Shown here: positions 1 to 64,000 of the stretch, in pieces
How the letters are laid out: every line of letters starts with the position of its first letter
How positions within the stretch are numbered: position 1 is the first letter of the stretch
DNA from: Paramecium tetraurelia
Taxonomy: Eukaryota > Ciliophora > Oligohymenophorea > Peniculida > Parameciidae
Assembly (NCBI RefSeq): GCF_000165425.1
Contig: NW_001799041.1
Location: 7,089 to 71,088, forward strand
Length of the DNA stretch: 64,000 nt
Direction of reading: 5' to 3'
Notes under the pieces: model-generated
Database searches by the model: none
Told to the model about the DNA's origin: nothing
Seen by the model: only the letters and a program-made list of their open reading frames with translations
Position numbers and translations under genes: made by a program

Positions 1-50
1 GAAAATACCACTGAGACATTTCGCCACAAGCGTGGTCGAGTCCCGTCTAA
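1..50. other. Left-edge segment that does not match the repeat
   Basis: The first 50 bases are more GC-rich than their surroundings and do not match the sequence that precedes the same point in the other five repeat copies (for example 1280-1329). They contain small complementary arms and a T-arm-like ggtcgagtcc. They may be an assembly or contig-end artefact, or a true junction. I cannot assign a function. Confidence 0.4.
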
Positions 51-3000
51 GTGATTAATGAACTTCAACAGAAGGTGGAAACTGAGGTGCCACAACTTTA
101 AGGTCAATTAAGTGAAGCTTAGGAGAAATTGAAAGATGCACAAAAGGATGCAGAATTGTGGAATAAAAAGTATCATGAATTGCTAGAGAGCAAATAAACT
201 TAAGTTCAGAACATTCTTGCTCCAGAAGAGATTGAAAAATTAAGCTCTGAAGAAGCCAAGAACGCTCTAACATAATTGAACAAGTAATATTCAGATAAAG
301 CTCAAGAGAATAAAGAATTAGAGATGGTTGTTTAACACCTTCGATAAGATTTGGATTCTTCACAAGAGAAAGTATAACAGCAAGCTAAAGAAGCACAATA
401 AGAAAAATCTGTACTTGAGTAATAAACTTAACTCCTTAATAACTAACTCAAAGATTTAGTGGCCAAGGAGGAAGTTCAAAGACAAGAAATCTTGGATTTG
501 AAAAATAAATTGGATTAAGAGAATGCTGACTTTTGGAAGAAGTAATATTAGTAATTGTCAGAAAAGCAACCTGAAATTAGTTCAACATAGGCAGGAGATT
601 TACAAGAACAACAAGTATCTTAACAAGAAAGAGAAGTAAAACCTAAGGAAATTTTGAATGAAGAAGTTGAATTACTTAAAATTAAATTAGAGAAATTAAA
701 TGATATGTAAAAAGAAAATGAAGAATTGGAAGCATAACAGATATTAATTTAAGATGAATTACTCAAAACTAAGTAACAGTTAAATGAATAAATTGCAATA
801 ATAAATCTAAAAGCCTTAAGGTAATGATCAACAGATTCAATTCTAAACAGATCCTGAAAAAGTCTTATAAATCAGCTCACTCTAGGCAGAATGTGTGAAT
901 CTTAAGAAACAAATATAGGATGTTGAATAGTAGAGAAAGGATGATCTAAAATCTTTTGAGAAAATGCTTGGAGAAGGAGTCAATGAAACTTAAGTTATTG
1001 GTTTGACTTCTGATAAATAGTAACTCTAATCTGATTTAAGACAATTACAAAATAAATGTGATCAATTGTAGTAAGAACAAATCGCATTGTAGAATTAATT
1101 ACTTTAGAAGAACAAATAAATTGTGGATTTACAAGATGAAACCAAACAAAGCGAGAAGGAAGAACAAATTCGAGGAAAGGATAACGAAATTAAACTCTTG
1201 GAACAACAAGTACAAACAGCTAAAGATCAATATTAGGAGCTTTTAGACTTATAATAATAGAACTTAACTCCTGGAGGATAAAAGGAGAAGATATTACAAT
1301 AAACCAAAGAAATACATGATTAAGAAGAAGTGATTAATGAACTTCAACAGAAGGTGGAAACTGAGGTGCCACAACTTTAAGGTCAATTAAGTGAAGCTTA
1401 GGAGAAATTGAAAGATGCACAAAAGGATGCAGAATTGTGGAATAAAAAGTATCATGAATTGCTAGAGAGCAAATAAACTTAAGTTCAGAACATTCTTGCT
1501 CCAGAAGAGATTGAAAAATTAAGCTCTGAAGAAGCCAAGAACGCTCTAACATAATTGAACAAGTAATATTCAGATAAAGCTCAAGAGAATAAAGAATTAG
1601 AGATGGTTGTTTAACACCTTCGATAAGATTTGGATTCTTCACAAGAGAAAGTATAACAGCAAGCTAAAGAAGCACAATAAGAAAAATCTGTACTTGAGTA
1701 ATAAACTTAACTCCTTAATAACTAACTCAAAGATTTAGTGGCCAAGGAGGAAGTTCAAAGACAAGAAATCTTGGATTTGAAAAATAAATTGGATTAAGAG
1801 AATGCTGACTTTTGGAAGAAGTAATATTAGTAATTGTCAGAAAAGCAACCTGAAATTAGTTCAACATAGGCAGGAGATTTACAAGAACAACAAGTATCTT
1901 AACAAGAAAGAGAAGTAAAACCTAAGGAAAATTTTGAATGAAGAAGTTGAATTACTTAAAATTAAATTAAGAGAAATTAAATTGATATGTAAAAAGAAAA
2001 TGAAGAATTGAAAGCATAACAGATATTAATTTAAGATGAATTACTCAAAACTAAGTAACAGTTAAAATGAATAATTGCAATAATAAATCTAAAAGCCTTA
2101 AGGTAATGATCAACAGATTCAATTCTAAACAGATCCTGAAAAAGTCTTATAAATCAGCTCACTCTAGGCAGAATGTGTGAATCTTAAGAAACAAATATAG
2201 GATGTTGAATAGTAGAGAAAGGATGATCTAAAATCTTTTGAGAAAATGCTTGGAGAAGGAGTCAATGAAACTTAAGTTATTGGTTTGACTTCTGATAAAT
2301 AGTAACTCTAATCTGATTTAAGACAATTACAAAATAAATGTGATCAATTGTAGTAAGAACAAATCGCATTGTAGAATTAATTACTTTAGAAGAACAAATA
2401 AATTGTGGATTTACAAGATGAAACCAAACAAAGCGAGAAGGAAGAACAAATTCGAGGAAAGGATAACGAAATTAAACTCTTGGAACAACAAGTACAAACA
2501 GCTAAAGATCAATATTAGGAGCTTTTAGAACTTATAATAATAGAACTTAACTCCTGGAGGATAAAAGGAGAAGATATTACAATAAACCAAAGAAATACAT
2601 GATTAAGAAGAAGTGATTAATGAACTTCAACAGAAGGTGGAAACTGAGGTGCCACAACTTTAAGGTCAATTAAGTGAAGCTTAGGAGAAATTGAAAGATG
2701 CACAAAAGGATGCAGAATTGTGGAATAAAAAGTATCATGAATTGCTAGAGAGCAAATAAACTTAAGTTCAGAACATTCTTGCCTCCAGAAGAGATTGAAA
2801 AATTAAGCTCTGAAGAAGCCAAGAACGCTCTAACATAATTGAACAAGTAATATTCAGATAAAGCTCAAGAGAATAAAGAATTAGAGATGGTTGTTTAACA
2901 CCTTCGATAAGATTTGGATTCTTCACAAGAGAAAGTATAACAGCAAGCTAAAGAAGCACAATAAGAAAAATCTGTACTTGAGTAATAAACTTAACTCCTT

Positions 3001-6000
3001 AATAACTAACTCAAAGATTTAGTGGCCAAGGAGGAAGTTCAAAGACAAGAAATCTTGGATTTGAAAAATAAATTGGATTAAGAGAATGCTGACTTTTGGA
3101 AGAAGTAATATTAGTAATTGTCAGAAAAGCAACCTGAAATTAGTTCAACATAGGCAGGAGATTTACAAGAACAACAAGTATCTTAACAAGAAAGAGAAGT
3201 AAAACCTAAGGAAATTTTGAATGAAGAAGTTGAATTACTTAAAATTAAATTAGAGAAATTAAATGATATGTAAAAAGAAAATGAAGAATTGAAAGCATAA
3301 CAGATATTAATTTAAGATGAATTACTCAAAACTAAGTAACAGTTAAAATGAATAATTGCAATAATAAATCTAAGAGCCTTAAGGTAATGATCAACAGATT
3401 CAATTCTAAACAGATCCTGAAAAAGTCTTATAAATCAGCTCACTCTAGGCAGAATGTGTGAATCTTAAGAAACAAATATAGGATGTTGAATAGTAGAGAA
3501 AGGATGATCTAAAATCTTTTGAGAAAATGCTTGGAGAAGGAGTCAATGAAACTTAAGTTATTGGTTTGACTTCTGATAAATAGTAACTCTAATCTGATTT
3601 AAGACAATTACAAAATAAATGTGATCAATTGTAGTAAGAGCAAATCGCATTGTAGAATTAATTACTTTAGAAGAACAAATAAATTGTGGATTTACAAGAT
3701 GAAACCAAACAAAGCGAGAGGGAAGCACAAATTCGAGGAAAGGATATCGAAATTAAACTCTTGGAACAACAAGTACAAACAGCTAAAGATCAATATTAGG
3801 AGCTTTTAGAACTTATAATAATAGAACTTAACTCCTGGAGGATAAAAGGAGAAGATATTACAATAAACCAAAGAAATACATGATTAAGAAGAAGTGATTA
3901 ATGAACTTCAACAGAAGGTGGAAACTGAGGTGCCACAACTTTTAAGGGTCAATTAAGTGAAGGCTTAGGAGAAATTGAAAAGATGCACAAAAGGATGCAG
4001 AATTGTGGAATAAAAAAAGTATCATGAATTGCTAGAGAGCAAATAAACTTAAGTTCAGAACATTCTTGCTCCAGAAGAGATTGAAAAATTAAGCTCTGAA
4101 GAAGCCAAGAACGCTCTAACATAATTGAACAAGTAATATTCAGATAAAGCTCAAGAGAATAAAGAATTAGAGATGGTTGTTTAACACCTTCGATAAGATT
4201 TGGATTCTTCACAAGAGAAAGTATAACAGCAAGCTAAAGAAGCACAATAAGAAAAATCTGTACTTGAGTAATAAACTTAACTCCTTAATAACTAACTCAA
4301 AGATTTAGTGGCCAAGGAGGAAGTTCAAAGACAAGAAATCTTGGATTTGAAAAATAAATTGGATTAAGAGAATGCTGACTTTTGGAAGAAGTAATATTAG
4401 TAATTGTCAGAAAAGCAACCTGAAATTAGTTCAACATAGGCAGGAGATTTACAAGAACAACAAGTATCTTAACAAGAAAGAGAAGTAAAACCTAAGGAAA
4501 TTTTGAATGAAGAAGTTGAATTACTTAAAATTAAATTAGAGAAATTAAATGATATGTAAAAAGAAAATGAAGAATTGAAAGCATAACAGATATTAATTTA
4601 AGATGAATTACTCAAAACTAAGTAACAGTTAAATGAATAATTGCAATAATAAATCTAAAAGCCTTAAGGTAATGATCAACAGATTCAATTCTAAACAGAT
4701 CCTGAAAAAGTCTTATAAATCAGCTCACTCTAGGCAGAATGTGTGAATCTTAAGAAACAAATATAGGATGTTGAATAGTAGAGAAAGGATGATCTAAAAT
4801 CTTTTGAGAAAATGCTTGGAGAAGGAGTCAATGAAACTTAAGTTATTGGTTCTGATCTTCGTGATAAATAGTAACTCTAATCTGATTTAAGACAATTACA
4901 AAATAAATGTGATCAATTGTAGTAAGAACAAATCGCATTGTAGAATTAATTACTTTAGAAGAACAAATAAATTGTGGATTTACAAGATGAAACCAAACAA
5001 AGCGAGAAGGAAGAACAAATTCGAGGAAAGGATAACGAAATTAAACTCTTGGAACAACAAGTACAAACAGCTAAAGATCAATATTAGGAGCTTTTAGACT
5101 TATAATAATAGAACTTAACTCCTGGAGGATAAAAGGAGAAGATATTACAATAAACCAAAGAAATACATGATTAAGAAGAAGTGATTAATGAACTTCAACA
5201 GAAGGTGGAAACTGAGGTGCCACAACTTTAAGGTCAATTAAGTGAAGCTTAGGAGAAATTGAAAGATGCACAAAAGGATGCAGAATTGTGGAATAAAAAG
5301 TATCATGAATTGCTAGAGAGCAAATAAACTTAAGTTCAGAACATTCTTGCTCCAGAAGAGATTGAAAAATTAAGCTCTGAAGAAGCCAAGAACGCTCTAA
5401 CATAATTGAACAAGTAATATTCAGATAAAGCTCAAGAGAATAAAGAATTAGAGATGGTTGTTTAACACCTTCGATAAGATTTGGATTCTTCACAAGAGAA
5501 AGTATAACAGCAAGCTAAAGAAGCACAATAAGAAAAATCTGTACTTGAGTAATAAACTTAACTCCTTAATAACTAACTCAAAGATTTAGTGGCCAAGGAG
5601 GAAGTTCAAAGACAAGAAATCTTGGATTTGAAAAATAAATTGGATTAAGAGAATGCTGACTTTTGGAAGAAGTAATATTAGTAATTGTCAGAAAAGCAAC
5701 CCTGAAATTAGTTCAACATAGGCAGGAGATTTACAAGAACAACAAGTATCTTAACCAAGAAAGAGAAGTAAAACCTAAGGAAATTTTTGAATGAAGAAGT
5801 TGAATTACTTAAAATTAAATTAAGAGAAATTAAATGATATGTAAAAAGAAAATGAAGAATTGAAAGCATAACAGATATTAATTTAAGATGAATTACTCAA
5901 AACTAAGTAACAGTTAAATGAATAATTGCAATAATAAATCTAAAAGCCTTAAGGTAATGATCAACAGATTCAATTCTAAACAGATCCTGAAAAAGTCTTA

Positions 6001-6733
6001 TAAATCAGCTCACTCTAGGCAGAATGTGTGAATCTTAAGAAACAAATATAGGATGTTGAATAGTAGAGAAAGGATGATCTAAAATCTTTTGAGAAAATGC
6101 TTGGAGAAGGAGTCAATGAAACTTAAGTTATTTGGTTATTGGCTTACTCATGGAATAGTAACTCTAATCTGATTTAAGACAATTACAAAATAAATTGTGA
6201 TCAATTGTAGTAAGAACAAATCGCATTGTAGAATTAATTACTTTAGAAGAACAAATAAATTGTGGATTTACAAGATGAAACCAAACAAAGCGAGAAGGAA
6301 GAACAAATTCGAGGAAAGGATAACGAAATTAAACTCTTGGAACAACAAGTACAAACAGCTAAAGATCAATATTAGGAGCTTTTAGACTTATAATAATAGA
6401 ACTTAACTCCTGGAGGATAAAAGGAGAAGATATTACAATAAACCAAAGAAATACATGATTAAGAAGAAGTGATTAATGAACTTCAACAGAAGGTGGAAAC
6501 TGAGGTGCCACAACTTTAAGGTCAATTAAGTGAAGCTTAGGAGAAATTGAAAGATGCACAAAAGGATGCAGAATTGTGGAATAAAAAGTATCATGAATTG
6601 CTAGAGAGCAAATAAACTTAAGTTCAGAACATTCTTGCTCCAGAAGAGATTGAAAAATTAAGCTCTGAAGAAGCCAAAAACGCTCTTACATAATTGAACA
6701 AGTAATATTCAGATAAAGCTCAAGAGAATAGAG
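51..6733 (+). repeat. Tandem array of 1,278-nt coding repeats (5 full copies plus a partial sixth)
   Basis: Copies start at the same gtgattaatg sequence at 51, 1330, 2613, 3894, 5181 and 6469. Observed spacings are 1279, 1283, 1281, 1287 and 1288. Comparing copies gives a consensus unit of 1,278 nt (426 codons), a multiple of three. The excess bases are scattered 1-nt insertions, mostly lengthening short homopolymers. Copies are nearly identical, so the array expanded or was homogenised recently. The sixth copy diverges after about 6733, where the older coiled coil begins. Confidence 0.93.
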
Positions 6734-9700
6734 AATTTGAATAAATAATTAAAGATCAATAATCATCTTTATTTTCGAAATAATAAGAAATCGATTAATT
6801 ATAGTTTAAAGTTGATTAAGCTACTCAGATTTCTAATATTTAAAAATTATAGCTATAAAATACTGCAGATGATTACACTAATTAAATAGATTAACTAAAA
6901 TAATTTATTTAAGATCTTAAATCATAAATTGATGAGCATAATCCTGCATTTTGGAAATCATCCTACTAGAAGTTATTAGAAGAAACAAGATAGTTAAATT
7001 AAACTATTCCACAACAAGATATCCAGAAGCAAGAATCTTATATTTTGCCTAATCCGCCTTCCTAAACTCTATTATAAGATTATTAATTGTTGAAATAATA
7101 ATACGAAGATTTATATTAGGCTAAACTTTTACTTTAGCAAGAATTATTAATTGCATAAAATCGTATCTCATAGCTATTAAGTGAATAAATACATAAACCT
7201 GTAGGTTAAGAAGAGCCAATTTAATTTTCAACCGATCCTTAAAAAGCCTTAGCTGTATTACAATTAGAATAGAAAATCTAATTATTAATCCACTAACTTT
7301 CTGAAATTGAAAAATTAAGAAATGATGATTTACAGAAGTTTAAAGATATGATTGGAAATGGTGTGAATGAAAGTACTGTTGCAACTCTTATGCAAGAAAA
7401 GTAATCATTATAATCTCAAATAATAAAATTCAAAGCTTAGATTGACTAGAACTAATAAGAGTAAATTGCAATTTAAAACTAATTAATTTCAAAAACACTT
7501 TAATTAATTGAATTGTAAGAAAACATCAAGCAGGATATATCTTAATAGAAAATAATACAATTGCAGGATGAAAATAATTTACTTCAACAAGAATTATAAA
7601 AAGCCAAAAAATCTTACCAGGAATTACTTGAGTTACAATCAGAAAATCTAACACCAAATGGTTTAAAAGAAAAAATTTTAAATTAATAAAAACACATTCA
7701 TGATTTAGAGGAATAAATTTTAATATCTTAATAAAAAAATGAGAATGAGCTATCATCATTAGTAGGATAATTAAGTGAAGCAAAATAAAAATTAAAAGAT
7801 TCCTTAACTGATAGTGAATTATGGAACAAAAAATACCATGATTTACTTGAAAGTCGTTAAAATCTTCCAACATTAGAAATTGAAGATTTACAAAAAAAAT
7901 TATTAGAATCCCAATAAAATACAGAAAAGGAAAAGGAAAAATATACTAATTTATTATAAGAACAGTATTCTTAACTTTCACCTACTTCTTCTTAAGCTAA
8001 ACTTTTGTAAGCATTAGATTAAATTAATTAATTAAAACTCTAGTTGGAAATCAATAAAGCTTAAGAGATTTATTCGGAGCCTCAATAATAGATTGATACT
8101 TTGCAAGAGGAAATTGAAAATTTAAGAAAAAATATTGAAAATTTAGAAAAAATAAATTAAATAAGCAATGAATAAATTGAATATTTAAAAGAGTAACTAT
8201 AAAAAAAGGAGATAAATTAGCCAAATTAACAATTTTTAACTGATAGTTAGGAATTGTTATAAATCTAAGAATAAAATATCATGTATTAATCTCAAATTAA
8301 TTAATAACAATAAGAATTGCAAGAAGCATTAAATCTAATTAAACAGCAATAAGATAAAGTTTTGGATGCTTAAAAAGATCAATAAAAAGCAGAATTTTGG
8401 AAAAAATAATATACAGATTTGTTATCTGAAAAGTATCCTTAAGAAAAATCTATTTAAATATAAGAATAAAAAGAGTAATAGGTTAGGGAAGTACCTTTAC
8501 TATAAGAAAATAAATAAATATAATAACTTGAGAATTAGATAAATTAATTGTAATCGGATAAGGTCTATCTCTCTTAATAATTGATAGACATTTAAAATAA
8601 GTTCAATAATACAATCCAACCAAATTAATAATAAGAATCTATAAGTACCCGTCAAAATGATCATATTCACAGTTTAGAAAAATAAATCGAAGAATTATAG
8701 AGAGAAAGTAGAAAGTAAGCTTATTTAAATTATTTTTAGTGTTATTGTATAAATGAGAGAAGCCCTAAATGGAAACGATTTGTAAAAATAAATAGCTGAT
8801 CTTTTAGAAATTAATAGCACTCTAAAATTAAATAATTCAAAATTATTGATTGACTTAGAAATAAATTAAAAAGAATTAATAAGGTAGTAATAGTAGGTTT
8901 AAATTTTAAACGATACTGTTAATGATCTCTAAGATCCTACAGTTGCTGAAAATACAAAATTACGCGTTTCAGATTTAGAGAAATAAATTGATTTAATTGG
9001 ATAACAAGTCGATTTCTGGAAACAAAAATATCAATAAGTTTTAAATGAGTATAGTCAATAATTATCTCCCACAAGTATTTAAAATAAAATGTTAGAGTAA
9101 ACAAAATTAATTCATGATCAGGAAGAAGCATTAATGCTTTTATAAAAAACAAAAGATTAATCAAAATTAGAAAGTGATTTGGAAATTAATAATCTAAAAT
9201 TGTAAATTAAAGAACTTTAAGAGGAAAATTTAGTTTTGAAAAAGAAATTATAAGATTATTAAAATTAAACTTAATAATTATCAATCTAAAGAGTTATATC
9301 ACAAGGAGAAAATGAGCTATAGGTGTAATATTGGAAGGATAAATATTAAGAAGCATTAGAAGCTTTATATAAAGATCCTGAGCATGTACAAGAAATAATT
9401 AAACAAAAAGAAGAAGTTGCTTAAACTTTATATTTTGATAAAGATTCACAGTCTATTCATGATTTTGAATCTGATTTGATCGAAAAATTGAGAAGTGAAA
9501 ATTAAACATTTTAAGGAGAGGTCACATTTTATAAAAAAAGAGTTTATGAATTAGAATAATAATAAAAAATTGAGCCTAGCTAATAAGATACTGTGCAATC
9601 TAGATAATATCAAATTTCTTAACTTGAAAAAGACCTATAGAAAGCTATTTCAAATTGTGCTTATTGGGAATAAAAGTATAATGAAATAGCCTAACAGAGC

Positions 9701-10828
9701 ATCAAAATTGAAACTTAAAAATATGGAGGTGACCCCACCTAAACAGCAACTTTTTGGAGACAAAAATATGATTAAGTTGAGCTAAATAGATAACAGCTGA
9801 TTCAAGTAATTGCTGAAAAAGAAGAATAGTTAGAATTAAATATGTAATCATTTTAGCAAATTCTTAAAGATGAATTGAAGGAAGAACTTACTAAAATAAG
9901 AACTTAAGAGAGAGAAAAAATGGAATAATAATTTTAACAAAATTATCCCTAGAGTGAGTCAGTTTTAATATAAAAATTAAAGGATTCTCATGAGGTTGAA
10001 AAAGAGTAGCTTATTTAAGAATTTCTAAGAAGAATTGATTAACTTTTACAGAGTAATGTATAAAAGTATCCTGAAGGAGAAAATTGGAAAGAATTGATTT
10101 TAAGATATGAAAAATAAAGATAAAATGAGCTCTATGAACTAAGACAGCACTTGTAAATTTTATAAAGATCATAAATATCTACCAAAGATATAGAATTTTA
10201 TGCTGAAAGAAGAGCATACGAAAACACAATTAATGAATTAAGAGCTAGAATATCTTAAGAAGATCCTTAAGAACTATATGACACCATTGAATATTAAAGA
10301 AAAGTGATTTTAGATTATGAAAATCAAATCTCATTTTTATAAAATGAGCGAACAAACCTAGAAATGCATATTATGTAACTAAATTAGTAAATTGATCAAT
10401 TAAAGGACAACATTTCAAAATTCTAAATATAATAAGATCATAGAAAAAGGCAAAGAGCTGAAGTGCTGGAAGCTATAGAAGAAATGAAACGAGAAAGAGC
10501 GGCTGATAGAGATTCTTTTAAATCTCCTTACAGACAAATGAGACAAAGTTAAAGAAGAACATCTTGGGACAGATATCCAAAAGACTTTTTAAGGCCTTCG
10601 AATATTTAACAACCGTCTCCTTATTAACATTAAAGCTCACCTATGCAAAAAATTCCATTCTAATAATCCTAATTTATATCTCCTAAATAGGAAAATAGAG
10701 AAATAAATTTAAAATTATAGGAATTAGATGAAGTTAAATATAAGTACTAGTCAGCTTTGAATAATATTTTATAACTTGAAACCTAGGTGATAGAGAAACT
10801 TCAGCAAGATGATTTGTAAATTGAATGA
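51..10828 (+). CDS. Giant repetitive coiled-coil protein, 3' part
   Basis: The frame is open through about 3,590 codons under the TAA/TAG=Gln code and ends at TGA 10826-10828. The 5' end lies outside the window. The protein is almost entirely Gln/Glu/Lys/Leu heptad coiled coil. It recurrently carries a short aromatic motif such as FWKKQY or LWNKKYHELL, and LTPGG/LTPNG followed by KEKIL. The first 6.7 kb is a homogenised tandem array; 6734-8700 contains older, diverged versions of the same unit. One intron is clear: 8715-8739, 25 nt, GTA...TAG, which moves the frame exactly as needed. The C-terminal 120 residues are less regular and Pro/Ser-rich. Single-base indels in the repeat copies break the frame several times (see findings). 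A structural, possibly cytoskeletal or basal-body, role is inferred from composition only; I do not recognise a named family. Confidence 0.8.
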
Positions 10829-11108
10829 AATTTTTATTAAATATTATTATTTGAATTTAATTTAACTATTTTTGTAAAGTATTTGAATTTTCATAAACAA
10901 AATAAATTTTCTTTAAATTTAAATTTCTTTATTTATATTAGGCCTATAAAAAGATTAATTATTTTGAAAACAAATTAAAGAATATTAAATAAGAATTAAG
11001 ATAAAAGGTTGATTCAGTATTATTTAATCATATATCTAAATTTTAATTATAACCTTAATGAAAGCAGCCATTTGGAAATATAAATATAATTTGAAAGAAA
11101 AATACATA

Positions 11109-11781
11109 ATGGAAAAAAATAGGAGCTTCTATATTTTTCTTTGTTTAAGATATCTTATAATAAATTCTATTCAATCATTTAACTTAGATATATCAATTTA
11201 TTAAATGAAAAGCCTATATTAAATTAACCAATTTTCATCTATATTATACAACTTAAAATCCTTTATTGGTTTCTTTTTAATGATACATTTTGATTTTTCA
11301 AAAACAACATGATTGATAGGAGGAGTAAAAAATAAATTCAGCTTTGTAAGAAGAAATTCTCTTGACTCAAATTTCATAACTGTGAATATTGAGGGGTGCC
11401 AGATGATATTTTTATCATGTTTAAAAAACCTAGTAAAAGAATTCTCAGAAAACTATTCTTGGTTCAATTCGAAAAACTAAACAGGACCAAAGATCTTAAA
11501 CCTAACTTGGATTTCTGATGAACTAACTGCCCAATAAAAGAGTTTTATTAATATTTTGTACAAAGAATTTGAACTATTTTGATTAGAATGAATTTAAAAT
11601 TATAATAAATAAAAACTATTATCAAATCGAACATTCATTCTTATTTAAAGAAACAATATTTGCTTTTTCTCTATTATTTGTTGATGTTAATTATGTAATA
11701 GTCCTTTCAAAGGGTATGGAAACACAAAAATTTAGAAGCGTACTCTTCAAAGTAGACAAGAATATTGGAAATTCAAAATGA
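11109..11781 (+). pseudogene. Decayed ORF or chance open frame
   Basis: A frame starting ATG at 11109 runs to 11582 with one internal TGA at 11310. A second frame, one base on, is open from about 11413 to TGA 11779-11781. Joining them near 11,555 gives a protein-like string of about 220 residues with ordinary Paramecium codons (for example IEGCQMIFLSCLKNL, then YQIEHSFLFKETIF). I recognise no family. Because only TGA stops translation and is rare in AT-rich DNA, such frames also arise by chance. It may be the relic of a gene, or nothing. The 280 bp before it, 10829-11108, contain only a short coding-like stretch (10942-11058) without a start. Confidence 0.3.
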
Positions 11782-11866
11782 AGATTTTTGTTTGAATCAT
11801 TATGAGTTGACTTTCAATTAGTTTATTTGATTTATTTATTTGGTATATTTTAATAACAATATCATA

Positions 11867-12816
11867 TCACAACTTTTACAACTTTTCGTTGATAAATGCT
11901 TAACCAGAAGCAAAATTGCCAATGTATTGAAATAATTAAGCTTCTTCAACTTGACTAAAAACAATTTCTGACTCATTTCTTATCAAATCTATTTGATTCA
12001 ATGTAGACAAAAGTTTTCTACCGAATTCTTAATCGCCAGGCTCATTTCCAGCCTAAAATAATTTATTTTTCATACAATAATTTTTTCCAAATAAGAAAGT
12101 ATTTTTTCAATATTTTTGATATTTTCTTAGACTAATAATTGTGGGTTTGATGTATTTACGATTTTGAAATCTTTCTACTATAAATTAGAGGCTAAGAATG
12201 GCCATGCTTATAATAAATTTTCATCTGAGAATGAAATCTTTATTGGCATAGTATTAAAGGATGCCACTGCTGCATAGTGCTTTAAAGATTGATTCAGTTT
12301 AAAAGCCTAGCTATTTTAGTGAATGTACTTTCATTTCTATCTTGTTAGTACTTAATGTTGGATTAACTTTAAGAATTATAGGTTAACCTAATACTGCAGT
12401 AGCATTGAATCCATTCTCTTTTTTACTGAATTCAGTTGAAAGATAAGCAACGCCTATGTCTAATGATAAATTTTTAGTTGTAACAAATCCTCCTAATAAG
12501 ACTTCTTATGGATTTGCTTATAAATGGCTTAAGTATAAGTCTTTTGCATCACCAAAATCAAATGTATACTCCTAAAGATTCATGCAAAAAATACATTAGT
12601 TTCATCACCTGGGTCAACTAATAGTGCAAAACATTCAGTTATATGAACTTTATTAGTATAGACTGTTCCTAATAATGCACCACCAACTATTGTCTCTTCT
12701 TATCTTGAAGCACCAAATTTTCTGTAATGCAAGTCTAATATTTAGACTATCACAAGGGGATGTATATCAATTTCAAAGTTTATGTTGCAACACAAATCAA
12801 CTGTTTCTTGTGCCAT
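11867..12816 (-). CDS. EIF3F: Translation initiation factor eIF3 subunit f (MPN domain)
   Basis: Spliced length is 293 residues, close to the family. Near the N-terminus HPLVIVQILD is followed by VGGALLGTVY, the start of an MPN (JAMM-like) domain, and the C-terminus has IEKILSYLEKIIAG and ends FINEKLQKL, both typical of eIF3f. The JAMM metal-binding His pair is not evident, as expected for this non-catalytic subunit. Three introns of 23, 22 and 23 nt (12572-12594, one near 12316-12337, one near 12066-12088) are all GTA...TAG, and each restores the frame across a TGA or shift. eIF3f is a cytoplasmic subunit of the eIF3 complex that recruits mRNA to the 40S subunit. The start ATG is the only one upstream of the MPN domain. 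No damage is seen. Confidence 0.9.
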
Positions 12817-13630
12817 AAATTAAATTATTTTATGAAATTAGAGTAATAAATATCATAGTAGAACAGAAGATTTTAGTTAGGGAATAAGAAATAAAAGTAA
12901 GGAGAAGCTGTTTTCGATAATATGATGGAGGATTCCATTTAACTTTATATTATCTCTTCTTCACTTTTTTTAAGCTAGCATCAAAATAGAGAAATCTGCC
13001 AACTTAGCCCTTTAATAAATCTTACATAAAATAATTACAATACAAATGCCTTTTTAAAAAAATTACTGCAAACTAAATGCAAGATGCTTGAATAAATTAT
13101 CTTCTAAAAATAATGAAGACTAATTTAGGTTTTAAAGTCTAATATTTTTTTATTTGCATACTACTTTAAAATGTAAAATAATTAAAATTATGTCTTTATG
13201 CGTGCTGGTTTTATTGTAAAAAGACTTTTATTTGTTTTTGTAAATATCATATTAAGAAAATATTAGAAGGCTTCATTCTATAATTTTGAATTTATTTATT
13301 CGAATAAATGAGCTAAACATTTGATAAAAAAGAAATAGTTTAATCTCTTGAGAAATTATAGTTTACTATAAATGATAGTAACACCATAATTTGTTTTTTT
13401 TTGGCTAAAAATTTTATTTTAATACAAAATATTGGTTTTACACATATGGGCTATTAAACTGGGGAAAATTACTATTATTTATATTTGGTTTTATAAGAAT
13501 CTACAATCTTAAGTTAATATTGCCCAAAATATTAAAAAAAACGGTTTTAGCCAAATTCAAGTTTTGTGAACTTATTAAATATCATTTTAAATGACTATTT
13601 TTAAAAATTGTTTAATGAATAAAAAATTTT
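12817..13630. other. Intergenic, no gene seen
   Basis: 814 bp of AT-rich sequence between the eIF3f start and the tRNA. Both strands were read with the ciliate code; frames are short or lack coding-like composition. The part next to 12816 should hold the eIF3f promoter, but no motif stands out. Confidence 0.6.
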
Positions 13631-13701
13631 TCCGATACCGGGGATTGAACCCGGGTCCCCAGGGTGAAAACCTGATATCCTAACCACTAGACTATACCGG
13701 A
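13631..13701 (-). tRNA. trnE-TTC: tRNA-Glu (anticodon TTC)
   Basis: On the minus strand the 71 bases start TCCGGTA and end TATCGGA, forming a 7-bp acceptor stem with one G-T pair. A D-arm with AGTGGTTAGGA, an anticodon stem TCAGG/CCTGG around the loop TTTTCAC (anticodon TTC), and a T-arm with GGTTCAATCC are all present. There is no intron and CCA is not encoded, as usual for eukaryotes. A T-run lies just downstream (minus strand of about 13612-13627), suitable for RNA polymerase III termination. Confidence 0.96.
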
Positions 13702-14195
13702 AATGTTAATGATTTTATAAAAAACTTTTAATATTAAGCATAGCACTTAGTAGCTAACTTTACAAAAGCGATGAGTTAATAAAATATTAGAAAATTTATG
13801 TTATATAATCAAAAGGTAACGATTTACAAAAATTCTGTCTGAAATCACTTATTTACTAGAACAGTCCGGTAAATAACTTTTCCAAAAAAAGTTAAATTCA
13901 TTTATCACATTTAAAATTTATTTAGCATACTTTATATGCTAAATAATGTAATTAATTACCAGCAATTGTCTAAAAGAATTAATCATAGAACTACTAAGAA
14001 TTAATTTTAGACACAAGCCCTCAAAGTTTATTCTATTTTTCATGAATATCACTATAAAATCAGAATTGTAAGAGCTAATAAATTTGTTATTTGGTGGTGA
14101 AAGATTTATAATAATAACTCAAATGCAATAGCTGTCTAATTTCGAATGCAAATATATTCTTATATTATTTATTAATATCATTATATTTATCATAA
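13702..14195. other. Intergenic, no gene seen
   Basis: 494 bp of AT-rich DNA between the tRNA 5' flank and the SPRY gene. No supported frame on either strand. Confidence 0.6.
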
Positions 14196-15644
14196 ATGTC
14201 TTTCGAAATTTCAGAAAAAATGATAGTGAACACAATTGCAGGATTTGGATAAGTGATTAAACTTCCTGAAGGGCCTGCTCCAGAATAATTAATAGCGGAG
14301 GAAGAACTTCAATTAAATCATTAGCAATCAGCAGAGAAGCCAGTTATTTCTTGTCCAAGCTCTCCAGCACCACCAGAGGTAAAGGAATAAGCAAATGAAA
14401 ATGCCTAATAAGCTGATGAACTTTTAGAAAAGAAAAATGAAAAATAAATAGAGAAATAATTAGATAATCAATAGGAAAAATAAAATCAAGTTTAGGCTTA
14501 GCCTGCTAAGAATATTGCTCCCCAAAAAGATGTACCTGAAAATTTACCTAATTTGCCACCTCCATTAAATTACAGTCGATAATCTTCTTAACAACCTTCT
14601 TAAGAAAAATAATTACTAATAGCTGAGGACCCTTTACCTTTTTCGAATTCCCTTCCTTTCCAATAGTAAAGTTCGGTTGAAAGCTAGCCCTAAAATAAAA
14701 AAGCCCCAATTTTGAAGAGATTAACTTGTGATTTAAAAGAATCTTTAGCCTTAGCCAAGAAATTAGAAATTAAATATAAATACCCTTATTCTAATGATGA
14801 AAGATTAATAACTATTGATTTTTAATTAGGCCAGATTACAACAATGGTAAAGCATATCAGTAATGTGATATTTCTATTAGTCAAAACTTTTTTTGGCTAA
14901 AGGAATTACTACCTTGCTATTGTCCCTGTTAATTATACAGTGGAATAATTAAGGTCTTTTATAATTGATGGGATTGGTTAGAATTAAAAAATGTTTCACA
15001 ATATTAAGCTCATCCATCCTATGATATAACTAAAAGAATTAAAGGACTCCTAAATTAAATTATCAGAAGTAGGTTTAAAAGATTTTTCCTAACTCATATT
15101 TTTAGCAGAAATGACCTTCACATGGGATCCTATTAAAAAGGGGAAAAGCGTGATATTATCAAATAACAATCTAACAGCAAACAAAAAAGGATAATCAGAC
15201 TATCAAACTGTTCTAGGAACATTGGCTTTGAATTCTGGAAGACATTATTGGGAAATTAAAATTGAAAAGTATGTAGACGAAGAAGACATTTTTATTGGAA
15301 TAGCAAGGTAAAGTATCAATCATAAATAATTTAGAAAGGAGATTGACTTGTATACTCAACCTACTACAACTGGACACTTTTATGGGTATATTTGCTTATG
15401 TGCAAGAAAATTTGGAGCTGATGGATAGATATCTGATTATGGATATTCAGCTGTATAGAATGATACCATAGGCGTGCTGCTTGAATTCAGAAGTGGTATT
15501 GGAACTTTATCATTTTATCGTAATGGTGTAAAATGTGGAGAAGCATTTAATAATCTGACAGGTACGTTTTACCCAGCTTTGAGTATGTTTTATGGAGAAG
15601 TTTAAGTCACATTAGATTCAAAAGCTCCGCTACCAGCAAGTTGA
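14196..15644 (+). CDS. SPRY-domain protein
   Basis: An intronless 482-residue frame. Residues 1-150 are low-complexity, rich in Glu, Gln and Pro (for example SPAPPEVKEQ), probably disordered. A middle part of about 180 residues contains a hydrophobic, globular-looking stretch. Residues about 345-478 form a SPRY/B30.2 fold: GRHYWEIKIEKYVDEEDI, then FIGIAR, GYICLCARKFGADG, IGVLLEFRSGIGTLSFYRNG and a C-terminal FYPALSMF. SPRY domains bind protein partners, and in ciliates the family is large. A partner or pathway cannot be named from sequence. TGA at 15642-15644 closes the frame, and the start is the first ATG in it. Confidence 0.85.
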
Positions 15645-16368
15645 ATGAAATGAATTATGATGTTATTATTATGAATTAATATTATTATTGAACTAACAAG
15701 TTTTTAACTCAACTGATTTTAAGACATCTTTTCTAATTATTATAAACTTTCAGCTCAAAAATTGGAGTGAGGTTTAATCAATAAATGAAAAATTTTAATT
15801 CTATTTTTATACACTTACTAAAATAATAATCAAATGAAATCTTACTAATTTCGTTCTAAAAAATCACACCATTTTTTGCTAATATAAATTTAAATCATTT
15901 TGATCTGAAATAGAATTTTTATGGCAAATTGAAAATGAGGAATGTAAGTATAGAAAATCAATAGGGTCTAAAATTTGAAAATGAAATTCATTATAGCTTC
16001 TATTATTAATACTAATATCAAAAAGTAATCTCCACCTCATAATTTATATGTGAAGTTCAAATTATACTAAAGTTGTAATATATCCTTCTAAATAGCTAGA
16101 TTACATATGATTATTCAGATAAATTGAACAAGGAATGTTTGGCATTTAGAAAAATAATCATCACGATCATTAGTTCAAAATAATGGTAAAATATTTTCGA
16201 ATCATAAGTAAATTTTAGTTATCAAAATAAAATATTTGATGACATTTTTGTATCAAGAATTATATCAATAAAATATTAAATTTTAAAAAATTTGAATAGA
16301 ATTGATTTAAGATTGATTTAACCTTACCCGATTAATGTTATATAATTAATGTACATAAGGTATATCTA
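15645..16368. other. Intergenic between convergent genes
   Basis: 724 bp, unusually long for tail-to-tail genes in this window. It is AT-rich with several short frames, none convincing on either strand. It may hold a non-coding RNA or a fully decayed gene. Confidence 0.5.
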
Positions 16369-16905
16369 TCATTTTTTTCCTTTTTATTTACCTGCAGTTT
16401 TAGCAGCTGCCTTTTAGGCTGCTTTTGTTTCAGCTTTTTGTGCAACTTTTTATGTGCTTGTTACTCCTTTTCTTTATGTTTTTTAGGCATCAATTTATTT
16501 TTATTTTCTATCTTTGATCTCTCTAGCCGCTTATTCAGCCTAAGCCTTTCTAGTTTCTAAGTTTAATAAGAAAATTTACTTTCATCTTCTTTTCTTCTTC
16601 TACGAATTTCTTCTAATGATATACCAACAATAGCTCTTTAAACTTTAAGATTTCTGATTCTTCTCTTTTTGGCGCCTTCATCAGTTTTAATTTTCTTATT
16701 TAATCTTCTCCAAGCAACAGTCCATTAGATTTCTTGGCTTTTGATCTATATAATTAATGCATTTTATTACTTTTCTAGCAGAGAAAGCTCTACTCTTTTA
16801 GTTTAAATAATAAAATAATCTGCCATCCTTAGCCACAAATCTTCTTCCATGTCCAGGGTAAATACGCCATTCACTAAATGAGCACAAATCTGTCTTAATA
16901 ACCAT
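16369..16905 (-). CDS. RPL24: 60S ribosomal protein eL24
   Basis: Spliced length is 162 residues. The N-terminus has CSFSEWRIYPGHGRRFVAKD, matching the eL24 zinc-ribbon-like region, followed by QEIQWTVAWRRLNKK and a basic VQRAIVGISLEEIRRRR. The tail is Lys/Ala/Gln-rich and ends TAGKQKGKK. Two introns, 25 nt (16746-16770) and 23 nt (16557-16579), both GTA...TAG, restore the frame. eL24 is a cytoplasmic large-subunit protein at the interface with the 40S subunit. No damage is seen. Confidence 0.93.
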
Positions 16906-17090
16906 TTTAAATAAATATAAAAATCTTTTTAATAAAATTATTTGTTTATAATATTTCTCAAATAATGTCTAAAGTAAGTTGATCACAAACAAGAGAAATA
17001 AGAAAATATGAAATAATTTATAATACTTCATTGTTTCAAAGTAATTAATCAGTATGAATAAATTATATTAAAATCAATTATTGATATTTT

Positions 17091-17489
17091 TAAGAAGTTG
17101 ATAAGATAAAAAATTTTTACCAGAAAGATCTGTAGATAAATTAATATTATATTAAGCAAAAGAAAACTAATAATAAGAAATTCATAGTGATTGATCTTAA
17201 TGAGTTTGACGAGTTGAATCTAAATTTAAAGGAGCATTTCTTATAATCATATCATAATTATGTTAGTATTACAGCTTTTGATCTCAGCACAATAGATGAT
17301 CTAGTTATTTTATTTACAAATTAAAAATTACAAATCAACGCTTAAACATAGAATCTAGTAAAATAATACTAATAAATTATCCTTCAAGTTCAAAGATTGA
17401 TTTAATAGTTTATATTCATTATTTTAATTTCTTTAAATTAAACTATAGAAAAAGGAATTGTCATTCTAATTTCTAGTTCACATATGTGA
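17091..17489 (+). CDS. Hypothetical protein, 5' end unresolved
   Basis: A coding-like frame of about 130 codons ends at TGA 17487-17489 and includes KFIVIDLNEFDELNLNLKEH and VSITAFDLSTIDDLVILF. An in-frame TGA at 17082 closes it upstream and there is no ATG after that, so a first exon must lie before it or the gene is truncated. An ATG at 16975 opens another frame with a protein-like string, but no intron of plausible length joins the two. I do not recognise the family. Confidence 0.4.
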
Positions 17490-17636
17490 CATTTTGAATT
17501 AAACTATTTTCTCCCTACTCATATTATTAACTAAAAGCAGAAATTCTTCTCATTTAATTGATATTATATATTTAATAGTCATTTTCGATTACATTTTTAT
17601 AACAAATTAATATGATTTATATATTTATTTACTTGA

Positions 17637-18447
17637 TCAAAAACTTAACAAATATTCTGTATCAACACCCCAAATTGGTTATCTCTATTTTTAACAACTA
17701 TTATTGTTGCTTAAAGAGAGTTCAGTTGATGCTTTACTAATTGGAGAATCACTTTAAATTCTTTATTCTAAAATGTTTTAAGTATTTACAAATTCTTATT
17801 GCACTTGATGCTCTTTTATACATTTATTTTAGAATTTTGCTGCATTTCGGGTTTTAGGATTCTTGTAGAATATCCTGTACTCTAACAAACGAAGTTAAGT
17901 CTCTAGATTTATAACTTATTAATAAATCAGCATTGAGAAGGTTCTTTCTATACCAATTATCCATTTCTACACAGGAAAAGGGTCCTTTAGTTTTTTTAAT
18001 ATAATGAAATACCTTAAATGTTATTGATATTGTCTAAATAGTACCAATTTCGTATAATTAAAGATTGAAAATGAGAATATCTTGAAAAAGAAAAAGGACT
18101 CATGTTAGTTTTAGCTACAGGCCATTCTTAAGAGATATTAATATTGTAATTACTTTAAGGGAAAAAAGTTCTAATTTTTCCTTTAGAATTCTTTGATTAA
18201 GCAGACCTGAATAATTAAGCAGAAAGTTATGGAGTAGTAGTTTGACTAAGAGCAGACATAAAAATTAGTCCATTTTCAGTTACTATAATCGAAATACCAC
18301 TAATTTACTTTCAGATAAGTTTGTGGCTAAAGGAGGTTATTATTCATCAGTAAAGTAATCTGGAAAGTCATTTAGTAAGTTTTTTGGTATTAAACAGTCG
18401 ACCTATTCATATCCAAGTAGCTCTAAAGCTTCTTTCTTATAATTCAT
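17637..18447 (-). CDS. GYF-domain protein
   Basis: Spliced length is 244 residues. Residues about 126-175 form a GYF domain: NWYYLDNINNIQGPFS, then MDNWYRKNLLNADLLIS. This carries the W-Y-Y, the QGPF core and the MxxW that binds proline-rich partners; the usual second Tyr-Phe is replaced by Leu-Leu. The flanks are Ser/Gln-rich and probably disordered. Introns are 26 nt (18283-18308), 28 nt (17985-18012) and 22 nt (17768-17789); the second ends AAG rather than TAG but is required by the GYF core. Family members act as adaptors in mRNA decay, translation repression or splicing (GIGYF, SMY2, CD2BP2 types); which type this is cannot be told. Confidence 0.8.
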
Positions 18448-18628
18448 TTTATTATATATATAATTATATTTATGTATTTATTTGTTTAATTTTTATGAAT
18501 AAAATGTAATTTTCCTTATATTTAGAAACGCTTTCACAAAATTCTATTTCTCAAGATCACTTTTGGTCTTAAAAATCAACTATTTTTTTTCGTAAATTCT
18601 TAACAAATTTTATTCTATAATTTTTAGT

Positions 18629-18927
18629 ATGATATTATTCTTTTTAATTAAATTATTATTGCAATTTTGATTTTATTATTTAGACAAGAAGCAGAGATTG
18701 TATCTTAATATTTTGAATTTGTATTATGTTTTATATCTTAAATTAATAACGATCATTACTCAAGACTAGAACTTCATTCATGAATATCTTCTGATTCTTA
18801 TTTGTACTGAAGAGTTTTGTAACTGATTCCTTTTAAAGTAACTACAAATGAAGAATACGTAGATAGATTATAGGAAAAAGTTAATGCAGAAGTAAAAATT
18901 CAATATGAATAGAATGATTAAAACTGA
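18629..18927 (+). pseudogene. Weak ORF with in-frame TGA
   Basis: ATG at 18629 opens a frame interrupted by TGA at 18668-18670. After a possible 20-nt intron (GTAACTG...AAAG, near 18816) it ends at 18925-18927 with a good coding-like tail (NEEYVDRLQEKVNAEVKIQ). The middle is hydrophobic and less convincing. It could be a decayed gene or partly chance. Confidence 0.27.
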
Positions 18928-18991
18928 TTATTAAATTATGTTTTTTTATATTATAAAAATGTAAATTATTTCTGAATTGAAACTACTAAAT

Positions 18992-19708
18992 TCATTTAGA
19001 TTTCTTTATGTTTTTTATCGCTTATTCTATAACACATAGGAGTTCATCGAATTTATTAGTCTTAGCAATTTTAAGTGATTAGGAGCGATTAATTTGAGAT
19101 TAAAATAATTATCCTAAATGTTCCCACTCAACACCACCATACTTATAGTACATTATAAAAGTTAGTTTGAGAAGTGGTTTTTAATCTTGAATTTGATTAA
19201 TGAAGTGCTATATGGAATTCAATTGATTGAGAGCTTACGTATGTTGGCCAGAGGTGAACAAGATAGTCTCTAAACTCATTCGACTAGAGACAATACTAAT
19301 AGAATCTCTGGGTTCTAATTTATATTCTAATTCTATAAAATATTTAATAGTTTTAACAGCTACATGATAGTTTTCTTTGACCTTATATTGTTAAGCAATA
19401 TATTGTAGCAACTGTATTTCATATTTAATGTATGTATTTCTATCTAATATGTTTGACATGGTTTTGTGTGTCAATAAATCAAAAGCCTTGGATAATATGA
19501 AGGGATCTTCCGAGTTCAAGTTCTTAATGTAGTCATAAAGCAATTCATCAAAATGAAATGGTAACTACTCAAGAAGTACTTTGACTGGGTAATCTGATTT
19601 ATTTTCAGAGACATAAACCAAACAAAGTATGATTATTTTTTCTCAAAAAAGAGGATTCTTCAGATTATAAACATTGTAAATAGTCTGCAATAACTTATTT
19701 TATTACAT
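18992..19708 (-). pseudogene. Helical-repeat-like protein with one in-frame TGA
   Basis: A 239-codon frame from ATG 19708 to TGA 18992-18994 has strongly coding-like composition, for example LPFHFDELLYDYIKNLN and SEDPFILSKAFDLLTHKT, suggesting an alpha-helical repeat protein. Codon 22 is TGA (19643-19645), in a position where Trp would fit; it is flanked by a T6 and an A6 run, so two compensating homopolymer errors would also remove it. No intron of acceptable length spans it. The start lies only 47 bp from the divergent aminopeptidase start. I do not recognise the family. Confidence 0.6.
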
Positions 19709-19755
19709 TTTATATGCAAAAGATAAATAATAAGCTCAATCTTTTAAGAGAGTTG

Positions 19756-21540
19756 ATGGCTCAAAGGTCCATCCAGGCTTATTTAGTGCCTCACAGCGAT
19801 GCTCATGACGTAAAACTAAGTATTAAAATAATAGTCTGAATATACATCTGACTCAGATGAACGATTAGCTTTTATTTCAGGATTTGATGGAAGTGCAGGA
19901 ATAGGACTAATCACTAATTCAATAGCTTACTTGTGGACTGATTCAAGATACTATTTGTAAGCTGCAAAATAATTGGAGCACGGATGGGAATTATAGAAAT
20001 TGGAACCTGGTGTGCCAACATGGGTGGAACATGCTAAGGCTAATTTGAAAGGACAAGCAATAGGCTATGATCCCCTATTGATTAGTCATTGTATTATTAC
20101 CTTAATAATTTTAAGAGCTCAGAAAATCAAGGGGAGCCTCATTGGAAGATGTACAATTCAAAGCAATCAATGAAAATTTGATTGATTTGATTTGGACAAA
20201 CAAACCTCAAGATTCTTTATCTGAGGTCATTATCCATGAATTAGAGTATCACCAATACCCGACAACAAAAAAGATTTCTTAAATATTTGAAAATCTAAAA
20301 GGGAAAAACGCAAAATCTATTCTTATTTCTAAGTTAGATTAAATAGCATGGGTTTTAAATTTAAGAGGAAAGGATATTAAATTTAATCCATTATTTAAGA
20401 GTTACTTATATCTAAAGGATGATAATTCTGGAACTTTGTTTATCAATCCAATCAAGGTCAACTAGTAAGTCAAATAATACTTAACTGATAACAACATTTA
20501 AATAAAATCAATCTCAGATGTATTTGAGGAGAAATTCGTTAATGCTGCTATAACTCCAGGTGAAATCAATGATAGATTAATTCAACAAGTTGAAGATCCA
20601 ATAGTTTTGAATGCATGTCCAATTGAACTCCTAAAAGCTATTAAAAATGAAAGAGAAATCTAAGGATTTAAGGAATCACATATAAGAGATGGGGCTGCCT
20701 TGGTACATTACATAGGATGGCTTGAAAAACAACTCCTTGATGGCGCAGTGTTAGATGAATTTTAAGCAGCTGAAGTGTTGGCTCAATATCGTTATAAATA
20801 AAGTCGCAATATGGGATTATCATTTGATTCCATTTCCAGCAGTGGAGCCAATGCTGCTATAGTTCATTATCATCCAACTGAGAACAACAAATCTGTCATA
20901 AATCCTAATCACATCTATTTGATTGATTCTGGTGGTTAATACTTAGATGGAACCACTGATGTCACCAGAACTTATCACTTCACATAACCAACGATAGAAG
21001 AAAGGAATGCATATACCAGAGTGCTTTTAGGCAATTTGGATATAGAAAGATTGAAATGGCCAAAGAAGAGTAAGATTCACGGAGGAGACATGGATGTATT
21101 AGCTAGAAGATGGTTATGGGAAGCTAATTTAGATTATGGACATGGCACTGGTCATGGAGTTGGATATTTCTTAAATGTTCATGAAGGACCTCATGGAATT
21201 AGTAAATACAGAACTGAAGTATTTCAACCTGGTATGATTGTATCTAATGGTAAAATAAATTTATTATCCATTTTTAGAGCCTGGATACTATGAAGAAGGG
21301 AAGTTTGGCATAAGAATTGAGAATTTGATTCTCTGTGTCCAAGCCAATGATCAATTCTTAGGATTTGAGAACATAACCTATTGTCCATATGACAGAAACC
21401 TAATCAATTTAGATTTGTTGAGTCCCAAAGACAGACAATATATCGATTAATATCATGTTTTGGTTAGAAAAACATTGTTACCATTGATGGAAGAATAAAC
21501 AGCTAAAGATTGGTTATTGAAAATGACAGAGCCATTATGA
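19756..21540 (+). CDS. XPNPEP: Xaa-Pro aminopeptidase (aminopeptidase P, cytosolic type)
   Basis: Spliced length is 568 residues, slightly shorter than animal XPNPEP1. It removes N-terminal residues preceding proline. The N-terminal domains contain [15 protein letters not shown] and [11 protein letters not shown]. The C-terminal pita-bread domain has [19 protein letters not shown] (two Asp metal ligands), [20 protein letters not shown] (His ligand), [18 protein letters not shown] (two Glu ligands). Introns of 25 (19810-19834), 25 (20091-20115) and 28 nt (21250-21277); the last splits the Glu codon of EPGYY. All dinuclear-metal residues are present, so the enzyme should be active. The start ATG precedes [14 protein letters not shown], as in homologues. 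Confidence 0.95.
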
Positions 21541-21793
21541 GGAACATTAAATAATATACATTTATTCGAATTTATTTTATAATGTCTTACCTTTTCTGAT
21601 TTATTGAGTCCAAGTAGAGAATCTCATTACTAAAATCTCAATATTTATATAACATTAAATTTTTGAAGAAATTTATTCAAATTGTTTTCTTTAAATCACT
21701 CACTTTCATTTAATTCCTCCAAGTATTACTTGATTTCATAGAAAGTACAAATTTATTAATTAATTAAATTATTTATAATTAACGATCAAATAA

Positions 21794-22316
21794 ATGGAAA
21801 ACGAAAGTTATTTCAAGACTGTTACTTCTATTAAATCTAATCGTTCAGAATATGAGCTTAGCAAACCTATGAAATCCCATGATAGACCTTTGAAGGAATC
21901 TGATCTTGCTTTGTACTAAGCTGCAAGGGAGAAATGCGCTAACAAATAAAATGAAAAATTATCTACCCCTTTATTTTAAGTTACTACCCTAATTACAAAT
22001 GCAGCTCCTCTTCACAAACCCACAGTAAAGACTACTCAATTTAGCAATTAACCAACTAGTGTTTTTGATGTATCCAATTATAATACTTTAGTTTACTGAT
22101 AATCGTAAGGAATAAAATTTTAAGCCTCACTGTATCAAGGTTACTGAGCCTGGAAACAACTCGGATTTAGTTTACAAGTAATAATTAAAAACTTCCAATC
22201 TCCCAAATAGAGAAAATCTATATCGTAATCCTATTACTAATGGAGATCCAAAGAGTGAATATAATAGAAGCACCAAAACTCCCTTTCCAAAAAACCAAAT
22301 AAACTTTGTTGGTTGA
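21794..22316 (+). CDS. Hypothetical small basic protein
   Basis: Spliced length is 166 residues with one 22-nt intron (22070-22091, GTA...TAG). The protein is hydrophilic, rich in Asn, Thr, Lys and Ser, with no transmembrane segment or signal peptide (MENESYFKTVTSIKSNRSE at the start, KTPFPKNQINFVG at the end). Such compositions are common in ciliary and cortical proteins of ciliates, but no domain is visible. I do not recognise it. The stretch after it, 22317-22799, is AT-rich; a short string with NGRLSDNLLQAAPTEF near 22700 may belong to the damaged EF-hand gene that follows. Confidence 0.7.
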
Positions 22317-22799
22317 ATTATATATATTCTAAATTATATCTATATTTACACAGAATAATATTAAATTAATTTAAAAAGATCTATTTAACTAAGAAACTTT
22401 ACTAACTCTACTTAATTTTATGTTGGTCAATTCTAAAAATTAAATACTTCATAGTATAGTGATTTCCACATATATATTTAAGGAAAGATATACTTCATAT
22501 TTATTTCAATTTAACTTACTGATTTCAGTTTTTTTTATTTTTTTCTCTTATACAATTCACTCTCCTTCTAAAATATTTCAAATAATATAATAAAATCTTC
22601 ATATTTCTATTTGTTTTATGCATCAAATTAAATTATATATATATTTTTTCCTTAATCACATAGTAAATGTTCTTTATTTTAAATAGAAGCTGAAATAAAA
22701 TGGTAGACTTTCTGATAATTTACTTTAAGCAGCCCCTACTGAGTTCTATTTAGAGTATAAATTTGGATAATAATAGTGACATACAATGATAGATATATT

Positions 22800-23163
22800 C
22801 TGTCAGATCATGGCAGGAGTGCAATATTAACATAATTAAGGGATAGTCAATTGGTATAATCGATTAAAATTGCAATGGTAGAATTGATTATTAGGGTAAA
22901 AATTGTTATCTTTCAAAATAGAATTCATCTTTAGCGACTATAAATTAAATGAAATACTTTAATCAAGAAAAATCATTAACGCTATTCTAACAAATAGATA
23001 GAGACCATAGAGGATAATTAAGCAATTATAAGTAAAGAAACTTTTGAGAGAAATACATATACCAAAAGAGAAATTAGATAATTTATCAAAGCAATTAGAT
23101 TAAAATGGATATGGTTAAATTACTTAAGAAGAATTCTTATAGAAAATGTTGCAGCTATTCTGA
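22800..23163 (+). pseudogene. EF-hand protein with broken frame
   Basis: Three EF-hand-like loops can be read: DQNCNGRIDYQ near 22860, then DRDHRGQL near 22995 and DQNGYGQITQEEF near 23100. The first two share a frame; the third lies one base out, the shift falling between SNYK and KLLREIHIP near 23,030, where spacing fits a normal EF-hand pair. No intron explains it. The frame also closes upstream at a TGA near 22780 without a start codon. TGA 23161-23163 ends the last frame. A calmodulin or centrin-like calcium sensor is likely; it is either decayed or carries sequencing errors. Confidence 0.55.
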
Positions 23164-23448
23164 ATTTGTAGTTTAATTTTCGACATTTATTGTAGTTTTA
23201 GAATTTATAAGTGTTATAAATAATTTTTAATAGAATTGTATTAATTATTCAAATCATTGGTTAACTATGAATATGAATTTTAAAATAGTTATTAATTGAT
23301 TGAGAAGAAACGATATCTAAACATGTTGAATATTGAATGCAAATTATATTATTCATTTAATCTGAATTATATTTATGTATCATGTATAGTATGCTACCAA
23401 AATATTTGAAAATTTACATTATATTTAATATAAGTTATACATAAATAA

Positions 23449-23894
23449 ATGGCAAAATAAGGTTGGGGATTTTCTGGAAACAATGTCAAATTAAATACAA
23501 ATAAGTAAGGTTAATAAGAGATTTAGTCGGGTGGAAAAGAAGTTAAATATTTGGGAAACAGCTGGAAAAGCTGATGACATTTAATATATTCCTGATGCTG
23601 AGGAGGAAAAGAAACCTTAAAATCAGGTTTCAGATGCTGGAGTGGTTTTAGGTTAAAAGTTATAAAATATTAATGAATTGCAGAATTTAGCAAAAATATC
23701 ATCCTTGCCTTAACCAGTACTTACAATAAAGAATTTAAATTTAGGCTGATGATATTGATTTTAGTATTTTGACGTAAGTATTGAGGCCGACAGAAGAAGT
23801 ATAAGAAGTTGATGAATAGTGGGAATTTTCGAAATTAAAAACTGAAATGCAGGAGATTGTGAATAAGCTCTACAGCAATAAAGCAAATTCTTGA
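23449..23894 (+). CDS. IFT43: Intraflagellar transport protein IFT43
   Basis: Spliced length is 131 residues. The core ADDIQYIPDAEEE and the C-terminal DIDFSILTQVLRPTEEVQE followed by VDEQWEFSKLKTEMQEI match IFT43, a small subunit of the IFT-A complex that drives retrograde transport and membrane-protein entry in cilia. Introns of 22 nt (23505-23526) and 28 nt (23717-23744), both GTA...TAG. The N-terminal GWGFSGNNVK is disordered as in other IFT43. It ends 25 bp before epsilon-tubulin on the same strand. Confidence 0.88.
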
Positions 23895-23919
23895 ATTATA
23901 TGAATTAATATTATATAAA

Positions 23920-25357
23920 ATGCCAAGAGAATTGATATTTGTTTAGGTGGGCTAATGTGGAAATCAAATAGGGATGAGATTCTGGGATTTGGCCTTGAAA
24001 GAACATGCCAAAGCAAAGTAATCCCTTCTGTATGATGAATCATTGTCTTCCTTTTTCAGAAATGTGAATTCAAAAAATTAGGAATTGAAGATAGGAGACC
24101 CCATTCAAAATTTAAAAGCCAGGGCTTTGATTGTAGACATGGAGGAGGGCGTGATAAATTAAATAATGAAAAGTCCTTTGGGAGAATTATTTGAGGAAAG
24201 ATAATGTATTAATGATGTATCAGGAGCAGGAAATAATTGGGCTCATGGATTCTATCATTATGGCAATTAATATGAAAAGCATATTGAGGAGAGATTAAGA
24301 AAGACTGTCGAACAGTGCGATTCATTGCAATGTTTTTTTATGACTCATTCGATTGGTGGAGGTACAGGTTCTGGCTTGGGATCTAGAATTGTGGGATGTA
24401 TTAAACAAATTAAATGATATGATAGTATTGGAAGATAATTACCCTGAAGTTTTTCGATTTACAGCATCTGTATTTCCATCTGGCGATGACGATGTTGTTA
24501 CATCTCCTTACAATAGTTTGTTCAGTTTATACGAGTTAGCCAAACATGCTGATTGTGTGTTTCCAATTGATAATTAAGCATTGATTAACATTGTGGATTA
24601 AATAGATAAACCAAACAAGGCAAGATTGGTAAAAGAAAATGCTCATGAGGGAAGTGTAGGCATAAAGATTACATAATTCGGAGAAGAGGAGAAGAGATAA
24701 AAGCCTTTTGATAAAATGAACAGCTTGATTGCACATCTATTAAGTCATATAACATGTTCGATGAGATTCGAAGGAGCCTTAAATGTAGATCTCAATGAAA
24801 TCACGATGAATCTGGTACCATATCCAGACTTGCACTTTCTTATCTCTTCAATGGCTCCATTGTATAGTCTTCTAGATTCCAAATTGTAACCAAGAAGATT
24901 AGACTAGATGTTCAATGATATTTACCATCCTGATTTTCAAATGATCACAGGACAACCGTCACTTCATAAATACTTAGCTGTGGGACTTTTAGTTAGGGGA
25001 GATGTTGCATTTTCAGATGTGAATAGAAATATTAAGAAATTAAAAGATTAATTGAAAATGATTTATTGGAATCAAGAAGGTTTCAAATATGGAATCTGTA
25101 ATCAACCTCCAATTGGTTAACAATACTCAATGTTATGTTTGGCAAATAACACTTGTATTAAAGACACTTTCTAAGAAATGACAGATAGATTCTAGAAACT
25201 CTACAAGAGAAAGGTTTACGTTCATCATTACAAGTAATATATGGAGCAGTCCCATTTTGATGAGACCTTAAATGGAATATAAAATTTAATGGTTAAATAT
25301 TAAGATTTAGAAATGGCCTAACCAAAGAAATACTAAAGAATTTAACCAATATTTTGA
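23920..25357 (+). CDS. TUBE1: Epsilon-tubulin
   Basis: Spliced length is 469 residues, typical for epsilon-tubulin. The N-terminal [20 protein letters not shown], the [12 protein letters not shown] segment, the GTP-binding loop [18 protein letters not shown] and [20 protein letters not shown] all follow this isotype rather than alpha or beta. The one intron is 28 nt (24398-24425); removing it restores [15 protein letters not shown]. The C-terminus lacks the acidic tail of alpha/beta tubulin and ends QRIQPIF. Epsilon-tubulin is needed for basal-body triplet microtubules and duplication. No damage is seen. Confidence 0.96.
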
Positions 25358-26142
25358 AAGATTGTGATATTAATTAATTTTTAATAAATTATAATTAAAG
25401 GTTTATTCATAAATTCTAAAAACGTAGATATAACAAATTTAAGTGTTTTCCTGCATTATGTTGTAAAGGCGCTACTTGTAAAAGAATAGAGAAATGCAAC
25501 CTTTAATATTTTGAATCGAAATAATTGTATCAAGCTGCATTTGAAGATATTTTTGATCACTTATTTTTAAATCATTTAACCTTACATCCATTGTTTATTT
25601 TAAATTAGAAATAGGGAAAAAATAAATAAATATAAACTTAGTATTAACTAAAACTATAACAATTGAGAAATAAAGAAGTAGATTTTGAATAATACAGTTT
25701 TATAATAAAATATTCTTTAGAATGTAAATTCTTATGATCCTTAGAGTTAGAATTTTGAGAGTGGAGTCAGTCCTAGTAAGATTAATGCGTTTATGTAACC
25801 AAAAAATAGTGAAATTTTTTTCTCAGATTTCACAATTATATCTATTATTTTACATTATTTATATTTAATATTTAATAAACTAAAGTGTAAAATCTCAAAA
25901 TTCAACAACTTAAAATAAAGAAAAAGATGTGAAAATCAATTAATAACAAAAAGTACTAATTTAGATTAAAAAATACATACCAGAAATAAAATTGATTAAA
26001 TTAAACTTTAATTGAACAGTTGTTTGAAGCGAAATAAATTAAAAATAAAATAGATTCTTTGGAAATTTATTAATATATTAATGTGAGACATATTGTTTAA
26101 AATTAAGTATTAAAATGATTTAATATTATTGTAAATAATAAA
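25358..26142. other. Intergenic with unsupported ORFs
   Basis: 785 bp. A plus-strand frame overlapping the end of epsilon-tubulin runs to about 25737 and contains a Cys cluster (KCFPALCCKGATCKRIEKC), but it has no start codon. A minus-strand frame starting near 25583 is also open. Neither is supported well enough to call. The right end should hold the kelch gene promoter. Confidence 0.45.
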
Positions 26143-28206
26143 ATGGATTCTCAAAAGAGGAAGCGTCTAATAATTTAATATTCGTTAAAATTAAAAGAAC
26201 TCAAAGAAGGAAGAGATAGTTCTGAACAGAAAGCATAACGAGCTCATTAAAAATCTCGAGTACTCAAAACTGAGTCCTCTGTTTCATTAGTTAAATTACC
26301 ACAATAAATTCAAATGCCTCCCGTAGATGATATCATTTCTAAGGGGGAATGTAAATTAATTTTCTTACAAACTTAATCTGATGATACAGGATTTCGTACA
26401 TTTAATGAAATGATGAGGACCAATTCAAGTTGGCTTACCTAAGCAGATAAATTGGCGAATACTCTTAGTAGTCCAATGCAATTAAAGAACAGACTTCAAT
26501 TTAATCATACTCAAGCATTGAAGTTCAAGAACCGAATTGAATAAAAATGGAATATGACAGTCAAAGAAGTGGCTGATACTATAATACAAAAATAAGAATA
26601 AAAGGACCAATAAAAAATTAAATTAGTTCATTTAAAGATTAATCATTTTGATACTGACGAAATAGGACAATAGCAGGAGGAATGTCCAACACCTTCTCAA
26701 TCATAAGAAGTGATAACTGCAAATTTAAAGTTTTTTTGGTTTCACATATCAATATCAGATTGGAAACCACCTATTCGCGAAGGTTGTACAGTGACTTATA
26801 TCCAAAATTTGAATAAATGCATAATGTATGGTGGAATAGGAAATGATTTATTTAAGACTTTTGTAACTCTGAATACTCAGACATGGGTATGGAAGGATAT
26901 TGGACCTGGAGTAGGAGATGTCCCATTAGAGGGTAGATTCGGACATACCGCTACACTTTATAAGCAATAATTGATAATTTATGGAGGAGAGAAAAAATAC
27001 AACAGTGCAATGAAGATGAGAGAGTGTTATGGGGATGTTCGTATATTTACTCCAAGTGATAAAACCTGGATCTTGATTAAACCATACGGAGATGTAGTGG
27101 AAGGGCGACGCAATCATTGTGCAGAAGTAATTGGTAAATATTTCATTGTTTACGGTGGGATCAATTCATATGGTAAAATCTTGACAGATGTGGCAGGGCT
27201 TAATTTGGAAACATGTAAATGGTATTTATTAAACTATATTGCTAAGGACTTCATTTCAAATTGAGAATTCAGTTGGATTGGAAGGAGTTTCTGATGCAAC
27301 CTCTTTGGCCATGTTCAAAAGTGAAATTAAAATGGAAAACCCTTATTTCAGTTATGAATGGGTCAAAAAAAAGGGAAGGTCTTTCTTGCCCATTACAACT
27401 GAAGGCATTTATGTTTTCGGAGGGAGATTATAAAATGGAGAAGCAATTAATGACCTCAGAATTATCTAGTTTGGATTCAAACCGATTAAAATTACAAAAG
27501 TCAAGACAAAAGTAATCAATTATGTAATTAGGGATAACCACCATTAGCTCGATATTCTCATTCAATGAATTACTTTAGATAAACCAATGTCATCATTATC
27601 TATGGTGGCAGGAATGACTCAAAATAAGGAAATATCCTTAATGATATATTTGTATTGCAAATCCAATAATTCTCATGGTCTTAAGTTTAATAGATCTAAT
27701 AATTGTACTCATTCATATTTATTAGTAGAAAAAATGGCAAGTGCAGACATTCAAGTGTCTCCATTGATTCTAAAATACTTATTTTCGGAGGCTATGCTTA
27801 ACATGTGTTTGCCAATGCAGATATCCAATTATTGGAATTAGATTAGAATAAAGTGGCTAAAATGATTAAAGATAATAAAAGTAATAAAAATAGAGATGTT
27901 GTTATTCACAGTGATGAATTAGTTAATAACAACACTCTCAAAGTTTTTAAAACTGAATACTATAATGAGGCAGAAGACCCAGATCTTAAACAAAAGAAAA
28001 TCTAAGAAAATGAATTCCAAAGATTATGTTACAGCAATTTCAAAAGTTTCATGCCTCTGCCTCCACAAAATCATTCATCTTTGGTTACTGAATACAAAAA
28101 TAAGAGAGAATAAGCCAAATTAGAAATTCTCAAAAGCTAATTTAATGATGTAAGCAGAAGAAACAGTCGTAGAACAACTAGTGACTTCAAAATTATTGAA
28201 AAATGA
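26143..28206 (+). CDS. Kelch-repeat protein
   Basis: Spliced length is 665 residues. The first 200 residues are hydrophilic and helical. Residues about 205-545 form a kelch beta-propeller: repeats show IMYGGIGND, then GRFGHTATLY with LIIYGGEKKYN, RRNHCAEVIGKYFIVYGG, IYVFGGRLQ, ARYSHSMNYF with IIIYGGRND and CRHSSVSI with LIFGGYA. The last 120 residues are charged. Introns are 25 nt (27222-27246), 20 nt (27512-27531) and 21 nt (27705-27725); each is needed to keep the kelch repeats in frame. Kelch propellers bind proteins; no BTB or other catalytic domain is visible, so the role is open. Confidence 0.88.
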
Positions 28207-28252
28207 TTAGAAAAGAAATAATGAAATTTTATATTTTGTTTTAATTTAATTT

Positions 28253-29623
28253 ATGATCACCGTTCCCCAAGGTGAAAGATTAGAATGTTTCAGAATGGAT
28301 GGATAATTCGTAGGGACTCTTACATTAAATAACACTAAACCAAACAAGTACTTAATTAATTAAATCTAAGCTGTTGCGCCTTTAAAATAAGGACAAATAA
28401 CACATAAGATATTCAAGTAATGCCCCATATAGGATCTTTTACAGGGCAGTATTTTAAAGTTGTCGTTAAATGTCTAAAGTATTAATGTATAGATAGATCA
28501 TTTAATGTTAGCTAATGCAAAATTATAGGTTTTGATTGTGGATTTAACTGATTAAAATTTCAACAAATCCGACGTTAAGTCTCTAGCGTCTTATTTTGAT
28601 ACTTATTCTAACAGCTCATTTGTTTAAAAAATTAAAATAGAAATAATTACTATCGATCAAAATTAAATGACCAAATAATCAAATATCATTAATCAATCAA
28701 TCTCCTTAAGTAAGAATATAGAAGAAAGTATTTACCATTAACAAGAATTCACTTACGAGCAAAATGCTGTTCAAAGAAAAAATGAATAAATGAAATAATA
28801 GCAAAATAAAAATCCGATAACTAATTCTGACCCATTTTAAAGTGTTAGTAGAGTGTCTGCTTCTGAATAGAAATATCTTACATCTACTACATTTCAATAA
28901 ATTAAATAAACTCCATCTAAGCAATCATCAAATTCATAAAATAATCTGCCCCTTGACTATCTACCTCCAAAACCCTAATCTTATCCACATTAACCTTAAC
29001 AACCAAAATTGCATAATTACTAAGCATAAGATTTTGAGGAGGACCCATAAATCTAACGATTAAATCTCAGATTAAATTAATTATAAATAGAATTAAATAA
29101 ACAATAGGAAGAACTACAAAACAATGAAAAAGAAAAAACCTTACTGTTAAATTAGGAAATGGATTAAAATTAAGGATAAATATTTGTGAGTGTCCAGCAT
29201 ATATTTTTTTCAGCATTATTTTGTTTCTTAATAGGTTATGTGCCACAAATTGATTTTTTATTTTTTATAAAACTATAAAATTCCATTATTTCTTCATAAA
29301 TATGTAACATATAGTTAAGATTAAATATTACATATTCATAAAATATGCAAATAGTTTCAAGTTAAGCAACTGATAATATAAAACTGATTAATTAATTAAA
29401 ATTGTATTCCAAATAATAATATTCAATTAAGAATAATTTATAAGTAATAAAAAAATCTTTTTATTTCTAATTCAATGACAACAATTATAAAGAAAAATTT
29501 CTTTAGAAAGTTAGATCTAGAGTATTTGAATTAAGCTTTCATTATAAATGCCTATATTCATCGGATACAAGGATAGATAAAAAACATTTTATCTGAATTG
29601 ATTAAATTTAATTATTTCTAATG
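28253..29623 (+). CDS. VAP/MSP-like tail-anchored protein (C-terminus uncertain)
   Basis: The frame starts 46 bp after the kelch gene and is open for 456 codons without introns. Residues 1-125 resemble an MSP (VAP) domain: FVGTLTLNNTKPNKYLINQI, a following AVAPLKQGQITHKIF and a beta-rich LQGSILKLSLNVQS. A long Gln/Ser-rich linker, a short coiled coil (LRLNQLQIELNKQQEELQ) and a hydrophobic segment at about 316-341 (FFSALFCFLIGYV) follow the layout of VAP proteins, which sit in the ER membrane and hold FFAT-motif partners. After the anchor the frame stays open for 110 codons of intergenic-looking sequence, so the true end may be an unrecognised splice. The MSP call is by pattern only. Confidence 0.55.
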
Positions 29624-29641
29624 ACAAATATATATATATCT

Positions 29642-31312
29642 TCAATTTGATTTTTAATATTCCAACCAGGTTTATAATTCTTTCTTTGTATCTAGATACT
29701 CTTACGAATTAATATCAACAGCTCCTAAGATATCAGCTAATAGATTGTCCTCTGATGGAGAAGCAGCCTCTAATTTCTCTTTTAAGGCATTTTATTTAAA
29801 CAATTCTGGCTCATGCTTATAAATTGCTGCTATATTGCAATCCAAAGCATCATCAGCATTTGGATTTTAAAGCATCACTGAAACTGCATCAAGTACTTTT
29901 GTAGTTGTGAGTAAAGGACTCCATGAAGTATTTAAAACATCCAAGCAAAGTGATCCGCCTCTACTGACATTAGGATGATATAATTTAGTGATGAACTACA
30001 CTTTTGGAGGTCTGAAAGGATAATTTTAAGTGAAAACATAACTTAAAATGTATAATCCACCTTCATAAACTGTGCCTTTAGGACCATATAATAAGATCTT
30101 CCATGTTTTGATATCATCAGCAGTGGGATAACATTTAAAATTCAATTTATCACCCTATGCTGTAACATCTTGGAGTTCTTTTAAAATTCTTGCTGTGTTA
30201 TTTACACTCTAAGAGGTTGAGCTAGAATTTTAAGGGGCGCTTTCGATTTGTGATATTTTCTTTAAAATTTCTTCTTTTTTCATAACTGCAATTTTTTAGA
30301 CATCCATTGATACAACTTTCATTCCATCAGTATCAAAAGGTTTATCTTTCAATGAATTTAAATCTTGCAATTCTTTTGGATACTCTTTTTGTTCTCTATG
30401 GCTTATACTTAATATGCTTTCTATTTCAAATAAAGACATGCCTTCAGCCAAAGTTTAAGGACAATAGCATCTACCATTTGTTGCATGAGTCAAAGTTTTT
30501 AAACCAACACAATCATTATTTACAACAAAGGAATCTATTATAATTTAATTTTCAAATATTCTATTAACTAAACTTTAAGGATTTTCTTTTGATTAATTAT
30601 CGTCTCCATCAGTTAATGCAATTATTCTTAAGATAATATTTGGATATTTTTTCTTGATTTCTTTCAACTATTCAATTGCATAGGCTATTGCATCATAACA
30701 TTTAGTTCCACCTCTTGGGGATGCATCATCGACTAATTTTATGAAATTATTAAAATCGTTTGTGAAGTCACATTTATCTGTTATAAAGGATTCAAACCAT
30801 ACAAGTTTTACTATGTGATTAAATTCAAAAGCCAATGTTTTATCGGCAAAGGCAGAGAAAAACGCATTGACAGCTCCAATTCTAGATAGTTCCTCTTCTT
30901 TAAAATACATTCCGCCCATTGATCCTGAAATATCAAATAACACAACTATAGCTTCTACAGGATCATTATTTTGATTGAGATCTTACTATAATTATTCTTA
31001 TTATTCTTCTTAAGCTACTATTTGTTGTTATTATTACTGATTTACTATATTTTATTTTTATTCCTATTACACTACCTTTACTATATCATTTGTTTTCAGT
31101 AAATTTCCAATTGTTTCACTTTCATTTAAAATAAATCCTTCTTCATCTTAAAGCAAAACTTAATTCTCATCAATATTAATTCCATTCTCTAAAAAGTTCT
31201 TAAATATTTATTTTTTTAAGTCATTTATCTGTTTTTAAGGATCATCAATAATTAATTTTTGTTTTACTTCTCCAAAGGTAACTCTTAATATCAAATTTTA
31301 ATTTGAGTTCAT
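29642..31312 (-). CDS. Ubiquitin-like / von Willebrand A / E2 ubiquitin-conjugating fusion protein
   Basis: One uninterrupted, intronless frame of 556 residues. Residues about 5-85 look ubiquitin-like (LILRVTFGEVKQKLIIDD). After a Gln-rich linker, residues about 118-295 are a vWA domain with a full MIDAS: VVLFDISGSMGG (Asp126, Ser128, Ser130), a Thr in SPRGGTKCYDAI and an Asp in IIALTDGDDN. Residues 344-556 are an E2 fold: ILLYGPKGTVYEGGLY, NYPFRPPKVQFITKLYHPN and GGSLCLDVL with the catalytic Cys at about 456 and the HPN Asn at about 448, then a C-terminal extension. All catalytic residues are present. The three modules lie in one frame (31312 to 30283 is exactly 343 codons). It should load ubiquitin on Cys456; the vWA may recruit a substrate or ligase in a metal-dependent way (inference). 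Confidence 0.9.
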
Positions 31313-31779
31313 TCTTAGTTATTTTATATACTAGTAATTCTAATTGGCTTAAAAGTTTTAATGAAAAAATTCTAATGGGATCTGATTAATTCTGATAGTA
31401 ATATTGGGAAATAAAAAAAATATTAAAATTTTATAATTGAATAATACACTTTAATTCTTTTAATAGCATTATAATAATTTACTAAGTTAAAGATTAAATA
31501 ATCATTATTCTCATTTATAAGTTATCCATCATCTTTTGAAAACAATTTTCATTACTTTCTATACACTTTATTAGGGAGTCAGATTTGTTAATTATAATAA
31601 TTATATATATGAAATTTATAATTGATCAAGCAAGCTTGCTTAAATCTTCTTACATTTTAACCTATTTGTAAATTAAAGTGTTAAATAATTGAGATACCTC
31701 ATGTCTTAAATTATAAAATTGATAAATTAAATTAAATCATTTAGAAAAAGATTATATGTATAATTTTATAGATTATTCT
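31313..31779. other. Intergenic, no gene seen
   Basis: 467 bp of AT-rich DNA between two minus-strand genes. It must hold the promoter of the fusion E2 and the 3' end of the upstream gene. No supported frame. Confidence 0.6.
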
Positions 31780-32837
31780 TCATTTCAAATAATACTCATC
31801 ATTTTAAGTAAATATATCTTTGTGTTTTGATATATATTCCAAAGTCATCTCTTTGCAATAAAAGGCAGCTTGCTTAGATGTACAAAATGTATTTTTTGGA
31901 ACATATCCATTTTCTTTAGGTTAAAATTCAACTTCAAAAAACAATTAAAAATTCAATCTTTCAGAATTACTTAATCCGTGATCTATTATTCCATATGTAT
32001 GAGATACAATGCTTTTGATTTCATCTAATCCCACTTAACCTTAATCAACTTAAGAATTTGAAATTGTAATCATGCTAACATGATCAATTGTTTTGACTGA
32101 GTTAATAAAATCTTATGCTAATACAGGTTGAAACTCTGAAGGTATTCCAGGTTTACCTTTTGATTTGAGTTTGCTTAATTTTTTTAATCTTCTTAGCTTC
32201 AATTTTTAAATAGGTAATTTTATTTTAGGTTTTTTGTTTTCTTTTGAAATTTATTGCTTTTCTTGGAAGTTACACTTAGATTCTTCCTTTTTTATACTTG
32301 GTAATGTTTTCTAAGGTTATTAATTAGGTTCCTTAATTTGGAGACTATTAGTAGAAATTATTACAGGATTCTCTCTTACAATAGGTTGCTTTTCTTCTTA
32401 TGAAGACAAACTAATTTTTAAAGATTCGGAATCAGTAATTACAATACTTGGTACTTGCTTTGGGGGAGGAGAGATAGTTATTTACTTCAATTTTTTATTT
32501 TATAGTGGCTTTTAATTTTTACTAATTTTATGATTTTTTAGCTATTTTTATTTAGTTGTCTTTTTTTATTATTTTTGTGGGATTGGCTTTTCGTTGTGGT
32601 TAGGGGATGAACTTATTTGAATGACAAAGTCATCTAATCTAGTTTATTTCTAATTTAGATAAAATGAATTACTTTTGGTTTATTAGATAAAACATTCCAT
32701 TCAGATGACAATTTATTTCTAATCTATCGAAATGTTAACTTGGGATGAATTGATTTGCAAATATGCTTATTTCTCTCTATATAGTCTTCCTCAGATTAGT
32801 ATGAGGGTTGAGCTGAGATTGATCTTCTAGTTTTCAT
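31780..32837 (-). CDS. Hypothetical Lys/Ser-rich protein with globular C-terminus
   Basis: Spliced length is 344 residues with one 23-nt intron (32650-32672, GTA...TAG). The N-terminal two thirds are basic and low-complexity (KKTTKQKQLKNHKISKNQ). The last 120 residues look folded: FQPVLAQDFINSVKTIDHVS, then VGLDEIKSIVSHTYGIIDHG and EVEFQPKENGYVPKNTF. I do not recognise the domain. Nothing in the neighbours indicates a role. Confidence 0.72.
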
Positions 32838-33344
32838 TTTTATGATTAATTATTCTACTTATTTTTGAGTTCATAAATAGTTTTGAATAAGTAACATATA
32901 TGTGAGTATAAATATATTGAAGAAAAAGTTTAAAATAATGGAAATTATTAAAATGAGTTTAGAACTAAGTAAATATTCGCTTAATGGATCTGTGTTTGGC
33001 AATTCTGTCATACCCATGATTTGCATTTATTTTGTTCTTCTCTAAATATTTTTAAGAAAATCATGTTAAAGTAAAAAATAGAACCAAAATCTATTCACTA
33101 ATTTTATAAGGGATTGTTGAGTCTATTTCAAGTTTGTCTAATTTGAGATTTTTTGGAAATAGTAATAATTTTTGAATTAAATTTAAAAAAATGCTTCAAT
33201 GCTTAGATATCATTTACTCTAGTTAGATAATCTACTAGTTTTAAATCGTATTTCAAGATTCAAGTTGAAAGTCCGCAGAATCTAGTATAGATGAATATTA
33301 GTAATATTAATATAATATTAATAATAATATTTAATAATAAATTC
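32838..33344. other. Intergenic, divergent promoter region
   Basis: 507 bp between divergent starts (32837 minus, 33345 plus). AT-rich; no supported frame on either strand. Confidence 0.6.
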
Positions 33345-34959
33345 ATGTTGTTTGATCCTAAACAAGAGAATTTGCCATATACATTTGCCTTGATCAAACC
33401 CAGATACAACTCTTAAACCAAATGTGGTGTAGGAGGTTGTAAATAAAATTGAAGCAGCCGGATTAACTATAAAAAACTTTGTTTAAGTATAGTGTTTAAC
33501 AATTATCTATTGAGAGAACTCTACAGAGAAGAAGTACTGAATCTGTTTTTCAAATAATAAAAGTATATGGATGAAATTATGACATATATGTTATCAGGAG
33601 AATGTGTAATGTTTCTTTTATGCCATGAAACTGAAAATCCTATAATGGTGTGGAAAAAGATGATTGGAAATAAAGATCCAGCCGAGGCTAAAAAAGCAGA
33701 TCCACAATCCTTAAGAGCAACATATGGAACATCTATAATTAAAAATGAATTTCATGGTAGTGATGATCCATTTTCTGCTAACAAAGAAAGAGATATTTTT
33801 AAGTTCCCAATTCCTCAAAAAATACCTGATTTCAAGTTTGACAAAATGTTAGTGTCTTTAGAGACACTATTTAAATTTTTATATCCTCCTAACTTAGAAC
33901 ATTCAAATGCATTAGAAAGACTAGACATTTTTGCCATTTATGGTCCTTGTGTCAATTATCACAGTGTTGATCAATGTCTATGTAGGGAATGTGCAATCGT
34001 TGGAAAAGAGCATCTAGAAGGTGTAAGGGAATCACTTATAGCCACTGAACAAACAAAATTAGGAATTAAAATTCGACCCCAACCAACAACAGCTACTAAA
34101 ACATAACTGCCGTAAAGAGTTCAACTACCACCTATAAGATTATTGAAAGAGGAAGACATCAAATAAGTTTATTAGTAATTGTGTGAAAAGTGTCAATTTC
34201 ATTGTAATGGCTACGCACATTTACAAGGTGGAAGGAATATGCAGCATGTTATGACTGATTAAGAATTAAACACTTTAGCCAAGGAGATGAACAAATAGGA
34301 AATCTTGGAATTACTTTATAGTGAAAAGGGTAATGCTGCTAATGTCATGATTGAAACTATCGACCTTAATGAACCTAATCATTACACTAAGGAAATGATT
34401 GAATTATTGTTTCAGGAATTAGAAACTGACTACTATAATAGATTTAAATTTTATCATCTTTAGAATGTCATTTTAGAAGACAGAAGGATTAGAATGAATG
34501 CTTGGATGAGCATTCTAATAAATAAACCTATTCATAGATTCAAAAATCCTAAATTGGTATGTAAAGTACCACCTGAAATGAGAAAGAACCCTGAAAGCAT
34601 TCACTACACCATCAATAGAATCTTACCACTTAATCAAACATATAAGAAGAAAGACATTACTAAAATGCCTTTGGATTTCCCACCAAATATTGCAGATAAG
34701 GAAAAACTAAATCCAAATGAAGAGAAGCTAGCGTTGTTGAAGAAACTTCATAGAGACACACATCACATGGTTGAAATTTAAGATGCGAAGAAGGTTTTCA
34801 TATTTCTCATTCTTTTAGGTTGTTTCTAATGGTGTATACTTATTGCGTAAGTATAATGACGGAAGAAATGGTGATTGGGATAACTACTCATCACTTAAGG
34901 GCATGAATAGAGGTTCATATGTAAATTACGAAGAAAAAAAGAAAAAAGAAAAACTTTGA
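33345..34959 (+). CDS. NDK-domain protein, probably ciliary, with two frameshifts
   Basis: The first 150 residues follow a nucleoside diphosphate kinase-like domain: PYTFALIKP, VVNKIEAAGLTIKNF, LLRELYREE, MTYMLSGECVMFLL and SLRATYGTS, with later HGSDD as in NDK (H-G-S-D). The catalytic His of the usual NxxHGSD is therefore present. Two compensating shifts break this part: an extra C in AAACCC near 33401 and a missing base near 33490 (or an atypical 23-nt GTG...GAG intron that would remove about eight residues). The remaining 380 residues are intact but unrecognised, with CLCRECAIVGKEHLEGVRES and a conserved-looking tail. One clean 25-nt intron at 34794-34818. NDK modules with long C-terminal extensions occur in radial-spoke and axonemal proteins, so a ciliary role is inferred. 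Confidence 0.7.
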
Positions 34960-35138
34960 TTTGTTTCGTATGCATTATCGATTAAATTTATTATCATTTA
35001 AATTCTACTAGACTTTCAGAAAACAATATACAATATTAATAGAATTATTATTCAATATTATAGTCGTGACTATTAAATTCATAAATCGCGTGCATTAATT
35101 TTGAGATTGATAAGTTTATATTATATAAAATATTTTTA

Positions 35139-36872
35139 ATGGAGGTAACAATAGAATTACAAGGCCAATATTAAGTTGAGTCATTTGAAACTATTTTAAA
35201 TGAGAAATCTACACTTTTAAATATTGCAGAAATCATTTAAGAGGCTTAGTATTATGAGTAAATATTTTATCAAAATCTAGATAGTTTAACTTAAGTGAGT
35301 TATTCTGTTTGGAGGTAAAGGGCTAGAATAAATTTATAAGTGGAAGGTAAACATCAATTAAAGCATGTCTAATTTAATATAAGATTGACATAAGAGTGCT
35401 AACCTTCTATAGAGGACTGGATGGCTAGAAAAAAAGTTTGAATTCATTCATTTATTATAGTGAATAAAGGAGTGGTTCTCGATTAAAATATCAGAGTGGA
35501 ATCCAATACCAATCAAATCAACCAACAGGTTGCTTCGCCAGAAGAGGACATTTGGAAAGTTTAGAAAAATACTTAATAAGCAGGAGGAGTCATTATCGGA
35601 GGAGGGAATATTTCAGCATCACAACATTTAAAGAATTTGGAGAGGAATATTAATCAGCAAAATTAAAAAGTCAATTTTGATGCTCCAAATTAATTAGAAA
35701 CAGTATAATCTTATTCAAACTAACCTATAGTGTAATAAAATTCAATCATAAATTCTCAACCAAATTAAATCGGATAAGCATAAGTTAACTTATAATAAGG
35801 TACATATTTTGGAAAGAACTAACAATAATTTAATTAATAATAATCAGCCTAAGCCGTTAATTAGTTGAAAATTTAAGAATAATAAATTAGAGAACCATAA
35901 AATTAATATTAACCATCTAATATATCAAACTAAGGAGGGTATGAAATTGGTGGAGATGTAACATAAAGTCAATATATAAGATAATTACAACAAAATAGCT
36001 AATCAAATATTGAAAGATAACATTAATAACAAATTGATCCCTTGCTTACAATGTAATCAGCTCAATCGCAATAATCAAGTTCTATAAAAATAAAAGATAT
36101 GGTAGATATTTAATAGTCTCAATAATCTCAGAATACAAATCAAATAAGCTCAAAGATTGTTGTAAGATAATAAATTCAATAAACTTAATAAGACAATACA
36201 CAACCAGTTGATCATCTTTTATAAAGACAATAGCCGCAATAATAATAATAATATAATAATAACCAACCAACTGATCCTCATTCTTCAAATTAATAGCCAC
36301 ATTTAACACAATAAATTAATAATCAGCAATCTGACCTTTTTTCAAGATAATAGGTATATTCAACATAAAATACATAATCAATGAATAATCAATCAGTCGA
36401 TTCTTTTTCTTCAAGATAATAGGTAGAATAAGCATTATCAACATAATAAAACAGTAATCAGCAAATTAATCCTCTTTTTTAAAGACAATAGGCTCAATCA
36501 CTTTATTAAAACAACAACCAACCTTCTGATCATCTTTTCATAAGATAAACACAATAACAATAACAATAACAATAATAACTTAATCATCAATATGTTGAAT
36601 CTCAACTTACAAAATAGTATACGCAATAACCTTTAGAAAATAATATCCAACTAGATGAATCTCTTTTTTCAAGAAAAACAGTGTAATAAATATCATAAAC
36701 AAGTACCTCAAAAGACAATAAGACTAATATAAGTCTAAATCCTTAAGTACAACCCGAACAATCAATTCAGAAATTATATTAATTTTTATTACATATGAAT
36801 CCTTCTCAAGAGAAGAGTTTAATAGAGTTTTTGTAAGAAAAATAAATTTAATATAAATATACCTAAAACTGA
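35139..36872 (+). CDS. Gln-rich repeat protein with an interrupted frame
   Basis: The first 97 residues look globular (beta-rich, RARINLQVEGKHQLKHVQF, then SIEDWMARKK). A TGA follows in frame at 35439-35441. Removing a GT...TAG segment of 25 nt (35436-35460) while adding one A to the preceding A7 run would also join the two halves; so would read-through, or a CGA-to-TGA change. The rest (about 475 codons to TGA 36870-36872) is very Gln/Asn-rich with six to seven copies of a short motif around DxLFxRQQ at about 36199-36700, and ends with a short helix (SQEKSLIEFLQEKQIQ). Function unknown; a prion-like or condensate-forming scaffold is only a guess from composition. Confidence 0.65.
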
Positions 36873-36967
36873 ATTATATTAAATAATATTTTAATATAAA
36901 ATTTAAGAAAGAATTTTAATACCATTTAAATTTACTTCATTCTCATAAAAGAAAATATATAATTATA

Positions 36968-38447
36968 ATGTAAATACAAAGAAAAGATCATAGCAAATTG
37001 GCAATAATTGGAAATGTTGATTCTGGTAAATCAACCTTAGTTGGTGTATTAACAAAAGGAATTTTGGACGATGGAAGAGGAGGTGCAAGAGAAGTACAAA
37101 ATATTGTAATATTTAGCGTGTCTTCAATTATAAACATGAGAAGGAAAATGGAAGGACTTCATCTGTGGCCTAGGAGATTATGGGCTTCGATGAGAATTTG
37201 AAATAGGTGTTACCTGAGAGATTCAATCAAAATAAAAACAAATACTGGAGTTAAGTTGTAGAGAAGAGTGAAAAGATTGTGACCTTCTTAGATCTATGTG
37301 GTCATGAGAAATATTTGAAAACCACTATTTTTGGTTTAGTAGCAATGATCCCTGATTACTCTTTGATCATTGTAGGCGCAAATATGGGTGTGTCAAAGAT
37401 GACAAGGGAACATTTAGGTGTCAGTCTCTTTCTTAAAAATACCATTCGCCATCGTCTTGACAAAAGTGGACATAGCACCCTAAAATATTTACAACGAAAC
37501 TATAGAACATATCAAATCTCTGATAAAGAGTCCTGCGATTAAAAGAACTCCAATATAATTTGATGAGAAATCTGATATGAATGAAATAGACAAATGGGCA
37601 GGATTAATGCATGGAAATAATGTTGTGCCCATCTTCCAAGTCTCCAGCGTGTCAGGAAATGGATTATAGCAATTGACTCGTTTCATAAGCAAAGTGCCAA
37701 ATAGAGATCAACTCAACAAAGCATATCAAACAGTCAACGATCCATTACAATTTGACATCTAAGAGAACTTTAATGTTTCAGGTGTCGGAATTGTAGTGAG
37801 TGGAATAATAAGAAGTGGAAAAGCAGTTCTAAACTAACATGTGCTTTTAGGTCCAGATAAGGCTAAATGTAAATTTGAAATCCTATAGTAGAATTTAAAC
37901 CTGTGACCATTAAATCTATTCACATCAATAGAGTCTTGACTGATACTGCACAAGTAGGAGAATTTGCTTGCTTTTCTCTAAAACCCTCCAAAGCTGGTGA
38001 TAAATTAGATAGAGCAGATTTTAGAAAAGGGATGATTATCATTGACCCAGCTTTAAAATAGGAACCTGTAACTGAATTCGAAGTATAATTATTATTCTAA
38101 ATCAGGCCAATATCCATATCCTTCATCATCCTACTACAATGAGTAAAGGATATCAAGCAGTTATGCATTGTGGAGTTATTAGATAGGCAGTCGAAATTAA
38201 GAACATACTCCAAAATGAAGTATTGAGAACTGGTGATGTTGATACCGTTAGGTAAATTTCAATTCTAATTGTTAGATTAAAATTCTTATATGCAGCTGAA
38301 TTTCTATAAACTGATTAAATATTAGTAATAAGAGAGGGAAGAACTAAAATTTTTGGATATATCTCAAAATTAATTACAGATAAATAAATTGAAGATGAGA
38401 AGAAAGCTTTAGTCAACCCAAATCTTTAAATAAAACAATAACTTTGA
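36968..38447 (+). CDS. GTPBP1: GTPBP1/2-like translational GTPase with one frameshift
   Basis: Spliced length is 462 residues if one base is ignored. G1 is [19 protein letters not shown], followed by [15 protein letters not shown]3 [17 protein letters not shown], and G4 VLTKVD. Domain II/III has [22 protein letters not shown]-like [10 protein letters not shown] and the family signature [14 protein letters not shown]. Introns of 23 (37094-37116), 20 (37869-37888), 23 (38083-38105) and 24 nt (38252-38275). The run AAAAA at 37435-37439 is one base too long: before it HLGVSLFLK, after it [14 protein letters not shown] continue the family without a gap but one frame on. GTPBP1/2 proteins act in ribosome rescue and mRNA decay. 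Otherwise all GTPase motifs are intact. Confidence 0.88.
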
Positions 38448-38536
38448 TTTGTTATTTTATTTTAATAAATCTCATTTATATTAATTTTTAACATAAATTT
38501 ATTAATACGAATATAATTATGTTTTTATAGTTTAGT

Positions 38537-39261
38537 TCAATGCTTTCTAAATTAGTATAATTCATTAAGCTGATTTATTTTCTCTTATTTTGCTTTTCTT
38601 TCTAAATTTAAACGATTTTATATTTCTCTCGCTCTTGATTTTTCGGTTGACAATTATCCATTTTTATGTTACTTTGAATCGCTATCTATAAATGACCTTC
38701 TCTTTTCATTTTCTTCTTGAATTCTTCTACTAATTTCTTCATCAATTTTTTTCTTTGGATCTTCATGTTAGGTAGATTCTAATACACTTACTCTTCCTCC
38801 TTGAACAAAACTGCTTTATAAAGGCGCCTTTAATTTATTCATGATTTCCTCATACATTTCATCCAACTACCTTTAACATTGCAATTACAATCTTTGAGAC
38901 TCCTATTTAATTTAGATATCGATATCCTTAAAACTAGGTTCAACTAATTAATGGATCAATTAATTAATTCTTTCATCTTGATGAGTAGCTTAAGAATGAG
39001 AATAAATAGTATACTCATTTGATTTATTTCTCTCTACAACATGAGAATGGTTTTTTCAAAGCGTTCAATTTTGTAAGTTAGACCTTCATCATTTCTACAA
39101 CGATCCAAATTCAAACCTTGAAACTGGTGAATGACATGATCCAATTATTTATTTAATTCATTTATTCGCTTGTCTTATAATTGGGTGAGATTTTCAATAA
39201 ATCCCAATCGATCCTCAACGATTTTGAGTCTCATGCTCATGTTTTCGTTCTCTAAAAACAT
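38537..39261 (-). CDS. Coiled-coil protein, 232 residues
   Basis: One 26-nt intron (38989-39014, GTA...AAG). The chain is almost wholly helical: RLKIVEDRLGFIENLTQLQ, RINELNKQLDHVIHQF, LQREINQM and DEEISRRIQEENEKRR, ending in a basic segment. There is no signal peptide. Size and composition resemble striated-fibre or cortical coiled-coil proteins of ciliates, but no diagnostic motif is visible. I would not name it. Confidence 0.75.
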
Positions 39262-39349
39262 TTATAGTAAAATAAAATAATTATAAAATAAAATGTAAAG
39301 AATATAAAATGAGGGTTGCTTAATATATTTTTTAAGAAATAAATTGTTA

Positions 39350-40420
39350 TCATGCTGATGATCTCTCTTAAAGATAAACCTTGACATTGGATAGTTTGGT
39401 AGCCAAGATCTCTTCAACTTATCTGATGATAGAGATTTCTTATTATCTATGTTCAGATTCTTCAGCATATTGAGTTCTCCATGCATCGCATTCAGCTTCC
39501 TTTTATTCCTTTCCTGATGAGGCAGCGTTCAACTCGTCGGTAGCATCTTCCTTTCTCTTCTTTTATAAGTCCAAAGCTTATTAATTATCTTGGAGTTATC
39601 TTTGAGAATCTTCTCTGGCAGCACTCAAGGATTCTCTTTATGAGCCAATTTCAATAACCAAAGCTTCGAAGTCTAATTAAGCTTAGATTTCTGTTTGTCT
39701 GGCAGCTTCAAGAGCTTCAGCCAATTAAGTACTGACTTCACCTAACTTGTTGATGACATTGTTTAATTATTCAGCTGAGAAGGTTGAAGCGACTTACATA
39801 AGTGCAAGGATTGGGTTGGTTGCACCAATCTTATTCAATTGTGTCAAGGCAGCCAAGACTTCTTGATCTGGTTGGATGGAGCTCAATCTTTAGATAATGA
39901 CTTCGACAGCTTCAATGACATTTTCTGTTTCATTTTCAAACTTCTTGAAATTTTCAGCATCTTCAGCTCTTTATTCTCTGATTTATGTTTCTTATTCGTT
40001 TAAGATATCTAATTAGACTGTCTTATCTTCGACATCTTGAGTCAATTGTTCAACCTTGGCACTGAGGCTTTAGATTTCTTGGGTTGATTCAGTGATTTCG
40101 TTGGAAGCGAAGTCAATTCTTCTGTTATATTGGTAGATTTCTGTTTCGCAATCAACTTCATCTTAAGCGTGCTTTTGGTCAGCTTCTTGTTGGTTGAGGA
40201 TAAGATTTTCTCTCAATTATTGTAACATTTTAGCGATGTCTCCCAATGGGGCCTTGTTATTCAATTAGAGTGCAATTGTGTCCAATAATTTTCTTCCCAA
40301 TTCATGTTCTTCCATTGCTTCTAATTATGTGAAAACTGCCTTGCTTGGGTCGTTGGATCTTTTAACAAAAATAGCTTGTGTGAGTGTTAATCCCAAAAGA
40401 GCGATAAGAATCAATTTCAT
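39350..40420 (-). CDS. Trichocyst matrix protein
   Basis: An intronless frame of 356 residues. Residues 1-17 are a signal peptide (MKLILIALLGLTLTQA). The mature part is long amphipathic helices: LRENLILNQQEADQKHAQ, VDCETEIYQYNRRIDFASNE, LGEVSTQLAEALEAARQTE. A Cys in the motif DCETEIYQYNRR and a late one in EAECDAW are the only mature cysteines. This layout (signal, helical heptads, a central loop FSAEQLNNVINKLG, no other domain) is that of Paramecium trichocyst matrix proteins, which are cleaved and crystallise in the trichocyst core and expand on exocytosis. GC is higher than in neighbours, as usual for abundant secreted proteins. Confidence 0.9.
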
Positions 40421-40600
40421 AATTAAATTATTGGCATAGACTTAAAAGGAAGATTCACTTTTCATATTACACTATTCGTTTTTGTTCCTTCAAAAGCATT
40501 TATTTTAAATAAATTTTAAAAAACGATTACTCGATTAAAATATAAATAGAATTATATAATAACAATCTAAATCCATCAATATATTATAATTCATATATAT

Positions 40601-41985
40601 TCATTTATTCAATAGGTATGATGGCACATCTGCAAAAGTTGGCTTGAGCGTGTAGTTTCCCGGTCCTGGCACACTCTAATCTGTTTAATTTAGATTTGGT
40701 CTTAGTGCTGTTCCGAATCCCCACTTAGGCCCATCAGAGGAACCTCTCAAATTATAATTTCCAGGCCCTACAAATTGAATAAGCAATTATTACCTGGAGC
40801 GTCTTTTCCAAAACCAGCATTCAATTCAGCTCTTTGACCTGTACCAATTTTTGCTGAAGCAGGACGCTGTTTACTTGGTCCATCATTGGGATTATATGCT
40901 CCTGGACCAGGTTGATTCAAAGTAGTAGTAGGTTCGTACTTACTTCCTAAAATCTAATGTTTGGGACCCTCCCCCATTTTAGTGTTCAAATCATAAGTTC
41001 CAGGTCCTGGGATATCTCTTGTGTCACTCAATGGCCTACGAGTAGCACTACCAATACGAACTTATGCTGATTTTGGCCTTGCAAATTCATATCTAGATTC
41101 ATAAGTTCCTGGTCCTGGAGTTCTGAGCAATTCTCGATTCAAGCTATCTCTAGTCTCATTTCCGATTTTATAGGAAGGAGGTCGCAACTTTTGTTTCTTA
41201 TCCCAATTGTATGTTCCAGGTCCAGGCACATATTCCTACTGAGTTTAATTTCTTCTAGAAAGCATGGAAAACCCTTTTTGTGAAACATTAAACTCGCTTC
41301 TTGCTTCATATTCTCCTGGACCAGGATTCTTTATTTCTGAAAACGCTCCTCTTGATGCCGTCCCAAATTTATATTATGGACCAGCACTATTTGGTCTTTT
41401 TAGATATGATCCAGGTCCTGGGGTACGAGTCACGTCATAAAATCCATCGCGCTTAGAGTTGGGAAATCTTATAGTGAAACTACGATTACCTCATACAAGG
41501 AACTCCTACTACCGTGGAAGGATTTTCGTAAGCTCCAGGCCCTGGTTATAATGTAGAGTAGGTTTACGATAGTTTGGCTCCCATTGAATAATTAGGAAGA
41601 GCCTTCACCATTGTTCGGTAATTAGGATTGTAAGCTCCTGAGAAAAATGACTGCTTTATATTTACCTGGTCCTGGTCCCTATTTTGCTAAAATTGTTGGT
41701 TTCTTAAGACCAAAGGAATACTTTGGTCCCTCTTTGGTTACTCTCGAAGGATGCTCATAGGCTCCAGGTCCTGGTGCAAATACTCTAAGAAGGCCACTTC
41801 TATTGCCAGATCCAAATCTACTTTAACAGGCAAAATTTACTTGAAAGATGGAGGCGTCATCTTCTGTTTTTTCATTGGTTAGTAAGCCCCTGGGCCAGGT
41901 GTTTCACTTCTGGGTTGAGTGGCTGATTTAGTTAAAACTGATAATTACATCGTTACGCTTTGCCAATTGAAAAAGCACTCACCAT
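40601..41985 (-). CDS. Sperm-tail PG-rich repeat (SHIPPO/ODF3-type) protein
   Basis: Spliced length is 419 residues. About ten copies of a PGPGxY core occur (for example TPGPGAYQP, APGPGAYEH, QPGPGAYEN, TPGPGSYLK, NPGPGEYEA, VPGPGTYNW, TPGPGTYES, IPGPGTYDL, QPGPGAYNP, VPGPGNYTL), separated by 30-40 residues that often start with a K-x-S/G-F-G motif. Five introns of 26, 23, 28, 22 and 26 nt (41923-41948, 41818-41840, 41638-41665, 41468-41489, 40768-40793). These proteins bind the outer or inner surface of axonemal microtubules. No other domain. Confidence 0.9.
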
Positions 41986-42427
41986 TTTGATTAATTTTAT
42001 TTATAAGTATTATATATATTTCACTATGTGTTTGTTTAAAAAACTACAGTTCAAGAGAGTTGGTAGATTGATGATTATGGATGGATTCTGAATAGTAGGT
42101 TTATTTTTTAAAAGTGAATTTTATATAATGCAACAGTTATAGACATTGAGATAATAAAATTGATAATTACAAAAATAGTCCTTAGTAAGATTTTGTAATA
42201 CTTTTTCAAGTTCATTCTGGTTGCACTCAAGGGGATTTTAAGAATTATATCTTTTTTTGTATCTAAATGGTATGAAATAAATGATGAATGTAATTATCAT
42301 ATATTATTATGGCATAGTTACAACATAAGTTAAAGCGCAAAAGTAATTTTATTAATTATAAATATGTAATATTAATTGGCGCCCATTTTATCAAATTCCC
42401 ACGATTTGTGATCAAAAATAAAAATAA
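41986..42427. other. Intergenic, divergent promoter region
   Basis: 442 bp between divergent starts of the PG-rich protein (41985) and MCM7 (42428). AT-rich, no supported frame. Confidence 0.6.
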
Positions 42428-44765
<2,338 letters not shown>

Positions 44766-44836
44766 AATTATTGTATTTTATATCAATCTTTATTTTATTA
44801 TCTCAAATTACTCTCCTGAATTAATTAATTTTAATT

Positions 44837-45116
44837 TCAGATTGAATCTATAATGTTTATTTCCACTTCTTCATTCTCTTTTTCTAAAAACCATTTAACG
44901 CTTAATTGAAGGTTAAATTTTTATATTTCAAACTTAATATTAATATAAAACATGGATCTAGGACTTTTATATGGTTCTAATAAATGCTCATCAATGTTTT
45001 GAACTATTTATATGCTAATTAATTAATTCTATCGATTTAATTTTCTTGCCACTGAATTTATGTATAGAAGCCAGTATTTTATCAAAATGTTATTACAAAA
45101 TATTTATCTAATTCAT
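44837..45116 (-). CDS. Hypothetical small protein with probable 1-nt insertion
   Basis: ATG 45116 opens INILQQHFDKILASIHKFSG and KKIKSIELINQHINSSKH; one base on, the frame continues DEHLLEPYKSPRSMFYINIK and FNLQLSVKWFLEKENEEVEI to TGA 44837-44839. Total length is 279+1 nt, so a single extra T (AA at 44993-44994 on the plus strand) makes a 92-residue protein. No signal peptide. Unrecognised. Confidence 0.5.
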
Positions 45117-45429
45117 TTGGTTTAATCTGTATCTATAAAAGAGTCATTCATTTGATAAAGACTCATGAATTAAAAATATTCTAATTCCCTATGTATCAAG
45201 TTATTCTAAGTGAAGTAATTCTAGCATACTTTAAACATAATTTTATAAGATGTTTATTATTAGAAGTGTGATTTTCTATTTATTAATATTAGTCAATTAA
45301 AGTCGTCTTACTATCTTTCCAAAGTAGATATCATCTCTGACATAGTTGATTAATCTCTTCCTACATTTCTCCTTCGAGCTGGCTTTTTATTGGTTTGTAT
45401 TGTCCTTTGATGCATATTTAATTAAATTA
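45117..45429. other. Intergenic
   Basis: 313 bp between divergent genes. An in-frame upstream ATG (45346) would add a hydrophobic 28-residue leader to the next gene; I consider it non-coding. Confidence 0.5.
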
Positions 45430-46715
45430 ATGAATGAATCATCTACTATTTCTACCTATCTTCGAACAGAGACAGATGAAGTCAAAGAATTCAGTAGTAA
45501 TATAATGACTCAAAGAAAGAAAATTCCATAATTGAAAAACTTGATTTCGCCTAGAAAATCGAAGCAGGTTAAATTCAATCCAATAATTGATTCAGTTCGT
45601 AGCAGTCAAAGTCAAAGATCCTCAAAAGGGAATTTAGGTCTGCAAACATAAAATAACAATATGATATTTAAAGATTCCTTTGAATTGTTCTTAGATGGCA
45701 AAATAACGAGTGTTGAATTACTGCAATTATCCAACTATCCCAGATTGCGATAATAATTGATGGAGGATCATGCTGATTCAAAAGGAATAAGTATTTTGGG
45801 ACCACTAGTAAGGTTTAAAAATAAATTCAAACACAAATAAGTTAGAAACACTCAAGATGATAGAAGTGTCTATTTAAAATCCAAGCTGCAAGGATTAAAC
45901 AATTTAATTCACACGAGAATGATGCAAAAGAAGGAAGACAATGAAACTCAAAGAAGATAAAATCTTTAAAATGTTGGGTTGTTTAAAACCATCGTGGATG
46001 CTTCTGAAGGAATAGAAGACAAATTGGCTTAAACTAAAGATCCTTTTGCTAAGAAGATTCCTTCAATTAGATCTTTAAAGACTATGACGGTCAGCTATGA
46101 CGATTTGAAGCCAAGTATAATTCATATCTATTCAAAGTTATCAAAAATGCAAAAGAATCACCAGCAATTTCAAAAATCTTTTTAAAAAACAATCTAACTG
46201 AATCAACCAAAAAATATATGGATGAGGCTTCCAGACAACATTATCTCAAGTAACAAGAGTTAAATAAGCTAACCAAAATGTAAATTACCAAATAATCCAA
46301 CTCCAAGTTTTCATTATACAACAAGGACGTATTGACATCCAAAGATCTAGAACTCTATGATTATCTTCACAACAAGCCAAAACCAATTGTTCTTAGAAAT
46401 CATTTCACTGAAATGGATGAGGAAACCATTCCAACTCATGAAATTATTGCTACTAAGATAGGAAACCAAAGACTCAAGAAGAGATATCATAAAACTGAAT
46501 AAAAAATTCATGAAGATTTGGACAATGAATCTCATACTTCTTCATTATAATCTACTTATGAAATTCATCTAGATAATTTATATTCTTAAACTGTTGACTT
46601 AAAAAAACAACTCACAAAAAAGACTACTCTTCCAAAGAAAGTTAAATAAATGATTAAACTTGATGAGCTTAACTAACAATCTCTTCAGGCGAATACATTC
46701 AAATTGACACATTGA
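45430..46715 (+). CDS. Hypothetical hydrophilic protein, 420 residues
   Basis: One intron of 23 nt (46115-46137, GTA...AAG) joins two frames. The protein is basic and polar: MNESSTISTYLRTETDEVKE at the start, GISILGPLVRFKNKFKHK in the middle, ESTKKYMDEASRQHYLKQ and LTSKDLELYDYLHNKPKPIV towards the end. Short helices alternate with Ser-rich linkers. No membrane segment and no recognised domain; composition resembles cortical or ciliary scaffold proteins. It ends 23 bp from the stop of the convergent coiled-coil gene. Confidence 0.75.
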
Positions 46716-46738
46716 AAAAATTATATTTATATATATTA

Positions 46739-49085
46739 TCAGATTTTTCTTATATTTTATAGTCTTATTAAATGTCTTTCTTCAACATCTTTTATAGTAT
46801 TTAATTTGGCTGATGAAACCTAAGTTTTTAGTTTGGTTATAGCAAATTAGTCGCTTTGTTATTGTTCTTACAAAATTTTAATTTATTTTTTTAAATGTTA
46901 ATTTGATTCTGTAACATCTTCATATTGCTTTCTAAACATCTTTTCATCAACCTTTTGGGATTAGTATAAAATTGCTTATTTACTTACATAATCTTCATAT
47001 TGCATTGCCTTACGAGAATACTTTTCATTCTACTCCCTCAAAGCTTTAATCTATTCTTCCTATTCCATCAACAAATTCAATTAGTCTTTTGCTTGATTTG
47101 ACAGTTCTTATAGTTATTTTTATTATTCTGTCAATATTTCTACCTTCTCTTATAAATTTAATTAGTTTTCTTAAGATTCCATTTATTTTAACTAAATCTC
47201 TCTTTCTAAATCCTTTTATACATCTTCAAGACCCTATATTTAAGCCTTTAAAGTCTTGATGATTAATTCATACTCATTCTTCATTTGAATATCTTTAGAT
47301 TCAAATTCTTAAATTTGTTTTTCTAAAGTGTTTTTAAAATGAGATTACATTGAATATCTAATTTATTCCATTTTATCAGAGAATTCTCTTTAGGCTAAAT
47401 CATTATCCAATTTCAATTATTTAGCCACCATTTAACAAGTTTATGTTGAAACCAGTTGTAACTCTTTTAATATTTATAATCTAAATGTTTCCATATCCAA
47501 TTTTAGACTCTAAAATATCTTTTGTAAATTTGATTTAATTTTATTCCTAATTTCATCCACCTTGAGTTTATAATTTCTCAATTTCCTCTTATAGATTTTC
47601 TCTTGATCATTTTGTTATGTTTTTATATTAGCTTATTCTTATTGATACTTTTTCTTATACCTTTCCAACTCTTCAGTTATGTCTATTACTTTAGTTTCTA
47701 AGGATTTTATTTATTTATATTGTGCTTCATTTTATTATTTCTATTGCTTTGACCTATTTTCCAAGCATTGCTTATCAATATTTAAGGTCTCATTTGTTTT
47801 TTTCATGCTCTGTATTTATTATCTTAATTATGTTACTGTTTCCTATTCGGTTTTTAGTGATGCCTTTAATTACTTAAAATCCTTCACAGCATGTTGCTAC
47901 AATTCTCTTTCTTTTGTTAAAGCAGCTTATTAATCGCTAACTACATATTCCAATTCTGCCAGTTTTTATTATAAATTTTAAAATTACTCTTATTCTTTTT
48001 ATTTATAACTATCTTATATTTAATTCAAATTTTGTTCAAATTCCTCAGCCAATTCTTATTTTTATTACAACACATTTTCTTGCATAATATTTAATTTCTA
48101 TTCGATTTCTTCCAAGGCCTCTTACAATTCATTTATTTATTAATTTTGTTCTTTGATTATTTTTTACTTTTCTGTTCTATCCTCATCCATCTCTCTTAAA
48201 TCATGTCTTAATGAAAGGCATTCTTAAATAGAGCATTCCAATTGTGCTTTCGTATGAGCATGTTCTTTCTTCCAATATAATTCCGTATGATCATCAAGCG
48301 CCTATTCAAAGATCGATTATAATCTATCTCAACTCAACAAATATTTACTTCATTAAAATATCTTAAGAATCACTTCTATGAGCTAAAAGTTTCTTCAATT
48401 CTTAGTCTAATTTAATTTATTGCATAGTTTATTACAAGAGAGCTTTCATATTTAATTAAAATAATATAAATCATTCACCATGTTTTAAGAACCCAATAAA
48501 TTTATCTCCAAATTTAGGAGACTATTATTATCCTTATGTTTGATTCTATCGATTTCGATATGGATCTATTGTAATGCATTCAATTTACTTGTTTTTCTAC
48601 ATCATTTTTTAGTTAAATCCAATAAACCTGTTAAAGTTTCGAAATTTACCCTTCTTAACATTAAAATCAGAATTGTATATCTCATATCATATTATTAATA
48701 ATGCTGATTTTTATCTAATTTTATTATTAAGAATTTGAGCATCTGATTAATGTTCATCATAAAGTTCAATAAGAAATTCATGTTTTTTATAGTTAATTCA
48801 TCCATTTACAATTTCAATTTAGAAATACTTAGTTCCCCTTTTCATTGTTTTCCTTAAGAACTTTAATTAGCTTTAATCTCCTTTACTAATCTTAAATCTT
48901 TATTTCTCAAATTCACCCTCAAACCTTTTAATTATTTTATCCTTTCAATCCTAAAATAATTATAATTCAGCATTGATTTCCACCTTCTAATTAGACTTAG
49001 TCTGTTTCAATATTGGCACTCTATAATGATTTAATTTCGCGTCACCATTCCTTGTCTTTTTAGAATTCTCTTTTGTATACGCCAT
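46739..49085 (-). CDS. Long coiled-coil protein, N-terminal part damaged or mis-spliced
   Basis: From about 48323 to the stop at 46739-46741 one frame of 528 codons is a continuous Gln/Glu/Lys coiled coil (ELYWKKEHAHTKAQLECSI, LRQQIQSMKKTNETLNIDKQ, YEDYVSKQAILYQSQKVDEK). Introns of 25 nt (48324-48348) and 23 nt (48565-48587) are clear. Upstream the gene is messy: a likely N-terminus MAYTKENSKKTRNGDAKLN from 49085 meets TGA at 48945-48947 (a Trp would fit, FQD-stop-KDK), and further shifts lie near a G4 run at about 48838. In-frame ATGs further up (to about 49170) are possible, so the start is uncertain. A basal-body or cytoskeletal role is plausible only from the coil. Confidence 0.65.
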
Positions 49086-50145
49086 TTCCTTTTTGTATAA
49101 AGTAAATGCAGATTGAAAATTCAGATGAGCATTAATTATTTAGTTTTCGCTTTCTTTGCATCTCATATTATTAAATCTTGTTAAAATTCTTCACTAATGA
49201 TGCTGCTCCTCTAGCCTTAATAGTTAATTAAGTAATTTATTCTAAATTAACATCTGAAATATTATTAAAAATTATAAACCATACTCAATAATATTTTTAG
49301 AATAATCATATATAAAATTTAAATTTTTATTCTAATCGCAAATCTAAAATTAATATTCATTAAAACCAATAGAATTAATTGTATTTTACTTTTCTAATAA
49401 AATAAACTAGAAGGATAATCTCGGAATAAAATTAATATAGAACTAGAATAAACAAATCATAATCCTTCTGAAAATTTAAATACATTTACTAATACAAAGT
49501 AATTGAGAATATAAATACTCATTCGAATAGTAAGTGATTCTGGAATATCGAGAAATCACTAGGTTTTTCGATAGAATAATAAAATTCGATACAATAATAT
49601 TAACGTTAATTGAGAAAAAGATAGGATTAAAAGTGGTATCTATATTGATATCTATTTTATATATGATTAATTAGGTTTTCAACAATATTGGGCTAGATTT
49701 GACTAGATTGAGTAGGATTTTATAACCAATTAGGATTAATTAGATAAAAAGTTAGAAACGGATGGATATTAAAACATATGATTTATAAAAGTTACCCTTA
49801 GATTTGATGTAAAATTCACGTTAAAAAAAGTGCTAATCAAATCTTTTGTAAGGCTGAATGAAAAAGATTAAAAGCCAATTTTATACTTCAATTGTAAAAG
49901 TGTCAACAATTTTATGATTTTATGGTAACTTGAGAGTTGAATTCAAGTTATATTTGTGTATTCTCAATTATGAAGTTAATTTGAGATTGAATAAGGCATG
50001 GTAATTATATAAATTCTAAGAGTTTGTTCATTTATAGTCTAAATTATGAAAATCAGATAGGGATTATGGATGCTCGAACAAATGAGGAATGTGCATCAAA
50101 ATATACAACCAAGATTAGAATTGAAATACATAAATTTTATTAAAA
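49086..50145. other. Intergenic, divergent promoters
   Basis: 1,060 bp. The left 200 bp contain minus-strand coding-like sequence (KARGAASLVKNF) that may be a first exon of the coiled-coil gene. The rest is AT-rich and shows no supported frame. The right end carries the CDPK promoter. Confidence 0.5.
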
Positions 50146-51756
<1,611 letters not shown>

Positions 51757-51798
51757 TTTCAGCGAATTTGATTAATATTTTAAAAAATAAATTATTAA

Positions 51799-52144
51799 AT
51801 GAAATCACTACTCTTTGGAACTTTATTGATTTGTATAGCGTTAAGTTAAATCACATACGAGGAATGCAAAAGGGATTGTACAATGGATTGGTTAGATTGC
51901 ACCAGTGGGTGTGATAGTATTGGTAATCCATCCTATTGCCATAAAAATTGTTAGAAGTAATTATAACCCAATATGTAGTGTGGTTCATGGATGTTTGGAT
52001 GAATGTCCAAAAATAATTTGTATTGATGAGTGTCGGATCATATTGGAACAGTGTCGTAAAAATGGAGCAGGGATTTGCGAAGTACATTTCAATCAGTGCC
52101 AATTGATCTGTGAAGATACTTATAATGAAAATTAAGATATATGA
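51799..52144 (+). CDS. Secreted Cys-rich small protein
   Basis: Spliced length is 107 residues with one 22-nt intron (51957-51978). Residues 1-17 form a signal peptide (MKSLLFGTLLICIALSQ). The mature chain has 14 Cys in about 85 residues, mostly in Cx3C pairs (CKRDC, CTSGC, CHKNC, CLDEC), which suggests a disulfide-knitted, two-helix-hairpin or knottin-like fold. It begins 42 bp after the CDPK. Not recognised; it could be extracellular, a pellicle/secretory-granule protein or a signalling ligand. Confidence 0.78.
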
Positions 52145-52265
52145 ATATATTTAATTAATGTATAGATAGGCTACGAATGCTTCAAGATTATATAATTAAT
52201 AATAATATATAATCAACATTAAAACGATGAATTTATATTCCGTTTTTGGTATTATTAAAATAAAT

Positions 52266-53402
52266 ATGAAAACATTCGTTGTGATTTGCCTCGTAGCAGC
52301 TGTGTTTGCACTTGACACAAGCAAATTCGCCGTGCTTCTCCAAGCAGGCACAAGAGGAAATGATGCCGTCGAATCAGTTTACAATCTCTTGAGAGATTTG
52401 AAGACAGAAAATGTTAATGTGTAAGCTGCTGCCGACAAAAAGAACAATACAGATGAAGGTACATCATTCATTCATTCCTTCTAGAAATCTTTTCCCAAGT
52501 CATTGGCGATTTGACTAATGTTGCCTCACTCAACAAACAATAATGGGAAAGACTTGGAGCAGTCAGAACAGATGTTGAAGCCTAAGTCAGAGTAAGCAAA
52601 ATGATTTATTCCTCAAGGATGGATATTAATGGTTGGCCTGGGCTGAATCCAGACTTGCTGAAATCGAAAGAAGAAATGCTTAACTCCAAGACCAAAGATG
52701 TTGGGCCAATGGACTCTTCGTCAAATCCCTTGCTGATCACGGTGATGCCGTCGCAGTCGTCTAACTCTTATAATAAGATGTTGCTGGTTTCCTCACTAAC
52801 AACGCTGGAGTCGAACTCGTTGAAAAAGCCCAATCTATCGCCGATAAATTATCAGCATACAGCCATCTTTTCTAATAAGATGCCCTCCAAAAATTCTAAT
52901 CACTTGCCGAAGTCAAGAGAGAAGGCACAACCGGAGAATAAGTCCTCCAAATCTTGTTTGACTTACAAGCTGAATTGGAATCCACTCTTGCCACATTATA
53001 AGAATAAGAAATTCACGCTGCCTTCGCTCTTGCCAAATACGTCTCAGACACCAATGCCGAAGTTGCCTGGTTGAATTCAGAACACGAAAGAAGAACCGGA
53101 CTTGTTGAGAAATTAGAAACTGTACCTTTTTACATCTTATTATTTTTATAGCAACTCCCAGCCGTCCTTGCCTAATAAGCCAAAGCACTCAAATTGTGGA
53201 AAGATTCCTTGAACGCTGTTGCTGGTGCCACTGCTGATTTGGAAGAGAAAAGAGAATTCTATGCCTCCGAAACTGCCAGAAGAGCCGGTACCAATTATCA
53301 CAATAATCTATAGAGGAAAATGCCATTATCGATGTTGTCATCTAATTGTTCAAAGATTAAGTTAGATCCTTAGCTTCATAGACCAGTCTTGGAAGAAAGT
53401 GA
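52266..53402 (+). CDS. Trichocyst matrix protein
   Basis: Spliced length is 342 residues. A signal peptide (MKTFVVICLVAAVFA) precedes LDTSKFAVLLQAGTRGNDAV. The mature part is amphipathic helix with a conserved Trp-rich stretch (YQWLAWAESRLAEIERRNAQ), KLSAYSHLFQQDALQKFQ and a tail IIDVVIQLFKDQVRSLASQT. Four introns of 26, 26, 30 and 26 nt (52459-52484, 52592-52617, 53122-53151, 53288-53313). The 30-nt intron has no TGA in frame. Domain layout and codon use match the trichocyst matrix family; it differs in sequence from the gene at 39350 and is closer in style to the one at 57064. Confidence 0.88.
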
Positions 53403-53439
53403 TTTCCATTAAACAAATATAATCAATTTAAAAAATGAA

Positions 53440-53803
53440 TCATTTTTACATCATTTCAATCCAATTCTCCTTACTTTTGAAGATTTTCCAATATTTCTTA
53501 TATTTAAAGAATTCCTTTATAAATGCATACCAAATTAAAGGTGAACAAAATTCACTTTGAGTTTCAAACCATAATTCAATTCTTGGGTTAATATGATACT
53601 TCAATAATCACACTTAGAAAAGCACTCACCTTTTCATTTAGAAACCATTCTCTAATATTTTGCATTTATTAACCATCTTGAGTTAGATTATCAATTTGGC
53701 ATATTTTATGCATTCCTCAAGGATCAATAACGGCTTTTGGCTCAAGTATCTTGTAGAGTGAATTCAAATCAAAGAATTTTCATTAAGATGAAGTTTCCCA
53801 CAT
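53440..53803 (-). pseudogene. Unknown protein gene with two in-frame TGAs
   Basis: The frame from ATG 53803 to TGA 53440-53442 with a 31-nt intron (53599-53629) reads as a real protein: NSLYKILEPKAVIDP, then NIREWFLNEK joined to YHINPRIELWFETQSEF and WYAFIKEFFKYKKYWKIF. TGAs at 53780-53782 and 53717-53719 interrupt it, in contexts where Trp would fit. No intron removes them. Most likely a decaying gene; unrecognised family. It is convergent with the trichocyst gene, stop to stop 37 bp. Confidence 0.5.
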
Positions 53804-54524
53804 AATTTCAATTTTTGTAGAATTAATATGTTATTTTTATTTATTTCCTTATATATATTTATTGTGTGCGTCATTAGATTATCTACTTTATTATTTCTAA
53901 TCAGATTTTTCATGAATAGCAATTTCTTTAATTAATCCAAGACTATTAATATTCTAAAAATTAAATTATTTTTCTTCTTATAAGTATTAAACTGAATTAA
54001 CAATCTAAACCCAAAACTATGTATTGGACTTAATAATCAGACTGGAATTTTCAATCTAATCTAAACAAAATACACATATAGAACTCAAGTATCAAATTGT
54101 TTAATAAAAAACTATTGTGTTAGCTAATAATAATTCAAATATATAATGGTTAATTAATCAAATATTTCAGCCTTATTTTTGATGTAATCTAGTTTTGTGA
54201 TATTTATTATAAATCTTAACCTATGAATTTCAGTAGTTTCCAAGATGTATTAATATAAACAAGAAATTTAAAAATATATTTAGAAACTACATATTTATTT
54301 ACTTATTGTCTATGAATAATTAAGATTTTTATGTGAGATTTTAGTTTAGTTGATGAAAATCCTTAATAAAAACAAGTGGATCCATTTTTCTATTAAGAGA
54401 AAGTCAAATAAAGTTAGAATCACTGAAGAATTATAAATAATAAAGTTGGATAAATATATTTTATTTGTATATAAAAGGGGGGTCGGGAGGGAAATATAAA
54501 TTTTATTATACATAAATAAAAATT
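53804..54524. other. Intergenic, with G-rich tract
   Basis: 721 bp, AT-rich, no supported frame. A 15-base G-rich tract at 54477-54491 lies 34 bp before the next ATG and stands out sharply. Confidence 0.55.
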
Positions 54525-55230
54525 ATGTTAACTTCGTCTATTGTGAGTGTCGATTCTAGCAAAGTATATAAACCAAAAGCCAGTCAAGTTGGGTTACTCT
54601 CTACTGCAATTAGCAAACTTGGTGATTCAAGCTTTGTATCAAAAAGCAGAGAGTCCACAAACATGTCTCCTGTTAGAATGAGATTATTTAGGGATTCTTC
54701 ACCTAAATAAACCAAGGGATTACAAGGAGTAGTAGTTGGAGAATATCAGTAAGATTATTAAATAAATATTTTTAGTGCTTTGACACCTACTCATATTGTG
54801 TTTAGTAGCATTCATAAAAGTACCTCCCCTCTGAGATCTGGTAGAAATTATAACGAATCACCTCAAAGAGCAAAGGTAAGATTAGATAGATTCAAAAATT
54901 GGGACTCAAAGTTAGGATTAGAACTCCAAATATAAAATACCAAATTCACACGTCTCAATAATGAATTAACCTATTTAAGTCATTAACCCCATCATCAGAC
55001 CACAAAATCAGCTATTTTCTTAGGCAGCAATTTAAGTAGATTAGGTGTTGGTGGAAACTAAAGTGATATTAGAGTTTTGACAGCCAAATTGAATTCCATT
55101 CCACCCTCATAAATTGGAACCTTTACTGCAGGGTAAGGAATATTATGTAATATTTTATAGTCATTCTCATGAGTTGTCTTCATTGCAATAATCGCTAAGC
55201 AGAATTATGAAATCGAGCCGACAGTATTGA
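54525..55230 (+). CDS. Hypothetical Ser-rich protein
   Basis: Spliced length is 225 residues with one 28-nt intron (55133-55160, GTA...TAG). Polar, Ser/Asn-rich; a short helix near LGLELQIQNTKFTRLNNELT. The C-terminus MKSSRQY is basic. No domain is recognised. It lies 38 bp upstream of the PB1 gene in the same direction. Confidence 0.72.
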
Positions 55231-55268
55231 ACAAAATTGATTATTATATTATATTAAAATAATATAAT

Positions 55269-55795
55269 ATGGACATTAAATTAATAACTTTTAGTGATAC
55301 ATTCATTATCTATAAGGAGATCTAAACGATATCAGACTTAAAGAAGGAAATCAAAAGAATTGGGATATAAACAAGGGATATCATTATTTAGTACCAAAGC
55401 TATTTCTACTTAAGCTTAGCTTTTATGATAATGATTCTGATAAAGTTGTGATAACACAGGATGAAGATCTTTAATATGCCTACCAGCAAAGCAAGGCTCT
55501 TAATAGACAAACAATCAAATTTTATGTTTATTACAAACTCAGTTAGCCTTAATACTAGCAAATGGGAACCCAGATCAAAATCTCAACATAATAGCCCTAA
55601 ATTGATTGGATAAATTAATCCTTCTAAAAGGAGAGCAGCTAATCAATCATTTATCATAATATATATAATAATAATTCCCCTTTAATTAGCAGAACCTCTA
55701 CAATTATAATTCCGAAGCAATCAAGAGAAGAAAAGTTGAAATTGGCAATTGATTCTTTCATCGATTAAATATTGAAAGATGAATATCATATATGA
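55269..55795 (+). CDS. PB1-domain protein
   Basis: Spliced length is 165 residues; one 29-nt intron (55391-55419) restores RDIIIYFYDNDSDKVVITQD. Residues 1-80 are PB1-like: IKLITFSDTFIIYKEIQTIS, an acidic OPCA-type segment DNDSDKVVITQDEDLQYAYQ and IKFYVYYKLS. The OPCA motif predicts binding to a basic PB1 partner; whether a Lys is present on the opposite face (type I/II) is not certain. The rest is Gln/Ser-rich. Confidence 0.72.
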
Positions 55796-55891
55796 TAATA
55801 TCTATATATATATATATTAATATAAATTAAAGTATTATTATAGAAAATTACCTTATTTATTATATAATGTACTTATGTATTGTTATATCAA

Positions 55892-56387
55892 TCATTTTCT
55901 GGCTGCTAAGGCAACTTGAGTTGCAATTCTATTTAAGTCTTATTATCCCTCTTTGGTAACAATTCTTGATCCCTTTTTCAAGAGTGATTTGTTATCCTTC
56001 TTTAAAACTTTAATGGCTTCCAATTATTGAAGCAAGTATCTGATGACTTTTCCAGATCCTGATTCGTGTTTGCCATTGTCATTGACTGAACCAAACATAT
56101 GAGTGAGATTTCCAACTCCCTGTTGTGTAAATTAAATATTAATACCCAGTGACCTCTGACATAAATTTTACGAGCAAGTGCTGCAGCTCTAACATACATC
56201 CAATCTTAGTCAATTGGTGAGATTTCTTTTCCAAGTCCAGTCTTGACAATTGAACCCCATTCTGGAATCTTGATCTTGTTATTTTTTTTCAAATATTCAG
56301 CATAAGCATGAATGAAATCTTATGCAGGTACGTCCTTTTAAGTTACATAGTTATTGATACTTTCACTGTGAAGAATGGTGCTGACAT
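55892..56387 (-). CDS. RPS19: 40S ribosomal protein eS19
   Basis: Spliced length is 147 residues. TVKDVPAQDFIHAYAEYLKK, PEWGSIVKTGLGKEISPIDQ, DWMYVRAAALARKIYVRG and the basic HESGSGKVIRYLLQQLEAIK with KGSRIVTKEGQQDLNRIA match eS19. Two introns of 26 nt (56335-56360 and 56120-56145). It is needed for 40S head formation and late pre-rRNA processing. Intact, with the higher GC expected of a highly expressed gene. Confidence 0.95.
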
Positions 56388-57063
56388 AATAAAAATTAAA
56401 TTATTTTTTGAATATTTGCAAGATTTTAATTCATAAATAAAAGTATTTAATCAATCATGCATAACATACATTCTATTTAGTGAGGACACCAGTCATATCA
56501 AGAATGAAAAATTCATAATCAAAGAATTCTGATTATGTGAGATAGCACTTCAATCATTAACTACTTTCTAATTAATTAAAATCATGTAACTCAATATTTA
56601 AATCAAAAAAAGCTTACAATTTGATTACACTAAAAATTTCTAAAATATTAATATTTATAATCCCATTAAGGATGGAGGATTAATTTGAAATGAATATCTT
56701 TGTTCTTGGAACAACAATATTTTACATTTTACCAAAAGTATCAACGAGTTTCAGTTATCTCAAGACGGAAAGATTACGGAAGCTTTTAATTAGGAGAAGG
56801 GTATACAATGTGAATGGATTATATGAATTGATTAATTTGATTAATTTAATGAGAGCGATAGAAGATTGATATAATAATTTAATTATAAAAATCTTAGATT
56901 ATTGGGGAGTGGATTGTTAGGTGAGACAATGGATGGAAGAAATGGGAACACAAAATCGGTGAGATGGTGTTAGTAATATTATAAGAAAATGGGGATAAAT
57001 ATTTATAAATTAATTACATACATAAGCATTTTTCGATCCGTTTTTAAAAACATTAATAAATAA
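56388..57063. other. Intergenic with a weak 65-codon ORF
   Basis: 676 bp between divergent genes. An ORF at 56672-56869 (plus) has a hydrophobic stretch (IFVLGTTIFYILPKV) and a basic tail, but nothing else supports it. The remainder shows nothing. Confidence 0.4.
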
Positions 57064-58255
57064 ATGCAAAAACTAGCTATCTTGACATTGGTTCTTGCTC
57101 TTGCAGCTGCCAAGTTTGTAGATACACATGCAAGTTTGGCTTAAATTGATGCCAATCCATTCGGAAATGTTGTATTGTCAGCCATCAAAGCCCACTTGTA
57201 AGCCTAATCACCAGCCAACGAAGTTAATATGTTATTGAACGGTGTTGCTGCTGGATTGTAATAAGATCAAAATGACCACGACCACGCTTTTGAAGTTGAT
57301 ACAACCACAAACAACAGAGTAAGAATATTAAACTATATAACAGATCGTTGAAGACTTAGAAAAGGAAATCTTGTATCACTAAAATCAAATCTCATCCAAC
57401 ACTTAATTGAGAGATGACACAATCGAAGCATTGGCTGTTTCTGAAGAAGACATCAGAGTTACAATTTCAGACATTGCAACAAATGAATAAACTTATGCTA
57501 GAGAAGAAGCCACAAGAAACTAATAACACGAAACCTTTGTTGCTAAGGTTGCTGCCATCGATGATGTTATTGAAGCTATTGATGATGCTGCCAAACTCAT
57601 CCAACATTTGAAGCTAAGTGCTTCATTTGTCTAAGTTAAATCAAAGTATGAAACAGTTCACAAGAGACTTACCGACAACACATCACACAGCCAACTCTTA
57701 CAAGTAAATTCTTTTCTTTCTATTATTCCACTTTTAGCCAGTCGTCGTTTGCTCTTACCGAATTAGCCACTCACGGAGTCAACCAAAAGGCCTTGACCAA
57801 GATTGCTTAATTATTGAGCGAAATCAGATAATAATTAGTCTCAGAAAAGGCTACCAAGACTGTATTTAATTAATCCAATTATTAAGGACGTTGAAGACAG
57901 ATAAGCTGCACACTGGGCTGAATTCAGCGTTCATTTGAGCAATGAACACACCAGATTGGTTGAAAGAAAAGCTTAATTGGAAGTCTAAATCTAAGAATAA
58001 AAGGATACCATTGAAGATGCTTAATCATGGATCGAATTCCACACCTTGGAATTAGAAAACAGTGAAGAGAGACTTGCTGGATAATAAGCATGGTATGCAG
58101 TCTAATCAGATATCTATGAGACCTAAACTGCTGAAAGGTAATATTTCATAATATCCTATTTTAGAGCTGCTTAAAATGAAATCGTTGATAGACTCTAAGA
58201 ACACATCAGTGAGAAATTATCAACCACCGCCCAATTCATCAGCAAAAGAAATTGA
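57064..58255 (+). CDS. Trichocyst matrix protein
   Basis: Spliced length is 358 residues. A signal peptide (MQKLAILTLVLALAAA) precedes helices: LEKEILYHQNQISSNTQLR, SDIATNEQTYAREEATRNQ, DVEDRQAAHWAEFSVHLSNE and IEFHTLELENSEERLAGQ. The region TELATHGVNQKALTKIAQLL is the usual central loop of the family. Introns of 25 (57319-57343), 38 (57704-57741), 25 (57862-57886) and 27 nt (58138-58164). The 38-nt one has two acceptors, TAG at 57737 and CAG at 57741; only the second keeps the frame. Stop to the next ATG is 20 bp. Confidence 0.88.
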
Positions 58256-58275
58256 TTTATTAAAATAAATAAATT

Positions 58276-58877
58276 ATGAACAATAGTTCTTTATGCATTT
58301 TATGTTTTCAGCAATCTAATATAACTAATACAGATCTCCCTGTTTGCTAGTCTTGCTTAAAACAACAAGCCTAAAACTTGGAGTAATTTGAAGATCAAAT
58401 TGACAAAATACATTAACAAGTAATTCCCCTTAATTACACAAGGATCAAGCAAAATAAGATGACTCTTCTTCCATCAGTGAAATCATACCACAGAAATTAT
58501 ATCTAGGAAACTACATCGCTGCAAAAAATAAAAACCTTTTGAAAAAATATTAGATAACTCATATCCTCATATGCGGAGATTTTCTCAAATAGAAATTCCC
58601 TGACGATTTCAAATATCATCAAATCATGATACAAGACTCCTTGAATCAATCTATCCTTGAATATCTTGATGAAACCTTCAATTTTATTGATTAGGCCCAA
58701 AACGTTTTTGTTCATTGTGCAGCTGGAATAAACAGATCTCCAGCCATAGTCTGCGCATACTTAATGAAAAAAAATAAGTGGAATTATGATCAAGCATTCC
58801 AGTTTGTAAAGGAAAGAAGATCTGTTGTAAACAAACAAACTAATTTTGCAAAATAATTAAATTTATATGAATATTGA
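58276..58877 (+). CDS. Dual-specificity protein phosphatase
   Basis: Spliced length is 192 residues; one 23-nt intron (58420-58442, GTA...AAG). A short N-terminal Cys pair region (CILCFQQSN, VCQSCL) may bind zinc. The phosphatase domain shows IIPQKLYLGNYIAAKNKN, ITHILICGD, the signature HCAAGINRSPAIVCAYL and VKERRSVVNKQTNF. The P-loop Cys and Arg and the general-acid Asp region (MIQDSLNQ) are present. It should act on phospho-Tyr/Ser/Thr. It starts 20 bp after the trichocyst gene. Just after its stop the same frame continues coding-like (next entry). Confidence 0.88.
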
Positions 58878-59157
58878 TTAACGTATCTAATAATTCAACC
58901 GAAATAAGAGATAATATAATTCATCCCTATTAACTTTCGATTTTCTCACTCTCTTTCCATTAATCAGCAATACATTAACTATATTGATCACTTATTCTAA
59001 CATACAAGCATTTGAATTTACTTTATCTTAACCAAATCAGAGGATGAAAAAAGATTATTACAATTATTTATCCATTTAAAATAATAGTTTAAATCGAACT
59101 TAAATCCCAATAATGAAGACTTATACTTTTCATATTTGAATTTATTTGAATGTATTT
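58878..59157 (+). pseudogene. Possible lost C-terminal extension of the phosphatase
   Basis: Directly after the stop (58875-58877) the same frame remains coding-like for 45 codons (IIQFIPINFRFSHSLSINQQ), meets TGA at 59013-59015, and continues with KSEDEKRLLQLFIHLKQQ and NEDLYFSYLNLFE. Both TGAs lie where Trp would fit. It may be an old C-terminal domain cut off by nonsense mutations, or chance. Confidence 0.35.
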
Positions 59158-59176
59158 AATAATATTTATATAAAAT

Positions 59177-59884
59177 TCATTTTCCTTTACAATAAGTGCA
59201 AATGAAGGATTCTATGTTTTAGACCTATTCTTCTGTCAACCCTTCACATTTTAGATGAATCCATTGATTACACATATCACAAAACACATATGGCAGATCA
59301 GGGTTTTGCGGTTTTTTACAATAGCAAACTTTTGGCCATTTACTTACCTCTGGCAGAAACTCTTCGCTTTTTGTGTTATAGAATGCTCTAGTAAAATATA
59401 CCGCATCCTTGAATTCATATTGTTCATAATCCTCGTAACTTAACACGAGAACTTTAGATTGTATTGCATCTACCAAAATTGCATGTTCTTCTTCTGTCAA
59501 AAACAATTCGGACATTCCCATATATTCTTTTTGTTCTTAATATTGTGATGCAATTTTGTCTTTGTTACAATAGAGGTTGATTATGACTAAAGGTAGTTCT
59601 TGGTCATTTTTCTGAGATTTTATGCTAATTATTTTTTTTATTGTTGCTATAAATTCAAAATTTTTGACATTTATGAGAATTGACTCTCCGGTCTTATAGA
59701 TTTCATCATTAAACTTGAGTTTCTCGTAAGTCAATGTATGTTGAGGTGCTTTTTCTGCTAATTTATACAATTTATCAAAGTTTTTAGCTATGGCCAATTA
59801 TTCTAAAGCGTCCTAACTGAATTCTTTGAAAGTGAATTTCCTTCCATTTCCTGGTTCATAATCTGGATCGTCTTGCGCTGACAT
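59177..59884 (-). CDS. BAH-PHD chromatin protein
   Basis: An intronless 235-residue frame. Residues about 55-180 look like a BAH domain (GESILINVKNFEFIATIKKI, ELFLTEEEHAIL, KVLVLSYEDYEQYEFKDAV, YFTRAFYN). Residues about 185-233 are a PHD finger: VCYCKKPQNPD, VFCDMCNQWIHLKCEGL and FICTYCKGK give the C4-H-C3 ligands. The Trp in QWIH fits an aromatic cage wall for methyl-lysine. BAH-PHD proteins read histone marks in repression or replication; it likely acts in the nucleus. The start follows a spacer with no upstream in-frame ATG. Confidence 0.85.
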
Positions 59885-59902
59885 TTTACTTATTTTAATT
59901 CA

Positions 59903-60202
59903 TCAAAGTATTAATGTAATCATAAATATATGAGAATAAAATCCTTTAAATTTTTGTGATCGCATAAATTTATCAGGCATTACATAATAACCAGTATAAA
60001 AAACCAATGATTTATATTTTTAGTTTTGAGGATTCAACCCATAGTCTAACATAGTAAAGTGTTTCATCCATAAGATTTGTTGAATGATTTATTTTAATAT
60101 TAAATTATTTTCTCCTAATTTTAATAAATATTCAAGTTGATTATCATATAAATTAACTGGAAATATAGATATGATAGATGGTATTTTATCATTGTAATTC
60201 AT
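59903..60202 (-). CDS. Hypothetical small protein
   Basis: A 99-residue intronless frame reading NDKIPSIISIFPVNLYDNQL, LEYLLKLGENNLILKQIIQQ and KSLVFYTGYYVMPDKFMR. It lies just upstream of the BAH-PHD gene on the same strand, 18 bp apart. Composition is coding-like. Not recognised. Confidence 0.55.
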
Positions 60203-60397
60203 TCAATCGAATATGAACTGAATGTGGTATGTATAATTGCAAATTTACATTTAAATTTGATGATTAAATATTCTTCGTATTTTGCTTGATTTAGTCATTG
60301 GGATTGATGATAAAATCTTAAAGTTGATTGGTAATGGCAATTAGGCAAAACAGATTAGGAATGATTTATATGTAAAGATTAAATTTTAATTAATTTA

Positions 60398-63300
60398 ATG
60401 AGTGATTTAGTGCAATTCAAAGAGTTAAGACAAAAGGGGATTGATGAGTTCCATACAAGTAATGACATGGTCTACAATATAATTTCGAAGAAGTAAAGCG
60501 TTTTAAATGTAAATGAGCAGATGGTTGGAAGAGTGGTTGGAGAGTAAAGAGAAAGACCATCCAATAGACAACTACTCTTGTGTGAATTCAGACTTACTTT
60601 AGTCGAAATCATCAACTATCTTTAAATATGATCCAATTCAAAGTCACATGTGGAATAAGATTATGCTACCAAATCTTTAAGAAGGAGTTGATTATGAAAT
60701 TTTAGATAAAGCATCTTGGGAATTCATAGCCAAAAAGTCCTAATATTTTTGATTATGTAGGTACCACACGACAGCCATAGAGCGAGATGCCACTATTGTA
60801 AACGGAAAGAAACAAGTGAATGTCAATCTTGTGCCTTTAAATTTCGGAGCCGTGTTTCCTTCTTCACTTCGCAAATACAATGGAGGAAAAACAGCCTCAC
60901 TCATTAAGGGGGACTAGTATGTATCAAGAACGTGCAAATTATAATCATTTATTGAATTATTGGCAAGCACTTTGTAAACAGTGTACGTAATTATCATTCA
61001 ATCATTAATAGTAGCGGCTATGAATTCCTCAGACGTGATGGAATCAGACTCTACAAAGCTCCAATTGGCATGACTATTTCAGAAATCGAAAAGCATATAT
61101 CTGAAGAAATTAAGAATCTTGGAACTTATGATGATGTCGTATTTGATTTCAAGGATGGCGATTATTTGGATCCAACCAAATATGAAACTATTGATGATTG
61201 TCAAATAGCACCAGGCTAAGTAATACTTGGTGATTTCAAAGAAGTCTAAAAAAATTGGGTCATTAAACATCCCTTTTTCCCAATGGAAGGAAAATGTGAA
61301 GGATGCTATAATTTCAAAGTGCTTCAGTTTCCATGTGAATGCAAAAAAGTTAGTTATTGTACAGAAGAGTGCAAAAAAAAGGATGAAGCATATCATTTAC
61401 CTAGATGTGAAAAGACAGATTCCGATGATGAGACTATGGATAAACTCTAAAGGATTGAAAAATCCATGGATGGCAAGGTCGGATTATAGAATCTAGGAAA
61501 TACTTGTTTTATGAATTCAGGAATCCAGTGTATTGGTAATACATTCCCAATAAGAGAATACTTGTTATCTAATCAATACAAACAGGATATCAATGAATTA
61601 AATACTTTGGGTACTAAAGGAGAATTAGCATAAAAGTTTGCCCACCTTTTAAGAAGAATGTGGTATGCTGAAAGAACACCTATACCTCCATTCTCACTTA
61701 AAAGAGCCATAGGAAAATTTTAACCCTAATTCCAAGGATTCCAATAGCATGACAGTTAAGAATTGATTACTTATTTATTGGATGGATTAAATGAAGATTT
61801 ATGTCGTATCAAATAGAAACCTTATGTGGAGAGAAAAGACTATGATGGTAGACCTGATTTCGAAGTTGCTAAGGAATCTTGGGAACAATTTAAGTTGAGG
61901 AATGATAGCATTATCGTTGACAATCTATATGGACAATATAAGAGTACTTTAAGATGTCCAAATTGCAATAAAATATCAATTACATTTGACCCATATTTGA
62001 TGGTTAACGTCAGTATACCTTAAAATACAACCAAAAAGTTAGAAATCCAATTCATAGATCCAAATTTATTGTGGGACTGTTAGACTCTTATCTACAACTA
62101 TGAAAAAACATAAGATCCTACACTTGGTTAAATTCTGCAATCTCCAGAGATTTAAGATAAAATCTAACAAATTAACCCAACCGATCTGATTTATATCTGT
62201 ACATCAGCTTACTAACATGATGATACAGATGAAAATGATAAAATGTCAAGTTTAAGGAAGAAATTGAAATACAAAAAGTTATACATCAGGAAGGCTTTGC
62301 AATCAGAACTCAATATTGAAAAAGACAATAAAATTTGTATAATGATACATGAATCCTTCAAGTAAAATGCTTAATATCAATGGAAGAGAGAAATTACTCC
62401 TGCTTTCAACTTCTATTTTGATAAAACCAAAACTACCCATGCTGACATACATAAATTTATCTTTGATATTCATGTTGGAGTCTTAGCCACATTTGAAGAC
62501 CTCCCCAAATATTAAGGCAACAATTGGAGCGAATATTATGAAGAGAATATATTAGACAAGGTTTATTATTTAGAATTCAAATCCAATTAAAATTGGTAAG
62601 TTGAGTGTGCTTATTGCAATGCCAAATCATGCAATGATTGTGTATGTGCATATGTTTAAGACACTTGTATTGAAAAATATATATAAAAAGAACCTAAATT
62701 AGAAATTGAAGTATTTGTAGTCTGGAAAAGAGGATTCAAATCAGCTAGCTCTGTTGATGAGTTATACAATGATTGGTTGAAACATCATCAAAGGAAATAA
62801 ACAGATGTTGAGGAATTGCCAAAATAATTAACTGATCAAGAACAAACATAAGAAGTTGTCGATGATGCAAAATAATAAGAAAACATATCTGATGAATAAT
62901 CTGCTTAGAAATAAAATTTCACTACATGTCTCGTACCTATTGAACCTGCAATACCAACAATCTAACCTACTAATGTTTAAGGTGCAACTGAAAAATCAAT
63001 GAAATTAACTGAATGTTTGAAATTCTCTGAGCAACCTGAATAACTAGATGAAGAAAATACTTGGTATTGTAATCAATGCAAAGATCATGTGTATTTTATC
63101 CATTTTAATCTATTAGCCGTGCTTTTAAAGTCATGGAAATCTATAAGACACCTAAAATATTGATATTCCATTTAAAGAGGTTCAAGAACTCCAATAAATT
63201 TTTCAAAAGCAAACTTGAAACCTTAATAGATTTTCCAATCGAAAATTTTGACATTAGAGAATTTGTTTAGAATCATCATTTACCATCTGATTTCGCTAAT

Positions 63301-63560
63301 GAAAATCCTCAAAATTCAAGTATTAAATTTAATTAAATTACGAGAAATCAATGATCCCTATTTATTATGATCTATACGCAATTTCTAATCATTTTGGAGG
63401 ATTGGGAGGTGGACATTACACAGCCTTTGCTAAAAACTACTATGATAACACATGGTATAATTTCGATGACAGTTCAGTGCATCCTATAAAAGAAGAATCT
63501 GTTAATTCAACATTAATTACAAGCGCAGCCTATGTATTATTTTATCGCAGAAGAGAATGA
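60398..63560 (+). CDS. Ubiquitin carboxyl-terminal hydrolase (DUSP, UBL, MYND and USP domains)
   Basis: About 1,009 residues. Domains in order: a DUSP domain ([19 protein letters not shown] and VNSDLLQSK); a UBL-like region (FEFLRRD-like [18 protein letters not shown]); a MYND zinc finger with [32 protein letters not shown]; and the USP core with Cys box [18 protein letters not shown] and His box [14 protein letters not shown], plus zinc ribbons ([19 protein letters not shown]). A long insert lies inside the catalytic domain, as in USP4/15. Introns of 28 (60493-60520), 24 (60737-60760), 29 (60983-61011), 26 (63091-63116) and 25 nt (63320-63344). One base too many remains, best placed in AAA just after the last intron (63345-63347). 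Catalytic residues are intact; it removes ubiquitin from substrates. Confidence 0.92.
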
Positions 63561-63650
63561 TATTCAAAAAGCAAAAATATAAATATATTTATATTAATAA
63601 ATTATATTCTAATCTGTCAATTAAAGTAACCATTAAAATAATAATAAATT

Positions 63651-63883
63651 TCAACTAGAATAAAACAGCCTATTCTATAAATTTATCTATGATAGTAGCT
63701 TTTCCCTATATAGAATAACTATAAAACTCTGATGACAACTATCTAAATTTTTAATTATCTGCCACTATTGCTTTTTCTCAGATACCTAATTCAAAAGATC
63801 TTTATTTCTTGGTTACTTTTTGGTTTCTACATTTCTTAAAGTTTAGATTTTGCCAAATGTTCAAGAAAATTGAGAATTTTCAT
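63651..63883 (-). CDS. Hypothetical small protein, probable 1-nt deletion
   Basis: ATG 63883 opens KILNFLEHLAKSKLQEMQ; a shift near a T4 run (or a 17-nt GTA...AAG segment, too short for a normal intron here) leads to NQVSEKKQQWQIIKNLDS, HQSFIVILYREKLLSQINLQ and TGA 63651-63653. The result is 71-77 residues, helical. Unrecognised. The last 117 bp of the window show nothing. Confidence 0.45.
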
Positions 63884-64000
63884 TCTAGTTATTTATTCAA
63901 TAGAGCGAAAGGAGAACAAAGAATTTAATAGTTATCAAATTATATCATATATATATGTTTATTATAAATCATCTGCTTTATTGGTATTAATCTATTATAT

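Follow-up and report, generated by a model that had tools for sequence, protein, structure and literature searches.

Ubiquitin cascades as a rule use a generic E2 and leave the choice of target to the E3, and UBE2D (UBC4/UBC5, UbcH5) is a bare UBC domain. UBE2O, BIRC6 and UBE2K are E2s with large extra domains, some of them combined E2/E3 enzymes, and they resemble the protein described here in having recruitment domains built onto an E2; to our knowledge none of them has a vWA domain, which sets them apart from it. In RGLG-type plant ligases a copine-like vWA and a RING stand in one protein, so that a vWA is again joined to a ubiquitin-transfer domain, but its partner there is a RING E3 and here an E2, and the likeness drawn here is one of architecture. 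The initial annotation of this locus described E2s as normally stand-alone or with short extensions. UBE2O and BIRC6 limit that description, and given their large added domains, the presence of an extra domain is no novelty in itself. A 2024 review of ubiquitin evolution presents E2s as consisting mainly of the UBC domain and short extensions, some of them belonging to larger multidomain proteins (PMC11354881). The vWA of RPN10 is a docking platform in the ubiquitin system, where NUB1 links it with FAT10 (PMC6539292), and docking through a vWA therefore has a precedent in this system; RPN10 differs from the present protein in being a proteasome subunit without an E2, and its sequence match is weak (0.36). 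An E2 with an added domain is thus a known kind, and what seems new in the present locus is that the added, presumably recruiting, domain is a vWA.

The 64-kb window (the whole stretch of DNA analysed) contains on its minus strand a gene of 556 codons plus a TGA stop (29642..31312), in which no intron was found. Read in the ciliate code (NCBI table 6), the frame includes 34 TAA/TAG codons that specify Gln, and a scan of this frame upstream of 31312 found no in-frame ATG ahead of a stop. The single intronless frame of the initial annotation is thereby confirmed. A split into two genes had been suspected at position 30283, which is codon 344 and lies inside the connector between the vWA and the E2 (residues 301-372; 30197..30412, minus strand). 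Two adjacent genes, or a reading artefact, would fit the lower conservation of the linkers compared to the vWA; however, one frame without TGA crosses 29642-31312, the same vWA-E2 join occurs at four loci, and the connector is constrained when compared with the full-length copy on contig C91 (pN 0.37 vs. pS 0.63). Because the connector is co-linear in that copy and under amino-acid constraint, a gene boundary at 30283 is unlikely, and we reject the two-gene reading as extremely improbable on the combined evidence of the unbroken frame, the family of four loci and the constraint across the connector.

The Pfam scan that had been suggested as a domain check placed VWA (PF00092, residues 122-265, 1.1e-8, 35.9 bits vs. 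a cut-off of 23.8) and UQ_con (PF00179, residues 375-509, 3.6e-41, 140.5 bits vs. 27) over the curated cut-offs, but no ubiquitin-type family passed. An NCBIfam scan gave nothing. The vWA domain (residues 118-300; 30413..30961, minus strand) is 74% identical to that of the C91 copy. As had been claimed, its MIDAS is complete: motif 1, D127-I-S129-G-S131 (30920..30934), Thr203 (30704..30706) and Asp235 of the TDG loop (30608..30610), all on the minus strand, are invariant in 4/4 members of the family described below. Matches of this vWA to solved vWAs are weak, the best being the inter-alpha-trypsin inhibitor heavy chain (0.023), with Rpn10 at 0.36, and a profile of the four family sequences reached 0.032 at best against solved structures. 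The partner of a MIDAS usually contributes an acidic residue to the site, as in integrins. The residues present here suggest that a metal can bind; metal switching of activity does not follow from this, and the "Ca/Mg-gated" and "self-targeting" E2 of the initial annotation are guesses. The vWA may, as was also proposed, pick the substrate or the ligase.

The N-terminal domain (residues 1-83; 31064..31312, minus strand) had been called ubiquitin-like. In the whole-protein Pfam scan (E up to 1) residues 1-77 were covered by no family, and none of ubiquitin type was listed. When residues 1-84 were scanned alone, Coilin_N (0.0013) and Cytokin_check_N (0.0079) came first, followed by Nup54_57_C (0.33), the first two remaining under their curated cut-offs (19.1 bits vs. 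32.9 and 16.6 vs. 22.6, respectively). Further families matched over the N-termini of the four members, each in one member, were Par3_HAL_N_term (0.04), ubiquitin (0.097), DUF7088 (0.12) and UBL_UBAC1 (0.13). We take Coilin_N, Cytokin_check_N, Par3_HAL_N_term, ubiquitin and UBL_UBAC1 to be ubiquitin-fold families. Of ten shufflings of the N-terminal letters, eight gave no match and two gave one each, to other families and at best 0.16. We also compared the N-terminal profile by hhalign to 19 ubiquitin-type rows of this genome, namely 16 nonredundant matches, several of them partial or out of frame at one end, ubiquitin itself, and two Ubls of the long forms; the probability was 1.6%, surpassed by 2 of 30 column shuffles. 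Direct homology of residues 1-83 to ubiquitin is not claimed, since the hhalign match was no better than column shuffles. Against solved structures, the profile of the four N-terminal domains matched only hemerythrin-type chains (0.08 and weaker), and the version from the long member on contig C22 alone matched only unrelated chains (0.11 and weaker), all of which we took as chance. In its own genome the window N-terminus matched itself and the C91 copy only, the long members not being recovered, and a search with Coilin_N had a single weak match, at another place in the genome (0.343). The claim of a ubiquitin-like fold therefore holds as likely only: the Coilin_N and Cytokin_check_N matches stand above shuffles, but no curated cut-off was passed and the ubiquitin comparison stayed at shuffle level. 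Residues 1-83 are probably a coilin-type ubiquitin-like domain, which would resemble the coilin/Net1 type and not ubiquitin itself. The domain is weakly constrained (pN 0.41 between the window gene and C91), as is the Gln-rich linker that follows it in the translation (residues 84-117; 30962..31063, minus strand), for which pN is 0.44 and pS 0.51 over residues 81-117. Such a linker is ordinary for ciliates, where Q-rich stretches expand via reassigned stop codons (PMC10942620).

Searches of the genome that contains the window (69,072,372 bases, 231 contigs) identified 45 matches to the whole protein, of which four spanned both the vWA and the E2. A search with this vWA alone (E up to 1) recovered these four loci and no other, each vWA being joined to an E2. 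The Pfam VWA profile had 33 matches in the genome and, among the four family loci, found the window copy only. After the family, the next matches of the whole protein were two E2s with 43% identity (contigs C35 and C108) that look UBE2D-like by eye. Repeated at four loci, the vWA-E2 fusion is no accident as judged from these sequences, and because the genome has four such genes the protein appears to be a real ubiquitin enzyme, maybe with its own partner-finding module. The C91 copy is full-length (562 residues, 55% identical to the window protein), with UQ_con at 9e-42, VWA_2 just under the cut-off (26 vs. 27 bits) and a complete MIDAS. The other two members, on contigs C22 and C200, are long relatives, scanned as frames of 1178 and 1092 residues that were read as running through short introns and that both lack the last exon, the C200 frame lacking the true start as well; the introns read from the sequence are very short (27 and 22 nt). 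In C22 and C200, respectively, a ubiquitin domain (1.1e-11 and 4.5e-12), VWA_2 (1.7e-7 and 4.1e-6) and UQ_con (7.8e-27 and 4.4e-27) are all over the cut-offs. With introns removed, alignment of the long forms to the short N-terminal domain gives 9 invariant columns of 98, a weak match, and a version of that domain may stand at the start of each long form. The two long relatives (L011 and L012) also have in common, in the stretch that separates their ubiquitin domain from the vWA, about 340 residues, 36% identical over 341 codons, for which no Pfam family was found at E up to 1 and which are possibly an undescribed domain.

The surroundings of the two short genes also correspond. The upstream neighbour of the window gene (31783..32700, minus strand) has a match beside the C91 copy (50% over 119 aa, 1.6e-40), and so does the downstream neighbour, an open frame on the plus strand (27866..29593), whose match beside C91 is on the other strand (44% over 298 aa, 1.4e-53). 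The two regions thus look like a duplicated segment, which may have arisen via whole-genome duplication. The downstream neighbour has opposite orientations in the two segments, and its sole Pfam match is the sub-threshold eWH_GTF3C1 (0.00049).

The E2 (UBC) domain (residues 373-510; 29783..30196, minus strand) is UBE2D-like, UBE2D being its nearest E2 subfamily in sequence. Its best solved relative is a UBE2D1 (4.5e-34), and 50 of the 60 matches listed, out of 311, are named UBE2D/UbcH5 or fusions thereof. The HPN motif (H446-P447-N448; 29969..29977) and the catalytic Cys456, aligned with UBE2D Cys85 (29945..29947), both on the minus strand, are present in the window protein as the initial annotation stated; H446, N448 and C456 are invariant in the four members and P447 is not, being Cys in the two long ones. 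The UBE2D residues F62 and P95 also have their equivalents in the window gene (F433 and P466). Apart from the attached vWA and N-terminal domain, its differences from UBE2D include two sites of interest. Lys393 (30134..30136, minus strand) falls, by our count of UBE2D positions along the alignment to the solved relative, at UBE2D Ser22, the backside ubiquitin site; Lys is found there in 4/4 vWA-E2s, and among 19 other E2 rows of this genome Lys or Arg occurs in none and Ser in 7. Some other E2s also have Lys at this site, so this change alone is not unique. As the window E2 departs at Ser22 from the UBE2D subfamily, we call it UBE2D-like and do not file it as UBE2D. At the second site, Asp475 (29888..29890, minus strand) is aligned with UBE2D Leu104; the residue is Leu in C91, Gln in C22 and Glu in C200, and it varies among the 19 other rows, 7 of which have Leu. 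In UBE2D the closed conformation of E2~ubiquitin depends in part on Leu104, and because Asp475 replaces it, RING-stimulated transfer is possibly poor in the window copy. In the long members the F62 position is Ile or Leu, the motif reads HCN where the short copies have HPN, and UBE2D Asp87 has no equivalent.

For a tree, 30 of the 73 UQ_con matches in the genome were taken, comprising the 4 family members, 7 that were too partial and were dropped, and the 19 others, two of which were identical over the tree columns. In the resulting tree of 23 rows a single branch (support 87/90) separated the four vWA-E2s from everything else, the UBE2D-like rows included; the grouping appeared in 86% of bootstrap trees, which is moderate support, the two long rows being partial. 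Another UBE2D-like row, L052 (contig C27, ~8156-8596), has Ser at the position of the catalytic Cys; the match contains a TGA, which may lie in an intron, and L052 could be a pseudogene or encode an E2 without activity. The E2 branch of the window copy is longer than that of C91 (0.58 vs. 0.37). Conjugation of another ubiquitin-like protein in place of ubiquitin, or use of a lineage-specific E1, would fit such a long branch, but its solved relatives are UBE2D-type ubiquitin E2s and the next matches in its own genome (C35 and C108, 43%) are UBE2D-like by eye, and we consider this alternative very unlikely.

Comparison of the window gene to the C91 copy over 550 codons gave pS 0.64 and pN 0.30, synonymous sites being near saturation so that pN/pS ratios are rough. 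By part, pN was 0.409 in the N-terminal domain, 0.444 in the Gln-rich linker, 0.167 in the vWA, 0.369 in the connector, 0.313 in the E2 and 0.382 in the C-terminal tail (residues 511-556; 29645..29782, minus strand), which the C91 copy has in common (43% identical) and in which no Pfam match was found. Constraint in the short pair is thus strongest on the vWA, whose bootstrap range (0.128-0.213) has no overlap with that of the E2 (0.256-0.376). The long pair shows like constraint on its E2 exon (pN 0.212) and vWA (0.201), and the primacy of the vWA is thus true of the short pair only. That primacy, together with Asp475 at the Leu104 site, the longer E2 branch of the window copy, and the HCN motif and missing Asp87 and F62 equivalents of the long members, is consistent with a protein that is mainly a scaffold, its conserved function being binding by the vWA while the window E2 drifts to a pseudo-enzyme. 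However, Cys456 and Asn448 are kept in 4/4 members, the E2 of the short pair is still under purifying selection (pN 0.313 vs. pS 0.662), and the C91 copy retains HPN, the Cys and Leu at the Leu104 site; we regard the scaffold explanation as distinctly unlikely.

Taken together with the domain matches, these findings lead us to prefer, at about an even chance, a UBE2D (UBC4/5)-type E2 that is predicted to be catalytically competent and to carry its own vWA recruitment module. E1 would load ubiquitin onto Cys456, and the vWA would grip, via its metal site, a partner that is either the substrate or a component of a ligase, while the N-terminal head, probably of Ubl fold, could serve as a docking handle on its Gln-rich tether. 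The E2 would then act beside the vWA-bound partner, either together with a RING ligase, for which F433 and P466 are retained, or depending less on such a ligase. Several observations count against this reading: the vWA matches solved vWAs poorly, the other family members escape the Pfam VWA profile or, in C91, fall just short of VWA_2, Asp475 occupies the Leu104 site, the vWA is no more constrained than the E2 in the long pair, and the head is a weakly constrained domain of only probable Ubl fold. In a study of UbcH5B, the S22R substitution abrogates backside ubiquitin binding, discharge then being insensitive to added ubiquitin, and when S22R is combined with F62A and P95D the enzyme no longer binds RING or ubiquitin at its backside (PMC6349121). 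With Lys393 in place of Ser22, backside ubiquitin binding should be abolished here; UBE2D-style backside aid to processive chain building would therefore be absent, or this face would be taken by the attached domains. A stronger version, which we hold only tentatively and think rather unlikely, is that the vWA does part of the job of an E3, its MIDAS selecting the substrate and the E2, lacking backside binding, delivering one or a few ubiquitins directly. The same residue bears on autoinhibition, in which the vWA or the head would sit on the backside or active face of the E2 until metal or a partner frees the enzyme: Lys393 in 4/4 members should remove the usual backside ligand and free this face for an internal partner, and the connector (residues 301-372) is somewhat constrained (pN 0.37 vs. 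pS 0.63), but the Gln-rich linker has the appearance of an unrestrained tether, and we find this arrangement doubtful.

Among titles and abstract openings in the open-licence literature, we found no Ubl-vWA-E2 protein, which is a weak sign of novelty, and the initial annotation, which knew of no described pathway for this combination, agrees with what that literature yielded. The words UQ_con, VWA and ubiquitin occur in a nematode paper (PMC4213498). A prokaryotic source of the fusion was rejected: 44 loci with related vWAs, some in Asgard archaea, had no E2 in the DNA available for them, a profile of the E2s of this genome giving at best 0.019 and two short partial matches. Among viral contigs, 34 pattern matches included no relative.

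Several other features lie in the same window. A ubiquitin-specific protease (61070-63163, plus strand; UCH 6.1e-32), which includes a sub-threshold MYND finger, is encoded some 30 kb away from the E2 gene, and at 59180-59884 on the minus strand a PHD finger (1.2e-6) accompanies a BAH domain that narrowly misses its cut-off (4.7e-7). By eye, positions 1-8800 (plus strand) hold long Gln-rich, coiled-coil-like open frames in which very similar blocks recur at intervals of ~1.3 kb, separated by breaks in the frame, and 40747-41950 (minus strand) holds open frames rich in PGPG repeats, which we take to resemble sperm-tail PG-rich repeat proteins. The open frame at 39350-40465 has no Pfam match but resembles a trichocyst matrix protein; this frame, the genetic code and the very short introns of the long relatives all point to Paramecium.

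Whether specificity can be encoded by the E2 would find a natural test in a family whose E2 chains include a conserved vWA. Its members form a series from near-canonical to altered E2s, running from the short copies, with Leu vs. Asp at the Leu104 site, to the long copies, with HCN and the F62 equivalent lost.
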